Origin: Chloroflexota bacterium
Lineage (GTDB): Bacteria > Chloroflexota > UBA11872
Direction: 5' to 3'
Length of the DNA stretch: 64,000 nucleotides
NCBI GenBank assembly: GCA_022821645.1
Contig: JAJEDE010000027.1
Coordinates: 62,001 to 126,000, forward strand
Each line of letters opens with the position of its first letter. Positions within the stretch are counted from its first letter, which is position 1. Below the pieces are notes generated by a model, which searched no databases, was not told the origin of the DNA, and saw only the letters and a list, made by a program, of their open reading frames with translations. Shown here one piece after another: positions 1-64,000 of this stretch. The translations under genes were made by a program, and so were the position numbers.

Positions 1-87
1 CTGATCAAGTGGATGATCGGCTTGATGCTTGGTTCGGTGACTGCCGCCGTCGCCATCGCGGTCGCGGTTGACCGCTTCTTCGGCTAG
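1..87 (+). CDS. C-terminal fragment of a small membrane protein (partial, 5' end outside window)
   Basis: Frame 1 reads LIKWMIGLMLGSVTAAVAIAVAVDRFFG then TAG; hydrophobic helix. Confidence 0.45.
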   Translation: MIKWMIGLMLGSVTAAVAIAVAVDRFFG

Positions 88-131
88 GGCGTAAGAACCT
101 CAGCCACTCGGCGGCGACGGTCGGTCCGAAC

Positions 132-3100
132 TCAGGTTCGGGCCAGGCGCACCGTTACGCGAACACCGTTGAGGGTCGGGGCGGCCTCGGCGGCGCGCTC
201 CGGTGGCATGCCTTCGTTGACCTCCACGGCCAGGACCTCGGCGGCGATTTCGGACTCGTGCGCGGCCAAGGTTTCGTGCAGTGCTGCCGGGCCGTCGAGC
301 CAGAGATTTATCCGGTCCGAGACTTCCAGGCCGGCGGCGCGGCGGAGGCCCTGGGTGGCGTGGACGAGTTCGCGGGCGAGGCCTTCGCGCGCGAGTTCGT
401 CGTCGATGTCGGTGGCGATGGCGACGATGACGCCGTCCTGCTCGGCGACGCCGAAGCCTTCCTTGGGTGTGCGGCGAACGTCCAGATCACCCGGCTCCAG
501 CGTCTCGGTCACTCCGTCGACCTCGATGTGGAGCGAGCCGAGTTCGTCCAACTCGCGCACGGCCGCCGGTGCGTCCAGCGCGGCCAGCGCGGCGGCGACC
601 TGGCGGACCTGGCGGCCGAAGCGCGGGCCGAGGGCGCGGTAGTTGGGGCGCACCTGGTAGTCCACCAGTTCGTGCTCGGAGGTCATGCGCCGCAGTTGCT
701 TGACGTTGAGTTCATCGAGGACGTGCGGTTGCAGCGCCGTCACGGCCTCCCAATCGGCGGCGGCGACCCGTACCAGGGCTGAGCGCAGCGGCTGGCGCAG
801 CTTGACGTTGGCGCTGTTGCGGGCGGCGCGGCCGGCGCGGACGACCTGCTGGACCAGGGCCATGGCCGCGTCCAGATCAGGGTCGCGCAACGCGTCATCG
901 GCCTCGGGCCAGTCGGTGAGGTGGACGCTGGTGGGCGCGTCGGGGTCGGCGCGGCGGACGAGGTTCTGGTAGATGTCGTCGGTCCAGAAGGGCATGACCG
1001 GGGCTAGCAGCCGTACCAGGCTGGTCAGCAACTCGTAGAGGGTCTGGTAGGCGGCCTGTTTGTCGTCGTCGGAGTCCGACTTCCAATACCGGCGGCGTCC
1101 GCGGCGCACGTACCAGTTGGACAGCTCCTCGATGAACTCCTGGGCGGCCTGCACGCCGCGGTGCACGAGGTAGTCGTCCAGCGAGGCGGTCATGGTGTCG
1201 ATGAGGCCTTGCAGGCGTGAGAGCGCCCAGCGGTCCAGGTCGGGACGCTCGGCCACGGGGATGCGGGGCGCAGTGGGGTCAAAGCCGTCCAGCCGCGCGT
1301 AGGTCACGAAGAACGAGTAGACGTTCCAGAGCGTGAGCATGCGGCGCTTGACTTCGGTGGCGGGGCCGTAGCCGAAGTTGATGTTGTAGAGCGGGTTGTG
1401 CCCGGCATACAGCCAGCGCATCACGTCCGCGCCCATGCGCTCGGCGGCTTCGCCGAAGTCGATGGCGTTGCCCCAACTCTTGTGCATCGCGCGGCCGGTT
1501 TCGTCGTTGAGCTTCTCGTAGACGAAGACCGACTGGTACGGCGACTGGTTCCGGATGGTGACGCTCATGAAGAGCATGGAGTAGAACCACAGCCGGATCT
1601 GCTCGCGCATCTCGGTTATGAAGTCCGCCGGGTACCAGTTCTCGAACTCCTCGCTGTTTTCCAGGTAGCCGAGGGTTGAGAAGGGCACGATGCCGGCGTC
1701 CAGCCAGGCGTCGCCGACGGCGTCGATGCGCTGCGTGGGCGACTCGCAGGACTCGCAGCGGATCGTCACGCGGTCAATCCAGGGGCGGTGCAGTTCGCGC
1801 AACTGGTCCATGCCCTCGACGGCGCGCTCTTCGAGGTGGGCCTTGGACCCGATCACGGTCAGGTGCCCGCAGGACTTGCAGGGGTAGAAGGGGAGCGGCA
1901 GGCCCCAGTAGCGGCGGCGGGAGATGTTCCAGTCGCCCATGTTGCGCAGCCAGTCGGCCATGCGCGCGCCGGCGTACTCGGGCGTCCAACTCACAGTCGC
2001 CGCGGCGTCGAGCATCGGCTGGCGGACTTCGTCGGCGCGGATGAACCACTCGTCGTCCACCCGGAACACCAGCTCTTCCTGGCAGCGCCAGCAGTGGGGG
2101 TAGCGGTGGGTGTAGGTGTGGTGGCGATGCAGCAGGCCGCGTTTGCGCAGGTCGGAGACCACGTCGTCGGCCACCTCGCGGGCATCGCGGCCGGTCAGCC
2201 AGTCGTAGCCGTCGGTGTAGGCGCCGTTCTCGTCGATGGGCACCAGCACCTCGAGCCCCAGGTCCTGGCCGAGGCGGAAGTCCTCCTCACCGGCGCCGGG
2301 CGCGATGTGCACGACGCCGGTGCCCTCGTCCGCGCCAACGTCCGTCCAGGGAATCACGCGGTGCGTCACGCCGCGCACGGCCGGCAGGTCGTCGAACGGT
2401 CCGACGTACGTCAGGTCAAGCAGGTCTTTGCCCTGGTGCTTGCCAACGACTTCGGCGTCTTCTCCAAAGACGTCTGACATCGCGGCTTCGGCCAGGAGGT
2501 AACGCCCGTCGTCCGCCGCCACCTCGACGTAGGTCAGGTCGGGATGGACGGCGGCCGCCACGTTGGCGGCCAGCGTCCAGGGCGTGGTGGTCCAGATCAG
2601 CAGCCAGGTGCCGGGGCGACCGTGGATGGGCAGCCGCACGTAGACGGCGTCGTGCTCAACTTCTTCGTAGGTGTCGATCAACTCGTGCTGCGAGAGCGCG
2701 GTGCCGCAGCGGGCGCACCAGGGCATGGCGCGCTGCGCCGCGTCGATCCAGCCGCGCTCGTTGCAGCGCCGCAGGAAGTGCCAGATGTGCTCGATGTTGG
2801 TGTCGGAGTGGGTGAAGTAGGAGTCGTCCCAGTCCATCCACTGGCCGAGGCGAACGGACTGGTTGGTCTGCACGCCCGAGAACTTCTCCACGCGCTCGCG
2901 GCAGGCGTCGGCGAAGGCTTCCAGGCCGAATTCCTCGATGTCGCGCTTGGAGTTGAAGCCGAGGTCCTTCTCGACCTCAACCTCCAGCCACAGGCCCTGG
3001 CAGTCGAAGCCGTTCTGATAGCGCTGGTGGTAGCCGCGCATGGCGCGGTAACGCTGGTAGACGTCCTTGTAGGTGCGGCCCCAGGCGTGGTGCACGCCCA

Positions 3101-3299
3101 TCGGGTTGTTGGCGGTGATGGGGCCGTCGAAGAAGGACCAGCGCGGGCCGTCGACGTTCTTGTCGCGCAGGCGATTGAATGTGTCCTCTTCGGCCCAGAA
3201 CTCCAGCATCCGCCGTTCCATGGACGGGAAGTCCAGTTCGTCCGGCAGCGGTTCGAAGGCGGACTTCGGCTTGGTCGGGCTGGAAGTTTCGTCACTCAT
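132..3299 (-). CDS. ileS: Isoleucyl-tRNA synthetase, divergent class I family
   Basis: 1055 aa; NNPMGVHHAWGRTYKD (HIGH region), DWNISRRRYWGLPLPFY, MHKSWGNAIDF (KMSKS region), anticodon-binding region; ORF open throughout. Confidence 0.9.
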   Translation of the reverse strand: MSDETSSPTKPKSAFEPLPDELDFPSMERRMLEFWAEEDTFNRLRDKNVDGPRWSFFDGPITANNPMGVHHAWGRTYKDVYQRYRAMRGYHQRYQNGFDCQGLWLEVEVEKDLGFNSKRDIEEFGLEAFADACRERVEKFSGVQTNQSVRLGQWMDWDDSYFTHSDTNIEHIWHFLRRCNERGWIDAAQRAMPWCARCGTALSQHELIDTYEEVEHDAVYVRLPIHGRPGTWLLIWTTTPWTLAANVAAAVHPDLTYVEVAADDGRYLLAEAAMSDVFGEDAEVVGKHQGKDLLDLTYVGPFDDLPAVRGVTHRVIPWTDVGADEGTGVVHIAPGAGEEDFRLGQDLGLEVLVPIDENGAYTDGYDWLTGRDAREVADDVVSDLRKRGLLHRHHTYTHRYPHCWRCQEELVFRVDDEWFIRADEVRQPMLDAAATVSWTPEYAGARMADWLRNMGDWNISRRRYWGLPLPFYPCKSCGHLTVIGSKAHLEERAVEGMDQLRELHRPWIDRVTIRCESCESPTQRIDAVGDAWLDAGIVPFSTLGYLENSEEFENWYPADFITEMREQIRLWFYSMLFMSVTIRNQSPYQSVFVYEKLNDETGRAMHKSWGNAIDFGEAAERMGADVMRWLYAGHNPLYNINFGYGPATEVKRRMLTLWNVYSFFVTYARLDGFDPTAPRIPVAERPDLDRWALSRLQGLIDTMTASLDDYLVHRGVQAAQEFIEELSNWYVRRGRRRYWKSDSDDDKQAAYQTLYELLTSLVRLLAPVMPFWTDDIYQNLVRRADPDAPTSVHLTDWPEADDALRDPDLDAAMALVQQVVRAGRAARNSANVKLRQPLRSALVRVAAADWEAVTALQPHVLDELNVKQLRRMTSEHELVDYQVRPNYRALGPRFGRQVRQVAAALAALDAPAAVRELDELGSLHIEVDGVTETLEPGDLDVRRTPKEGFGVAEQDGVIVAIATDIDDELAREGLARELVHATQGLRRAAGLEVSDRINLWLDGPAALHETLAAHESEIAAEVLAVEVNEGMPPERAAEAAPTLNGVRVTVRLART

Positions 3300-4026
3300 G
3301 GGCTTCGTCTGTCAGGGCGATTTCGAGGCGGCGGTTGATGCGCCCCTTGTTGGCGGCGTTGATGATGGCGACGCGGCCGACCTCGCTGGTGTTGGCGACG
3401 TGGGTGCCGCCGTCGGCCTGGCGGTCCAGGCCCTCGATTTCCACGATGCGGATGTTGGCGATGTGGGCCGGTACCAGGTTGACGTGCGTGCGGATCAGGT
3501 CGGGCAGTTCCAGGGCTTCGGCGCGGGGCAGTTCATAGGCGCGCACGGGCCGGGCGGCGGCCAGTTCGGCGTTCAGGCGCTCCCCGATCTCGTCGCGCAC
3601 GTCGTTGATGCGGATGCCTTCCAGCGAGAAGTCCATGCGGGCCTTGCCGCCGTCGTCGTAGATGTGGCTGCCGGTCACGTCGGCCTGCCAGCCGGTCCAA
3701 ACCACGCCGGAGAGGGCGTGCAGCGCGGTGTGCAGGCGCATGAAGGCGTAACGCAGGTCCCAGTCGAGGTGACCGGTCAGTTCGGTGCCGACTGGTGGCG
3801 CTTCGCCTTCCAGCCGGTGGACGATGTCGCCGCCCTGGCGGCGCACGGCCGTCACCGGCCAGACCTGGCCGTGGGCGCGCAGTTCGCCAAGGTCTGTGGG
3901 CTGCCCGCCGCCGTGCGGATAGAAGGCCGTACGGTCCAGCGCGACCCCGTCCGGCCGCACGGCCGTGACCGTGGCCTCAAAGTCGCGCAGGTAGCTGTCG
4001 GCGTAGAACAGTGCTTCGGTTGCCAT
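3292..4026 (-). CDS. alaX: AlaX-like alanyl-tRNA editing (deacylase) protein
   Basis: DRTAFYPHGGGQPTD, RLHTALHAL, GGTHVANTSEVG motifs; stop overlaps the ileS start. Confidence 0.85.
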   Translation of the reverse strand: MATEALFYADSYLRDFEATVTAVRPDGVALDRTAFYPHGGGQPTDLGELRAHGQVWPVTAVRRQGGDIVHRLEGEAPPVGTELTGHLDWDLRYAFMRLHTALHALSGVVWTGWQADVTGSHIYDDGGKARMDFSLEGIRINDVRDEIGERLNAELAAARPVRAYELPRAEALELPDLIRTHVNLVPAHIANIRIVEIEGLDRQADGGTHVANTSEVGRVAIINAANKGRINRRLEIALTDEAHE

Positions 4027-4041
4027 GTCGCTCCAACAACG

Positions 4042-4068
4042 AAAAAACCCGTCCCCAACGGGACGGGT
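4042..4068 (-). terminator. Intrinsic terminator of the T-box leader
   Basis: GC-rich stem ACCCGTCC...GGACGGGT followed by TTTTTT on the minus strand. Confidence 0.85.
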
Positions 4069-4330
4069 CGGTTAACCCGCGGTACCACCCGCGTTGCGCG
4101 GCCACCAGGACCGCGCCGCTCAGCCGGCACGCGCCGCGAGGCGGATGCCGTTGCGCCGATCACGGAGCGCAACTCCGTCCGGTTCTACCTGCCCCTGGGG
4201 GCCTTCGACCGGCGGCTCGGGAAGGATGTTCCGACGGGACCCTGACCGCCCGGCTTTCACCGTCCCGGGCTCGCTGCGGCGGGCCGCCCGCCAAACGCGT
4301 TTCCGTCAACGCCTTTTCTACAGGTTTGGA
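4042..4330 (-). promoter_or_regulatory. T-box leader RNA, predicted Ile-specific, transcriptional attenuation type
   Basis: Minus strand: AGCGAGCCCGGGACGGTGAAAGCC (stem I type), GGAACATCCTTCCCGAGC with ATC specifier at 4227-4225, GGGTGGTACCGCGG (4090-4077), then ACCCGTCCCGTTGGGGACGGGTTTTTT. Confidence 0.85.
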
Positions 4331-4375
4331 GTGTCGCCGCCGACCCAGCGACGGTCAAGACTTTGATCAGTGGCT

Positions 4376-4429
4376 GGTGGTCAGTGACTCTTGAAGAGGC
4401 TGGCCACCAGTCACCAATCACTGACCACC
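4376..4429. repeat. Inverted repeat GGTGGTCAGTGA / TCACTGACCACC between the ABC permease stop and the T-box leader
   Basis: 12-bp perfect arms at 4376-4387 and 4418-4429. Confidence 0.7.
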
Positions 4430-4438
4430 GTTCGCTGG

Positions 4439-5350
4439 CTATTCGCCCTTTGCGCCCGCAATGTCGCGGCGTTGGAAGATCCAGAAGGACAGGCCGCTGA
4501 GGATCACGATGTAGGCCAGCGAGACCAGGAAGCCCTGGAGGGCTTCCGCCTGCGCGGCGACGGCTGCGGCAGTGCCAAGCGACGAGTCGTCGCCGATACC
4601 GATGGAAGCCAGCTGCGCCTCCGTGCTTCCCAGCCAGTCATCGATTGCCCAACTCATGACGAAACCCGAAACCCGCTCGAACCACTCAAATCCCGTGAGG
4701 CTCTCGAACACGATGCTCTCGACGACGGCGTAACCAAGCGACAGCCCGACGGCTAAACGAGTGGATCTCGTAAGGACCGCGAAAAGTGTCGCCAAGGCGA
4801 TCCAGGGAAACAGCCCGTAGACGACCTTCGCAAACGTGCGGATCAACTCGCCCCACGCCGCGGAGGCGGGTATCCCTCGGCCGCCCTCCAAGGTTACGTA
4901 AGCGATCTGGGAGCTAAGCGTCACCAAGAGAGTCCCAACTAGCGTTGCGCCGGCGCCCAACAGCGCGACAAGTAGGAGCTTTGCAGCCAAGAACAGCCAA
5001 CGCGTGTCGCTTACTCGTCGCACGGGGCGCGTGGTGCCCCAGCCGTACCCGGTTGCCGTTACCGGGGCGGTAAGGATCATGATGAGAATCGCCACGAAGC
5101 CGTGAGAGGCCAGAAGGCCGAAAACCGCGCTGTTCGGGAGGGCCAGAACTTCCGCGGGGACAGCACCCACGATCCCCGTGCTTGGGTCAACACCAAGAGT
5201 TATCTCGTCGCCGGCACGAAAAGAGGCGTATGAGATCCAGAACGTGAGCTGCATCAGCATCACGTTGACCAAAAGCAGAATCCAGGGCAACCGGCGGCGG
5301 CGAAGCTTGTACCACTCCCAGCGGGTGAGCGCCAAGACTTCAGCAGTCAA
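4439..5350 (-). CDS. ABC transporter permease (ABC-2 type, YhaP/NatB-like)
   Basis: Hydrophobic; N-term LTRWEWYKLRRRRLPWIL, C-term FWIFQRRDIAGAKGE shared with the next two genes. Confidence 0.75.
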   Translation of the reverse strand: MTAEVLALTRWEWYKLRRRRLPWILLLVNVMLMQLTFWISYASFRAGDEITLGVDPSTGIVGAVPAEVLALPNSAVFGLLASHGFVAILIMILTAPVTATGYGWGTTRPVRRVSDTRWLFLAAKLLLVALLGAGATLVGTLLVTLSSQIAYVTLEGGRGIPASAAWGELIRTFAKVVYGLFPWIALATLFAVLTRSTRLAVGLSLGYAVVESIVFESLTGFEWFERVSGFVMSWAIDDWLGSTEAQLASIGIGDDSSLGTAAAVAAQAEALQGFLVSLAYIVILSGLSFWIFQRRDIAGAKGE

Positions 5351-5433
5351 ATGGGCTCCTACTGTTCCTCAACCATGGCGTGCAGAAGTTAGCGCACCGC
5401 AGTTGGCGGGGCCGAAATTTCCCCGATGGACCG

Positions 5434-6336
5434 TTACTCGCCCTTGGCGCCGGCGATGTCGCGGCGTTGGAAGATCCAGAAAGACAGGCCGCTGAGGATC
5501 ACGATGTAGGCCAGCGAGACCAGGAAGCCCTGCAGGGCTTCGGGTTGCATGGCGAGGACGGCGGCTTCGCCAAACGATTCGTCGCCGCCACCGGAGAAGA
5601 GTGCTCCTCCGTCCGTGCCCAGCCAGCCGCCGACCGCCTGGCCGAGGATGTAGCCGGAGAAGCGCTCGAACCAGTCAAAGTTCGCCAGGATGCTGATGAC
5701 AATGCCCTCGGCCACGGCATAGCCGAGCGCCAGCCCGATGGCCGTGCCGGAGGACGTGGTCAGGACGGCAAAGAACACCCCAAGCACAACGTAGGGCAGT
5801 AACCCAAAGATGGCTTTACCGAACGTACGCGCCACCTCGCCCCATTCCGCCGACTCGGCAAGCCAGGCGCCGCCTTCCACGGTCAGCGAGGCGATGAAGC
5901 TGCTCAGCGCCATGCTGAGCGCCCCGACGATCAGCGCGCCAACGCCCAAGAGCGCGACGAGCAGCAGCTTAGACGCCAGCAACTGCCAGCGTCCGGCGCC
6001 GCGCGTCAGGACCGTGCGCACCGTGCCCCAGCCATATTCGGTCCCGGTCAGCGAGGCGGCCAGGATCATGATGAGGATGATGCTGAACCCGTGGGAGATT
6101 GCCAGCCCGATCACCGCGTTGTTCGGAAAGGCCAGGAGTCCCAGGAAGTCGCCGCTGACGCTGGCGGTTCCGCCGTCGCCCAGCGTCACTTCATCGCCGA
6201 CGCGGAACAAGGCGTAGGCGCTCCAGAAGGTGATCTGCAACAGCAGCACGCTGACGAACAGCAGGATCCAGGGCATCCGACGGCGGCGCAGCTTGAACCA
6301 CTCCCAGCGGGTGAGCGACAGAACCTCGGTAGTCAT
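5434..6336 (-). CDS. ABC transporter permease paralog
   Basis: MTTEVLSLTRWEWFKLRRRRMPWIL...FWIFQRRDIAGAKGE; internal start chosen over the longer ORF to 6801. Confidence 0.75.
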   Translation of the reverse strand: MTTEVLSLTRWEWFKLRRRRMPWILLFVSVLLLQITFWSAYALFRVGDEVTLGDGGTASVSGDFLGLLAFPNNAVIGLAISHGFSIILIMILAASLTGTEYGWGTVRTVLTRGAGRWQLLASKLLLVALLGVGALIVGALSMALSSFIASLTVEGGAWLAESAEWGEVARTFGKAIFGLLPYVVLGVFFAVLTTSSGTAIGLALGYAVAEGIVISILANFDWFERFSGYILGQAVGGWLGTDGGALFSGGGDESFGEAAVLAMQPEALQGFLVSLAYIVILSGLSFWIFQRRDIAGAKGE

Positions 6337-6422
6337 TTGGGATGTTCCTCGCTTTTTCCGATTGCCGAATGGTCGTGTTGCGACCGAAGCCTCGGCAACG
6401 TCGTAGTTTCGCGCATGGTCCG

Positions 6423-7304
6423 CTATTCGCCCTTGGCGCCGGCGATGTCGCGGCGATGCAACAGCCAGAAGGCGGCGCCGGTCAGAACGACCACGTAGCC
6501 CGCCAGGACGACGAAGGATTGGGTCGCGTCCGGCAGCGAGGCCGAACCGAACGACACGCCGCCGGCCGAGCTCTCCATCCAGCCGTTGACAGCCTGACCC
6601 AGGATGAAGACGTCGATGCGTTCGAACCAGTCGAACTGCATCAGCACGCCGAGCAGGATCGATTCGGCGAAGTAGTAGCCCAGCGAAATGCCGATGGCGG
6701 CGCCCGTGGATGAGGTCACGACCGCCGCGAACACGGCCAGCGCAACGTACGGCAGCATGCCGTAGACGGCCTTGCCGAACCCGATGCCGAGGCCGGACCA
6801 ATCGGCGGAGGCCGCGATCCAGTTGGCGTCCAGCGTAGTGAGGGCAATCACGCTGCTGACGCCCAGCGCGGCGGTGGCCACGATCAGCGCGCCGGCGCTC
6901 AGCCCGGTCAACAGCATCAGCTTGGAAGCCAGCAACGTCCAGCGCCCCGTGCCCTTGGTCAGCACGGTGCGCAGGGCGCCCCAGCCGTATTCGCTTCCGA
7001 TCAGGGACGCGGCCAGGATCATCACCAGGATCCCCGCAAACCCGCGCCCGGCGACGAGTCCGTTGGCGAGGCTGGTCGGAAAGGCGAACATCTCGAGGAA
7101 CTGGTCGCTGGTCGACACGGTGACGTCGCTCGACCCGCCGCCTTCGCCCACCATCACCTCACTGCCGTTGCGGAACAAGACGTAGGTGACCCAGAAGTTG
7201 ACCTGTACCAGGAGCGCGGTGATGGCCAGGAGAATCCAGGGCATCCAGCGGTGACGAAGCTTGAACCACTCCCAGCGGGTGAGGGTCAGCACATCGGCGA
7301 TCAT
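6423..7304 (-). CDS. ABC transporter permease paralog
   Basis: MIADVLTLTRWEWFKLRHRWMPWIL...LLHRRDIAGAKGE. Confidence 0.75.
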   Translation of the reverse strand: MIADVLTLTRWEWFKLRHRWMPWILLAITALLVQVNFWVTYVLFRNGSEVMVGEGGGSSDVTVSTSDQFLEMFAFPTSLANGLVAGRGFAGILVMILAASLIGSEYGWGALRTVLTKGTGRWTLLASKLMLLTGLSAGALIVATAALGVSSVIALTTLDANWIAASADWSGLGIGFGKAVYGMLPYVALAVFAAVVTSSTGAAIGISLGYYFAESILLGVLMQFDWFERIDVFILGQAVNGWMESSAGGVSFGSASLPDATQSFVVLAGYVVVLTGAAFWLLHRRDIAGAKGE

Positions 7305-8215
7305 TCGGACCGTTCTCCGTTCTCGCCGGTGATGTCCAGGAAGTACTGCTCCAGCGAGACCTGCAGCGGCGCGATTTCCGTGACGTAGACCTCTTGCTTG
7401 CTGAGCAGGGCGGTCAGCTCGGACGAGCGTTCGTGCGCGATCGTCACCACCAGCGCGTCGTCCTCGGCGCTGGCGGCCTCTACCTCAGCCGATGCCGTCA
7501 GGATCTCCAGGGCCCTGGCGTCGTCGGTGGTCCGTAGCCGCACCTGCTCCTGCGGCCGCAGCAGGTCGGCCACGTCGCCCTGCACCACCAGGCGCCCCCT
7601 GGCAATGATGGCCACGCTGTCGCAGACCTGCTCGACCTCGTTGAGCAGATGGCTGGAAAGCAGGATCGTGCGGCCTTCGCGGCCGAGATCGCGAATCAGG
7701 TCGCGAACTTCGGCCATGCCGGCGGGATCCATGCCGTTGGTGGGCTCGTCCAGCAGCAGCAGTTCGGGATCGCCCAGCAGGGCGTAGGCCAGACCCAGGC
7801 GTTGCTTCATGCCGAGGGAGTAGGTCTTGAAGGCGTCGTTGGAGCGGTCGGCCAGCCCGACGAGGTCCAGCAGCCGGTCGAGTTCGCGGGGGTCGTTTCG
7901 ACCCATGACGCCCTGGAAGTAGGCCAGGTTGCGGCGGCCGGAGAGATACGGGTAGAACGCCGGCGTTTCGACGATGGCGCCGATGCGTCGCAGGGCGTCC
8001 CGGCCGCCGCCGTTGGCGCCCAGCAGGCTAAAGCTGCCGGAGGTTGGGCGAACCAGCCCCAGCAACATGCCCATCACCGTCGTCTTGCCCGCGCCGTTGG
8101 GGCCGAGCAGTCCGAACACGTGGCCGCGCGGCACCTGGAGCGAGAGCCGGTCCACGGCCAGTACGCGGCCGTAGCGCTTGGTGAGCGCGTTGGTTTGGAT
8201 GACGACGTCGGTCAT
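7301..8215 (-). CDS. ABC transporter ATP-binding protein
   Basis: GPNGAGKTT Walker A, YSLGMKQRLGLAYALLGDPELLLLDEPTNGMDP; overlaps next gene start by 4 nt. Confidence 0.9.
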   Translation of the reverse strand: MTDVVIQTNALTKRYGRVLAVDRLSLQVPRGHVFGLLGPNGAGKTTVMGMLLGLVRPTSGSFSLLGANGGGRDALRRIGAIVETPAFYPYLSGRRNLAYFQGVMGRNDPRELDRLLDLVGLADRSNDAFKTYSLGMKQRLGLAYALLGDPELLLLDEPTNGMDPAGMAEVRDLIRDLGREGRTILLSSHLLNEVEQVCDSVAIIARGRLVVQGDVADLLRPQEQVRLRTTDDARALEILTASAEVEAASAEDDALVVTIAHERSSELTALLSKQEVYVTEIAPLQVSLEQYFLDITGENGERSE

Positions 8216-8378
8216 GGCCGAGGATTCCTGGGCAAGCTGCGCATTTGGCGCTCCTTGTGCGGCGTTCACGCAACTCACTGTAGGCGGGGCCGCGCTGTGC
8301 GCCATCGCCCGAACGGCGTAATTCTCACCTGCCGAATCGGCCTTAAGGACTACGAACGTTGGCCGACGGCCGCTCTGC

Positions 8379-8876
8379 CTAGGTGTAGGTGGCGCCATCG
8401 ATGATGGCGAGGAGGTCGCCGGAATCCGGCCAGTCGCGTTGGTGGGCGCCGACGCTGATGAAGCGGATGCGGCCCCTGGGATCGACCAGGAACACGCTGG
8501 GACGGGCGATGTTCCAGGACTCGAAGTTGGCGCGGACGTAGACGCCATAGCGGCGGATCGCGGCGCGATCGGGATCGGCCAGCAGCGGGAACGGCAGCGT
8601 CAGGCCTCTCGCGAAGCGCCGCACGCCCTCGGGCCCCTGCCCGTACACCCCCGCAATACGCACCTTGCGCCGGCTCCATTCCTCCAGCTCGCCCGCGAGC
8701 TGCGCCAGATACCTCCGGCAGTTCGGTCACCAGGTATGGCGGAGGTAAATCAGGAGTTGCCACTGACCCCTGGCGGGAATCTCACAGAGCTGGTCGGGAT
8801 CCGAAGCGAGCGGCAGGGTGAAGCGGGGCGCGGGGTCCCCGAGCTCGAGCGTTTCCGAGCCCTCGGCGCGCGGCAA
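8379..8876 (-). CDS. Predicted selenoprotein: PRX_like2/AhpC-TSA-type peroxiredoxin with in-frame UGA (Sec) at 8729-8727
   Basis: One frame from a TTG at 8876 reads (M)PRAEGSETLELGDPAPRFTLPLASDPDQLCEIPARGQWQLLIYLRHTW-U-PNCRRYLAQLAGELEEWSRRKVRIAGVYGQ...ARPSVFLVDPRGRIRFISVGA; UGA sits at the catalytic Cys position; ORF caller reports only the fragment 8379-8663. Confidence 0.78.
8685..8702 (-). promoter_or_regulatory. Candidate bacterial SECIS hairpin
   Basis: CAGCTCG-CGGG-CGAGCTG on the minus strand, starting 27 nt after the U of the UGA; G in the apical loop. Confidence 0.55.
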
Positions 8877-8954
8877 GGCAGGACTTTCGTGGGTTTTCGG
8901 ACGAGTGACGCAACCCTGAGTATCGCAATGCCGCGCGCCCGCGGCAGCCCGAAC

Positions 8955-9760
8955 TCAGGCGACGATATCGCGACGCCGGAAGATGGCGAGCGCGAGGACC
9001 GCCGTAACCACCGCGGTAACCCCCAGCACCAGGGTGTCTCGCCAGATGAAGTCGCCGGGCCCCAACTGGTCCACCGGGTTCCAGTATCCGAAGATGCTGA
9101 CCTTCTCCAGCCACTCCAGGTTGGAGGCGATGTCCGCCACGATCAGCAACACGAACATGATGACGATGATGCCGGCGGCCAGACCGTAGGTGCGGCCGGG
9201 CTGCAGGATCAGCGTCGCCAGCAGCAGCCCGCCGCCGGCGATGGCCAGCGTAAAGACCAGCATTTGCAGGTGGACCAGCAGCAACTCCAGCGCGCCCAAC
9301 TCAACCTCGGCGGCCCAGATGGCCGCGCCGATCAGGATGGCAACGTAGGAAGCGGCAATCACCACGGTCGTCAGGATCAGCAGGGCCGCGATGCGCGAGA
9401 GCAGGAAACGCGTGCGGCTGATCGGCGCGGCCAGCAGCACGTCCAGCGTGCCGGACCCGAAGTCGCGCGTGATCAGCCCGGCTCCGAACCAGACGCCGAA
9501 GTAGGCCAGCACCAGCATGAGGGTGCTGGTGTACTGCGAGCTGAAGTAGCTGTAGAACGTGTTCTGCTGCGCCGTCGCCCCCGTAACCTGGGTGCCGCCG
9601 AAGACCTCGCTGCCGCCCATGGCCTGGGTGAGGTCGTCCCAGTTTTCGGCAAACAGCGGCCACAGGCCCATGATCAGCAAGCCCAACGCGAAAATCCCGA
9701 GGTCAAACCATATGGTCGCGAGCCGCCGGGTGCGCAGGGTCACGCGGATGATGCTGAGGT

Positions 9761-9764
<4 letters not shown>
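8955..9764 (-). CDS. ABC transporter permease (ABC-2 type)
   Basis: Hydrophobic, ends IFRRRDIVA; adjacent to an ATPase gene. Confidence 0.75.
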
Positions 9765-10651
<887 letters not shown>

Positions 10652-10791
10652 GTCGGCCCGGAAGCCTCCACGCCCGCCCTCGGGCGACAGTCCGGTGAGT
10701 TCTCCTGGTCAGGGCGCCTCAATGTATCAGCCAGATTGACACCGGCAATGTGGCAAACCTTACGGCCCTCGCCTACCGCCTAGACTGCGCC

Positions 10792-11424
10792 ATGCGGCTC
10801 GACCTATTCCCGCTCAACACGGTGCTGTTCCCCGGCATGCGCCTGCCGCTGCACATCTTCGAGCCGCGCTACCGGACCATGCTGGGCCGCTGCATCGAGA
10901 CCGAGGGAGTCTTTGGCGTCGTGCTGATCGCCGAGGGCGAAGAAGTGGGACCGGCCGCGATTCCCTACCAGATCGGCACCACCGCGCGAGTGGAAAAGGT
11001 TGAGTACCTGCCCGACGGCCGCTTCAACCTGCTGGCGTTGGGCGAGACGCGGTTTCGGATCGAGCGCATCGTGGCCGAGGAGCCGCACGTCGTTGGCGAG
11101 GTGGAACTGGCGCCCATGCCGGCCGACGCCAACGACTCCACCATGCAGGCCATGGAAGACGTCCGCGAGCGCTTCGAGCGGCTGGTCACCCTCATGATCG
11201 AGATCCAGGCCGGCTACATGCCCGAGTTCGAACTGCCGGACGATCCACTGCAACTGGCCTACCTGATCGCGGCCGGCATTCCCACCGGTCCGGGCAGCGC
11301 CCAGCGCCTGCTGGAAGCTGATTCGCTGGCCGACCTCCTGTCGTTGGAGCACGAACTTCTGGACTTGCGGATCGAGCAGGCGCTGCGTCGCCTGCAGGAG
11401 AAGCTGGACGCGCGCCGGAACTAA
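10792..11424 (+). CDS. LON peptidase substrate-binding domain protein
   Basis: MRLDLFPLNTVLFPGMRLPLHIFEPRYRTML, typical LON-SB N-terminus; no protease domain. Confidence 0.85.
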   Translation: MRLDLFPLNTVLFPGMRLPLHIFEPRYRTMLGRCIETEGVFGVVLIAEGEEVGPAAIPYQIGTTARVEKVEYLPDGRFNLLALGETRFRIERIVAEEPHVVGEVELAPMPADANDSTMQAMEDVRERFERLVTLMIEIQAGYMPEFELPDDPLQLAYLIAAGIPTGPGSAQRLLEADSLADLLSLEHELLDLRIEQALRRLQEKLDARRN

Positions 11425-11518
11425 GGCCCAGGCGCCGCGCGCTGAAGACATCCTGGTTGATGCGGTCGCCGTCTCGGTTAGAGTCAAGTACACGCGAGCC
11501 AGGGACTGAGGCGGACGG

Positions 11519-11827
11519 ATGGACTACTACCCGGTTGATGTTGTTGCCGAGTACCCGGAGCGAACCTCACGCCTGCTGGCGCTGGCGGCGTTGCTCGGCG
11601 GCGTGATCAAGCTGCTGCTTCTGCTTCCGCACCTCATCGTGCTTTCGATCCTGGGGTTCGTGGCCGGGATTGCGGCCGTGATCGGCTGGATCGCCGTTCT
11701 GATCCTGGGCTCCTACCCGCGCGCGCTCTTTGACTTCCAGGTGGGGATCCTGCGCTGGAATCTTCGGGTGAACGCCTATTTCCTGAGCGTGACCGACCGC
11801 TACCCGCCGTTCCGTCTGGATCCCTAG
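11519..11827 (+). CDS. DUF4389-like small membrane protein
   Basis: YPERTSRLLALAALLGGVIKLLLLLPHL...FQVGILRWNLRVNAYFLSVTDRYPPF. Confidence 0.65.
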   Translation: MDYYPVDVVAEYPERTSRLLALAALLGGVIKLLLLLPHLIVLSILGFVAGIAAVIGWIAVLILGSYPRALFDFQVGILRWNLRVNAYFLSVTDRYPPFRLDP

Positions 11828-11927
11828 ACCGCGCACCTGCGTTTCGGGATCCCGAGCCGCCGGCGCATGCTGGCGTGATTCGGCTGGGTCTGCTGACTTG
11901 ACCGGGTGACCTGCGCCGTCGGCGACC

Positions 11928-14276
11928 GTGGACAATGATGGCCGGAGCATGAACGTCGCCGACTCCCAGACTGTGGACCTGCTGGAACTGCCAGCGGTTC
12001 TTGAACGGATAGCCCACTTCGCCTCATTCTCGGCCGCGCGGGCCGGGGTGCTGGCGCTGCGCCCGGACGCCGATCGCGCAAGGGTTCGCGACCGCCTGGA
12101 ACTCACGTCCCAGGGTCGTCAATTCCTCGAGGTGAGCCCGTCGTTCAGCGTGGGCGCCGCGCGGGACGTGCGCGACCGGGCGGAGCGGGCGGCCCGCGGC
12201 TCGCGCCTGGACCCGGCCGACCTGCTGGACGTGCACGACCACCTGCGCGCCACGCGCCTGGCCGTGGCGGCCGTGGGCCGGCAGGCGGCCGAGCTTCCCG
12301 CCCTCTGGTCGCTGGTGGAGATCGCCAGCGATCCGCCGGACCTGGAAGGTCGCATCTCGGCCGCCATCGATGAAGAAGCCAATGTTCGCGACGAGGCCTC
12401 ACCGGAGCTCGCGCGCCTGCGACGCCTGCTGGCGCGGGCGCGCGGGCGCCTGACGCGTCTCCTGGAACGCATGATCCAGCAGGTTTCGTCGGACGTCCTA
12501 CGCGAACGCCTGGTTACCGAGCGCCGCGGAAGGCTGACCGTGCCGGTACGGCGCGAACGGCAGCGCGACTTCCCGGGTGTCGTCCACGACGTGTCGGCCA
12601 GTGGCGCCACCGTCTTCATGGAACCGCTGTCGGCGATTGACGCAGGGAACGAGATTCGCTCGCTGGAAGTGGCGGAGCGCCGCGAAGTCGAGCGCATTCT
12701 GCTCGAGCTGTCGGCGGCGGTCGGCGCGGAGCGGCAAGCCCTCAACGCCGCCGTTCAGGCCCTGGCCGACCTGGACCGGACCTTGGCGGTGGCGCGCTCC
12801 GCGGTAGCCACCCACGCGGTTCCCCCGGAAGTCAGCGACGACACCTCATTCGATCTGCGGTCGGCCCGCCACCCGCTGCTGGAGCAGCCGGTGCCAATCG
12901 ACGTACATCTCGACGGCGTCGAGGCGCGAGCGCTGGTGATTACCGGCGCGAACACCGGCGGCAAGACCGTGGCCCTGAAGACGGTGGGCCTCCTACACCT
13001 GATGGCCGCCTGCGGATTGCACGTGCCCGCGAAACCGGGGTCGCGGGTGGCCGTGTTCGAGCGGGTGGTGGCCGATATCGGCGACGCGCAGAGCATCGAA
13101 CACAGCCTCAGTACGTTTGCCTCGCACGTGCGTAACTTGCGGACCATGGTCGAGACCGCCGGGACGGGAGCCCTGGCGCTGGCGGACGAAATTGGCGCCG
13201 GCACCGACCCGGACGAAGGCGCGGCGCTGGGCCAGGCCGTCATTCACGCCCTGCTCGCGCGCGGCGCGACCGTGGTGGCCACCACGCATCATCCGGCCCT
13301 CAAGGCCTTCGCCGCGGCGCACTCGGCGGCGCGCAACGCCAGCGTGGAGTTCGACCACGCCACCCTGCGTCCAACCTACCGCCTGCGGCAGGGTATTCCG
13401 GGGTCCAGCAATGCCCTGGAAATCGCGGACCGGCTCGGCATCGACGCCGCGATTGTCGAGGACGCTCGCGCACGCATGGCCCAAGGGGCGCTGGACCTGG
13501 AGCGCGCCATTGTCGATGCAGAAAACGCACGAGCGTCCGCGGAACGCGAACGCACCGCCAGCGCGCAGGCACGCAGCGCCGCCGAGCGATCGCGCCAAGA
13601 GCTTGACCGGCAGGTCGAGGACCTTGAACGCGACCGCGACAACCTGCTGCGCAACGCGCGGCGGGAAGCCCGCGGGCTGCTCCATGACGCGCGGCAGGCT
13701 CTACGGGATGCGCGGCGCGCGGCCCGCACTGGTCAGGCCGGCGCCCGGCGAACGGCGCGCGCCAGCCTGGCGGCGACGGAAAAGCGACTGGCCCCGCCGT
13801 CGTCGCCGCCAGAGCAACCCGCCCAGCGCGACCCGCTTGAGGTGCGCGTCGGAGACGAGGTGGAGGCCGACGGATTCTCCGGCCGGGCCCTGGTGCTGAC
13901 CCTGACCGACCAGTCCGTGGAGGTTGCCATTGGCAGCGCTCGGGCCTCGTTCGACCGCGCAAGACTTCAGCGGGTGTTTCCAGCGTCACCCCGTCCCCGG
14001 CGCCGTCGCCGTAGCGCGCCGGGAGGCGGCGGAACGCAGGAGATCGACATTCGCGGAATGCGGGCGGAAGAGGCGACCGAAATGTCGGAACGCAGCGTCG
14101 ACGAAGCGCTGCGTCAAGGCGCGTCCACCCTGCGCATCATTCACGGCAAGGGCACGGGCGTGCTCCGCGCCGTGGTGGCCGAAATTCTGACCGGACACCC
14201 CTCGGTTCGGAATCACGATCCCGCGCCGCTGAACGAAGGCGGCGACGGCGTCACGGTCGTGGCGCTCCGCAACTGA
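11928..14276 (+). CDS. mutS2: MutS2-like endonuclease with C-terminal Smr domain (start possibly 11949)
   Basis: GANTGGKTVALKTVGLLHLMA Walker A, DIGDAQSIEHSLSTFASH, Smr motif DIRGMRAEEA...IIHGKGTGVLR. Confidence 0.9.
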   Translation: MDNDGRSMNVADSQTVDLLELPAVLERIAHFASFSAARAGVLALRPDADRARVRDRLELTSQGRQFLEVSPSFSVGAARDVRDRAERAARGSRLDPADLLDVHDHLRATRLAVAAVGRQAAELPALWSLVEIASDPPDLEGRISAAIDEEANVRDEASPELARLRRLLARARGRLTRLLERMIQQVSSDVLRERLVTERRGRLTVPVRRERQRDFPGVVHDVSASGATVFMEPLSAIDAGNEIRSLEVAERREVERILLELSAAVGAERQALNAAVQALADLDRTLAVARSAVATHAVPPEVSDDTSFDLRSARHPLLEQPVPIDVHLDGVEARALVITGANTGGKTVALKTVGLLHLMAACGLHVPAKPGSRVAVFERVVADIGDAQSIEHSLSTFASHVRNLRTMVETAGTGALALADEIGAGTDPDEGAALGQAVIHALLARGATVVATTHHPALKAFAAAHSAARNASVEFDHATLRPTYRLRQGIPGSSNALEIADRLGIDAAIVEDARARMAQGALDLERAIVDAENARASAERERTASAQARSAAERSRQELDRQVEDLERDRDNLLRNARREARGLLHDARQALRDARRAARTGQAGARRTARASLAATEKRLAPPSSPPEQPAQRDPLEVRVGDEVEADGFSGRALVLTLTDQSVEVAIGSARASFDRARLQRVFPASPRPRRRRRSAPGGGGTQEIDIRGMRAEEATEMSERSVDEALRQGASTLRIIHGKGTGVLRAVVAEILTGHPSVRNHDPAPLNEGGDGVTVVALRN

Positions 14277-14317
14277 GCGGCGTCGGCCGTCCGTTCGGAA
14301 CCTGAGCGAAGCCGCGG

Positions 14318-14497
14318 TTACTGGTGGAGCGACTCGAAGTCGACGCCGGGTTCGACGCCGAAGAACTTGCGCGCGACTTCACGCCGAAAGTTGGCGGTCT
14401 GCTCCGAGGTAAGAACGTAGGCGGTCACGAGACCTGCCGCGAATCCAGCGGGAAAGGCAAGCCCCACACCCAGCAGGAGCATCTTGAATCCACGCAT
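14318..14497 (-). CDS. 59-aa single-TM small protein (below ORF-track cutoff)
   Basis: MRGFKMLLLGVGLAFPAGFAAGLVTAYVLTSEQTANFRREVARKFFGVEPGVDFESLHQ*. Confidence 0.5.
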   Translation of the reverse strand: MRGFKMLLLGVGLAFPAGFAAGLVTAYVLTSEQTANFRREVARKFFGVEPGVDFESLHQ

Positions 14498-14505
14498 GGC
14501 CGACC

Positions 14506-14856
14506 CTACTGAACCCGCAACACGACGGGCGCTTCCGTCCAGAACTCTTCCAATTGATAGTACGCCCGGCCGTCCTCGGAAAACACGTGAACGACGACAT
14601 CGCCAAAGTCGGCCAGCACCCAGGCGTCCGCCGCCTCGCCTTCGATCATCGGACGTCGTCCGGCCACGCCCTTCAACTCGCGGTCCAGCAGGTCCCGCAC
14701 GGCCCGCATCTGCGGGGTGCTGGAAACCGTGGTGATGACGAAGTAGTCCGCCAGGACACTCAGGCCGCGGATGTCCAGCAGCAGGGTATCCGCGGCGCCG
14801 CGCGCGGCCACCGCATCCACGATGTGGCGGGCGAGTTGGATCGGGCTCAGAGACAA
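14506..14856 (-). CDS. rsfS: Ribosomal silencing factor RsfS
   Basis: DTLLLDIRGLSVLADYFVITTVSSTPQMRAVRD...AWVLADFGDVVVHVFSEDGRAYYQLEEFW; start trimmed because the longer ORF overlaps nadD. Confidence 0.88.
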   Translation of the reverse strand: MSLSPIQLARHIVDAVAARGAADTLLLDIRGLSVLADYFVITTVSSTPQMRAVRDLLDRELKGVAGRRPMIEGEAADAWVLADFGDVVVHVFSEDGRAYYQLEEFWTEAPVVLRVQ

Positions 14857-14881
14857 ACCGGGATAAGCGCGGGCCGCTGAA

Positions 14882-15508
14882 TCATATCGCTCCGGGCTGC
14901 TCGGTTCCGCCGTCGGCGTACAGCTGACGAGCGGCAATGTACGTGGCCACGGCTGGCGGCACCCAGGCGTCAATTGGTCGACCCCGCGCGCACGCCGCCC
15001 GGATCCGGGAGGCGGCGATGTCCACCGGCGGCATTTGGTGTACGTGGATCCGCCGGTCGGCATTCGGATGCAGGGCCAGCACCTCCTGGGGAATCGTCGA
15101 CGAGTGCCCGGGCCGCGGCACGGTGATGATCTGCGTTGTCGTCAGAATCCGGCCGGCCTGGCGCCACGCCGGAAGTTCTCCCAGGGCGTCGGCGCCAAGG
15201 ATCAGGAACAGCTCGGCGGCGGGATGCTCGGAAGCGAGAACCCGCAGCGTGTCGATCATGTATGACGGCCCCGGCCGCTCGCTGTCGATCGGCGATACCT
15301 CGAAACCCGGAGTCCCATCGATAGCTCGCCGAACCATGGCCAGCCGGTCTCGAGCCGAGGCCAGCGGCGGGGCACGCAGCGGCGACTGGCGCGCCGGGAT
15401 GAAGAGGATGCGGCTGAGGTCGAACGCCTCGCGCACACGGTGCGCCACGGCCAGATGCCCGCAGTGCACGGGATCGAACGTCCCGCCGTAGATCCCCAGG
15501 CGGGCCAT
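14882..15508 (-). CDS. nadD: Nicotinate-nucleotide adenylyltransferase
   Basis: GIYGGTFDPVHCGHLAVAHRV, FIPARQSPLR. Confidence 0.9.
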   Translation of the reverse strand: MARLGIYGGTFDPVHCGHLAVAHRVREAFDLSRILFIPARQSPLRAPPLASARDRLAMVRRAIDGTPGFEVSPIDSERPGPSYMIDTLRVLASEHPAAELFLILGADALGELPAWRQAGRILTTTQIITVPRPGHSSTIPQEVLALHPNADRRIHVHQMPPVDIAASRIRAACARGRPIDAWVPPAVATYIAARQLYADGGTEQPGAI

Positions 15509-15509
15509 G

Positions 15510-16535
15510 TCAGGCGGCGTGCAGCGTTTGCGTGCGGCCCGACGAGGCGCCGGCCAGCACCGCGCGGGTCAGTGCCACGGCCCGAACGCCGTCGGACAGG
15601 CCCGGCACCGGCGTATCGCTCCCGCCGGGGCAGACAAAGGCCCGCACCAGGTCGCGAAGCGATTGGCTCTCCGCCTCCACTCGCGCTAGCCAGGACCGAC
15701 CGTCACGTTCCAGCCTGACGCCCGGCAGCCGCGGTGGATCCACGGATCGATCGCCGACAGGCTGGATCTCCGCGGTCGTCCAGTTGGATCGGATTCGCAC
15801 TCGCGTTGCGCCGTCGGTCAGATCCACGACCACCGGGCCATGCTCGGGATCGGCGTCGCCGCCGGCGACCGTCAGCGACGCATGGTGCTCGCGGTCGAAG
15901 TAGAGGTCGGCTGCCAGGGCGTCCGCGCGTGGCGGCACGCTGATGGTCGCGGCTCCTCGGTCCCCCCTCGGCAAGGGACCGCCGTCCGCCACAATCTCCG
16001 CCGGCGCGGCGCCGAACAGGTGCATCAGCAGGTCCAGCGCCGCGTGGGGTGTGGCCCAGGCGCTTTCGAGCACGGATTTCGGGGCCTGCGGCGGGCCTGG
16101 ATCGATGACCGCGCCGATGTGAGCGAACCGCGGCTCCGGCACGATTCCGCGCAGCAGTCGAACCAGCGACTCGAATCGCCACGCAAAGGCCATGCCGATT
16201 CGACTCGGCGCATCCGCGACCGCGCGAGCCGTGCGCCGGGCCCTGACGACACCCCGGGCCAACGGCGGATCCACCAGCACCTGGCTGCCCGCCTGTACGG
16301 CGGCCACCAGGCGGTCTGCATCCAACGTCGGCTGCGTCATGATGAGCGTGTCGAGCCCCTGGCCCGCCCAGGAGGCCGCCGCCTCCCCGCCATGGGCACG
16401 GGCGCAAGCGTCGGCCGCTTCCAGGTCGTCATCGATGCAGAGCGCCAGTTCGACTTCGTCCAGCGAGGCCACCGCCGCGGCGAACGCACAACCGCGCGAG
16501 CCGCAGCCCAGGATCCCGATACGGTGCGTGCGCAT
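15510..16535 (-). CDS. Gfo/Idh/MocA-like oxidoreductase
   Basis: N-terminal Rossmann pattern RIGILGCGSRGCAFAAAV; acidic residues and conserved helix spacing. Confidence 0.65.
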   Translation of the reverse strand: MRTHRIGILGCGSRGCAFAAAVASLDEVELALCIDDDLEAADACARAHGGEAAASWAGQGLDTLIMTQPTLDADRLVAAVQAGSQVLVDPPLARGVVRARRTARAVADAPSRIGMAFAWRFESLVRLLRGIVPEPRFAHIGAVIDPGPPQAPKSVLESAWATPHAALDLLMHLFGAAPAEIVADGGPLPRGDRGAATISVPPRADALAADLYFDREHHASLTVAGGDADPEHGPVVVDLTDGATRVRIRSNWTTAEIQPVGDRSVDPPRLPGVRLERDGRSWLARVEAESQSLRDLVRAFVCPGGSDTPVPGLSDGVRAVALTRAVLAGASSGRTQTLHAA

Positions 16536-16619
16536 GGAACGAATCTGCGCAGGCCTGCGCGCCGCGTCAACCCATCGCGCGGGTTAGGATGCCGAAAGTC
16601 CGACGCGCGGAGAGACCTG

Positions 16620-17426
16620 ATGGCAGAACCGAACCCTCAGCTGAGCGGCTGGGCCCTGGTGCTTGGCGCATCCAGCGGATTCGGGGCCGCAACGGCCCGC
16701 TATCTGGCCACCTGCGGTATGGACATCGCCGGCGTGCACTTCGACCGGCGCAACACCCAGCACCTGGCGGACGAGGTCAAGCAGGACATCGAGGCGCAGG
16801 GTCGTCAGGCGCGCTTCTTCAACACGAACGCCGGCAGCCCAGCCGCGCGAACCAGGGTGCTGGACGCGATCAGCGAGGACGTCCAGGGCGGCGAGCCGCC
16901 GATCCGCGTGCTCTTGCATTCCATCGCGTTCGGAACCACCGTGCCCTACGTGGGAACCGACGACACGCCCGGTGTCACCTCCAAGCAGATGGACATGACG
17001 CTGGACCTGATGGCTCACACCCTCGTCTACTGGTCCCAGGACCTGGTTGAGCGCGGCCTGATGAGCCAGGGCTCGCGCATCTACGCCATGACCAGTGCCG
17101 GCACCTCAACCATCTGGCCCAGCTACGGCCCCGTCGGCGCCGCCAAGGCCGGCCTGGAACAGCACATCCGGCAACTGGCGGTGGAGTTGGCCCCGCAGGG
17201 AATCTCGGCCAACGCCATCCGCGCGGGCGTCACCGACACGCCCGCCCTGCGCAAGATCCCCGGCAACGACGCCATGATCGACCAGGCCCGGCGCATGAAC
17301 CCGGCCAAACGGATAACCACCACCGACGACGTAGCCCGCGCCATTGCGGCCCTGACCGTGGCCGACGCCGCCTGGATCACCGGCAACGTGATCGGCGTGG
17401 ACGGCGGCGAAAACCTGGTGATGTAG
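16620..17426 (+). CDS. SDR-family enoyl-ACP reductase (FabL/FabI-like)
   Basis: LVLGASSGFGAATARYLA, SYGPVGAAKAGLEQHIRQLAVELAPQGISANAIRAG, ITGNVIGVDGGENL. Confidence 0.8.
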   Translation: MAEPNPQLSGWALVLGASSGFGAATARYLATCGMDIAGVHFDRRNTQHLADEVKQDIEAQGRQARFFNTNAGSPAARTRVLDAISEDVQGGEPPIRVLLHSIAFGTTVPYVGTDDTPGVTSKQMDMTLDLMAHTLVYWSQDLVERGLMSQGSRIYAMTSAGTSTIWPSYGPVGAAKAGLEQHIRQLAVELAPQGISANAIRAGVTDTPALRKIPGNDAMIDQARRMNPAKRITTTDDVARAIAALTVADAAWITGNVIGVDGGENLVM

Positions 17427-17514
17427 CCACGCGAGTGAGGAGCGCCAAGACCTTCAGAGGCAACCGAGGTGCCGGCGCCGCACGCCTATTGGCCGATGAG
17501 GAATCAGGGATCTC

Positions 17515-17919
17515 TCATGGCGTGCCGTGCGGCGCAAGCACCTCACACCGAAGTCCGGCGGCGCGACTAAGCCTGCGGTCAAGTGTGGCCAGCGGACATT
17601 CCAGCGCCTCCGCCAGCGCGACATACCAGGCGTCGTAGCTCGTCAAGTTCTCTCGCAGCGCCCAGATCCGATCGGCGAACGGGGCAAACGGAAACAGTTC
17701 CATATCAAGGTCCAGCAAGTCGACGTAAGCGAAGGCAGCCTCAAAGCGCGAAAGCCGTCCCAACTGCTCATGGCGTCGTAGAACATTGGTGGCCTCAGCC
17801 AACGCCAGTTCCGGGCCAGCCAAAGCGCGTTCGGCCAGCGTCGCTTCCGCCCACTGACCGTCGCGGCCCGAGTTAACCAGGGCCGCGACAAGCACGGAGG
17901 CGTCGACTACCAGCGTCAA
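17515..17919 (-). CDS. PIN-domain toxin (VapC-like)
   Basis: VVDASVLVAALV, acidic PIN residues, LTSYDAWYVALAEALECPLATLDRRL. Confidence 0.85.
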   Translation of the reverse strand: MTLVVDASVLVAALVNSGRDGQWAEATLAERALAGPELALAEATNVLRRHEQLGRLSRFEAAFAYVDLLDLDMELFPFAPFADRIWALRENLTSYDAWYVALAEALECPLATLDRRLSRAAGLRCEVLAPHGTP

Positions 17920-18152
17920 GTGCGGTCGGCGTCACGCGCTCGCAGGATTTCCGAAGAACTGATATGCGTTTGCGTGATTGACTTTCGACTTCGAACTTTC
18001 GCTAGCCACGCATCGACGGTGGGGCGTGACGCAATTCGCTCCAGTTCGCCACGCAGAAACTCCTGCATGGACTGGCGTTTCAGCGCGGCGCGTGCGGCCA
18101 GTTCGTCACGCACAGCCTCAGGGACTCCGCGGATGGTGATTTGTACGGGCAT
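17916..18152 (-). CDS. Ribbon-helix-helix antitoxin (VapB/FitA-like)
   Basis: MPVQITIRGVPEAVRDELAARAALKRQSMQEFLRGELERIA; overlaps PIN gene by 4 nt. Confidence 0.8.
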   Translation of the reverse strand: MPVQITIRGVPEAVRDELAARAALKRQSMQEFLRGELERIASRPTVDAWLAKVRSRKSITQTHISSSEILRARDADRT

Positions 18153-18589
18153 GCTTCCATGATGCCAGCAATGCCATCGTTTTGCAATACGGCCCAGCGT
18201 CAGGCGAACGTACCTGCCGCCATCCTCGTCGGCACTTGCGGCTCGCTCGCGCCAGTGTGCCTTTCGACTTGCCTTGGAATGGGCGGGTTCGGAGACCCCA
18301 AACTGAGGCGCCATTGGATGGTCGGTGGGCAGGCGCACTTCGCCGTCTCCGCACCAACGCGCTACCCTTATGCAGCTTCTGGCCAAAACGAGTCAAGCGA
18401 GCCGGCCTATGTAAACGTCCAGAGCGCGGGGATCGAGGACGAATCCCCGTGGGGCGCGCGCCCTCAACGTGCCGCCACGGCAGGTGCGGCGCAGGCGCCC
18501 GAAGACGACTCGTGGCGATGGGGAATGCCCGGCGATGGCGCGCGGGCGCGGAACTCAACCCTTTTCTCTTTGAACGGAGACACGCAACG

Positions 18590-20005
18590 ATGTCGCTTCT
18601 CTGGACGCGCGACGCGCCCCGCTGGGCGTTAACTGTTCGCGCGGTGACCGCCGTGATGCTGGCGCTCACGGCCTTCATGCTTATTCGCAACCTGGTCTTC
18701 GCCCAGGCCGATCCTTCGGGCGAGGCCACGCTGGAGGCCGACCCGACTGTCGGCCTCACCTTCGTATGGACGCTGCTTTCCGGCGCCCTGGTGTTCTTCA
18801 TGCAGGCCGGATTTGCCTTCCTGGGCGCCGGTCTCATCCGCGCCAAGAACACCGTCAACTACCTGACCAAGAACATCCTGGACTTCGCGGCTGGCGGCCT
18901 CTCGTTCTGGGCCTTCGGCTACGCATTCATGTTCGGCGGGTCGGGACTTTTCCCCGGACTTGAACAGGGCAACGCCTTCATCGGCTACTCCGGGTTCTTC
19001 CTGGTCAACCAGGCCTACGACGTGTCGACGGCGATGTTCTGGTTCTTCCAGATGGTGTTCGCCGCCACCACCGCCACCATCGTGGCCGGCGCCGTGGCCG
19101 AGCGCACCAAGGTCACCGCCTACCTGGCCTACAGCTTCCTGGTCACCGCGCTGGTGTACCCGATCTACGGGCACTGGATGTGGGGCGGCGGCTGGCTGGG
19201 CGGCGAGCAGCTGGAAAGCTGGATCGGCGCCGCGGCCGTGGACTTCGCCGGTTCTGGCGTGGTTCACACCATCGGCGGCGTGCTGGCGCTGGCCGGCGCC
19301 TACACCGTGGGCGCCCGCATGGGCAAGTACGGACCCAACGGCGAGGTACGCGACCTCAGGGGCCACAACATGGTGTACGTGGTCATTGGGACGTTCATCC
19401 TGTTCTTCGGCTGGTTCGGCTTCAACGCCGGCAGCACGGTCAACGGCAACGACCCGCGCATCGCGGTCATCATTGCCAACACCTTCCTGGCCGGCGCCGC
19501 GGGCGCGGTTACGGCCGCCTACATCCGGCTGGTGCAGCGCGGCAAGATCAGCGCCGCCGACACCGCCAACGGCGCGCTGGCCGGCCTGGTCGGCGTCACC
19601 GCCCCCTGCGCCTTCATCGCGCCCTGGGCCGCCGTGGTGGTTGGCGCGGTTGGCGCCATCGTCATGCTGGTCGGCGTCTGGTTCATCGACACCAAGCTGA
19701 AGATCGACGACCCGATCGGCGCATCGTCGGTCCACGGCGTGGCTGGCGTCTGGGGCCTGCTGGCGGTCGGCATCTTCGCCGACGGCACCTACGGCGTCAG
19801 CGGCTTCGTTGCCGGCAACGGGATCCAATTCGTGGCGCAGTTGATCGCCGCTGTCGTGGCGGTCGTCTGGGCGCTGGGCACCGGCCTCCTGCTCTTCAAC
19901 GCGCTGAAGCTCACCATGGGCCTGCGCGCGTCGCCCGAGGAGGAAATGAGCGGTCTCGACATGCCGGAACACGGCGAAGAGACCTACCCGGTCGAGGCTT
20001 CATAA
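18590..20005 (+). CDS. amt: Ammonium transporter
   Basis: MQAGFAFLGAGLIRAKN, VVHTIGGVLALAGAY, GWFGFNAGS, SSVHGVAGVWGLLAVGIF. Confidence 0.92.
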   Translation: MSLLWTRDAPRWALTVRAVTAVMLALTAFMLIRNLVFAQADPSGEATLEADPTVGLTFVWTLLSGALVFFMQAGFAFLGAGLIRAKNTVNYLTKNILDFAAGGLSFWAFGYAFMFGGSGLFPGLEQGNAFIGYSGFFLVNQAYDVSTAMFWFFQMVFAATTATIVAGAVAERTKVTAYLAYSFLVTALVYPIYGHWMWGGGWLGGEQLESWIGAAAVDFAGSGVVHTIGGVLALAGAYTVGARMGKYGPNGEVRDLRGHNMVYVVIGTFILFFGWFGFNAGSTVNGNDPRIAVIIANTFLAGAAGAVTAAYIRLVQRGKISAADTANGALAGLVGVTAPCAFIAPWAAVVVGAVGAIVMLVGVWFIDTKLKIDDPIGASSVHGVAGVWGLLAVGIFADGTYGVSGFVAGNGIQFVAQLIAAVVAVVWALGTGLLLFNALKLTMGLRASPEEEMSGLDMPEHGEETYPVEAS

Positions 20006-20036
20006 AGCTCGACTTCCCGCTCGTAACGGGAAATCC

Positions 20037-20066
20037 GAGGGGCCGCGGCGGTCGCCGCGGCCCCTC
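20037..20066. terminator. Bidirectional hairpin between convergent amt and FAD-oxidase genes
   Basis: GAGGGGCCGCGGCG-GT-CGCCGCGGCCCCTC. Confidence 0.7.
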
Positions 20067-20083
20067 GGCTATTTCGGACCGAC

Positions 20084-21463
20084 CTACCGGTGAGCTTCCA
20101 CCGACTCCGTCGGCCACATGGCGCCCGGGTTCATGATGTTGTCCGGATCGAAGGCGCGCTTGATCCCTCGCATGGCCGCAAGCGTGGGCGCGTCGTACGC
20201 GCGGTCGACGAAGGGCTGCTTCACCCGCCCCAGGCCGTGCTCGCCCGAGAGAATGCCGCCTGCGGACAGACCGGCGTCCGCCACGATCGGCAGCAAGCCA
20301 AAGGCTCGCTCGCGCTCGTCTGCGTCAGTCGGGTCGTAGAGCATGTTCGGGTGCAGCGTGCCGTCCGCCGCGTGGCCGAAGATCGCCACCACCACGTCGG
20401 CATCGTCCGCGGCCTGCTTGACGGCCGTGAATGTGGGAGCCAGCTGCGAGTAGGGCACGCAGATGTCTTCGCCGATCTTGGCCGGCCGGATCTTCGCAAG
20501 GGAGGCCGTGATCCCACGCCGCGCCTCCCACCAGCGCTCGGCGCGGTCGGGATTCACGCGGTCCATCCCGCCTCCCGCCGACCTCAGCAACTCATCCAGC
20601 GCGATGCTCTCGGCCCGCACCTCGGCTTCAGTGCCGTCCAGTTCAACGAGCAGCAGGCCGCCCGCATCGCGCGGGAATCCCCAGGGACGCGAGCGCTCCA
20701 GCGACTCCACCGTGATGTCGTCCAGGAACTCGAGCTTGGCCGGCGTGATGCCGCCTTCCATGATCCTGGCCACCACCCGCAGCGCGGATTCGCCATCGGG
20801 GAAGCTGGCCGCTCGCACGGTCCGGTGGGACGGCAACGGGCGAAGCTGAAGCGTGACCTGGGTCACGATGCCCAGCGTTCCCTCCGAGCCAATGATCAGG
20901 TCGATCACGCCATCGTCCGCCCCGCGCGCCAGGCTCAGCAGACCGTGGCGGGGCGTGACCACGCGCAGACCGATGACCGCGTCGCGGGTGACCCCGTACT
21001 TGAAGGCGTATGGACCACCGGCGTTGGTGGCCACGTTGCCGCCGATCGTGGCGGCCGCTTCGGATGAGGGATCGGGCGCGTAGAACAGACCTCGCTCGGC
21101 GGCAAAGTCTCGAAAGTCGCGGGTGACCACGCCGGGCTCGACCACGGCGCGCCGGCGTTCGGCATCAAAGTCCGTAATGCGGCGCATTCGATTCGTATCG
21201 ATCACCAGGGCGCCGTCGGGCGGCACCGCCGAAGCGGACAGGCTCGTTGCCGCGCCCCGCGCCAAACAGGGCACTCCCCGTGCTACCGCCGCCGCCAGAC
21301 CCTCGACAACCTGGGCCTCCGTCTCGGCCAGCACCACGGCGGCCGGCGCCCCGCGGTATCCCATCGTGGCGTCGTAGCCATAAGCGACCAGTTCATCGGG
21401 ATGCACCAGCAGGTGCGGTGCGCCCCCAAGTCGCTGAAGGTCGGCAAGCAAGGCGGTCGTCAC
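20084..21463 (-). CDS. glcD: FAD-linked oxidase, GlcD-like (glycolate/D-lactate dehydrogenase)
   Basis: PCLARGAATSLSASAVP, ATIGGNVATNAGG, C-terminal ILSGEHGLGRVKQPF...DPDNIMNPG. Confidence 0.85.
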   Translation of the reverse strand: MTTALLADLQRLGGAPHLLVHPDELVAYGYDATMGYRGAPAAVVLAETEAQVVEGLAAAVARGVPCLARGAATSLSASAVPPDGALVIDTNRMRRITDFDAERRRAVVEPGVVTRDFRDFAAERGLFYAPDPSSEAAATIGGNVATNAGGPYAFKYGVTRDAVIGLRVVTPRHGLLSLARGADDGVIDLIIGSEGTLGIVTQVTLQLRPLPSHRTVRAASFPDGESALRVVARIMEGGITPAKLEFLDDITVESLERSRPWGFPRDAGGLLLVELDGTEAEVRAESIALDELLRSAGGGMDRVNPDRAERWWEARRGITASLAKIRPAKIGEDICVPYSQLAPTFTAVKQAADDADVVVAIFGHAADGTLHPNMLYDPTDADERERAFGLLPIVADAGLSAGGILSGEHGLGRVKQPFVDRAYDAPTLAAMRGIKRAFDPDNIMNPGAMWPTESVEAHR

Positions 21464-21611
21464 TGGAGCGCTCGCGCCTCCTCGGCGCCGGGGTCGGATT
21501 CGTCAAGGTACGCCGGCATGGTAGGCGGCGCCGAGCCGGCGGTCAGCCGGCTGAATCCACGGCCCACGGGCGTATGCCCGGCGAGGATATGTTCGGTATA
21601 TGTATGGTATG

Positions 21612-22097
21612 GACATGGCTCGCCGTCGCACCATCCGTGAAATCCAGGCGGCCGCCACCCTGCTGCGACGACAGGGCGGCCTGGCGCCGTCAGCCCCGAT
21701 CCTCGACGCCGCGGACCTGGCCGAATCGGCAACGCGGCTGCGCGTCTACCAACAACCGTTGCCGCTCGGGATCCGCGGCCTGCTGGCCGACCTGGACGGT
21801 CGACGACCGGCGCTCGTGCTCAATACCCGGCTGGCAGGCGCCGACCGGAACGTCACCGCCGCCCACGAACTGGGGCACTGGGTGCTGCATGCGGGCACTC
21901 CATGCATCACCGGCAGCCGGTTCGGTCGCCAACGCCTCGAATGGGAGGCGAATCGGTTTGCGGCCGAACTGCTGCTGCCGGAAGCACTTGTGCGGCGGGC
22001 CATCCGCGAGCGTCGTTGCTCGGCGGCCGCTACGGCGGCCCGGCTAGGTGTGCGCGGAAGCTATCTGTCGCGTCGAATCCGCGAGCTGCGGCTCTAG
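21612..22097 (+). CDS. ImmA/IrrE-family metallopeptidase
   Basis: AAHELGHWVLH metal-binding motif, EWEANRFAAELLLPE. Confidence 0.88.
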   Translation, partial: DMARRRTIREIQAAATLLRRQGGLAPSAPILDAADLAESATRLRVYQQPLPLGIRGLLADLDGRRPALVLNTRLAGADRNVTAAHELGHWVLHAGTPCITGSRFGRQRLEWEANRFAAELLLPEALVRRAIRERRCSAAATAARLGVRGSYLSRRIRELRL

Positions 22098-22099
22098 GA

Positions 22100-22324
22100 T
22101 CAGCCCTTCTTGAGCAAGGGAAGCCCGGTGCGCGGGTTTTCCGAGACAACGTACCCCTCGGGCATCTCGTCAACCGCCCCTTCGCCCACCGTTTTGGCGA
22201 AGTAATAGATGCGCTGCTGACGACCGCCGCGCAGCGTCACCACTCGCGAGTGCAAGTGGTACGTGTGTCCGGACTTCTGGCTGATCACGCTATACGCCAC
22301 AGTCTTTCCCCCACATGGCCACAC
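22100..22324 (-). CDS. Conserved small hypothetical protein
   Basis: HLHSRVVTLRGGRQQRIYYFAKTVGEGAVDEMPEGYVVSENPRTGLPLLKKG, a recognisable small-protein pattern. Confidence 0.65.
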   Translation of the reverse strand: MWPCGGKTVAYSVISQKSGHTYHLHSRVVTLRGGRQQRIYYFAKTVGEGAVDEMPEGYVVSENPRTGLPLLKKG

Positions 22325-22544
22325 TAGCTAGAGTGGCAGCGGGGAGCATATCCGCCAAGCCTGCAAGCCACAAAGCCGCAGGCGCCGCCTACTGGTCAAC
22401 GGTGACCTGTCGCTGACCGCTTGCGCCAGTGTATAGCCACCGAGGCCGCGGCCGCGCGCCCGGAGACCGCGGCCGTGCCCCGGTCTTTCGTCGGAACCAG
22501 GCGTCGGTGAAACTGGGCGCGTCGCCATCCCGCTCGAAAAGCCG

Positions 22545-23354
22545 TTGAAGAGTTCGCCGATTCAGTGGACGTCGCTTTGCCCGTCGGCCATTCAAGCGGG
22601 GTTGTCGGCACACGGCCTGCACGGACCCGTGACCGTGTGGGAACGCATTGGCTCCACGCAGGACGAGGCGCTGGCCGGCCTGCGCGCCGGCACCCCGCAC
22701 GGCGCGGTGTACGCGGCCGAGCGCCAGACGCGGGGACGCGGGCGTCGGGGCCGCCGCTGGCTCACCACCCCCGGCGGCCTGCTGTTCTCGGTCGTGGTCC
22801 GCCCCGTGTCCGCCCCTTCCGGCGCGACGGGTCGCCTGACCGTTGCGGCCGCGGTGGGCGTGGCGCGAGCGATCCAGGCGTGTACAGGCGCATCGGTTTC
22901 CATCAAGTGGCCGAACGACTTGGTCGTTGGCGAGGCCAAGGCCGGAGGCGTCCTGGTTGAGACATCTGGGAACGCCGCCGTGATTGGCGTAGGGCTGAAC
23001 GCCTTTAGCGGGACCGGCATCGCCGAGGGGCAGGCCACAACGGCCATTGCCGCCTATGCAACCCGGCCGTTTGATCGAAACGACCTGCTGGCGACCTGCG
23101 TTGCCCGGGTCCTGGAGTGCCTGGCGGCCGAGGACGCCGCCTGGGACGCGGTCTTCTCGGCGTGGGTTCGCCGGTCGGCGCTGTTGGGCCGCCAGGTCAG
23201 GCTGAGCGGCGCCCTGTCTGCGAGCGGCCTGGTTGAAGGCTTCGATCCCGACGGTGCGCTGCGCCTGCGCGACGCGGCCGGCGATCTCCAGCGAATCTCC
23301 AGCGGCGATGTCTCCGTGCGGCTGATACCGGACGTCCAGTCGCGGCGTCCATGA
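22545..23354 (+). CDS. birA: Biotin-[acetyl-CoA-carboxylase] ligase
   Basis: ERIGSTQDEA, AERQTRGRGRRGRRW, IKWPNDLVV, GVGLNAF. Confidence 0.88.
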   Translation: MKSSPIQWTSLCPSAIQAGLSAHGLHGPVTVWERIGSTQDEALAGLRAGTPHGAVYAAERQTRGRGRRGRRWLTTPGGLLFSVVVRPVSAPSGATGRLTVAAAVGVARAIQACTGASVSIKWPNDLVVGEAKAGGVLVETSGNAAVIGVGLNAFSGTGIAEGQATTAIAAYATRPFDRNDLLATCVARVLECLAAEDAAWDAVFSAWVRRSALLGRQVRLSGALSASGLVEGFDPDGALRLRDAAGDLQRISSGDVSVRLIPDVQSRRP

Positions 23355-26300
23355 GCGACTGCGCCACGGCGCTGGCAACAGCGGTCTCAAGGTTGCTGCG
23401 CCAGGTCGTGCATCCACCCGCGCCGGCCCTGACGTTGCACGCGGGTGTGGTCGCCGTGGTGCTGGCCATGGCCGCGGCCCTGCGCTTCATCGGCCTTGAT
23501 TGGGACCAGGGACAGCACCAGCACCCGGACGAGCGCTTCCTCAGCACGGTGCTGCTGCAGATTCAGCCCGCGCCGGACGTGTGGACCTACTTCGATCCCG
23601 GCCGCTCGCCCCTGAATCCGTTCAACCACGACATTTCGTTCTTCGTCTACGGAACCTTCCCGCTGTTCTTCGTCGAGTCGCTCGCGCGCGCGCTGGGCCG
23701 CACCGGATACGACGAGACCTACCTGGTTGGCCGTGCCCTTTCGGCCCTGTTCGACCTTGGGACCGTGCTGCTCGTCTACCTGCTGGGTCGGCGGCTGCTC
23801 GGTCCATGGCCGGCCGTAATCGCGGCAGCCCTCATGACCGTGACCGTGCACTCCATCCAGATCGCCCACTTCTTCGCCGTCGACACCTTTGCCACCTTCT
23901 TCGCCACGCTCGCGCTCTGGCTGCTGGTTCGCTACGCCGCGTCGCGCGACGCCCGCGGCCTGGGACTCGCCGGTATCGCCGCCGGACTGGCGATGGCCAG
24001 CAAGTTGAGCACCGGTCTGATGCTCGTGCTCTTTGCCGGCTGGTGGGCGCTGACCTGGCTGCGCGAGGGAATGCTCCACGACACCTGGGCGCGGCGTGGC
24101 CTGTGGCTGGGACACCTGCTCGCCTTTGGCGCGTTTGCGGCGTTGACCTTTCGACTCTTCCAGCCCTACGCCTTCGCCGAGGCATGGCCCTGGGACTGGC
24201 GGCTGTCCTCCGCGTTCTCGAGCGCGCTGGCCCAGCAGCAGGCCATCCAATCGGGCGCCCTGGACTGGCCGCCCGGCATCCAGTGGGCGGGGACCGCTGC
24301 CTGGCTCTATCCGCTGGAACAGATCGTCCGCTGGGGCGCGGGCCCCGCGTTCGGCCTGGCGGCGCTGGCGGCGCTCGGCCTGGCGGCCGCGGTGTGGTGG
24401 CGCGGGCGGACGCACCCTCTGGCGCTGCCGCTGGCCTGGGGTGGGCTGAACTTCCTTGTCTTCGGCGCATTCGTGCTCAAGACCATGCGCTACTTCCACC
24501 CGGTCTACCCGGTACTGGCCCTGGCGGCAGCCTGGATGTTTGCGTGGGGCTGGGCGCGGCGCGGGCGACTGCGCGGGCTGGCGGGCTGGGGCGTCGGCGC
24601 CGCGCTCGCGTTAGTCCTGGGTGCGACGGCGTTGTGGGCGCTGGCCTTCGAGCAGATCTACGGTCGCGACCACACGCGGGTCGCGGCGTCGGCCTTCATC
24701 TACAACCATGTCCCTTCGGGATCGGCGATTGCCGTGGAGCACTGGGACGACGCGCTGCCCCTGCCGCTGGAGGGGCTTGGCCCGGATCTATTCACGCACG
24801 TGCAACTGCGGGTCTACGAACCAGACGACGAGGCGAAACGCACCCATCTGATCCGGACACTCAGCCAGGCCGACCTGGTGATTCTGGCCAGCGATCGCGG
24901 CGCCGCCACCATCCCGCGCATGCCGCAGCGTTATCCGCTCACGGGTCGCTACTACGAAGCCCTGGCTGACGGTTCGCTGGGGTTCGACCTGTTGGCGCGG
25001 TTCGAATCGCGGCCCACGCTCGGCCCCTGGAGCATCGATGACCGCGCGGCCGAAGAGGCGTTCAGCGTCTACGACCACCCCACAGTCTCGATCTACGCAC
25101 GGCGAGGGCCCGGAACGTCGGCCACCATCCAGCGGGAGCTTGGCGCCGTTGACCTGCGCGGCGTGATGCAGGTGCTGCCCAAGGATGCCGTTACCCGCCG
25201 CACCGACCTCACGACGGCGGAGGCGGCCCGGATACAGACGCAGGCCAGCTGGCCCAGCCAGTTCCAGGACCGGCCCATCGGGGGCGCGGGCGCAGCCCTG
25301 GCCTGGTTCGCGGCCGTCTGGCTGTCGGGACTCCTGGCCTGGCCCCTCGTCTGGCCGGCGCTGCGGCAATTGCCCGACCGGGGATATGCGGCGGCGCGGG
25401 TGCTGGGACCGGCCGTCGTTGTATTCCCTGCGTGGTGGTTGGCCAGTACCGGGGTGCTGCGCTTCGACACGCCGGCGATCCTGGTCGGCGCGGGTGTCGT
25501 TGCGGCGGCCGCGGGCATCGTGGTCTGGCGCCGCGGCAGCGAAATGCGTTCGTCAATCGCGACGTCAACCGGACCGGTATTGCTGATCGAAACGCTCATG
25601 CTGGTGGCCTTCGGCGCGATGCTGATCCTGCGGATGCGAAACCCGGACCTCTGGCATCCAGTATTCGGCGGCGAGAAGCCCATGGATTTCGCGCATCTCA
25701 ACGCGGTCATCCGCAGCCCGGAGTTTCCACCCCACGATCCCTGGCACGCGGGCAGCCGGCTGAACTATTACTACCTGGGCCACGTGCCCACGGCCGCGCT
25801 GGCCAGGACGCTCGGCATCCTGCCGGCCACGGCCTACAACCTGGCGGTGGCCGGCGCGTTCGCGGCCGCCGTCGCCGCGATCTTCGGCGCGGCCGCGGGT
25901 TTCTGGTCCTCGCTGGGGCGGCGCTGGAGCGAGGCGGTGGCCGTCGGCGTCGCCGCGGTGGCGTTGGTGCTGCTGGCCGGCAACCTGCACGTGGCGCTGC
26001 AACTCGTGGTGTTCGCGCAGCAAACGGCCGGAGATGCCGGTACTGCCGTGCTGGAGATACCCGGGCTTCTCTTCAACGGAGGCCTGGCCGAATCGTTCGA
26101 CTTCTGGGCCGCCACACGCGTCATCCCCCGAACGGTGAACGAGTTCCCCTGGTTCACCTTCATGTACGGCGACCTCCATCCCCACCTGATGAACTTCGCC
26201 AACACCGGCATGGCGCTGATCGGCGCGGTGGCGATCCTGGGTCTTGGCGAGGCCGCGCGGCTCAAGCGAGTCACCGGATGGCCTCCGTGGGTCGCGGTGC

Positions 26301-27616
26301 TGGCGCTCCAGGCGTTCGTGCTGGCGCTCCACCGGGTCGTCAACCCCTGGGACTACCCGACGTACACCGTCATCACGCTCGCCGCGCTTGCCTATGCGCT
26401 CTGGCGCAGCGGTTCTCCTGGACCACGAGCCCTGGTCGTGACCTTGCTCGGCGTGGGCGTTGGACTGTCGCTCGCGTCGCAACTGCTCTTCCAGCCCTTC
26501 CATGCGGCCTACCTGGAGTTCTACGGGGGCTTTGATCCCACACCGGGAACCACTCCCGCGGCGCAATGGCTGCTCATCTTCGGATTGCCGGTCGCCGTGC
26601 TCGCGTCCTACGCGGCGCTGCGCCTGGTGGATGGCCTGCGGACACGGCCGTCAATCACACGCCTGGCCTGCGGCCTGACAGCCGGCGCACTCCTGCTGGC
26701 AGGACTCGTCGGCGCCGGCGCCGACTGGTCGACTCGCGCGCTCATCGTCGGCCTGCTCATCCTGGGCGCAACCTCGGCGTGGCAGCTTCGCGGCGACCCC
26801 AGGGCGCTGGCGCCGCTCGCGCTGCTGCTGGCCGGCGTGGGGCTAACGGCGGCGCCTGAGTTCATCGTGGTTCGGGACGACATTGGGCGGCTCAACACCA
26901 TCTTCAAGTCCTACCTGCAAGCCTGGACCCTGCTGGGCCTGGGCGCGGCGCTTGCCCTCCCATACCTGACTCGCGTGCTAAGGCCCCGGCGCGGACGGCG
27001 ATTCAATGGGGCGCGCATGGCCTGGAGCGCCGGGCTGGTACTGCTGGCGATCACCGCGCTGTCCTATCCGCTCCTGGCCACGCCGCACAAGCTGGACCTG
27101 CGCATTCAGCCGCTGCCCGCAACGCTGGATGGCGAAGCCTTTATGGACGGCGGCGTCATCTACGACCAGGGCGTGCCGGTTGGCCTGAGCGCCGACCAAC
27201 GTGCCATCGAATGGCTGCGGGCAAACGTGCCGGGAGCCCCCGTGGTGGCGGAAACGCCAACCACCATTTATCGCTGGGGCGGAAGGGTCTCGGTCTACAC
27301 CGGCCTCCCAACGGTCATGGCCTGGGACTGGCACGCCAAGCAGCAACACTGGGGCTACGTACACGAAGTCGAGGCCCGCTTCGACGACGCCCGCGAGCTG
27401 TTTGCCACCCGGGACGTCCGACGTGCGCGTGCGCTGCTCTCGACGTTCAACGTTGGTCTGGTCTACGTTGGCGAACTCGAACGGAGCATCTACCCGGCGG
27501 AAGCGCTGGCAAAGTTCGACCGTATGGCGGCGTTCGGCGTACGCGAGATATACCGGGACGATGCTACGGTGATCTATCGCGTAGATCCCACCAGTCAGCC
27601 GGCGCCGGCCGGATGA
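23351..27616 (+). CDS. Giant membrane protein: PMT-type glycosyltransferase fused to DUF2298 domain
   Basis: 1421 aa; N-terminal QHQHPDERFLSTVLL and PMT-like TM pattern; C-terminal FGGEKPMDFAHLNAVIRSPEFPPHDPW...NYYYLGH...EFPWFTFMYGDLHPHLMN. Confidence 0.8.
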   Translation: MSDCATALATAVSRLLRQVVHPPAPALTLHAGVVAVVLAMAAALRFIGLDWDQGQHQHPDERFLSTVLLQIQPAPDVWTYFDPGRSPLNPFNHDISFFVYGTFPLFFVESLARALGRTGYDETYLVGRALSALFDLGTVLLVYLLGRRLLGPWPAVIAAALMTVTVHSIQIAHFFAVDTFATFFATLALWLLVRYAASRDARGLGLAGIAAGLAMASKLSTGLMLVLFAGWWALTWLREGMLHDTWARRGLWLGHLLAFGAFAALTFRLFQPYAFAEAWPWDWRLSSAFSSALAQQQAIQSGALDWPPGIQWAGTAAWLYPLEQIVRWGAGPAFGLAALAALGLAAAVWWRGRTHPLALPLAWGGLNFLVFGAFVLKTMRYFHPVYPVLALAAAWMFAWGWARRGRLRGLAGWGVGAALALVLGATALWALAFEQIYGRDHTRVAASAFIYNHVPSGSAIAVEHWDDALPLPLEGLGPDLFTHVQLRVYEPDDEAKRTHLIRTLSQADLVILASDRGAATIPRMPQRYPLTGRYYEALADGSLGFDLLARFESRPTLGPWSIDDRAAEEAFSVYDHPTVSIYARRGPGTSATIQRELGAVDLRGVMQVLPKDAVTRRTDLTTAEAARIQTQASWPSQFQDRPIGGAGAALAWFAAVWLSGLLAWPLVWPALRQLPDRGYAAARVLGPAVVVFPAWWLASTGVLRFDTPAILVGAGVVAAAAGIVVWRRGSEMRSSIATSTGPVLLIETLMLVAFGAMLILRMRNPDLWHPVFGGEKPMDFAHLNAVIRSPEFPPHDPWHAGSRLNYYYLGHVPTAALARTLGILPATAYNLAVAGAFAAAVAAIFGAAAGFWSSLGRRWSEAVAVGVAAVALVLLAGNLHVALQLVVFAQQTAGDAGTAVLEIPGLLFNGGLAESFDFWAATRVIPRTVNEFPWFTFMYGDLHPHLMNFANTGMALIGAVAILGLGEAARLKRVTGWPPWVAVLALQAFVLALHRVVNPWDYPTYTVITLAALAYALWRSGSPGPRALVVTLLGVGVGLSLASQLLFQPFHAAYLEFYGGFDPTPGTTPAAQWLLIFGLPVAVLASYAALRLVDGLRTRPSITRLACGLTAGALLLAGLVGAGADWSTRALIVGLLILGATSAWQLRGDPRALAPLALLLAGVGLTAAPEFIVVRDDIGRLNTIFKSYLQAWTLLGLGAALALPYLTRVLRPRRGRRFNGARMAWSAGLVLLAITALSYPLLATPHKLDLRIQPLPATLDGEAFMDGGVIYDQGVPVGLSADQRAIEWLRANVPGAPVVAETPTTIYRWGGRVSVYTGLPTVMAWDWHAKQQHWGYVHEVEARFDDARELFATRDVRRARALLSTFNVGLVYVGELERSIYPAEALAKFDRMAAFGVREIYRDDATVIYRVDPTSQPAPAG

Positions 27617-27650
27617 CGCACGCGTTGGCGACACCGAGGGCAGGCGTGAG

Positions 27651-28019
27651 ATGGCGACCCAACTCTTGAGCCGCGTGGTACTACAGCAGGTGACGCAGCA
27701 GGTGCTGCCGCGGGTAATCCAGCAACTGCCGGAACTCATGGCGCGGACCCAGCCCGGCTCTCCCCAACAGGCCCCAATGGGGGACCTCCCGCGGATGAAC
27801 GCGCTGGCGATCGGCGAACTGCGCGCGGAAGCTGGCCAGGCTCAGGCCCGAGCCGAGCGCGACGCTGCTCGTCTGGATCGCATGGGACGCCGCATGGAGC
27901 GCCTTGAGCAGCAAATCAGGTGGCGGCGCACAGTGCTGACGTTTGCGACGGCCGTCGTCGCCTATGGCATTGGCCTTGGCACGGCCGTCCTGCTCGTATT
28001 GCTCGGCGCATTTGGCTAG
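27651..28019 (+). CDS. Hypothetical protein, coiled coil plus C-terminal TM
   Basis: Gln-rich N-terminus, helical charged middle, TVLTFATAVVAYGIGLGTAVLLVLL. Confidence 0.45.
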   Translation: MATQLLSRVVLQQVTQQVLPRVIQQLPELMARTQPGSPQQAPMGDLPRMNALAIGELRAEAGQAQARAERDAARLDRMGRRMERLEQQIRWRRTVLTFATAVVAYGIGLGTAVLLVLLGAFG

Positions 28020-28093
28020 GCCGAGAGTTGTCATGCGTTGCGCGGTCCACGGAATTCGCCGGGGGCGAGCGGCCTCGCTGAGAGAATCAGGTC

Positions 28094-28816
28094 ATGCCCG
28101 CTGACCTGTCCACCGCGTTTACGCGCGTTACCGACACGCTGGGCGACGACCCAAACCTGATCACTACGCTTGAGGTGGTGGACACGCTGAACGTCCTGGT
28201 TGAAGGCGCGCATCCCATCCTGCGCTGTCCCAGCGGCTGCGCCCGCTGCTGCCATCAGCAGGTCTATATCAGCGAAGAGGAGTGGGCCATCCTGCTGCCG
28301 GCGCTGCACCGGGACTCCACGGCCGACGAGCGACGCCGAATCGTCCGGCGCGCCCGCCGGCTGCTGGACCGCAAGCGCGGTCCCCTTCGACGGGCCTTGC
28401 GGGCGCGCAGCATGGAGGAGCTGAGCCGGCTGATGCAGAACGTCGACCGGCGGCGCGTCCAGCGCTGCGTGCTGCTCACCAACGACAACCTCTGCGCCGG
28501 CTACCACGGGCGGCCCATGATCTGCCGTGCCTTCGGGCGCGTCGCGCACACCGTCAACCTCCCGATGCTGTGCAAGATCTTCTTTGACCGACTAAGCGAG
28601 ACGGGGGTGGCGCACGAATCCCTGCAACTGGCGGACTTTGCCCCGGTGCGCCAAGCCTATTTGCAGGGTGGCGCGGACGATCTGCGCTGGAGCCTGTTGC
28701 CGGTCTTCGTGGTCCTTCATGCGGACGCGGACGGCGATCTCGTGCGCGAGCCCCAGCCGTTGCCCCGCGATGGCTCCTGGCCGACGATGACCCGCGAAGA
28801 CATGGAGCACTTCTGA
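28094..28816 (+). CDS. YkgJ-family Cys-cluster (zinc/iron-chelating) protein
   Basis: CPSGCARCCHQQVYIS...LCAGYHGRPMICRAFG. Confidence 0.75.
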   Translation: MPADLSTAFTRVTDTLGDDPNLITTLEVVDTLNVLVEGAHPILRCPSGCARCCHQQVYISEEEWAILLPALHRDSTADERRRIVRRARRLLDRKRGPLRRALRARSMEELSRLMQNVDRRRVQRCVLLTNDNLCAGYHGRPMICRAFGRVAHTVNLPMLCKIFFDRLSETGVAHESLQLADFAPVRQAYLQGGADDLRWSLLPVFVVLHADADGDLVREPQPLPRDGSWPTMTREDMEHF

Positions 28817-28842
28817 CCACGTCCGCTGACGCGCTGGCCCCG

Positions 28843-30723
28843 ATGACGGTGGGCACGGCCGGCCACGTGGATCACGGCAAGTCCACGCTGGTCGAGGCGC
28901 TCACCTCGATCTTCCCGGACCGTCTGGCCGAGGAACGCGAACGCGGCTTGACCATCGATCTGGGCTTCGCCTGGTTCACGCTGCCCGGCGGGCGCGAGGT
29001 CTCGGTGATTGATGTACCGGGGCACGAGCGCTTTGTTTCGAACATGCTGGCCGGCGTCGGCGGAATCGACGCGGTGCTGCTGGTCATTGCGGCGGACGAG
29101 GGCGTCATGCCCCAGACGCGCGAGCACCTGGACATCATCGACCTGCTGGAAATCGACGCCGGCGTGGTCGCCCTGACCAAGGCCGACCTGGTTGACGACG
29201 AGTGGGCGGAACTGGTCGAAGAAGACGTACGCGAGGCCCTGGAGGGACGCACGCTGGCTGACGCGCCAATCGTGCATGTGTCGGCGCAGTCCCGCACCGG
29301 ACTGGACGAGCTGGTCGAGACGCTGGACGACGTACTTGCTCAGCGCCCGCCACGGCTGGACCGAGGAGGCGCTCGCATCCCGATCGACCGCGTGTTCACC
29401 ATGCCGGGCTTCGGTACCGTCATCACCGGCACGTTGTCCGGCGGGACCTTGCATGTCGGCGATCAGCCCCGCCTCTATCCCGGGGCACGCAGCGTTCGGG
29501 TCCGCGGCTTGCAGTCCCACCAGACGACCATCGGCGCCGCGCCACCCGGCCGTCGGGTGGCGGTGAACCTGGGCGGAACGAGCCCCTCGCAGACGCGTCG
29601 AGGCGACGTGCTGGCCGTGGAAGACGCGGTGTTCGAAACGCGCCGCATCGACGCCCGGCTGCGCATGCTTCCGGCGGCGGCGCGGGCGCTGAAGCCCGGC
29701 GAGGACGTGTCGCTGCACATCGGGGCGGCGTCGCGCGTCGCGCGGCTTCGGCTGCTGGAGCGCGATCCCATTCCACCGGGCGGATCCGGCTGGGTTCAGT
29801 GGCGACTGGACGCCCCGATTGCCGCGCGCCGTGGCGACCGCTACGTGATCCGGCGGCTCTCGCCAGCCGCCACGATCGGGGGCGGCGACGTCGTTCGCGC
29901 CCTGGCGCGCCATGCACCGCGAGGCGACACGGCGATACTGGACGCCCTGGAGCGCGCCGCGGCCGGCGATGCCGCCACGCTTGTTCGTGACGCGCTGGCC
30001 GACCGGCTCGTCACGCTGGCTGAGCTGGCGCGCCGAACCGAACTGGATAGCGAGACCACGGCGCAGACCGTGACCGACCTGACCGCCGGCGGCGAGGCAC
30101 GGACGCTCCGCAGCTATGTGGGCAGCGTGCAGGTGATCGAGAACCTGACGTCGGAGCTACTCAGCGCGCTGCGGACGCACCACGAGTCCGACCCGGGGGC
30201 CACTGGTCTCAGGACGTCCGACCTTGCCCGGACCATGGACGCGCCGGCCGATGCGGTCGGCGAGCTTGCGGCGGAGGCCGCGGCCCGGGGCGCCGTGCGG
30301 CTGGACGGACCCCGCGTGGCCCTGGCCGGTCACAGAGCCGAACTCACCGAGGCCGAGCAGCGCGCCGCCGATCGACTGCTCGCCCAACTCGACCAGGGTG
30401 GATCGACGCCGCCGTCGCTTGCCCTGGCGTTGACCGCGGCCGGAGGAACGCCGCGCCTGGCGTCGGCGCTCGCGCAGGACGGCCGGCTTGTGCTGCTGGC
30501 CGCCGATATCGCTCTATCGAGTCGGACCTACGAAGCCTGGCTTGGCGCGGTACGCGAGCTATTCGAATCCGCGCCGTCGGTTACCGTTCGCGAGGTGCGG
30601 GACGCGCTCGGAACCAGCCGCAAGTACGCGCTCGCGCTGCTGGAGTACCTGGACAGTCGCGCTATCACCCGCCGCGTGGGCGATGCGCGCTTGTGGCTGG
30701 GTGAGGACTCGGAGCGCGACTAG
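28843..30723 (+). CDS. selB: Selenocysteine-specific translation elongation factor
   Basis: GTAGHVDHGKSTLVEALT, ERERGLTIDLGFAW, DVPGHERFVSNMLAG, C-terminal winged helix TSRKYALALLEYLDSRAITRRVGDARLWL. Confidence 0.93.
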   Translation: MTVGTAGHVDHGKSTLVEALTSIFPDRLAEERERGLTIDLGFAWFTLPGGREVSVIDVPGHERFVSNMLAGVGGIDAVLLVIAADEGVMPQTREHLDIIDLLEIDAGVVALTKADLVDDEWAELVEEDVREALEGRTLADAPIVHVSAQSRTGLDELVETLDDVLAQRPPRLDRGGARIPIDRVFTMPGFGTVITGTLSGGTLHVGDQPRLYPGARSVRVRGLQSHQTTIGAAPPGRRVAVNLGGTSPSQTRRGDVLAVEDAVFETRRIDARLRMLPAAARALKPGEDVSLHIGAASRVARLRLLERDPIPPGGSGWVQWRLDAPIAARRGDRYVIRRLSPAATIGGGDVVRALARHAPRGDTAILDALERAAAGDAATLVRDALADRLVTLAELARRTELDSETTAQTVTDLTAGGEARTLRSYVGSVQVIENLTSELLSALRTHHESDPGATGLRTSDLARTMDAPADAVGELAAEAAARGAVRLDGPRVALAGHRAELTEAEQRAADRLLAQLDQGGSTPPSLALALTAAGGTPRLASALAQDGRLVLLAADIALSSRTYEAWLGAVRELFESAPSVTVREVRDALGTSRKYALALLEYLDSRAITRRVGDARLWLGEDSERD

Positions 30724-30725
30724 TC

Positions 30726-31904
30726 TCAGGCGTCGGGCAAGGCGGCAAGACCCGGGAGTTCGCGGCCTTCCAGGAATTCCAGCGTGGCGCCGCCGCCGGT
30801 GCTGAGATGGCCCATGCGGTCCGCCACGCCGGCGGCCTGCACCGCGGCCAGCGCATCGCCGCCCGCGATCACCACGAAGGCGGAGGACTCGGCCAGCCCG
30901 CAGGCCACGGCCAGCGTGCCCTGGGCAAACGGCTCATGCTCATAGACGCCCAACGGCCCATTCCAAATCACGGTGCGGGCCTCGGCCAGCACCTCCAGGT
31001 ACGCGGCGGTCGTCGCGGGACCGATGTCGAGCGCCATCCGGTCGTCGGGAACCTGATCGGCGGCAACGATGGATGTGGCAGCTGTGGGATTGATCTCCAT
31101 TGCCGCGACAGCGTCGACCGGCAGCAAGATTCGGCAGCCGGAAGTCGCCGCGGCCGCGCGCACGTCGGCCACGACCCCGGCCTGGCCTGGCTCGACCAGC
31201 GAGCGCCCGAGCGAACCGCTCGAGTTGGCCAGGAAGGTGTTGGCGATACCCCCGCCCAGCAACAGCGCGTCCACCTGCGTCGCCAGCCGCCGCAACACGC
31301 CGATCTTGTCCGAGACCTTGGCTCCGCCCAGGACGGCCACGTAGGGACGAGCCGGATCCCGAGTCACGCGGTCCAATGCCTGGATCTCGGCGTGCATCAG
31401 GGGTCCGGCGGCCGCGGGCAACAACCGCGCGACGCCCACCGTGCTGGCGTGCGCCCGGTGAGCCGTGCCGAAGGCGTCGTTGATATAGGCGTCGGCCAGC
31501 CTCGCCAGGGCGGCGGAATGCGCGGGATCGTTTTGTTCCTCGCCCGGATGGAAGCGCAGGTTCGCCAGGAGCAGCACCTCGCCGTCGCCCAGGCTCCGAG
31601 TTCGGGCTTCCACAGCCGGACCAACGCTGTCCGGCGCGAGCGACACCGCGCAGCCCAGCAGTTCGCCCAGGCGCTCGGCTACCGGGGCCAGGGATAACGC
31701 CGGATTGATCTGGCCCTTCGGCCGGCCCAGGTGCGAAGCCACAACCAGCCGCGCGCCCCGTGCCCGCAGGTCGGCCAACGTTGGCACGATGGCCCGCAAG
31801 CGCGTGTCGTCGCGAATCGAGCCGGCGTCCAGCGGCACGTTGGCGTCCACCCTTAGAAGAACGCGCCGACCGCGAACGTCCAAGTCCTGGCTACCGCGTT
31901 TCAC
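30726..31904 (-). CDS. pgk: Phosphoglycerate kinase
   Basis: RVLLRVDANVPLD, VASHLGRPKG, VLGGAKVSDKIGVL, STGGGATLEFLEG. Confidence 0.95.
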   Translation of the reverse strand: MKRGSQDLDVRGRRVLLRVDANVPLDAGSIRDDTRLRAIVPTLADLRARGARLVVASHLGRPKGQINPALSLAPVAERLGELLGCAVSLAPDSVGPAVEARTRSLGDGEVLLLANLRFHPGEEQNDPAHSAALARLADAYINDAFGTAHRAHASTVGVARLLPAAAGPLMHAEIQALDRVTRDPARPYVAVLGGAKVSDKIGVLRRLATQVDALLLGGGIANTFLANSSGSLGRSLVEPGQAGVVADVRAAAATSGCRILLPVDAVAAMEINPTAATSIVAADQVPDDRMALDIGPATTAAYLEVLAEARTVIWNGPLGVYEHEPFAQGTLAVACGLAESSAFVVIAGGDALAAVQAAGVADRMGHLSTGGGATLEFLEGRELPGLAALPDA

Positions 31905-31981
31905 AAGGCGTCCCTACACGTGGACCCGGGGGCCAGCCCGGCGCACCGGACCAAGAGGTTTGCGGGACGGGCTGCCGCCAA

Positions 31982-31997
31982 TGTTTCACGTGAAACA
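31982..31997. promoter_or_regulatory. parS centromere site (ParB-binding), exact consensus
   Basis: TGTTTCACGTGAAACA, perfect 16-bp palindrome identical to the bacterial parS consensus, in the gap-pgk intergenic region. Confidence 0.85.
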
Positions 31998-32016
31998 TTA
32001 CGTGCGGACGATCCGC

Positions 32017-33036
32017 TCAGACCTGGGCGGGTGCTCCGACACGCTCGCCGATGGCCATGGCCGCGTCGCCGATCCGGCAGGCGTAGCCCCACTCGTTGTC
32101 GTACCAGGCCGCGACCTTCACCAGGTCGCCGCCGATGACCATGGTCGAGCCGGCGTCCACGATCGAGGAGCGCGTGTCGCCCTTGAGGTCGATCGAGACC
32201 AGCGGTTCGTCGGAAACGCCCAAAATGCCGTCCAGCCGGCCGGCCGCCGCGGCGCGCAGCGCGTCGGTGACCTCACCTTCGTCGACCGGACGCTCCAGGT
32301 GCGCGACGAACTCGACGATGGAGACCGTTGATACCGGCACCCGGTAGGCCGCGCCGTGCATGCGGCCGTCGAGTTCCGGGATGGCCAGTCCGATGGCACG
32401 AGCCGCGCCCGTACTGGCCGGGACGATGCTCATTGCGCTGGCCCTGGCTTCGCGCAGATCGCCGATGGCGGTGTCCACCAGGCTCTGCGAGGACGTGTAG
32501 GCGTGGATGGTTGACATCAGCCCCTTGCGCACGCCGAACTCGCGGTGCACCACGTCGAGCGGCGGCGCCAGCCCATTGGTGGTGCAGGACGCGTTGCTGA
32601 CCACGTAGTGCGCGGCGGGATCGAACTGATCGTCGTTGACGCCCAGGACCACGGTCAGATCGGCATCCCCGGAGGGCGCCGAAATCAGCACCCGACCGGC
32701 GCCCGCATCCAGATGAGCCGCGGCCCGCGCGCGTTCCGTGCCCACGCCGGTGGACTCCACCACCAGGTCGGCGCCCAGGTCGCCCCAGGGCAGCGCGGTC
32801 CAGTCGCGGACGGAGTAATACGGGATCGACGTCCCGTCCACGACCAGCCCGCCGGCCGTGGCTTCCACGCCTTGTCCAAAGCGGCCGTAGTTGCTGTCGT
32901 ACTGGAGCAGGTGCGCGGAGGCGCGTAACTCGGCCAGGTCGTTGATGCCGACGATCTCAGCCTGGGGATGGCGCTCCAGCAGGGCCCGCAAGGCCAGGCG
33001 GCCGATCCGCCCAAATCCGTTGATTCCAATTCGCAC
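32017..33036 (-). CDS. gap: Glyceraldehyde-3-phosphate dehydrogenase
   Basis: RIGINGFGRIGRLAL, SNASCTTNGLAPPL, YDNEWGYACR; GTG start preceded by GAGGAG. Confidence 0.95.
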   Translation of the reverse strand: MRIGINGFGRIGRLALRALLERHPQAEIVGINDLAELRASAHLLQYDSNYGRFGQGVEATAGGLVVDGTSIPYYSVRDWTALPWGDLGADLVVESTGVGTERARAAAHLDAGAGRVLISAPSGDADLTVVLGVNDDQFDPAAHYVVSNASCTTNGLAPPLDVVHREFGVRKGLMSTIHAYTSSQSLVDTAIGDLREARASAMSIVPASTGAARAIGLAIPELDGRMHGAAYRVPVSTVSIVEFVAHLERPVDEGEVTDALRAAAAGRLDGILGVSDEPLVSIDLKGDTRSSIVDAGSTMVIGGDLVKVAAWYDNEWGYACRIGDAAMAIGERVGAPAQV

Positions 33037-33389
33037 GATGGCTCTCCTCGGTGTCACAGCGCAGGGATTGACTGGCCGTCATGGCCGGTTCGGCCGCATC
33101 CGGTCACCGTCGGGTTCGCGGCGCTGGCGGTGGCCGTAACTGGCCACCGACGCTCGCGGGCGGCGTATCGGGACGACGCAGCCGGGCGCTGATCTTACGC
33201 GACGAGGCGGTGGAGTGAGCGATCGGTTCTGTCTTCCAATCAACTGGTCAGCGCTCGCCCGGATAGCGGCATGGAGACGTGGCCTAAACTTCCACCGGAC
33301 CGGTCGGCGGTGGGCGGCCGCTGGAACCCTGGACTGGAGCGCGTGTCACATGGATGCTCCGCCGCCCGCACCCGTCCCGACCTGATCCG

Positions 33390-34250
33390 ATGACCGCCAC
33401 CTCCCCTCCCAAGTCCGTCCCGTCTCTGGCCGCCGTCATGCAGCGCGCGGGCGGCGAGAACTTCCCGGTGGCATCGCGGCTGCTGCCGGGACATCTGCGG
33501 CGGCACCTGCACAACATCTACGGATTCGCCCGCCTGACCGATCAGCTGGGCGACTACGCCGAAGGCGACCGGCTGGCCTTGCTGGACTGGCTGGATGGCG
33601 AGGTGGACGCCGTCTTCAGCGGGGGCCTACCCAGCCACGACGTGATGCGGCGAATCGTCCCTACGGTGGAACGCTACTCGATCCCCGACACGCCGTTCCG
33701 CGCACTCATTGGCGCCAACCGGCAGGACCAGACCAAGAAGCGATACGCGACCTATGAAGAGTTGGCGGCCTACTGCGAACTGTCGGCCAACCCCGTGGGC
33801 CACCTTGTGTTGTACGTCTTCGAGGCGGCCACGCCGGAGCGGTTCTGGCTTTCGGACCTGATCTGCACGGGCCTGCAACTGACCGAGCACTGGCAGGACG
33901 TGGCCGAGGACTTCCAGATGGACCGGGTGTACCTGCCGCTGGAAGACCTGGACCGCTTCGACGGCTCGCTGGAGGCGATTGCCGAAGGCCGGCCCACGCG
34001 GGAGTTTCGGGAGCTGATGCAATTCGAGGTGGACCGGGCCTGGAACCTCTTCGACCGGGGCGCCACCCTGGTGCGAACGCTGCCCGGCGTGCGCGGGATG
34101 GCTATCGCGGCGTTCATCGAGGGTGGGCGAGCGGCTCTTGGAGCGATTCGCGAGGCGGACTACGACGTCCTGACGCAGTCGCCGCGGCCAAACGCCCGGG
34201 CCAAGGCGCGGGCCGCGCTGCGAGTGTTGCGCATCGCGCTGGACTGGTAG
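33390..34250 (+). CDS. hpnC: Squalene/hydroxysqualene synthesis protein HpnC
   Basis: NFPVASRLLPGHLRRHLHNIYGFARLTDQLGD, LTEHWQDVAEDFQMDRVYLP. Confidence 0.88.
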   Translation: MTATSPPKSVPSLAAVMQRAGGENFPVASRLLPGHLRRHLHNIYGFARLTDQLGDYAEGDRLALLDWLDGEVDAVFSGGLPSHDVMRRIVPTVERYSIPDTPFRALIGANRQDQTKKRYATYEELAAYCELSANPVGHLVLYVFEAATPERFWLSDLICTGLQLTEHWQDVAEDFQMDRVYLPLEDLDRFDGSLEAIAEGRPTREFRELMQFEVDRAWNLFDRGATLVRTLPGVRGMAIAAFIEGGRAALGAIREADYDVLTQSPRPNARAKARAALRVLRIALDW

Positions 34251-34253
34251 GCG

Positions 34254-35090
34254 ATGGACCCGGTTGCGGCCTATGCCCACTGCGAGCACATCACCCGCAC
34301 GCGGGCCGGCAACTTCTACTGGGGCATCCGCCTGCTGCCGGGACCGAAGCGGCAGGCGCTTTGCGCGGTCTACGCGCTGGCGCGCGAGATCGACGACATC
34401 GGTGACGGCGACCTGCCCGTCGAAGCCAAGGCGAGGGCGCTGGGCGCGGCGCGAGAACGGCTGACGGAGATCGGGCCGGATGCGGATCAGCCGGTGCTGG
34501 CCGCACTCGGACACGCCTCCCGGCAACTCCCGATTCCGCTGGAAGCCTTCGGCGAACTGATCGACGGCGTGGAAATGGACGTTCGAGGCACGACGTACGA
34601 GACCTTCGACGACCTGGTGGTCTACTGCCGGAGAGTCGCGGGAACCATCGGCCGCCTCTCATTGGGAGTCTTCGGCGCCAACAACATGGAGCGCGCGGCC
34701 CCGCTGGCCGATGCCCTGGGCGTCGCGTTGCAACTCACGAACATCCTGCGAGACGTACGGGAGGACTATCGCAACGATCGCATCTACCTGCCGCGGGAAG
34801 ACCTGCGCCAGTTCGAGTGCACGCTTGACCCGGACGCTCCGCCCAGCCCGCAATTCGACGCGATGATTCGGTTTCAGACTGCTCGTGCGACGAAGTGGTT
34901 TGATGATGGGCTGCGGCTGCGCCCCATGCTGGACCCGCGCAGCTCCGCCTGTGCGGGAGCCATGGCGGGCATCTATCGACGCGTCTTGCGGCGCATCGAG
35001 CGCGATCCGGCGGCCGTCTTGCGGGGACGCGTGGCGCTGCCGGCCTGGGAGAAGGCGCTGGTCGCGGCGCAGAGCCTGGCGGGCAGGTGA
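34254..35090 (+). CDS. hpnD: Presqualene diphosphate synthase HpnD
   Basis: TRTRAGNFYWGIRLLPGPKRQALCAVYALAREIDDIGD, LTNILRDVREDYRNDRIYLP. Confidence 0.88.
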   Translation: MDPVAAYAHCEHITRTRAGNFYWGIRLLPGPKRQALCAVYALAREIDDIGDGDLPVEAKARALGAARERLTEIGPDADQPVLAALGHASRQLPIPLEAFGELIDGVEMDVRGTTYETFDDLVVYCRRVAGTIGRLSLGVFGANNMERAAPLADALGVALQLTNILRDVREDYRNDRIYLPREDLRQFECTLDPDAPPSPQFDAMIRFQTARATKWFDDGLRLRPMLDPRSSACAGAMAGIYRRVLRRIERDPAAVLRGRVALPAWEKALVAAQSLAGR

Positions 35091-36439
35091 GCGCCGCGCG
35101 GGTGGTGGTGGCAGGCGGCGGCCTGGCCGGAATCAGCGCGGCGCTGGCGCTGGCGGACGCGGGTCTGCGAGTGACGTTGCTGGAAGCCCGCGGGCGGCTG
35201 GGGGGCGCCACCTACTCGTTTCAGCGCGACGGGCTCTGGCTGGACAACGGCCAGCACGTATTCCTGCGCTGCTGCACGGCCTACCGTGCGTTCATCGAGC
35301 GGATTGGCGCAAGCGACCTGGTGACGCTCCAACGGCGGCTGGACATCCCGGTCATCCATCCCGAGCGCGGCCTCAGCCGCCTGGCGCGGTCCGACTTGCC
35401 GGCGCCGCTGCACCTGAGCCGCAGCCTGGCGTCGTACCGGCATCTCGGCCGACTGGACAAGTGGCGCGTCGTGCGCTCGGCGGCGGCGCTGGCGCGGTTG
35501 GACCTGGGCGACCGCAGCCTGGACGAGCAGACGTTTGGCGCATGGCTGCGCAACCACGGCGTCTCGCGGCGAGCGCTTGAATCATTCTGGGACCTGATCG
35601 TCCTGCCGACGCTGAACCTGCCGTCCGACGAAGCCTCGTTGTGGCTGAGCGCCATGGTGTTCCAGGTGGGATTGCTGACCGACGGGCCGGCCGCCGATCT
35701 TGGATACGCAACCGTGCCGCTCGGGAAAGCGCACGGCACGCGGGCGGAAGCGGCGCTGGCAGCCTCTGGCGTAGACGTCCGGATGCACAGCGCGATTTCG
35801 GGCGTCGAGCGCGCGGACGCCGAGGGCGTTCAGGTCCGGGTAGGCGCGGAACAGATCCAGGCGGCGGCCCTGATTCTGGCCGTGCCGCACGAGCAGGCGG
35901 CCCGGCTGGTACCGGCGGAGGTTCACGTCAACGCCGAGAGCTTCACCGGCCTGGGGCACAGCCCAATCGTCAATCTGCACGTGATCTACGACCGACCGGT
36001 CATGGCGCATGCGTTCGCCGCGGGCGTGGGGACGCCGGTGCAGTGGGTGTTTGACCGCAGCGCCGCGGCAGGCTTGACTATAGGCCAGTGTCTGGCCGTT
36101 TCGCTTTCCGGCGCCATGGCTTACGCCGAGCGCCCGACCGAGGAGTTGCGCGCGATGTTCGTCCCCGAACTCGCCCGTCTGTTCCCCGCGGCCACCGAGG
36201 CTCGCGTGACGGCGTTTTATGTCACGCGAGAGCACCGAGCCACCTTCCGTCCGTCCCCCGGCACGCTGCAGCTGCGGCCGCGCGCGACGACGGCTGACCC
36301 GCGAATCGCATTGGCCGGCGCGTGGACCGATACCGGCTGGCCCGCCACGATGGAAGGGGCCGTCCGCAGCGGCCGCCAGGCGGCCCGCAACATCCTGCTG
36401 GCCCTCGGGCGAGATCGGGGCTTGCCGACAGCCGCATGA
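35087..36439 (+). CDS. hpnE: Hydroxysqualene dehydroxylase HpnE
   Basis: RVVVAGGGLAGISAALALADAGLRVTLLEARGRLGG, WLDNGQHVFLRCC, AGAWTDTGWPATMEGAVRSG. Confidence 0.88.
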   Translation: MSAARVVVAGGGLAGISAALALADAGLRVTLLEARGRLGGATYSFQRDGLWLDNGQHVFLRCCTAYRAFIERIGASDLVTLQRRLDIPVIHPERGLSRLARSDLPAPLHLSRSLASYRHLGRLDKWRVVRSAAALARLDLGDRSLDEQTFGAWLRNHGVSRRALESFWDLIVLPTLNLPSDEASLWLSAMVFQVGLLTDGPAADLGYATVPLGKAHGTRAEAALAASGVDVRMHSAISGVERADAEGVQVRVGAEQIQAAALILAVPHEQAARLVPAEVHVNAESFTGLGHSPIVNLHVIYDRPVMAHAFAAGVGTPVQWVFDRSAAAGLTIGQCLAVSLSGAMAYAERPTEELRAMFVPELARLFPAATEARVTAFYVTREHRATFRPSPGTLQLRPRATTADPRIALAGAWTDTGWPATMEGAVRSGRQAARNILLALGRDRGLPTAA

Positions 36440-38331
36440 GCGTCGAGGTATCCGCGAGGCCCAACGCGCTTTCCAACGCTATCGAGCGAGCGCGACGATA
36501 TCTGCTGGGCCTGCAGGATCCCGAGGGCTGGTGGAAAGGCGAGCTGGAGAGCAACGTCACCATCGAGGCCGAGGACCTGTTCCTGCGGCGTTACCTGGGC
36601 ATCCTGGATAGCGGTACGACCGAGCGAACCGCGCGCTGGATTCGCTCGCGCCGGCAGCCGGACGGCACCTGGGCCAACTTCCACGGCGGCCCGTCCGACC
36701 TCCACACCACCACCGAGGCCTACGTGGCGCTGCGCCTGGCCGGCGACCAGCCGGACGACGCCCCCATGCAGCAGACGGCGGCCTGGATTCGCGAACGGGG
36801 CGGCGTGGAGGCGACCCGCACGTTCACGCGCTTCTGGCTGGCGCTGAACGGCTGGTGGTCCTGGGACGACGTTCCGGCCATGCCGCCGGAAGTCATGCTG
36901 CTTCCGCCCTGGTGGCCGCTCAACATTTACGACTTCGCCTGCTGGGCGCGCCAGACCTACGTGGCGTTGACGATCATTCGCTCCCATGAGCCGGTTCGTC
37001 CCGCGCCGTTTTCGATCGACGAACTGCGTACGTTTGACGCTCCGCGCATGGACCATTCGTTCCTGACGTGGACCGGGCTCTTCAACCATGTCGACCGATT
37101 GCTCCGCTGGTACCAGAAGCGTCCGATCGGCTGGCTGCGCAAGGCGGCGCTGAGTCGCGCCGAGGCCTGGATCGTGCGCCGGCAGGAACGCGATGGCTCG
37201 TGGGGCGGCATCCAGCCGGCGTGGGTCAACTCAATCATTGCGCTCACCCTGCGCGGTTATTCGCTGGACCATCCGATGATCGCGCGCGCCCTGGATGGAC
37301 TCGACACCTTCACCATTGACGACGGGTATGCGCGCCGGCTGGAGGCCTGCCAGTCGCCGGTCTGGGACACCGCTTTGGCCATCGTGGCGCTCAATGACTC
37401 CGGCACGCCAGGCGACGATCCCCGCCTGATTCGAGCGGCGGACTGGCTGCTGGACCAGGAAGTCCGCGTGAAAGGCGACTGGAGCGTCCGGCGGCCCCAC
37501 CTGGCGCCCGCAGGCTGGGCGTTCGAGTTCGCCAACGACAACTATCCCGACATCGACGACACCGCCGAGGTCGGGCTGGCGCTGCGGCGGGTCGACCATC
37601 CCGACCCCGATCGTGTCGACGCCGCGCTGGTGCGGGCGCGTGGCTGGATCGAAGGCATGCAGTCGCGCAATGGCGGCTGGGGCGCGTTCGACGCCGACAA
37701 CACCAATGCGCTTTGCCGCGAGCCGTCGTTTCGCGACTTTGGCGAGGTCATCGATCCCCCATCGGCCGACCTGACGGCGCGTGCGCTGCACTTCCTGGCG
37801 CAGGAGGACGCCCTGGGCACCGAGACGGCGCGGCGGGGACTGGCCTGGCTGCGCGCCGAGCAGGAGACCGGCGGCTCCTGGTTCGGCCGCTGGGGCGCCA
37901 ACCACATCTACGGGCTGAGCGTGGTTGTCCCGGCGCTGGTTGCCACCGGCACGCCGCTTGACGATCCCGCGCTGCGCCGCGCCGTGGCCTGGCTGGAAGC
38001 GCACCAGAACGCCGACGGCGGCTGGGGCGAGGACCTCCGTTCCTACGACGACCCCGCCTGGATCGGTCGCGGGGCCAGCACCGCGTCGCAGACCGCCTGG
38101 GCGCTCATGGCCCTGCTGGAGGCGGACCTCGAATCGCCGGCGGTGCGAGGCGGCGTCGAATTCCTGATTCGCACGCAACGCCACGACGGGAACTGGGACG
38201 AAAAACACTACACCGGCACCGGTTTCCCCGGCGCCTTCTACATCAACTATCACTTCTATCGACTGCTGTTTCCGTTGATGGCACTGGGGCGGTACGCCAG
38301 GAAAGCGGGGCGGGACGAGGACGGCATGTGA
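36436..38331 (+). CDS. shc: Squalene-hopene cyclase
   Basis: QDPEGWWKGELESNVTIEAEDLF, DIDDTAEV (DXDD), GGWGAFDADNT, GFPGAFYINYHFYR. Confidence 0.95.
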   Translation: MSVEVSARPNALSNAIERARRYLLGLQDPEGWWKGELESNVTIEAEDLFLRRYLGILDSGTTERTARWIRSRRQPDGTWANFHGGPSDLHTTTEAYVALRLAGDQPDDAPMQQTAAWIRERGGVEATRTFTRFWLALNGWWSWDDVPAMPPEVMLLPPWWPLNIYDFACWARQTYVALTIIRSHEPVRPAPFSIDELRTFDAPRMDHSFLTWTGLFNHVDRLLRWYQKRPIGWLRKAALSRAEAWIVRRQERDGSWGGIQPAWVNSIIALTLRGYSLDHPMIARALDGLDTFTIDDGYARRLEACQSPVWDTALAIVALNDSGTPGDDPRLIRAADWLLDQEVRVKGDWSVRRPHLAPAGWAFEFANDNYPDIDDTAEVGLALRRVDHPDPDRVDAALVRARGWIEGMQSRNGGWGAFDADNTNALCREPSFRDFGEVIDPPSADLTARALHFLAQEDALGTETARRGLAWLRAEQETGGSWFGRWGANHIYGLSVVVPALVATGTPLDDPALRRAVAWLEAHQNADGGWGEDLRSYDDPAWIGRGASTASQTAWALMALLEADLESPAVRGGVEFLIRTQRHDGNWDEKHYTGTGFPGAFYINYHFYRLLFPLMALGRYARKAGRDEDGM

Positions 38332-38451
38332 CGACGGGAACTGCTTCCAGACGTTTCGATTCCAATTGGGACTGCCGACCGTCCTCATTCCGCAACAATC
38401 TGCGAGTTGATCTCTCCGGCGGGTGGCTTCGCCCGGTAATCGCATAAATGC

Positions 38452-38457
38452 TATACT
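38452..38457 (+). promoter_or_regulatory. Extended -10 element TGcTATACT for the higBA-like operon
   Basis: ATGCTATACTcccgATG: -10 hexamer ends 4 nt before the ATG. Confidence 0.45.
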
Positions 38458-38461
38458 CCCG

Positions 38462-38794
38462 ATGACCCTGAGTTGGACCGTTGAGGTCTTGAATGCGACC
38501 GTCGAGAAGGAGCTCGACGCACTGCCCGCCGACATGCGGGCACGATTCGCGCATATCGGCGAGTTGATCGCCGAGTTCGGGCTGAACCGGGTTGGTATGC
38601 CGCACGTCAGGCACCTGACCGGTCCACTGTGGGAGATGCGACTGAGAGGAAGGGATGGAATATCACGCGCGCTGTACGTGGCCGTACAGGATCGGCGAGT
38701 CGTCGTGGTGCGAGTTTTCGTCAAGAAGACGCAGTCGACGCCGCGACGGGAGATTGACCTCGCGTTACGACGCGCCCGGGAGGAATTGACATGA
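38462..38794 (+). CDS. higB: RelE/HigB-like toxin (phage Gp49-like family)
   Basis: VEKELDALPADMRARFAHIGELI, GPLWEMRLRGRDGISRALYVAVQDRRVVVVRVFVKKTQSTPRREIDLALRR. Confidence 0.85.
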   Translation: MTLSWTVEVLNATVEKELDALPADMRARFAHIGELIAEFGLNRVGMPHVRHLTGPLWEMRLRGRDGISRALYVAVQDRRVVVVRVFVKKTQSTPRREIDLALRRAREELT

Positions 38795-39081
38795 GCGACG
38801 TTCGCGCCCTGCATAAGAAGTGGCTCCGCGATCCGGCCTATCGAGAGGCTTATGACGAACTCGCGCCAGAGTTCCGGCTGGCCCGGGCCCTGATCGAGGC
38901 GCGCACGAACGCCGGGCTCACACAGGCACAGCTGGCCGAACGCATGCAGACCACCCAGTCGGTCGTGGCGCGCCTTGAAAGCGGACGCGCCCATCCCTCC
39001 ACCCGCACGCTCGAGAAGTTCGCCCAGGCCGCCGGGATGCAGCTGAAGATCAGCTTTGAGCCGATCGAAGGGACGGCCTGA
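38791..39081 (+). CDS. higA: HigA-like XRE-family antitoxin
   Basis: NAGLTQAQLAERMQTTQSVVARLESGRAHPSTRTLEKFA; overlaps toxin by 4 nt. Confidence 0.88.
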   Translation: MSDVRALHKKWLRDPAYREAYDELAPEFRLARALIEARTNAGLTQAQLAERMQTTQSVVARLESGRAHPSTRTLEKFAQAAGMQLKISFEPIEGTA

Positions 39082-39132
39082 TCCGAGGATGCGTCGCCTT
39101 CCCAGCATCACTCGGTGCGTAGAAGTCGTCGT

Positions 39133-39373
39133 GTCACGTGCTCACGACTTGACCCGGAAGGTAGGCGCGCTAGCGAGAGACTTGGGCATTTCGTGCAGCG
39201 CGCGGTACGCCGCCACCGTAGCCGAGCACCTTGCCTCTCGCCGCGACAAGAAGGTCACGGCACAGCTCAATCAGGTCTATCGTGAGCAGCCAAGCAGGCT
39301 GGCGCCCGAGCTGCGCCGGGCACAAGGACGCAGCCTCCCGCCGGATGAGTGGCCGTCCAGCCGTCGGCCTTGA
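39133..39373 (+). pseudogene. Possible degenerate or 5'-altered RHH (MazE-like) antitoxin
   Basis: LTRKVGALARDLGISCSARYAATVAEHLASRRDKKVTAQLNQVYREQPSRLAPELRRAQGRSLPPDEW resembles antitoxin bodies; beta-strand N-terminus not recognisable. Confidence 0.4.
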
Positions 39374-39559
39374 TTTAGGAATCGCACACACCGAAAGCTC
39401 CTGCGTTTGGTCCCTGACCTCCACGAACGCCTGGGCAACACGTGGCGGGCCATTCATTCCAGAGTTCTCGAACTTCGGCCTTCAAACTTGAGGACTCTGG
39501 ACGCTCGCGCGCTCCCGTCGTAGGTTTGGCGGCCGCCTCTGGAAGGTGAATGATTGTTC

Positions 39560-40570
39560 ATGGGCGTTCCGCTGCGTCAGAGCCTGGCGGTGGGGTGGTA
39601 TCTGTTTCGCCAGCGGCTGCAGGGGCGGGAGAAGTTCCCGCTGATCGTGGAGCTCGAGCCGCTGTACGCCTGCAACCTGGCCTGCGAGGGCTGCGGGAAA
39701 ATTCAGCATCCCACCGAGACGCTGCGGCGGCGTATGCCGGTGGAGCAAGCGCTGGCGGCCATTGAGGAAAGCGGCGCGCCGATGGTTTCCATCGCCGGCG
39801 GCGAGCCCCTGATCCATCCGGAAATCGACCGCATCGCCGAGGAACTGGTGCGCCGGCGCAAGTTCGTGTACCTGTGCACCAACGCGATCATGCTGGAGCA
39901 GAAGCTGCACCTGTTCACACCGTCGCCCTACTTCGCGTTCGCCATTCACCTGGACGGCCTGAAGGAGCGGCACGACCAGTCCGTGGCGCGCGAGGGCGTG
40001 TTCGAAGTGGCCGTCGCCGCCATCAAGGCCGCCCAGAACGCCGGGTTCCGGGTCACGACCAACACAACCTTTTTCACCCAGGATTCGGCGCAGGACGTGC
40101 GGGCGGTGCTGGATTTCCTGAATGACGAGTTGGACGTGGACAGCATGATGATCTCGCCCGGCTACGCCTACGAGAAGGCGCCCGACCAGGATCATTTCCT
40201 CCCGGTCGATCGCACCCGCGCCGTCTTCAGCGAGGCCTTTGCCGAGGGTCGCCGCGATCGCTGGCGCCTGAATCACAGCCCGTTGTTCCTCGATTTCCTC
40301 GAAGGCAAGGTTGACTACCAGTGCACGGCCTGGGGAATTCCCAGCTATTCCATTTTCGGCTGGCAGCGGCCCTGTTACCTGATGGCCGACGGCTACACGG
40401 AGTCGTACAAGGAACTGCTGGAAACCACGGATTGGGACGCCTACGGCCGCGGCAAGGACCCGCGCTGCGCCAACTGCATGGCGCACTGCGGCTATGAGCC
40501 GACGGCGGTGCTGGAAACCGCATCGTCGCCGAAAGAGTCGGTTCGCGCCCTCGTGGGCGCGCTGCGCTAG
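39560..40570 (+). CDS. hpnH: Hopanoid biosynthesis radical SAM protein HpnH
   Basis: PLYACNLACEGCGKIQHPTETLRRRMPVEQALAAIEESGAPMVSIAGGEPLIHPEI. Confidence 0.92.
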   Translation: MGVPLRQSLAVGWYLFRQRLQGREKFPLIVELEPLYACNLACEGCGKIQHPTETLRRRMPVEQALAAIEESGAPMVSIAGGEPLIHPEIDRIAEELVRRRKFVYLCTNAIMLEQKLHLFTPSPYFAFAIHLDGLKERHDQSVAREGVFEVAVAAIKAAQNAGFRVTTNTTFFTQDSAQDVRAVLDFLNDELDVDSMMISPGYAYEKAPDQDHFLPVDRTRAVFSEAFAEGRRDRWRLNHSPLFLDFLEGKVDYQCTAWGIPSYSIFGWQRPCYLMADGYTESYKELLETTDWDAYGRGKDPRCANCMAHCGYEPTAVLETASSPKESVRALVGALR

Positions 40571-40579
40571 GGCGTCCGC

Positions 40580-41332
40580 CTAGGCAAACCAGCGCTCCAG
40601 TCGTCCGTACAGGCCCGGCAGCGTGGCCTGCAACCAGATTGGTATGCGCAGCCAGCCCGGAATCACGACGTCGGACCGGTCGCTGGAAATGGCGAGAACG
40701 ATCGCCCGCGCCACGCGTTCCGGCGGCATCGGCCGCGGCCAGCCCCGCTGATAGGGCGCACCTCGCCGTTCGAAAAAGGCCGTCTCCACCACCCCGGGAT
40801 AGATGGTGGTCACTCCTACGCCGGTTCCCGCCAACTCGGCATGCAAGGCTCGGCTGAACACGGCCAGCGCGCCCTTGGTCGCGCTGTACACCGTCTCGTT
40901 CGGCACCCCCAGGCGACCCGCAATAGATGCCACGTTTACGACGCGCCCTCGCCGCCGTTGCCGCATCGCGGGCAGCACGGCCTGGGTAAGCGCAATGGGC
41001 GCCCGAACATTCAGGGCCAGCAGCCGGTCGATCTCCTCCGGGTGGTGGTCGGTCAGCGGCGCGAACCGCCCGGCACCGGCGCAATTCACCAGGATGTCGA
41101 TGGACGGAAGATCGGGCAGCGACTGTTGGACAAAGCGCTGCAACTCGTCCGAAGCCTCCAGGTCCACTTGCCGCACGATCACGCCGCCGGCTTCCTCGAG
41201 GGAGCGAAGCGCCGGCAGGTTGCGGCCGATCCCGATAACCCGAGCGCCGGCCTCGGCCAGGGCCATCGCGACGGCGCGCCCGATCCCGCTGCTGGCGCCC
41301 GTAACGAGGGCCGTGGAGCTAGCGATATCCAT
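40580..41332 (-). CDS. SDR-family oxidoreductase
   Basis: ALVTGASSGIGRAVAMALAEAGA, NCAG, YSATKGALAVFSRALHAE. Confidence 0.88.
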   Translation of the reverse strand: MDIASSTALVTGASSGIGRAVAMALAEAGARVIGIGRNLPALRSLEEAGGVIVRQVDLEASDELQRFVQQSLPDLPSIDILVNCAGAGRFAPLTDHHPEEIDRLLALNVRAPIALTQAVLPAMRQRRRGRVVNVASIAGRLGVPNETVYSATKGALAVFSRALHAELAGTGVGVTTIYPGVVETAFFERRGAPYQRGWPRPMPPERVARAIVLAISSDRSDVVIPGWLRIPIWLQATLPGLYGRLERWFA

Positions 41333-41449
41333 GCAAGATAGACGTCAGGCAGCTCGTGGGGCGGCGGCGTCAGTATTGCGCGAATCCCTGTGCAACGGGC
41401 AGTATCGAAGAACACCCGCGGCCCGGGTGCTTCAAAAAGGGGGACCGTG

Positions 41450-43315
41450 ATGGACCGCATACTCGACCGGATTGCGGATCCATCGGATCTGCGTGCCATG
41501 ACGGACGCGGAACTCGACCGCCTGGCCGGCGAGATTCGCCAGTTGATTGTCGACACCGTCGATGCCAACGGCGGGCACCTGGCCAGCAATCTGGGGGTCG
41601 TCGAAATCACGCTGGCCCTCCACCGTGTCCTCGAGAGCCCCAGGGACAAGATCGTCTGGGACACCAGCAATCAGACCTACCCGCACAAGCTCGTCACGGG
41701 TCGCGCCGCGGACTTTCCGTCGCTGCGGCAGCCGGGAGGCTTGTCCGGGTTCGCCGCGCGCGAAGAAAGCCCGCACGACGTGATGGGGGCCGGACATGCC
41801 GGCACAGGCGTGTCGGCCGGCGTGGGAATCGCGGTCGCGGCCCAGTTGCGGGACGAGACCTCGGCCACCGTGGCGGTCATCGGTGATGGGTCCTTTACGT
41901 CGGGCGTGGTATTCGAAGCCCTTAACCAGGCCGGCGACCTTGGACTGCCGTTTATTGTTCTTCTCAACGACAACGGCATGTCGATCTCACCGAATGTGGG
42001 CGCGCTGAGCCGCAACATGGGCCGGGGCCGCGAGACCTGGCAGCCGGACGATGCCGAGGCCCGGTCCCGCTTCACCCCCACGCAAATGGCCACCCAGCCG
42101 ACGCAGCCGTACGCCGACGCGGCCGACTTCTGCGCCGCGTTCGGGTTCGAATACGTCGGGCCGGTGGACGGTCATGACCGCCCCCTGCTGGAAGACGTCA
42201 TTCGCGCCGCCGTTGAACGCCGGCGTCCGGTGCTGATTCACGCGTTTACGCGCAAGGGCAAGGGCCTGGCCGCGGCCGAGACCGATCCCGTGACGCTGCA
42301 TCAACCCGGCACCGCCCAGGCCGTGGGCGCCGCCAACGCCACCAGCTACAGCAAGGTCTTGGCTCGCACGCTGACGGACCTCGCCCGCGAAGACGACCGC
42401 ATTGTGGCCATCAGCGCCGCGATGTGCGAGGGCACCGCGCTGGCGGACATGCAGCGGGAGCTTCCCGACCGGGTCTTTGATGTGGGCATCGCCGAGGGCC
42501 ATGCCGTCGCCATGGCCGCCGGGCTGGCCACCCAGGGGCTGCGGCCCGTGGTCTGCATTTACAGCACCTTCCTGCAGCGCGCGTTCGACCAGATCGTGCA
42601 CGACGTGGCGATCCAGAACCTCCCGGTGATCCTGGGCGTGGATCGCGCCGGAATCGTCGGCGACGACGGGCGCACGCACCACGGGGTCCTGGACCTGGCC
42701 TATCTGCGCGCGATCCCCAACTTTGTCGTGGCGGCGCCCAAGGACGAGGACGAGTTGCGCCACTTGTTCCGCACGGCGCTATCGAGCGATCGGCCGTTCG
42801 CCGTCCGCTATTCGCGCGGCTCGGGCGTCGGTGTCCCCCTCGCCGGCACCCCGCGAGTCCTACCCATTGGCCGGGCCGAGATGCTGCGCGACGGTTCGGA
42901 CATCGCGATCTTTGCCCTGGGATGGGGCGTGGCCCCGGCCCTGGAAGCCGCCGAGCGACTGGAGCGGCTGGGCGTTCAGGCCGCCGTCGTCAACGCGCGC
43001 TTCGTCAAACCGCTGGACCGTGACCTGATCTGCGAGCTCGCCGCGCGCAACCGTTGTGTGGTCACGGTGGAGGACCACAATCTGATGGGCGGGTTCGGCA
43101 GCGCCGTCGTCGAACTCCTGGCCGATAACGATCTGGGCGACGTCCAGGTCCGACGGGTTGCCATGCCGGACATGTTCCACGAACACGGGCCGGCGGATAG
43201 CATTCGGGCGGCTCACGGCGTCAGTGCCTCGGGCATTGTGGACGCGGCTTGCGCGCTCACCGACCACGCGATCGCGGTTCGCATCGACGCGGGACGGCTG
43301 ATCGTCGGATCCTGA
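41450..43315 (+). CDS. dxs: 1-deoxy-D-xylulose-5-phosphate synthase
   Basis: HLASNLGVVEITLALHRVL, GDGSFTSGVVFEALNQAG, VAIQNLPVILGVDRAGIVGDDGRTHHGVLDLAYLR. Confidence 0.94.
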   Translation: MDRILDRIADPSDLRAMTDAELDRLAGEIRQLIVDTVDANGGHLASNLGVVEITLALHRVLESPRDKIVWDTSNQTYPHKLVTGRAADFPSLRQPGGLSGFAAREESPHDVMGAGHAGTGVSAGVGIAVAAQLRDETSATVAVIGDGSFTSGVVFEALNQAGDLGLPFIVLLNDNGMSISPNVGALSRNMGRGRETWQPDDAEARSRFTPTQMATQPTQPYADAADFCAAFGFEYVGPVDGHDRPLLEDVIRAAVERRRPVLIHAFTRKGKGLAAAETDPVTLHQPGTAQAVGAANATSYSKVLARTLTDLAREDDRIVAISAAMCEGTALADMQRELPDRVFDVGIAEGHAVAMAAGLATQGLRPVVCIYSTFLQRAFDQIVHDVAIQNLPVILGVDRAGIVGDDGRTHHGVLDLAYLRAIPNFVVAAPKDEDELRHLFRTALSSDRPFAVRYSRGSGVGVPLAGTPRVLPIGRAEMLRDGSDIAIFALGWGVAPALEAAERLERLGVQAAVVNARFVKPLDRDLICELAARNRCVVTVEDHNLMGGFGSAVVELLADNDLGDVQVRRVAMPDMFHEHGPADSIRAAHGVSASGIVDAACALTDHAIAVRIDAGRLIVGS

Positions 43316-43442
43316 GGCGGGACCACTGAGCACTCGGCCGTCGGGCTCGATTCGGGCGCCAGAGGTTCTCGAGCGCTATCGCCAGCGCATTGACGCAGAG
43401 CTTCACCACGCCGTCCAGGGACCCGACCTTCCCCTCTACACC

Positions 43443-44372
43443 ATGGCTCGCTACCAGCTCGGGCAGGTCAACGCCGACGGCTCGCCGGCGACTGCCGACC
43501 GCGGAAAAGCCGTCCGACCCACGCTGTGCCTGCTGATGTGCGAGGCGCTGGGCGGAGACCTGGCGGCGGCGCTCCCGGCGGCGGCCGGCCTGGAACTCCT
43601 GCACAACTTCACCCTGGTGCATGACGACGTGATGGATGACGACGAGACCCGCCGACACCGCCCCACCGTCTGGGCGGTTTGGGGGCGCGCCCAGGCGATC
43701 GACGCCGGCGACCTGCTGCACGTGCTGGCGACGCTCAGCGTGCTGCGGAGCGGCGGCGGCGGCGATTCAGCCCTGCTGGCCAGGGACGCCGTGGAAGTGC
43801 TAACGGACGGATGCCGGCTGGTAACCGAGGGGCAGCACCTGGACATCGCGTTCGAGACCTCCGCGAACGTGGGGGTGGCCGACTACCTGGACATGATTGC
43901 CCGGAAGTCGGCGGCCTTGCTGGCGGTGGCCTTTGAACTCGGCGCAGTCTTCGCCGGAAACGACGCCGCCACGCGAGCGGCCTGCCGCGCCTACGGCCGG
44001 GAACTGGGCATCGTTTTCCAGATTCGCGACGACGTGCTGGGCATCTGGGGCGATCCCGCGGTGACCGGAAAGCCGGTCGGCGCCGACATTCAGAAGCGCA
44101 AGAAGACCTTGCCCATCATTCACGCGCTGGAGACGGCTGACGGGCCCGACCGGGCTCGCCTGCGCTCCATGTTCGGCGACGAACGGGCGCCGCCGGACGC
44201 CGAGACAACCACCGCCATTCTGGAACGGGCCGGATCCCGATCCTTCGTGGACACCCGTATTCGCCGGCACGCGCGCCGAGCCAGGGAAGCCCTGGAGCAT
44301 CTGCCCGTAAACGATTGGGGTCGCCGCAACCTGGAGGCCGTGGCGACCTACATCGCCAGGCGCGACCGCTAG
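43443..44372 (+). CDS. Polyprenyl (geranylgeranyl-type) diphosphate synthase; true start probably upstream, about 43330
   Basis: LLHNFTLVHDDVMDDDETRRHRPTVW (first Asp-rich), FQIRDDVLGIWGD (second Asp-rich); coding-like in-frame VLERYRQRIDAELHHAVQGPDLPLYT upstream of the ATG. Confidence 0.9.
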   Translation: MARYQLGQVNADGSPATADRGKAVRPTLCLLMCEALGGDLAAALPAAAGLELLHNFTLVHDDVMDDDETRRHRPTVWAVWGRAQAIDAGDLLHVLATLSVLRSGGGGDSALLARDAVEVLTDGCRLVTEGQHLDIAFETSANVGVADYLDMIARKSAALLAVAFELGAVFAGNDAATRAACRAYGRELGIVFQIRDDVLGIWGDPAVTGKPVGADIQKRKKTLPIIHALETADGPDRARLRSMFGDERAPPDAETTTAILERAGSRSFVDTRIRRHARRAREALEHLPVNDWGRRNLEAVATYIARRDR

Positions 44373-44407
44373 GTCAGACTTCCGGTCGGCACCAGACGCC
44401 TGGCTCC

Positions 44408-45727
44408 TTAGCGCGACGCCCCGACGGCCAGCGGGGTCGGCGTCTCGTGCGACGCTTGCTCGTAGAGTTCCATCAACGCGGCGGCGAGCGTGGTCGAGTC
44501 GTGATGCCGCGGGTCGTTGTGGTCGACCACGTCAACCATGACGGCCCGAACGCCCGTTGCCAGCAGTTCAACCTGGACCGCCGGATCGCATTCCACGATT
44601 CGCGACCCGCTGCCCGGCTGAACGCCCAGGGCCGTAAAGCTGTTGATCAGCGTGTACTGAAAGAGGCCGGGGCCGACATTCGCGGTGAGCGACGTCACAT
44701 GGTCGGCCAGGCTGTAGCCGTCGGTTTCGCCAGGTTCGGTAGCCACGTTGCAGACGTACACCTTCACGGCGTTGGATGCGCGCACGGCCGCCGCGATGTC
44801 GCCGACCAGCAGATTCGGAAGCACGCTGGTATGCACGCTGCCCGGCCCCAGCACGATCATGTCGGCGGCCAGCAGTTCCTTTACGGCCTCGTCGTTGGCG
44901 GCCACGTAGCGCGGCTCGATGAGCACGCGGTGGATCGGCTTGCCGGCCGAGCGGATTCGAGATTCGCCGCGCACAATGGACCCATCGGACATCTGCGCCG
45001 CCAGCCTGACGTCGGTAAGGGTTGACGGCAGAATCCGTCCGCGCACGCGGAGCACTTCGCTCAGGTCGTTGACCCCGCGCTCGAAGTTGCCCTGGTTCAG
45101 GTCGGCCATGGCCGCGATCAACAGGTTGCCGAGGCTGTGCCCCTGCAATCCCTGACCTCGGCTGAAGCGATACTCCATCACGTCCTGCATCAACGACTCG
45201 GAGTCGGCCAGGGCCGCCAGGCACTGGCGAATGTCGCCAGGCGGCATCAGGCCCAACTCCTCGCGCAGGCGACCCGAACTGCCGCCGTCGTCGGCCACCG
45301 TCACCACGGCCGTGATGTTGTTGGTGTGTTCCTTCAGACCGCGCAACAACACGCCCAGGCCCGTGCCCCCGCCGATCGCCACGATGCGCGGCCCGCGTTG
45401 CAGGCGCCTGTTCTGATAGAGGATCTCGGCCAGGTCGTCCTTTGGATCCACCACGACCGACAGCACGCTGCGCCCGAGCAGGAACGCGCCAACGGCCGCG
45501 ATAATCAGTCCCAGCACACCCACGGTCAGTTCGCGAACGGGATGGGCCAGGAATTGAAGGGTGAGGTAGTAGACCACCGTCCCCGCCGGTCCGGGGATGT
45601 CGATCGTGCGATAGACAAAGGCCAGGAACATGGCCATCGCCAGGGCCAGCACAACCGTGCCCAGGAAGATGAGCAACAGGTAGCGCTTGACGCCGATCCC
45701 AAGCGTCAGCCAGCGGCGGGAGCCCAT
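44408..45727 (-). CDS. yvcK: YvcK/GlmR-family (CofD-like) regulator with N-terminal TM region
   Basis: GPRIVAIGGGTGLGVLLRGLKEHTNNITAVVTVADDGGSSGRLREELGLMPPGDIRQCL. Confidence 0.92.
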   Translation of the reverse strand: MGSRRWLTLGIGVKRYLLLIFLGTVVLALAMAMFLAFVYRTIDIPGPAGTVVYYLTLQFLAHPVRELTVGVLGLIIAAVGAFLLGRSVLSVVVDPKDDLAEILYQNRRLQRGPRIVAIGGGTGLGVLLRGLKEHTNNITAVVTVADDGGSSGRLREELGLMPPGDIRQCLAALADSESLMQDVMEYRFSRGQGLQGHSLGNLLIAAMADLNQGNFERGVNDLSEVLRVRGRILPSTLTDVRLAAQMSDGSIVRGESRIRSAGKPIHRVLIEPRYVAANDEAVKELLAADMIVLGPGSVHTSVLPNLLVGDIAAAVRASNAVKVYVCNVATEPGETDGYSLADHVTSLTANVGPGLFQYTLINSFTALGVQPGSGSRIVECDPAVQVELLATGVRAVMVDVVDHNDPRHHDSTTLAAALMELYEQASHETPTPLAVGASR

Positions 45728-45863
45728 CTAACGGCCTCTTACGACAGTATCCGTGCCAATATTGGCCCGCTTTGCACCGGGGACAGACGACGAGCCAGAC
45801 GCGTGAGCGACGCTACACGGCATTGGCCTGAAGTATATCGCCACGGCGCTCGACGGGAAGAGT

Positions 45864-46700
45864 TTGGGCGCTGTGGCTGAGCCCGCCCGGATTCGCATCA
45901 TCGCCATGGATTTGGACGGAACCCTGGTGAAGGGCGATCTCGGCATCACGTCGCGCGTTCGCCGAGCGATCAACGACGCGCGGGCCGCGGGCCTTGGAAT
46001 CACTATCGCCACGGGACGCATGTTCCAGTCGGCCCGCCGCTTTGCCGAGGACTTGCAGGTCACCCTGCCGATCATCTGCTATCAGGGATCGCTGGTTCGC
46101 GATCCGGTGACCGGCGTGACCTACCAGCACGAGGTGCTGCCGTCGGAACCAGCGCAGGCGGCCGTCGAATTCGCCCGCGAGCGCGGGCTGCACGTCAACG
46201 CCTACATCGACGACGAGTTGTACATGGAAGCCGACACGCCCGAGGGCCGGTTCTATGCCGCCAGTTCCAACGTCCCCATCATCTTCGTCGACGACCTGGC
46301 CGCGGCCGTGACCGCGGGCAGCACCAAGCTGGTCTTCGTGATGGACGAAGGCCAGGTGCTGGACGCGATTGCCGAGATGGACGGCCGGTTTGGCCCGGCC
46401 GTGCAAGCCACGCGCTCGCATCCCCGCTTTGCCGAAATCGTTCGGCGCGACATCAACAAGGGGCGCGCGCTGGCGCGCGTGGCCGCCGTGGCCGAGGTGT
46501 CGCTCGATCAGACCATGGGAATCGGCGACAACCTGAACGACCTGGACCTGGTCCGCGCCGCGGGCATTGGCGTGGCCATGGGCGACGGCGATCCGCGCGT
46601 GCTCGCCGCCGCCGACTGGATTACCGGCAGCTACGAGGACGACGGCGTGGCCCAGGCCATCGAGCGCCTGCTCAACGGCAGGACCGGCCGTCGGAGCTAG
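45864..46700 (+). CDS. Cof-type HAD hydrolase
   Basis: IIAMDLDGTLVKGD, ITIATGR, MGIGDNLNDLDLVRAAGIGVAMGDGDPRVLAAADWIT. Confidence 0.9.
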   Translation: MGAVAEPARIRIIAMDLDGTLVKGDLGITSRVRRAINDARAAGLGITIATGRMFQSARRFAEDLQVTLPIICYQGSLVRDPVTGVTYQHEVLPSEPAQAAVEFARERGLHVNAYIDDELYMEADTPEGRFYAASSNVPIIFVDDLAAAVTAGSTKLVFVMDEGQVLDAIAEMDGRFGPAVQATRSHPRFAEIVRRDINKGRALARVAAVAEVSLDQTMGIGDNLNDLDLVRAAGIGVAMGDGDPRVLAAADWITGSYEDDGVAQAIERLLNGRTGRRS

Positions 46701-46719
46701 CGGCCGGGTCCGGCTGCGC

Positions 46720-48912
46720 TCAGGCCGACGGCGCTAGCAGCGAGTCCGCTTCCTGCTCCGCCGTGTCCGACGGCGGCACCAGCGGCAGGTCGATCATCAT
46801 CTCGGTGCCTTCGCCGTCCTCGACATTGACTCTGATGTGGCCGCCGTGCTGGCGCACGATGTCGCTGCACATGGCCAGGCCCAGCCCGGTGCCCTGGCCC
46901 GTGGGCTTGGTGGTAAAGAAGGGATTGAAGATCTTCTCAACCACGTCCGGCGGCATGCCCCCGCCGTTGTCGCGGATGCGGACTTCAATGTGGTCCTCAT
47001 GCCGCCGTGTCGCCAGCCAGACCACCGGCATGAATGGTGCGTCCCCGTCGTCCGCCTTGGACGCCTGGCGTCGCTCGTCGGTCGCGTAGCACGAATTGGA
47101 CACCATGTTCAGGAAGACGCGACCCAGGTCCTGGGAAACAACGTTGAGTTCCCCAACGGCGTCGTCAAAGTCCCGCTCAATACTGAGCTGAAAGTTCTGG
47201 TCCATACCCCGCGCGCTGTGATAGGCCAGCCGCGCGTATTCGTCCACCAGCTGGTTGATGTCGGTGGGCGATCGGTCCCCCGAGCCCCGGCCCATGGACA
47301 GCATGTCCTGCACGATCCGGTTGGCGCGGTCGCCGTGCGAACGAATGCGCGCCAGGTTGTCGGTCAGGTCTTGTGACACCTCTTCGATTATCTCGCGGTC
47401 AGCCTCCGGCAGACTGTCGCCGCTCTCTTCAAGAACCTCCTGAAACTCCTCCAGCAGCTCTTCCGAAGCTTCCGCAAAATTCTTGACGAAATTGAGCGGG
47501 TTGCGGATCTCGTGGGCCACCCCGGCGGTCAGTTCCCCCAGCGCCGCCAGCTTCTCGCGCATCACGATCTGGTCCTGCGCCTTCTGCAGATCACCAAGCA
47601 CGCTCTCCAACTGCTCGTTTTTGTCCTGCAGCTCATCGGCCAGCTTCTCGACAAGGTTCAGGCGCTGGACTTCGAGGGCGTGACGACGAAAGACCTCCAG
47701 GGCCGCGGCCATGTCCGCCACCTCGTCGCGGCCGGTCATTTCGACGCGAGTCTCCAGATCGCCGCCGGCCATGCGGAGCATCCAGTCGGACAGCATTTGC
47801 AGGCGGCGCAAGAGGAAGCGGCCAACGAAGAGCCAGGCAATCAGCAGCGCGCCGCCGACGCTGATCGCTCCGATGACCAGCAGCAGGAAGCGGCCGGTGG
47901 CGATCGTGTCGGTCGAACTCTGCGTCGCCTCGTCGGCGCTGGCGCGCGCCGCGTTCACCAGGCCATCGACCTCATCCAGCAGTTCAATAGCCTGGGCGCG
48001 GTTGCCTGCCAGCAACACTTGCTGGCGCTCCAGCAGGGTGAGTTCCTGTTCAAGCACATCGAAGCCGCTGGGTTCACCAGTGCCAACCTCAAAGAGCCGG
48101 TCAAAGAGCGGCACCAGCTCGCCATAAAACTCGGAATCCGAGAGCCCGTTGAGGTTGCGTTCGATACGGCGAGCCGAGGCCTCAAACCGTTCGCGCAACG
48201 GCTCAATCAGGGAAGGGCTGGATAACGTAAAGGCACTGGCCAGCAGTTGCGTCGCAATGTTGACGTCCGACTGCAGTTCCGCCAGGCGTCGGTACCGGTT
48301 GAGTTCAGGCTCGGAGAAGTACACCTGGCGGATCGGCGGCACTTCCTCAATCGCTCGAAAACCTGTCATCGTGTAAAACAACTGGTCGTCGAGGGCCGGG
48401 ACGATCACGCCCTCCAGGCTGCTTCGAAGGTCTTCAAGTTCGGTTCGCAGAGCCTGCCGTTGCTCGCCGAGGTCGAAGAGGTCAAACCGCTCGCGTTTGA
48501 TCGTGTCAATGTTGGACAGCAGCGTGTCGGCGTAGCGCCGAAGGCGCTGGGTTCGCTCCGGGTCACCGGTGCTGCGATTCAAGATGGCGAACAGCACCTC
48601 CAGATCCTGGCGCGAACTCTCGATGTTCCGGGCGACCTCATTCACCTCGTCGCCACTGGCAGCCGCCGCCAGGCGCGGCGCCGCGGCCACCAGCGTGCTG
48701 CTGTATTCGGCCACGCCGAAGGCCGCGGCCAGTTCGGGCACGCTTCCCTCGTTGACCCGGCTCTGCGCCTCGCCGACCTGTGTAAAGGACGCCAGCCCGA
48801 CGATGCTGGCAGCCACCGTGAGCGCCACCGCGCCGCCGATACCGAAGTACAGCTGGGTCGACAGGCGATAGCGGGCCTCAAGCAAGCGTTTCAGTCGGTC
48901 GAACATGCTCAC
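46720..48912 (-). CDS. Membrane sensor histidine kinase with periplasmic helical region and HAMP
   Basis: VAHEIRNPLNFVKNFAE H-box, RIRDNGGGMPPDVVEKIFNPFFTTKPTGQGTGLGLAMCSDIVRQHGGHI. Confidence 0.9.
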   Translation of the reverse strand: MSMFDRLKRLLEARYRLSTQLYFGIGGAVALTVAASIVGLASFTQVGEAQSRVNEGSVPELAAAFGVAEYSSTLVAAAPRLAAAASGDEVNEVARNIESSRQDLEVLFAILNRSTGDPERTQRLRRYADTLLSNIDTIKRERFDLFDLGEQRQALRTELEDLRSSLEGVIVPALDDQLFYTMTGFRAIEEVPPIRQVYFSEPELNRYRRLAELQSDVNIATQLLASAFTLSSPSLIEPLRERFEASARRIERNLNGLSDSEFYGELVPLFDRLFEVGTGEPSGFDVLEQELTLLERQQVLLAGNRAQAIELLDEVDGLVNAARASADEATQSSTDTIATGRFLLLVIGAISVGGALLIAWLFVGRFLLRRLQMLSDWMLRMAGGDLETRVEMTGRDEVADMAAALEVFRRHALEVQRLNLVEKLADELQDKNEQLESVLGDLQKAQDQIVMREKLAALGELTAGVAHEIRNPLNFVKNFAEASEELLEEFQEVLEESGDSLPEADREIIEEVSQDLTDNLARIRSHGDRANRIVQDMLSMGRGSGDRSPTDINQLVDEYARLAYHSARGMDQNFQLSIERDFDDAVGELNVVSQDLGRVFLNMVSNSCYATDERRQASKADDGDAPFMPVVWLATRRHEDHIEVRIRDNGGGMPPDVVEKIFNPFFTTKPTGQGTGLGLAMCSDIVRQHGGHIRVNVEDGEGTEMMIDLPLVPPSDTAEQEADSLLAPSA

Positions 48913-50195
48913 GAACTCGACAGTCTGGTGACGGAGCGGTAGCGACCGTCCGCGCCAATGACCGAGAGGAACACCGCATCGGAGCCCTGGTTGTCGGCAT
49001 CGTCGTAGTGAAGCCTGAACCCATCGATCTCCTCGGCGCTGCGCAAGCTCTTGAGAAAGCAGTCACGGCTCAGTTCGGGTCCGCACCGCTCAAGGCCCAG
49101 GATGGTCAGACGGCCGGCCAGATAGCCCTCGAAGGAAACAAAGCCCGGAACAGCGTCCGGATCGAACGCGGCCAGCGCGCGATGGTAGGCCTGAACCACC
49201 GGCAGCGACGTGTCCGTGGGAAAGGGCACCACCTGCGTGACGAAGACGCCGGCGCCCTCCGGCCCCAGCTCCTGGGCCAGGGCGTTGCTGCCGACAAAGG
49301 AAATGGTCATGAACACCGGAATGAACCCCAGGTGCCGTGACCACGCAACCAGGGCGGCCACCGGTTCGTAGGCGCCAACCATGATCACGGCTTCCGGCTG
49401 CCCCTCGCGCAGGTCCAGCAGCGCGGTCTTCACGGCCGTGGTGTTGCGCGGATACACGCCAACCGCGGCCAGGGTCATGCCGCGCCGCTCCAGGGCGGCC
49501 TGCACGCCGTTGTAGCCGGCCCGCCCGTAGGAATCGTCCTGGTACAGCAAGGCAATTCGACTGATCCCCAGGTCGTTGGTCAGGCGATCCACCATCTCCT
49601 CGGTCTCCTGGTTGTAGGAAGCCCGCAGATTGATCACGACGTCATGCAGATCCTCGCCGCGCAGAAACGCCGCGCCGGTAAACGGCGCCAGGTAGGGCGT
49701 ATTGGCCTCAACCGCCACGGGCACGGCGGAACGCGAGGTCGGCGTGCCCACGGCGCCGATCAGCGCAAACACGTTCTCCTGCTCGATCAACTGCTTGGTG
49801 TTGGCAATGGCGGCCTCGGGCTCATAAGCATCATCCAGCGTCGTCAGATCCAGCCGGCGCCCGTGCACGCCGCCCTTTTCGTTCGCCTCCTGAAATGCGG
49901 CCTGAATGCCCAGGCGCATGTTCAGGCCCAGCTCGCTGGCCGGACCGCTGAACGCGGCCGACTGGCCGAACAGGACGCGTTCATCAGACACACCGGCCGC
50001 TGGAGCGGAATCCGCGTCAATCACGGACGCAGTCGCGTCCACCTGGGCTGTCGGCGACGCCGGCGCGCTAACGGTCGTTACCGTCATGCCACCCACCGCC
50101 AGCATGGCCCAGACCACGATCGCGATGGCAGCAAGGCCCCCAATCCCTAGTGCTGCGAGCAGCCACGCCCTGGGCACGGGGGCCAACCGAGTCAT
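48909..50195 (-). CDS. LivK-type periplasmic substrate-binding protein
   Basis: FGQSAAFSGPASELGLNMRLGIQAAFQEANEKGGVHGRRLDLTTLDDAYEPEAAIANTKQLIEQENVFALIGAVGTPTS; N-terminal TM/signal. Confidence 0.88.
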   Translation of the reverse strand: MTRLAPVPRAWLLAALGIGGLAAIAIVVWAMLAVGGMTVTTVSAPASPTAQVDATASVIDADSAPAAGVSDERVLFGQSAAFSGPASELGLNMRLGIQAAFQEANEKGGVHGRRLDLTTLDDAYEPEAAIANTKQLIEQENVFALIGAVGTPTSRSAVPVAVEANTPYLAPFTGAAFLRGEDLHDVVINLRASYNQETEEMVDRLTNDLGISRIALLYQDDSYGRAGYNGVQAALERRGMTLAAVGVYPRNTTAVKTALLDLREGQPEAVIMVGAYEPVAALVAWSRHLGFIPVFMTISFVGSNALAQELGPEGAGVFVTQVVPFPTDTSLPVVQAYHRALAAFDPDAVPGFVSFEGYLAGRLTILGLERCGPELSRDCFLKSLRSAEEIDGFRLHYDDADNQGSDAVFLSVIGADGRYRSVTRLSSS

Positions 50196-50611
50196 TCCGC
50201 CCGATAGGCGACGAGCGTCAGGTGGTTGCGGCCTTCTTCCCGCCGATATGTGAGTTCGTCCATCAGCTTCCGCACCAGGAAGACCCCCAGCCCCCCGATC
50301 GGCCGTTCGTCCATCGGCGCGTTCACGTCCGGAACGGGCGCTTCGGTCAGGGGGTCGAACGGCTTACCGTCGTCCACCATCTCAATGGTCAACGCATCGT
50401 CGCTGGAGCTAAAGGTAAAGGAAATCTCGTGCAGCCCGCCGTCGTGACCATGATTGATGGTGTTGATGGCCAACTCTTCGAGCACCAGGTTCACCTTGCC
50501 AACCAGACCGGGCGACCAGTCGTCTTCCTCACCCAGATTCTCCACCACCTCGGTCAGTCGCGTCAGTTCCGCCAGCCTCGTCTCGATCACGACGGTGCGC
50601 GTGAGGCTCAT
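50192..50611 (-). CDS. RsbW-like anti-sigma/GHKL serine kinase
   Basis: VNLVLEELAINTINHGHDGG, MVDDGKPFDPLTEAPVP, RPIGGLGVFLVRKLMDELTY. Confidence 0.88.
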   Translation of the reverse strand: MSLTRTVVIETRLAELTRLTEVVENLGEEDDWSPGLVGKVNLVLEELAINTINHGHDGGLHEISFTFSSSDDALTIEMVDDGKPFDPLTEAPVPDVNAPMDERPIGGLGVFLVRKLMDELTYRREEGRNHLTLVAYRAE

Positions 50612-51780
50612 CCCCCACCCCCCGTACGGCGAAACGTCAGGCAGGTAATGTCGTCCGACGCCGGGGTGTCTCCCACAAAGTCACTCACCGCTTGAAAGAT
50701 CGCCTGGTTGGCCGCTCGCGCGTCATCGCCGGGGCCGTCCGCCATCGCCGTTTGCAGCCGCTCCAGGCCAAACTGTTCCTCGGTGCTGGTCATCGCTTCG
50801 CTCACGCCGTCGGTGTAGAGCACGATGGTCTCGCCCGGCTCCAGTGTGACGCTGTTCTGCCGATACTCCAGGTCGGGCAGCAGGCCCAGGGCAATGCCGC
50901 CGGTCAAGGGCAGGGATGACGACGTGCCGTCCGGCTTGACCAGCAAGGGCGGGTCATGCCCGCCGCTGGCATAGGTGAATTCACCGTTCGCCGGGTTGTA
51001 CTCCGCGTAGAGCACCGTCACAAACATCTCGGTCTCGTTGTCCTCGTACAGCAGGTCATTGACCTCACGCAGCACGTCGCCGGGACCGGCTGATCCAATC
51101 GCCGAGCCCTTGATCAGGGTTCGCGTCGACATCATGAACAGGGCGGCGGGCACGCCCTTGTCGGACACATCGGCAACGGTCATGCCGATGCGATCGTTCT
51201 CCAGCATCACGACGTCGAAGAAGTCACCGCCAACGCTGCGGGCCGGTTCCATGTTGGCGAAGAGTTGATAGTCGGGGCTCTCCGGAAAGTGGGTGGGGAG
51301 AATCGACTGCTGCATCTTGCTGGCGACGCTCAACTCGTTCTGCAGCGCCACCAGTTGGTCGCGCGACGCCAGCGCCTCTCGCCACTCCATCAGGTGTTGC
51401 AGCGTGCGGTCGATCGTCACCCGCAGGTCGCGGAAATCAATGGGCTTGGTCACGAAGTCAAAGGCCCCGCGGTTCATGGCCGTCCGGATGTTCTCCATGT
51501 CGCCATACGCGGAAACGATGATGGACTTGATGTTGGGGTCGACCTTGGGTATCTGCTGCAGCAGCGTCAGCCCGTCCATCTCCGGCATGTTGATGTCCGA
51601 CACCACCATGTCGATGTCGTCTTCCGCGTGCAGTCGATCAAGGGCCTGGACCCCGTTCCGCGCAAACACGAACGTGTATTCGCCTCGTCGGATACTGCGA
51701 CGCATCCGCTGCAGCATGAGCGGCTCAAGGTCCGGCTCATCGTCAACGACCAGGATTTTGTACGGAGGTTTGACTACCAC
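50608..51780 (-). CDS. Response regulator (REC) fused to PP2C/RsbU-like phosphatase
   Basis: ILVVDDEPDLEPLMLQR...VVSDINMPEMDGLTLL...; PARSVGGDFFDVVML, YASGGHDPPLL, LYTDGVSEAMT. Confidence 0.9.
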   Translation of the reverse strand: MVVKPPYKILVVDDEPDLEPLMLQRMRRSIRRGEYTFVFARNGVQALDRLHAEDDIDMVVSDINMPEMDGLTLLQQIPKVDPNIKSIIVSAYGDMENIRTAMNRGAFDFVTKPIDFRDLRVTIDRTLQHLMEWREALASRDQLVALQNELSVASKMQQSILPTHFPESPDYQLFANMEPARSVGGDFFDVVMLENDRIGMTVADVSDKGVPAALFMMSTRTLIKGSAIGSAGPGDVLREVNDLLYEDNETEMFVTVLYAEYNPANGEFTYASGGHDPPLLVKPDGTSSSLPLTGGIALGLLPDLEYRQNSVTLEPGETIVLYTDGVSEAMTSTEEQFGLERLQTAMADGPGDDARAANQAIFQAVSDFVGDTPASDDITCLTFRRTGGGG

Positions 51781-51846
51781 GATTTCACCCCCACGTTCCC
51801 TGTGCCATGGCCCGTGCGAATCCCCCCCGGATGAGGCAGGCGGAGT

Positions 51847-52743
51847 TCAACGTGCACATGCGGTCAGCGCCTCGGCCTGAGTGTCACGCACTGGAATGAT
51901 CTGATCGAAGCCACTCACATTGAAGACCTTGCGGACCGGCTCGGTCACCGCGCAAAGGCCCAACTCGGCCCCTTTTTGTCGAAGGGACTTGGACAGCCCC
52001 AGCACCACGCGAAGCCCGGCGCTGCTGATGTAGTCGAGCTTTCGGCAGTCGAGAATCATGGCCAGTTTGCAGGCCTTGCTCACCACGTTGATGGCGCGTT
52101 CGAATTCCCGCACGGTGTTGGCGTCCACGCGCCCTTCCAGCGCAACCACGACGGCTCCGTCCGGGGTTGCATTGAGCACCGAAAGCTTGATGCCACTCCT
52201 CGCCGGCGGCCTGTCCTCATCCGCGTCATCCGCGTACATGCCATCGTGCTCCATGTGGATCAGCACCGGGGCACTGGCCATCGCCCGTCGGTCGTTGGCA
52301 GTTTCCACCCGGCCATCGCCACTCGAGTCCGTCGCGCTGCGCAGGAGCGCCCGGTGCTCCAGGGCCCGCTCAATCGTGGCGCGCAAGTCCCGGAAGTCGA
52401 TGGGCTTGGTGATGAAGTCAAACGCCCCGCGGTTAATGGCCGATCGAATGTTGTCGATATCGCCGTAGGCCGTAACGATCACCGATCGCACCTCCGGATC
52501 CACATCCGGAATCTGCTGGAGCAGGGTCAGTCCGTCCATCTCTGGCATGTTGATATCCGAGAGAACCACGTCAAAGTCGTTCTCCCGTAACCGCGCCAGC
52601 GCTTCCACGCCGTTGCGGGCAAACACAAACTCAAACTGGCCCTTTCGGATGCTCCGGCGCATCCGCTGCCGCATCAGCACCTCAAGGTCAGCCTCGTCGT
52701 CGACAACCAGGATTTTGGATGGGGACCCCGCGTCCACGGTCAT
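51847..52743 (-). CDS. Response regulator (REC) fused to STAS anti-sigma antagonist domain
   Basis: ILVVDDEADLEVLMRQR...VVLSDINMPEMDGLTLLQQIP; C-terminal ILDCRKLDYISSAGLRVVLGLSKSLRQKGAELGLCAVTEPVRKVFNVSGFDQIIPV. Confidence 0.88.
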   Translation of the reverse strand: MTVDAGSPSKILVVDDEADLEVLMRQRMRRSIRKGQFEFVFARNGVEALARLRENDFDVVLSDINMPEMDGLTLLQQIPDVDPEVRSVIVTAYGDIDNIRSAINRGAFDFITKPIDFRDLRATIERALEHRALLRSATDSSGDGRVETANDRRAMASAPVLIHMEHDGMYADDADEDRPPARSGIKLSVLNATPDGAVVVALEGRVDANTVREFERAINVVSKACKLAMILDCRKLDYISSAGLRVVLGLSKSLRQKGAELGLCAVTEPVRKVFNVSGFDQIIPVRDTQAEALTACAR

Positions 52744-52804
52744 GCCTCCGGGTTCGCGAGGAAGTGGCCCGGATCGGGCGCCGCCGCGGTGGTATCGGTG
52801 ATTG

Positions 52805-53149
52805 CTAGCTTGAACATGCGGCCAAAGCCTCGGCCTGGGAGTCATGCACGGGAATGATCTGATCGAAGCCGCTCACCTCGAGAACCTTGCGCAGGGACTC
52901 CGGCACGGTGCAGACCGTGAGCGTGCCGCCTTTTCGCGCCTGGGCCTTGGTGAGTCCCAGCAGCACGCGCAGCGCCGCACTGCTGATGTACGTGAGATCC
53001 TCGAGGTCCAGGACTATCCCCCGCTTGCCGGCGTCCGCCACGGCATCCAGCACCCGCTCGAACCGCTGGGCGTTGGAACTATCGACTCGGCCCTCGATCG
53101 CGACGACCATCACCCCGTTCCCCGTAACGTTCACCACACTCAGCTTCAC
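52805..53149 (-). CDS. STAS-domain anti-sigma factor antagonist
   Basis: IVLDLEDLTYISSAALRVLLGLTKAQARKGGTLTVCTVPESLRKVLEVSGFDQIIPVHDSQAEALAA. Confidence 0.88.
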   Translation of the reverse strand: MKLSVVNVTGNGVMVVAIEGRVDSSNAQRFERVLDAVADAGKRGIVLDLEDLTYISSAALRVLLGLTKAQARKGGTLTVCTVPESLRKVLEVSGFDQIIPVHDSQAEALAACSS

Positions 53150-53263
53150 TTGGTCTCAGGCTTCCTGCTGACAGGCAACAGGACAGGCCGCGTTGCTGTC
53201 GGCGTGTACCCCGTTCGGCCTCTCGCGGATCGGCCCCGTCGCCGTCCGCCACGCACGCCGGGC

Positions 53264-53608
53264 TCAGCTCTTGCGGGCGGCGAGCGCTTCGGCCTGGGTG
53301 GCGTGAATGGGGATGATCTGGTCGAAGCCGCTAACGCTGAAGATCTCGCGGATCGGATCCGACAGCGAGCAGATGGTTAGCGTGGCGTCCTTGCGCTGCA
53401 GCGACTTCGCCGCCAGCAGGATCACCCGCAACCCCGCACTGCTGATGTACGTCAGCCGCTCCATGTCCAGAATCACTGCCTGGTCGCTGGCCTCGATCAC
53501 GGCCTCCAGGGCACTCTGGAAGTCGCGGGCGTTGGTACCGTCCACCCGGCCATCCGCGGTGACCACGATGGCTTCATCGTTCCACGCCCACTCGGTGCTA
53601 ACGCTCAT
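53264..53608 (-). CDS. STAS-domain anti-sigma factor antagonist
   Basis: VILDMERLTYISSAGLRVILLAAKSLQRKDATLTICSLSDPIREIFSVSGFDQIIPIHATQAEALAA. Confidence 0.88.
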   Translation of the reverse strand: MSVSTEWAWNDEAIVVTADGRVDGTNARDFQSALEAVIEASDQAVILDMERLTYISSAGLRVILLAAKSLQRKDATLTICSLSDPIREIFSVSGFDQIIPIHATQAEALAARKS

Positions 53609-54011
53609 GGGGTTCGTCTCCTTGCCTGCTCCAGCAGTCTCCTACGCGTGGGGCCGAGGTCATCTTCTGATGCGACCGCGCTTCGCGGGCCCGTGCCGCG
53701 CAGAGTTCGAGGCCACTACTGCCCACTGGCACATTGACGACCGTAACGCCCACAACATCATTGCCCGAGACGTGTATCTCAGTATTTGATATCGGCATCG
53801 TAGGCAGAACGGTTTGGCCTTGTGCGGACGGCAGCACCGCCAACATGCGAATAGGTTTGCGTAGCCTAGCAGAAACCTGTGTCCCCGGGGTGCACGGCAA
53901 CGACCGTGTCGCGTCGTCCTGACGACATCCTCAGGTGGTCGGCTTCCATTCAACGGTCGTGGCCCGGCGCGAAATATCATCTGGCATGGCAGCACCACTG
54001 CCGCCCGGCCG

Positions 54012-54740
54012 GTGCGCGACCGGCGACTGACCATTCGACGTGCTGAGGAGTTCACTGGCCCACCCTCATGGCTGGACAGTTCAACCCGCCTGACGCCGCG
54101 CCCCCTGGGTGACGGGATGGCGTCGACAGCCGCGGTAACTCGGTGCGCCAGACTGCTGGCTGACGGCGGGGTTGCCGCCATCCCAACGGACACCCTCTAT
54201 GGATTGGCCGCCAGTATCCGCGTCCCCTCGGCCGTGGCGCGCGTCCTTCGCATCAAGACTCGCGGCCCCGGCGGCGGTATCCCGATCCTTGTCGAGAGCG
54301 CGGCCCAGGCTGGCGAAATCGCCGACATGTCGCCCGACGCCCGTCGCCTCGCTCAAGCCTTCTGGCCAGGCGCCGTCACGCTGGTGCTGCCGGCCCGACC
54401 GGGCGTTGACCAGCGGCTGCTCGGCCCTGGCGAAACGGTCGGCGTCCGCGTTCCCGCTTCCGGCGTGGTGCGCGAACTGATACGCCTCGTCGGTTCCCCA
54501 CTGACGGGCACCAGCGCCAATCTGCACAACGAGCCGCCGCCCATGACCGCCCCGGCGGCCGCCGACGCGGTGGGAACCCTGGTGGACCTGGTGTTGGATG
54601 GCGGCCCGGGGGCCGGCGCGCCCTCAACCGTAATCGACCTGGCGCGGGATCCCCCGCTGATCCTGCGCGCCGGCGCCGTGGACGCGACGACCATTCAGGC
54701 CGTGGTCCCGGCTGTCCGCCCGCCCACGCCTCCCGACTGA
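54012..54740 (+). CDS. Sua5/YciO/YrdC-family threonylcarbamoyl-AMP synthase (start possibly 54117)
   Basis: RCARLLADGGVAAIPTDTLYGLAASI, FWPGAVTLVLPARPG, VGVRVPASGVVRELIRLVGSPLTGTSAN, STVIDLARDPPLILRAGAV. Confidence 0.88.
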   Translation: MRDRRLTIRRAEEFTGPPSWLDSSTRLTPRPLGDGMASTAAVTRCARLLADGGVAAIPTDTLYGLAASIRVPSAVARVLRIKTRGPGGGIPILVESAAQAGEIADMSPDARRLAQAFWPGAVTLVLPARPGVDQRLLGPGETVGVRVPASGVVRELIRLVGSPLTGTSANLHNEPPPMTAPAAADAVGTLVDLVLDGGPGAGAPSTVIDLARDPPLILRAGAVDATTIQAVVPAVRPPTPPD

Positions 54741-55123
54741 TGCGCGACAGGTCGGTCGAACTGGTCGGTGACTTCGACAGCGCTGAGGCGCGCTTCCTGC
54801 GCAGCCAGTTCGACGACTGCCGAATCGAACTGATCGCCCGCTCCCAACTCGACGAGCGCACCGCCCTGCTGCGCTGGCAGCCCGCTACGGATGTTCCTCC
54901 ACGCGCCGTCGAAACCACGTCGCCGCGCGTGACCGACAGCCGCCGTCGTCCACCCGTCGCCTGGTACGTCCTGGAACACGAACCCGACCTGCGCCTGACA
55001 CCCATCGCCACCAACGCCGACCTGCGTGAGCGATACCCGAGCCACTTCCCGTCCGATGCCGTCCCCGATCGGCCGGCGCCCAGCGGCTGCCTACCCTTCG
55101 GCCGATGGTTGTGGCCGTGGTAG
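54740..55123 (+). CDS. Hypothetical protein
   Basis: 127-aa ORF overlapping the Sua5 stop (TGATG); no family recognised. Confidence 0.45.
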   Translation: MRDRSVELVGDFDSAEARFLRSQFDDCRIELIARSQLDERTALLRWQPATDVPPRAVETTSPRVTDSRRRPPVAWYVLEHEPDLRLTPIATNADLRERYPSHFPSDAVPDRPAPSGCLPFGRWLWPW

Positions 55124-55124
55124 C

Positions 55125-55165
55125 AGCCGTCGCCCCGGCGTCGGCCTGAAGCCGGGGCGACGGCT
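55125..55165. terminator. 15-bp perfect GC hairpin between host genes and the virion-like operon
   Basis: AGCCGTCGCCCCGGC ... GCCGGGGCGACGGCT; no T tract. Confidence 0.55.
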
Positions 55166-55210
55166 CGAGACTCACGCGTGCGGCGTGGCTGCGCCAACCG
55201 CCGGGCTGGG

Positions 55211-55447
55211 CTAGGCCGCGAGCCGGCCCTTGATCTGGCCCAGCGAGTCCGCGATCGAGGCCTGGTAACGGGTCATCTCGGTGTGGTGCGCCGTCAGGCT
55301 GCGGTCAATGCTTGCCAGCAGCTGCAACGCGCGGGTTTCCGAGTCGGTGCCGCGCGCGCGGCTGCGCCACCGCACCATCTCGCTGCGTACCGCGCGCACG
55401 ATGTAGATGGTCACGGCCGTGATGATCCCAATGGTCTCGGGTTCCAT
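55211..55447 (-). CDS. Small membrane-anchored protein of the virion-like operon (holin-position)
   Basis: MEPETIGIITAVTIYIVRAVRSEMVRWRS...LLASIDRSLTAHHTEMTRYQASIADSLGQIKGRLAA; ATG preceded by GGAG. Confidence 0.55.
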   Translation of the reverse strand: MEPETIGIITAVTIYIVRAVRSEMVRWRSRARGTDSETRALQLLASIDRSLTAHHTEMTRYQASIADSLGQIKGRLAA

Positions 55448-55551
55448 GGAGGTCTGCTCCTTCGTATGACTGTTGGGGGAATTCGGCATCGCGCCGGCCC
55501 CTTCGGTATTCCGGCCGGGGTCGATCCAGCCGGGCTCGTCCACGCGTTGCA

Positions 55552-56604
55552 CTACACGGCTCCAATCGCCAGCCAATAGACCAGCCCCGGGCTGGCGTTG
55601 CTGAAGTTGCCGGCGTCACCGGTGGCGGCCTGCAGGGTGAAGCCGTCGACACGCAGGTTGGTGCAACGCGCCACCACCCGACGACCGCCAATATCCTCGC
55701 GGGGCGTGGCGAATGCCGCGTAGACCGTGCGAAACGGGTTCTCGAACGTCACGGTGTGATCGGACCAATTCTGCGAGGGCGCGCCCGCCACCGAGGCCAC
55801 GCCCACCTCGGCTCGCCACTGACCGCGATCCACGTGGTTGGCGGGCGTGCTGTCCTGGAAGTTCGACAGGCGCAGCGCCTTGTCCATTGGGTGTGGAGCA
55901 AAGGCCGACGCCAGCGTCCCCTCGGCGACCTGCATCCCGTCGAACCAGGCCGTGGTGTCCCCCTGCTTGAGCTTGCAGAGCGCCAGCAGGGTCGGCGCCG
56001 CCCGGTCCGCGGTGATGGTGACGGTCAGCCACTCCCACGCCGAACTGCCGGAGTGGTAGGTCGAAACAGCCGTGGTGACGCCGTCGCCCACTTCCAGCCG
56101 CGCTCGATTGGGGACCGTCGCATGCACCCAGCCGCCCAGGGTGAATGTCCGTCCGCGCAGGTAGGTCAGTCCGCCCAGGTCGTCGGCCAGGCGGCGGCGC
56201 AGATCGCAGTCGGCGCCCCGCCGCGTCAGCGAGGCCGCGTAGCGCCCGTGCTTGACGACCGAAGTCGCGCGCGCGACCTGGGCGCGAGCGCCCGACAGCC
56301 TCCAGCCGTCCGGCGCATCCGACCCGCCGCCGGACCACGACTCGAAGTCGCCATTAGGCAGCGCGTTGTGGAATTGCTCGGCATGGAAGGCGCCCGGCGC
56401 CAGCTTGGCGGTCGTTACCGCGCCCGCGGCTAGAGCGGACTCCGTCAGTTGGGGGCCGTCGCCCGCCCTGCCGGAGTGATCGTGCCCGGTCATGGCATGG
56501 AAGCCGGCGTCGATCAGATCGGCGTTGTTGTTGAACACGTTGATGTCGTATCGCTCGGCGCCCAACGGCTTGGTCAGCCGCAGGTTCGCCGTGGTAGTTG
56601 CCAT
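55552..56604 (-). CDS. Phage tail-fibre/receptor-binding-like protein
   Basis: N-term ANLRLTKPLGAERYDINVFNNNADLIDAGFHAMTGHDHSG...LTESALAAGAVTTAKLAPGAF is typical of phage tail appendage proteins; carbohydrate-binding-like middle. Confidence 0.65.
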   Translation of the reverse strand: MATTTANLRLTKPLGAERYDINVFNNNADLIDAGFHAMTGHDHSGRAGDGPQLTESALAAGAVTTAKLAPGAFHAEQFHNALPNGDFESWSGGGSDAPDGWRLSGARAQVARATSVVKHGRYAASLTRRGADCDLRRRLADDLGGLTYLRGRTFTLGGWVHATVPNRARLEVGDGVTTAVSTYHSGSSAWEWLTVTITADRAAPTLLALCKLKQGDTTAWFDGMQVAEGTLASAFAPHPMDKALRLSNFQDSTPANHVDRGQWRAEVGVASVAGAPSQNWSDHTVTFENPFRTVYAAFATPREDIGGRRVVARCTNLRVDGFTLQAATGDAGNFSNASPGLVYWLAIGAV

Positions 56605-56614
56605 GGAGGGCCTC

Positions 56615-58993
56615 CTAGAGCCTGGCGAGTTGCGTGTGCAGGTAGGCGGCCTGCTCCCGGTGGGCGTAGGCCGCCAGTCGGTTGTGTGTGCCCGTGCCGG
56701 CGGTCGGCCGGTATTCGGTGGCTGTCACGGGCATCAGCCATTCCAGGTTGCGTCCGGCCTCGCTGCGCCTGGCCTGGGCCTCGGCGCTCCGCACCAGCGC
56801 CTCCACGTGCTCGCCGTCCGGACTGACCAGCACCACCGGCTCGCGCGTGGCCGCCGCGGCGGCGATCGCAAGCTTGATTTCGCGTCCCGACCGCCGGTCG
56901 CGTCGCCCATCCCGCAGCGGCGTCTGGTCCGCGATCCGAACCACGAACTCGAACACGCGCTTGAAATCTGCGCGCACCGCGTAGGCCAATGACGCGGCGT
57001 GCATCACCGGCGACGTTGCGGGATCGTCCGTGTGCAGCGTCAGGCGAAGGTCAATGGCTGTCGCCGCGGCTTCCCGACCAAACTCAATGCGCTGGCCATC
57101 GGCGGCGAAGCGTCCAAGGTGCCGGAACGTCGTGCCGTCGCCGAGTCGATAGGAAGTGTCCACCCACGTGGAAGCCGTCAGCCGGTCTCCGCTCACGGCC
57201 AGTGCCAGGAAGGCCTTCGGCTGAGCCGCGAAGCCCGCGTCGAAACGCGACAGCGTCAGGTCCGCGCTCCTGGCATATCGGCAATTCCGATCGTGCAGCG
57301 GATTGGCGGAGTCGCGCGGAAGCACCATGGCCGCCAGTGATCCGCCGATGGCGACATACAGCCGCGGATTCGGACCCGGCCAGTCGGACACCCACATGTG
57401 CCGGCAGTCCACCCGCCCCAGGCGCGCCAGCGGGTGCCATGTGTCACGGTCCTGGTTCAGCGCCAGCAGGGTGACGTATCCGTTCTCATCGCGGAGAGCC
57501 GCATAGAGGTAGTGGGCGTCGCCCGCGCAGGCCGTAACGCGACCGCGGATCGGCGAGTCGTTCTCGCCCAGGCGCTCCGGACCCGACGGCCTTAACTCAC
57601 CGGGACGAAATCGGCAGAGTCCCTGCGGCAGCGGTAGCCACAGATACCCTCGCCAGGCCGCCGCTCTTTGACCGCTGTACGGGCTGTTGTGCCGCACCGG
57701 CTGGGACCATAGGTGGTCCACCACCGCACTCGTGTCCGTGCCGGGCCGAAGTGCATAGAGACCATCCGCCTTTACGAGATACGCCGTTCGGCCCAGGCTC
57801 TGCAGCGCGCTAACGTCAAATGCCCCATCGCCGACGGGGATGCCATCCGTCCAGGTGGAGGCCGCGCCACCGTCCGCCGAGATTGACAGCGCCGGCGCAC
57901 CGGCTTCGCTGCTCACTCGTGCGAGTACCGAACCGATGACCCGGAACGCCTCGGCCTTGCGGACCTCGCGAACGGCGAGTCCATTGATGCGGGTTGACGA
58001 GTCCAACGCCGACGCCACGGTTAGCCGCAACCAGAACGCCTCAGCGCCATTGATGGCCGCACGCCGCCAGTCGGACGGCTCGCGAAAGCTCACGTCACCG
58101 TCGCGCGCCAGCGTCCTGCCATCCTGTGCCGTGCCGTCGCGCAGCCCGGCTACGCTTATCCAGGCCGAGCCGTTCCAGTACTCAGCCGCAACGTCGGCCG
58201 CGTTGCCGTTTGCGGCGACGTTCATCTCGACGGCCAGGGCCGCGAACGGCGCCTTTCCGCCAATCAACAGCCACGCCCCGTCGGTCACCGCGCCCAGTGA
58301 GTCCAGGTGCCCATAGGTCCCTGAATCCCCGTCGCTCACGGCGTCGGTGAGGTCGGCGTAGGTCTGGCCGCCGTCGCCGGTTCGCAGGACCGCCACGGGC
58401 GTGGCGCGCTGGCCCGTGTGCTGTGTCCAGTTCGAGCCGTCAAAGGTCCAGAACGGCTCGTCGGCCGCGGCGCCGCCCACGGCCACGAAGGCCATCGGCC
58501 GGTCCGCGCGCCCCGCAAAGACCGCCGCCGAGCGCGCCGTTATCCCGGGTTCGAATGCCTTCGCCAGGGTCCAGCGCCGGCCGTCCCGCGACCGGTACAC
58601 GGCCGACCCCGCCAGCACGTAGGTGGTGTCGCCCAGCGCAAAGTGATCCGTGATCGTTCCCGACGAGGTAATTGGCGTGGTCAGGATTTCGGGCGGCAGC
58701 GTGACCTGGTGCGGGATGCGCGTATCGGCCACGCCGTGGGCGTAGCCGGTCGACCCGCCGCGCGGCACGACCCGCTGGCCGTATCCGCCCGACAGGTCGT
58801 CCACGGCCCAGGTCGTCTCGTCTTCCGGCGGGAACTGGGCATAGGACTGGTCCGTCTGGCTGACTCGCGGCGCAAAGAAGTCCAGCTTGCGTTCGCGCCA
58901 GGCAATCTCCGCGCCCGACCGCTGGCTCAGCATCAGGCCTACGCCGTCCACGATGCAGTCGTAGGGATAGGGCGGGCGGTTTCCGCGCGGCAT
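56615..58993 (-). CDS. Large virion/tail-like structural protein
   Basis: 792 aa, beta-rich repeats, in operon with capsid-like and fibre-like genes; function from context. Confidence 0.45.
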   Translation of the reverse strand: MPRGNRPPYPYDCIVDGVGLMLSQRSGAEIAWRERKLDFFAPRVSQTDQSYAQFPPEDETTWAVDDLSGGYGQRVVPRGGSTGYAHGVADTRIPHQVTLPPEILTTPITSSGTITDHFALGDTTYVLAGSAVYRSRDGRRWTLAKAFEPGITARSAAVFAGRADRPMAFVAVGGAAADEPFWTFDGSNWTQHTGQRATPVAVLRTGDGGQTYADLTDAVSDGDSGTYGHLDSLGAVTDGAWLLIGGKAPFAALAVEMNVAANGNAADVAAEYWNGSAWISVAGLRDGTAQDGRTLARDGDVSFREPSDWRRAAINGAEAFWLRLTVASALDSSTRINGLAVREVRKAEAFRVIGSVLARVSSEAGAPALSISADGGAASTWTDGIPVGDGAFDVSALQSLGRTAYLVKADGLYALRPGTDTSAVVDHLWSQPVRHNSPYSGQRAAAWRGYLWLPLPQGLCRFRPGELRPSGPERLGENDSPIRGRVTACAGDAHYLYAALRDENGYVTLLALNQDRDTWHPLARLGRVDCRHMWVSDWPGPNPRLYVAIGGSLAAMVLPRDSANPLHDRNCRYARSADLTLSRFDAGFAAQPKAFLALAVSGDRLTASTWVDTSYRLGDGTTFRHLGRFAADGQRIEFGREAAATAIDLRLTLHTDDPATSPVMHAASLAYAVRADFKRVFEFVVRIADQTPLRDGRRDRRSGREIKLAIAAAAATREPVVLVSPDGEHVEALVRSAEAQARRSEAGRNLEWLMPVTATEYRPTAGTGTHNRLAAYAHREQAAYLHTQLARL

Positions 58994-60214
58994 CTACCAG
59001 CCTCCACTCAGCATGACCCGCCGGGTGGCCCGTGGGCGGTAGAGGCGGGACAAGTGCTGGAACTCCAGCGCCGCGTCGCGCTGCAACGCCGCGTAGCGCG
59101 CCACGTCCCCCGCCGGCGCATCCCGGTTCAGGTGGCGGTACACCTCAACCAGCGCCCCTTGCGCAACCCAATCCACGGGCGCCTCGGTGGTGGCGTTGTC
59201 GTTGGCCAGCGGCGCGTAGGCCCGCAGGCCTTCGATCAGCAGCGTCTCGCCCAGGCTGGGCGGTGGGTCCGCTTCCAGCCACAATTCCGGCCCCCGCGGC
59301 CCCGGGTTCACCGTGGTTCGCCACCAGTTCACCGCGGTCATCACGCGCCGCGGATGTTCTGCCGCCCGCCGCCAGACTTCGACAACCTGCTGCCGCTGCC
59401 TGACCCAGGAGGGCAAGGGAAATCGCCGGCGGTTGGCCGCCAGCAGTACCACCTGGGACCATCGCGTCACGGCGTCTGCCTCCGCGCCGCCCAGCCGGAC
59501 TTCCATCGCCTCGCAGTCGTCCGGAACCACGAACGTCAGGCGCGCACGTCGCCAGGCAGTGCCGGCTACCGTCGCCCCGTCCACTTCGGCATCGGTCGCT
59601 AAGTTGCGGACCGACAGTCGCGCCGTGAAGCCACCGGGCGCCACCATTGCCTCAAGCGTGAACGGCTGACCCGGCCGCACGGCCAGGCTGGTCGACGCCG
59701 CATAGCCGTCCGCCGAGGTGTTGCGTACTTCCAGGCTGGCGGTGCCCCCGGATGCGTCGGCGTCGACCGAGGCTCTGGCCACGGTGGCGTTCCAGGCGCG
59801 CCAGGCGCGCGTGTCCGGGTTCTCCATGTCGCCGTCGGCCAGCGCCGTTAGCGGCGCCAGGGTCTGAAACCAGCAACGTGCCAGCGTGGCATCGATGGCT
59901 GCATTGATGACCTCGGGCGCAACCAGGCGTAAGAGCTCGTAGGACGCGCCGACGGCCGCGTGCGTGAACGCCCGGCTGACGGTGATTGACCCCGCCGCCG
60001 GATCGTAGGCCGCCACCCGCCGGGTTTCGCCCGCGTTTGGACCGTCGATCACGTGGATCCAGCTGTCGGCCCACAAGTCGGCGGATGCCGTCGAGTCCTG
60101 GAGCCGCGCCGGGTCGACCAGGGTCACGGTGGACCCGCCATCCGCCGTTCCGCTCAGGAACGGCGCCAGCCGCCGGGCGATTCGATGGCGCAAGGCGCGC
60201 CTCGTCACGCTCAT
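58994..60214 (-). CDS. Virion-associated protein (connector-like ends around a beta-sandwich middle)
   Basis: 406 aa; abuts next gene; helical termini VINAAIDATLARCWF and ALEFQHLSRLYRPRATRRV flank TASLEVRNTSADGYAASTSLAVRPGQPFTLEAMV. Confidence 0.4.
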   Translation of the reverse strand: MSVTRRALRHRIARRLAPFLSGTADGGSTVTLVDPARLQDSTASADLWADSWIHVIDGPNAGETRRVAAYDPAAGSITVSRAFTHAAVGASYELLRLVAPEVINAAIDATLARCWFQTLAPLTALADGDMENPDTRAWRAWNATVARASVDADASGGTASLEVRNTSADGYAASTSLAVRPGQPFTLEAMVAPGGFTARLSVRNLATDAEVDGATVAGTAWRRARLTFVVPDDCEAMEVRLGGAEADAVTRWSQVVLLAANRRRFPLPSWVRQRQQVVEVWRRAAEHPRRVMTAVNWWRTTVNPGPRGPELWLEADPPPSLGETLLIEGLRAYAPLANDNATTEAPVDWVAQGALVEVYRHLNRDAPAGDVARYAALQRDAALEFQHLSRLYRPRATRRVMLSGGW

Positions 60215-60465
60215 GGCTGGGCGCCGGAGCGCTCAGCGTCGCCCCGGCCCCATGTCGCGCGTTGGGGATCGAGTTGGTGCATGTCGGCCGCGCCGTGATC
60301 TCGCAGCCGCGCCGCCTGGCGCTCGCGCATGGCCAGCGCCGTGTCCTGCGCTTCCTGGCGATCCGGCGTGATCACCAGGATCTGGCGTCCGCCCTCCGCG
60401 CCGGGAAAGCGGTGGATCAGGCGCCGCGCCGGGCGGCGCCTGATCCAGATGATGGGAGCGTGCAT
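60211..60465 (-). CDS. Small hypothetical protein in the virion-like operon
   Basis: 84 aa, ATGA overlap with next gene. Confidence 0.5.
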   Translation of the reverse strand: MHAPIIWIRRRPARRLIHRFPGAEGGRQILVITPDRQEAQDTALAMRERQAARLRDHGAADMHQLDPQRATWGRGDAERSGAQP

Positions 60466-60497
60466 GTGCCGCTACCTCCTCCTGGAATCGCCCAGCC

Positions 60498-61352
60498 TTA
60501 GCTGGACGGGGTGGACGCGTCGAAGTACATCTCCACGCCCCAGGCGTCCGCGTATTCGCCCAGGCCGTAGTCCGCCACGACGTTCAATTCCCAGGCCCGC
60601 AGCGAGGCGTCGCGCTCGCGTTCCACGGCCCAGTCCTTGAACATCACCAGCACCAGCGCCTCTTTCGAGAACACCGCGCCCTTGGCGTCGTCGCTGCCGT
60701 CCACCGCCAGGTTTCCGGCCTGGAAGACATCCACGCCGAACGCGCGCGCCACCCAGTGGTTTTCCAGCACCGTTTGCGAGATGCCGGCCGGCACCGGATA
60801 GCTGCCCGTGGGCGAAATGTCCGCCGCCAGGTCGTGCGCCTGGTACGGATGCAGCACCGCGTGGAACGGCTGCGGCGCCGGTTCGGCCGCCCCGTGCAGG
60901 CGCGACACCGCCGCCCGCAGGTGGCCCATCGAAATGTCCTGGCCGGCCCCGCCCAGCGACGCGCTGAAGCCGTCCAGCAGCCCCAGCAGGTCCTTGTCCA
61001 GCTTGCGGGCGATCGCGTCGCCCAACACGCGCCCGGCCGCCCGGGCCATGTCTTCCTTGGCCGTCCGCAGCGCGCGGTCCGTCAGCACGATCTGCGCGCC
61101 CACCTCGGCGGGCGTGATCGTGATCTTGCTGGTGGTCAGCGTCTGCGGGTTCGTCATGTCCACGCCCTCGGTCAGGGCGCTGGCCGCTACCGTCCCGAAC
61201 TTGGGAATCTCCAGCCGGTCGCCGGCCCCGCGCGGGACCCGATAGGTCCGCACCAGCGGTTCCATCACCGTGCGGTGCATCTGCGTGCGACGGGCTTCGG
61301 CAATCACCGTGTCCACCACGTCGCCAATTGAATCGGTCTTCGTTATCGCCAC
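60498..61352 (-). CDS. HK97-fold-like major capsid protein
   Basis: GTG start after GGAGG; IPKFGTVAASALTEGVDMTNPQTLTTSKITITPAEVGAQIVLTDRALRTAKEDMARAAGRVLGDAIARKLDKDLLGLL...FHAVLHPYQAHDLAADI resembles phage capsid proteins. Confidence 0.72.
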   Translation of the reverse strand: MAITKTDSIGDVVDTVIAEARRTQMHRTVMEPLVRTYRVPRGAGDRLEIPKFGTVAASALTEGVDMTNPQTLTTSKITITPAEVGAQIVLTDRALRTAKEDMARAAGRVLGDAIARKLDKDLLGLLDGFSASLGGAGQDISMGHLRAAVSRLHGAAEPAPQPFHAVLHPYQAHDLAADISPTGSYPVPAGISQTVLENHWVARAFGVDVFQAGNLAVDGSDDAKGAVFSKEALVLVMFKDWAVERERDASLRAWELNVVADYGLGEYADAWGVEMYFDASTPSS

Positions 61353-61898
61353 TGCATTGCCTCCGGAGCGCCCGCCAATGCGCGGCGCTCGTGACGTTTC
61401 GTCAGCTGTAGGTCGCCCACAAGGGCGCGCACTCGGCGAAACTGCGCTTCGCCGGCGCTTGGGCTCGTGGGGCACGCCGGATTTGATCCCGGCCATCCGG
61501 GGGCGACGGCGGCGCACCGAATCCGATGTCCTCTCGGGCGATGCCGTCGTTCCGCCGCCTCCGTGCTTCACGCAAGCGCGTTGGACCGTGATGACTCGGA
61601 CGCCGGGATTGCCCGTGCCCCCGCCAACGGCTGGGCAACGCCTCGTTGCCTCGCGCCGCTGGCGGGAGCCGGATTACCCGGCCCAGGTCGCCCCGGTCCC
61701 GCCTCGGCTGACCGCCGCTCGTCTGGCGGAGTCGATCAGGTCCGAAGCGCTACAACCAGCAGTGTACACACTTTGGTAACAGGCCGCAACCTCAATGGCA
61801 CAGCCAGCGCCTGGTTCCTTTTCGCGCCTCGTGCTTCCCATGCCGCTGGTCTACGGCTACGATGCTCATCACTTCCGGACAGACAACGGAGGCGGCGG

Positions 61899-63299
61899 AT
61901 GCCGGCTTTGCACGCGTTTCTCGGCCACATCACGTTCCGCACTGCTCTGGTCGTCGCGGCGTTGGTCGCGGCTCTCGCGCTGGCGTTCACGGCCACGCCG
62001 GCCCAGGCTCAATGGCCAACAAGCTGTGTGGACCTGAACGACATTGTCGAGGCTCACCTGGGCAACCGCCAAAACGTGGGCATCTATCAGCGCGTATTCG
62101 GTGACGGGGCCGAGCAGGCTTGCCAGAACGATCACCGCGCCGATGTCCAGGGCACGTTCGCGTGGGCCATCCCGACGCCGGCCCCCACTCCGGCGCCAGT
62201 TCCGGCCCCCGGTCCTGCGCCTGCCCCGGCGCCCGCGCCGGCTCCGATGCCGAGTTCGGCGCCCATCGGCGAGATTTCGGTGGTCGCGACCTCACCTCTC
62301 GTCTTCCAGGACAGCACCATCTGGCTGGGAACCACCACCGGCGGCGTCCTCCGATCGGGAGACGCCGGAAGAAGCTTCACGCAGTCGACGATCGGGCTTC
62401 CAAACCTGACGATCAATGCCATCGCACCATCGCCCAGGGTGTCGGCCGACGGCGTGGTGCTGGCCGCCACGAACCTTGGGATTGGCCGTTCGGGCGACCG
62501 CGGCGCGACCTGGTCAACTGCTGCAGGCCTGCCGGCGGTTCGGTTCGGTGCTATCGCGGCATCGCCTCGATTTCAATCCGACCGTACCTTCTACGCCCTG
62601 GCAGACACGGGAGCGCTATTCCAGTCAACGGATGGCGGCGCGAATTGGTCGGTCATATCCACTACCCCGGCAAATGGCCAACCCGCGGCGACCTACCTCG
62701 GTCTGATCGCGGTTCAGGGACGCGGCGACAGGATCCACATCTTCTCGTACACCGTTAACAACGTGTTCGTAAGCGACAACCGTGGGCGGAACTTCCGATC
62801 AATACTGGGCAGTAACGCCCTGCCACGGCATCTCAAGATCACAGCCCTCGCAGTCCATCCTGAATGGAACTACGACAACGTCGTCTGGCTGGGTACCGAG
62901 ACGCTGGGCGTCTATCGTTCGGAAGACGGCGGCGATCACTTTACGAACGTGCTCCACAATCCACGGGGCCGGGACAATGAGCTAGGCCGAATCAACGTGA
63001 TCGCCCTCTCGCCCAACGTCACCCGCGATGGGACCATTGCGGTGGGCACCCAGCTTCGTGGGTTCCTCATGAGCAAGCGCAGTCAGCGGCTGGGAACCGT
63101 GGACGACATCGGAGCTCCGGGAAGTTGGAACCACCTCAGTGCAAGCCTGGCGATCCGCAACGTCCGCGGGATCGGCTTCAGCAATGGCTTTGCCGGTGAC
63201 GCGACGATTTACGCCGGAGGCGAAGTGCAGTTCGCGTTTAGCGGAAACGGGGCGACGAACTGGCTCACCTACCCCAACCCGGTCGGGCCCACCAGCTAG
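61899..63299 (+). CDS. Secreted BNR/sialidase-like beta-propeller repeat protein with Pro-Ala linker
   Basis: Signal peptide ALVVAALVAALALAFTATPAQA; repeated STDGGANWS, RSGDRGATWS, RSEDGGDHF; (PAP)n linker. Confidence 0.8.
   Translation: MPALHAFLGHITFRTALVVAALVAALALAFTATPAQAQWPTSCVDLNDIVEAHLGNRQNVGIYQRVFGDGAEQACQNDHRADVQGTFAWAIPTPAPTPAPVPAPGPAPAPAPAPAPMPSSAPIGEISVVATSPLVFQDSTIWLGTTTGGVLRSGDAGRSFTQSTIGLPNLTINAIAPSPRVSADGVVLAATNLGIGRSGDRGATWSTAAGLPAVRFGAIAASPRFQSDRTFYALADTGALFQSTDGGANWSVISTTPANGQPAATYLGLIAVQGRGDRIHIFSYTVNNVFVSDNRGRNFRSILGSNALPRHLKITALAVHPEWNYDNVVWLGTETLGVYRSEDGGDHFTNVLHNPRGRDNELGRINVIALSPNVTRDGTIAVGTQLRGFLMSKRSQRLGTVDDIGAPGSWNHLSASLAIRNVRGIGFSNGFAGDATIYAGGEVQFAFSGNGATNWLTYPNPVGPTS
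62166..62265 (+). repeat. Low-complexity Pro-Ala repeat tract
   Basis: Encodes IPTPAPTPAPVPAPGPAPAPAPAPAPMPSSAP. Confidence 0.85.
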
Positions 63300-63325
63300 C
63301 GCCTTGTAGCGCGTAGTCGGATTTC

Positions 63326-63353
63326 GGGGGGCGACGGATTCCCGTCGCCCCCC
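63326..63353. terminator. GC-rich hairpin after the BNR gene
   Basis: GGGGGGCGACGG-ATTC-CCGTCGCCCCCC. Confidence 0.65.
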
Positions 63354-63468
63354 GGGTTCCGTAGACCTCTCTCGTCATAACCCCGTAGCCGATGGCCCTC
63401 GTCGGATAGGCTCAATGCCTCAATTGGCCGAGGCCTGACGCCGCGCCCCACTCGATTCCGGAGACAAC

Positions 63469-64000
63469 GTGGATCCCAAGAACCTCCTGGTTCTCATGTC
63501 CGACGAGCACAACCCCCGCATGCTGGGTTCCGCCGGCCATCCCCTGGTGCAAACACCCAACCTGGATGCCTTGGCTGCGGCCGGAACCTCGTTCACCACC
63601 GCCTACTGCAACTCCCCCATCTGCGTCCCCTCCCGCGCCAGCTTCGCCACCGGCCGTTACGTCCATCAGATTCGCGCCTGGGATAACGCCGCGCCCTACA
63701 CCGGCAATGGCGCTTCCGGCTGGGGTCATCGGCTCACAGAGAACGGCCACGCCGTCACCACCATCGGCAAGCTCCACTACCGCAACACCGCCGACGACAT
63801 CGGCTTTCCCGATCAGCGCATCCCCATGCACGTCATGCACGGGATAGGGGACGTCTACGGCTGCATTCGCTCCAACATGCCCGTCACCCGCTACCAACTC
63901 GGCCATGTCGACCATGCCGGCGACACCGACTCCGAGTACATCCGCTACGACACCGCCATCGCCGCCGAAGCCGTCCGTTGGCTCCACGCCGAGGTGCCAA
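63469..64000 (+). CDS. Sulfatase (type I, formylglycine-dependent), 3' truncated by window
   Basis: GTG start; NLLVLMSDEHNPRMLGSAGHPLVQTPNLDALAAAGTSFTTAYCNSPICVPSRASFATGRY with CxPSR motif; open to window end so absent from the ORF track. Confidence 0.88.
   Translation, partial: MDPKNLLVLMSDEHNPRMLGSAGHPLVQTPNLDALAAAGTSFTTAYCNSPICVPSRASFATGRYVHQIRAWDNAAPYTGNGASGWGHRLTENGHAVTTIGKLHYRNTADDIGFPDQRIPMHVMHGIGDVYGCIRSNMPVTRYQLGHVDHAGDTDSEYIRYDTAIAAEAVRWLHAEVP

Follow-up and report, generated by a model that had tools for sequence, protein, structure and literature searches.

The chromosome of one Chloroflexota family carries a fixed set of phage-type genes that is probably a podovirus-derived, GTA-like viriform. 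The capsid, terminase large subunit (TerL), tail nozzle and lysin of this set are homologous to phage proteins (the portal less clearly so), TerL has intact motifs, gene order is conserved, and the genes are under purifying selection and have diversified together with their host. It is inherited vertically under purifying selection, sits at a fixed locus and is interspersed with host genes, all of which supports its reading as a domesticated GTA-like module; the domesticated element is probably functional.

The window analysed here, a stretch of 64,000 nucleotides, is part of a 235-kb contig (G000:C10:62001-126000) from a source genome of 3.55 Mb. The six tightly packed minus-strand open reading frames of the original prediction were confirmed at their coordinates, and run in the order capsid, 84 aa, 406 aa, 792 aa, fibre and a small last gene. 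The 84-aa and 406-aa genes overlap by 4 nt (ATGA), the 406-aa and 792-aa genes abut (TAG-ATG), a 10-bp gap separates the 792-aa and 350-aa genes, and the 350-aa gene overlaps the last gene by 1 nt. The two proposed bounds of the operon, a hairpin and an opposing BNR gene, are equally real; the hairpin has 18-nt arms (55125-55142 / 55148-55165) that are 94% complementary, with a 5-nt loop. The features are as follows.

60498..61352, minus strand: major capsid protein, HK97 type by Pfam/PHROG matches, 284 aa; GTG start after GGAGG
60211..60465, minus strand: 84-aa protein, directly after the capsid; orthologue in 18/18 capsid-bearing genomes
58994..60214, minus strand: 406-aa candidate head-tail connector or tail adaptor with an inserted carbohydrate-binding-like domain (N-terminal profile match, position)
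56615..58993, minus strand: 792-aa tail nozzle-like (beta-propeller) protein (profile and Foldseek matches)
55552..56604, minus strand: 350-aa tail-fibre-like protein (weak, sub-threshold Gp53-like_C and tail-type matches)
55211..55552, minus strand: small last gene; 113 aa, or 78 aa if translation starts at the ATG at 55447, which has a good ribosome-binding site
55125..55165: hairpin, terminator candidate, between the operon end and a convergent host gene
61899-63299, antisense to the operon: opposing BNR gene

The capsid-like call for the first gene was borne out. Its product matches Pfam Phage_capsid_4 (42.6 bits, cut-off 27), Phage_capsid (25.3 bits, cut-off 24.2) and the major head proteins of PHROG (best E 2e-11). 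Annotated capsids from eight phages, aligning over 92-98% of the length, are 26-36% identical to it, and those of Pelagibacter phages 34-36%. By homology, the product of 60498-61352 is therefore an HK97-type major capsid protein. In a tree, the family capsids formed one clade apart from the viral capsids, with low support (0.48). The other operon genes have no family matches on their own, or weak or sub-threshold ones; the 84-aa protein gave none in Pfam or PHROG model searches. PDB searches with the capsid, portal and 406-aa alignments returned nothing useful. The small last gene had been described as a transmembrane protein, of which a short hydrophobic stretch holds up and nothing further, the start being uncertain; it is kept in the 11 core genomes of genus g1, with a dN/dS of 0.27.

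The original prediction that packaging genes are lacking proved incorrect, because the window ends before them. TerL, TerS-like, portal and scaffold-like genes lie on the operon strand of the same contig, 5-17 kb further on, past position 64000. Their coordinates are given below in L062, the DNA past the right window edge, in which position p corresponds to window position 64000+p.

L062 3055-3789, same strand as the operon: scaffold-like gene, 244 aa
L062 3786-4517, same strand as the operon: 243-aa gene
L062 4674-5201, antisense: Xre-type regulator
L062 5462-6916, same strand as the operon: TerL
L062 14294-14527, same strand as the operon: TerS-like gene, 77 aa
L062 14807-16525, same strand as the operon: portal

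TerL matches the PHROG terminase large subunit (83.8 bits) and the PDB terminases 4znj and 4zni (E 2e-10), and its Walker A (GGERAGKS) and nuclease motifs are conserved across the family. In the source genome, TerL is fused at its N-terminus to a transposase-like segment, and 7.4 kb of inserted DNA, including a type ISP restriction enzyme gene, splits it from TerS. A second terminase paralogue is present in genus g1. The portal is weak by sequence (PHROG portal match, E 6.7e-6), and the family portal profile picks up the genes that occupy the portal position in IMG/VR phages, one of which itself matches the PHROG portal. A true absence of TerL and portal had been suggested at first by empty searches of five family genomes with PF03354 (TerL) and PF04860 (portal), until the flanking DNA revealed copies too divergent for those models. 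The TerS-like gene (76-90 aa in the family) is short, and its sole match is a 20-residue, sub-threshold one to HTH_16 (16.8 bits, cut-off 22); its size and position make it a candidate small terminase. GTA small terminases are described as having no detectable DNA-binding domain (PMC11841831). The scaffold-like gene may similarly act as a scaffold. At the locus of G018 and genus g2, neither the 243-aa nor the scaffold-like gene was recognisable.

Several IMG/VR phages with a homologous capsid have, downstream of it, a 406-like gene followed directly by a 792-like gene. In related IMG/VR phages, the gene that immediately precedes the nozzle-like one matches the N-terminus of the 406-aa protein (E 1e-13). 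The position of the 406-aa protein suggests an adaptor; its insert, which gave a CBM_4_9 match below cut-off, is missing from genus g2. The 792-aa protein matched chain 9efk_M of the portal-tail complex of phage LME-1 in a profile search (E 7.5e-5). Its AlphaFold model returned the same chain as the best Foldseek match (E 2.7e-9); P22 gp10 also appeared lower in the list, as did a T7 portal-tail chain. The models of the 792-aa and 406-aa proteins are of low confidence (pLDDT about 50), so the fold match is untrustworthy by itself and was used because the profile search had independently arrived at that PDB chain. The fold search with the 406-aa model was uninformative. No GenBank phage matched the 792-aa protein and an IMG/VR scan with its alignment was also empty, its relatives surfacing solely through a profile search of capsid-bearing IMG/VR contigs. 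Fibre orthologues occur in 16 genomes, with an N-terminus conserved across genera and a C-terminus replaced in genus g2. The gene order past homologous phage capsids, together with the nozzle matches, therefore points to an adaptor-nozzle-fibre arrangement.

No lysin had been recognised in the window, and as a statement about the set this does not stand. In genus g2 and G018 the fibre gene is followed in the operon by genes for small membrane proteins and for an M23-peptidase/SLT-transglycosylase lysin. Genus g1 has a related 650-aa M23 and SLT protein, preceded by a small gene, at a separate conserved locus with the same neighbours in G010, G013 and G014. In the source genome this lysin lies on another contig than the capsid operon.

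G000:C28:108945-111142: lysis locus with the 650-aa M23/SLT protein

A tail-plus-lysis module on another contig (G000:C24), considered as a second locus of the source genome, was treated as a contaminant because it is 81-94% identical to genus g2 and duplicates host genes of the window, and because the contig makes up 7.06% of an assembly with an estimated contamination of 7.13%.

The capsid gene was found as a single copy in 18 of the 19 genomes of the family (84-97% identity), including all 15 with at least 90% completeness; the lone member without it is 76% complete. It was not found in 5 genomes of the sister family or 17 further genomes of the class, nor in the remainder of a 400-genome sample of the phylum, save for one distant match (E 1e-10). 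TerL and portal follow the same distribution, except in G012, where a paralogous TerL alone was found, beside contig breaks. The relatives in public genomes are all MAGs, among them one closed 3.0-Mb chromosome (OY282448.1); the isolate names RHO, COS and SB0662 are ones we take to be associated with sponge metagenomes.

The set occupies the same chromosomal locus in all genomes, with a main cluster of 15.5-25.3 kb plus the second, lysis locus. As seen in 15 assemblies, the order is portal, TerS, TerL, an antisense Xre gene, 243-aa gene, scaffold-like gene, host genes, capsid, 84 aa, 406 aa, 792 aa and fibre. The host genes between scaffold-like gene and capsid encode a bacterial PH protein, a sulfatase and the antisense BNR protein; by Pfam, the genes between the particle blocks are of host type, a PIN toxin-antitoxin among them. 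G003 has the two blocks 38 kb apart and inverted, with packaging at C4:179.7-183.0 kb on the plus strand and the capsid block at C4:220.4 kb on the minus strand; both are intact.

A tree of the concatenated portal, TerL, capsid, 406-aa and 792-aa proteins had 10 of 15 splits in common with the rpoB tree, compared with at most 3 in 500 label shuffles. The LeuRS and rpoB trees had 8 of 14 in common, so the particle-gene tree is as good. Over all genomes, particle-gene distances correlated with those of rpoB (Spearman 0.81-0.88; LeuRS 0.80); it was weaker among the closely related core genomes of genus g1, for particle genes and LeuRS alike. The gene set is thus mostly inherited vertically and co-diversifies with its host. 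Within genus g1, dN/dS (NG86) was 0.084 for the capsid, 0.107 for TerL, 0.135 for the portal, 0.169 for the fibre, 0.179 for the nozzle, 0.202 for the 406-aa gene and 0.348 for the scaffold-like gene, with 0.120 for LeuRS. The particle genes are under purifying selection. No internal stops were present in the particle genes of the relatives checked, which, with dN/dS of 0.08-0.35, agrees with the original view of the frames as intact rather than decayed. Conservation of gene order and dN/dS in relatives, both proposed there as checks, likewise came out in favour of a maintained set. The capsid is its slowest-evolving member (84.5% identity between genera versus 85.5% for LeuRS), and this LeuRS-like conservation is in line with the slow evolution of GTA capsids (PMC9662315).

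Taken together, the evidence gives good support to a GTA-like element, of which the operon would be the half that supplies capsid and tail. That particles form and that they carry and transfer DNA is our inference, as are headful packaging and regulation. TerS and TerL would feed host DNA via the portal into the capsid, and packaging would probably be headful and need no viral start site. Head closure and a short tail would come from the 406-aa adaptor, 792-aa nozzle and 350-aa fibre. The separate lysis cassette (small protein and M23/SLT lysin) would lyse the producing cell and free particles that may deliver host DNA to kin. Some observations count against the GTA reading: the 243-aa and scaffold-like genes were not found at the locus in G018 or genus g2, a phage protein of ~1,300 aa is absent, the portal match is weak, the structure models are poor, and the source-genome TerL is fused N-terminally and split from TerS by an insertion.

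The original prediction of a domesticated virion module thus survives in its GTA-like form; its other forms, a capsid nanocompartment or simple appendage, are now unlikely because TerL and portal lie next door. An encapsulin-like compartment with appended surface proteins would fit a capsid that evolves most slowly of the set. Encapsulins, however, are HK97 shells without portal or terminase and carry enzyme cargo, whereas here portal and TerL, useless to such a shell, are kept with the capsid and have intact motifs, tail and lysis genes co-occur, and no cargo enzyme was recognised in the operon; we regard this explanation as highly improbable. A killer particle of the PBSX type, a domesticated defective phage that packages host DNA but uses its tail to kill competitors rather than to pass on genes, would keep the same gene content, and the fibre C-terminus and adaptor insert differ wholly between genera, as for changing targets. 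Killing would not require a motor for packaging DNA, yet conservation of TerL and portal is strong, and nothing close to the operon was recognised as a bacteriocin or immunity gene, which leaves this reading unlikely.

An ordinary or decaying prophage that is merely common in the family seems improbable to us. The head, tail and lysis set is complete and related free phages occur in IMG/VR, and adjacent terminase and portal genes had been named in advance as a sign of an ordinary prophage. The genes are indeed adjacent, but the set acts like part of the host chromosome rather than a mobile prophage: it sits at one locus in all genomes and not at a variable insertion site, its tree is congruent with rpoB, host genes separate the blocks, the lysis cassette is elsewhere, and internal stops are absent with dN/dS well below 1. 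The earlier failure to recognise an integrase holds for all genes called in the region, among which there is no phage replication gene either.

The GTA-like reading has wider implications. GTAs have been characterised in very few lineages, with one podovirus-like case known (FpGTA, 2026), and we found no report of a GTA in this phylum by title or abstract in the open-access literature searched. A set conserved under selection in a phylum other than that of FpGTA would add one more independent domestication. We see about an even chance that the set is an independently exapted podovirus-type GTA, fixed in the whole, probably sponge-associated family and actively moving chromosomal DNA among uncultured symbionts, with the g1 terminase paralogue as a possible packaging variant. 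If so, there would be a gene-exchange route in uncultured symbionts, and why bacteria keep such particles would become testable by comparison. Host genes that interrupt the cluster can hide a GTA from detection.

Among known systems, the closest free relatives are viral contigs. IMG/VR phages L044 and L046-L050 and Pelagibacter phage HTVC111P share a homologous capsid with portal and scaffold upstream; in L044, L046-L048 and L050 the capsid is followed by 406-like and 792-like genes, and the family profile picks up TerL in HTVC111P (E 4e-15). The IMG/VR phages differ in being free and in the ~1,300-aa gene between portal and scaffold that the Chloroflexota set lacks, and HTVC111P in an annotated tape-measure gene and other tail genes. 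PBSX of Bacillus subtilis is contractile-tailed and bactericidal, whereas no bactericidal function is known for the Chloroflexota set. PBSX is similarly a chromosomal phage-like element, packaging host DNA fragments of about 13 kb (PMC12946183).

Six attributes of GTAs have been set out (PMC9662315). The Chloroflexota set has caudovirion-like structural genes (by homology for capsid, TerL, nozzle and lysin, more weakly for the portal), is endogenised as a single chromosomal copy with host genes between its blocks and lysis elsewhere, in keeping with the several loci often seen, and is mostly vertically inherited, co-diversifying with its host. Further attributes are that GTAs package mostly random host DNA, cannot package their whole own gene set and deliver DNA (PMC9662315). 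RcGTA (Rhodogtaviriformidae) similarly has vertically inherited chromosomal head-tail genes at several loci with slow capsid and TerL evolution, but has a 49-nm tail (PMC9662315), whereas the Chloroflexota tail genes resemble those of podoviruses and a tape-measure gene was not recognised. FpGTA of Faecalibacterium prausnitzii, a podovirus-like GTA, is backed by particle, proteomic and DNA evidence (PMC12946183), while the Chloroflexota set is known from its genes. FpGTA belongs to another phylum; in the Chloroflexota set the tail genes come after the capsid, the cluster is broken up by host genes, and lysis is separate in genus g1 and attached in g2. Resembling the set described here, FpGTA is podovirus-like, with an operon for TerS, TerL, portal, scaffold and capsid and a separate one that includes tail and lysis genes; it is present in all examined genomes of a genus and packages the host chromosome (PMC12946183).

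An additional TerS-like/TerL pair was found in the source genome (G000:C27:31948-33445; stretches L122 and L123), separate from the main cluster and adjoining a second sulfatase and a second BNR gene. The TerL of this pair is 64% identical to the first TerL of the source genome, and neither a portal nor a capsid gene is present with the pair. The segment carrying the terminase pair, the sulfatase and the BNR gene is apparently an old duplication of a main-locus segment. A comparable second TerL copy was also found in six further genomes of genus g1, to which the source genome belongs.

The first ~46 codons of the source TerL (5462-6916 of L062, the DNA right of the window) share about 60-73% identity with the N-termini of HTH/transposase-like ORFs located elsewhere in host-family genomes. 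It therefore seems likely that an insertion element was fused onto the TerL start, in about four genomes. In genus g1 and in the relative G018 the adaptor candidate (window 58994-60214) is interrupted by an insert of about 130 aa that resembles a carbohydrate-binding domain, and this insert is missing from genus g2.

A second lysis cassette was observed in genus g2 (L206, G003:C10:334001-353500), close to several further phage-like genes that include a 495-aa protein, fibre-like repeats and a possible MuF-type fragment; this region is perhaps a different, decayed prophage. Tail and lysis genes of genus-g2 type, together with host-gene duplicates, also occur on a 250 kb source contig (G000:C24, L204), which represents 7.06% of an assembly with estimated contamination of 7.13% and is probably a contaminant.

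Genes for anti-sigma antagonists (STAS-like) and response regulators, with duplicated copies, are clustered at window 50192-53608. In several relatives such a cluster lies about 2 kb off the operon end, and its genes are possible regulators.
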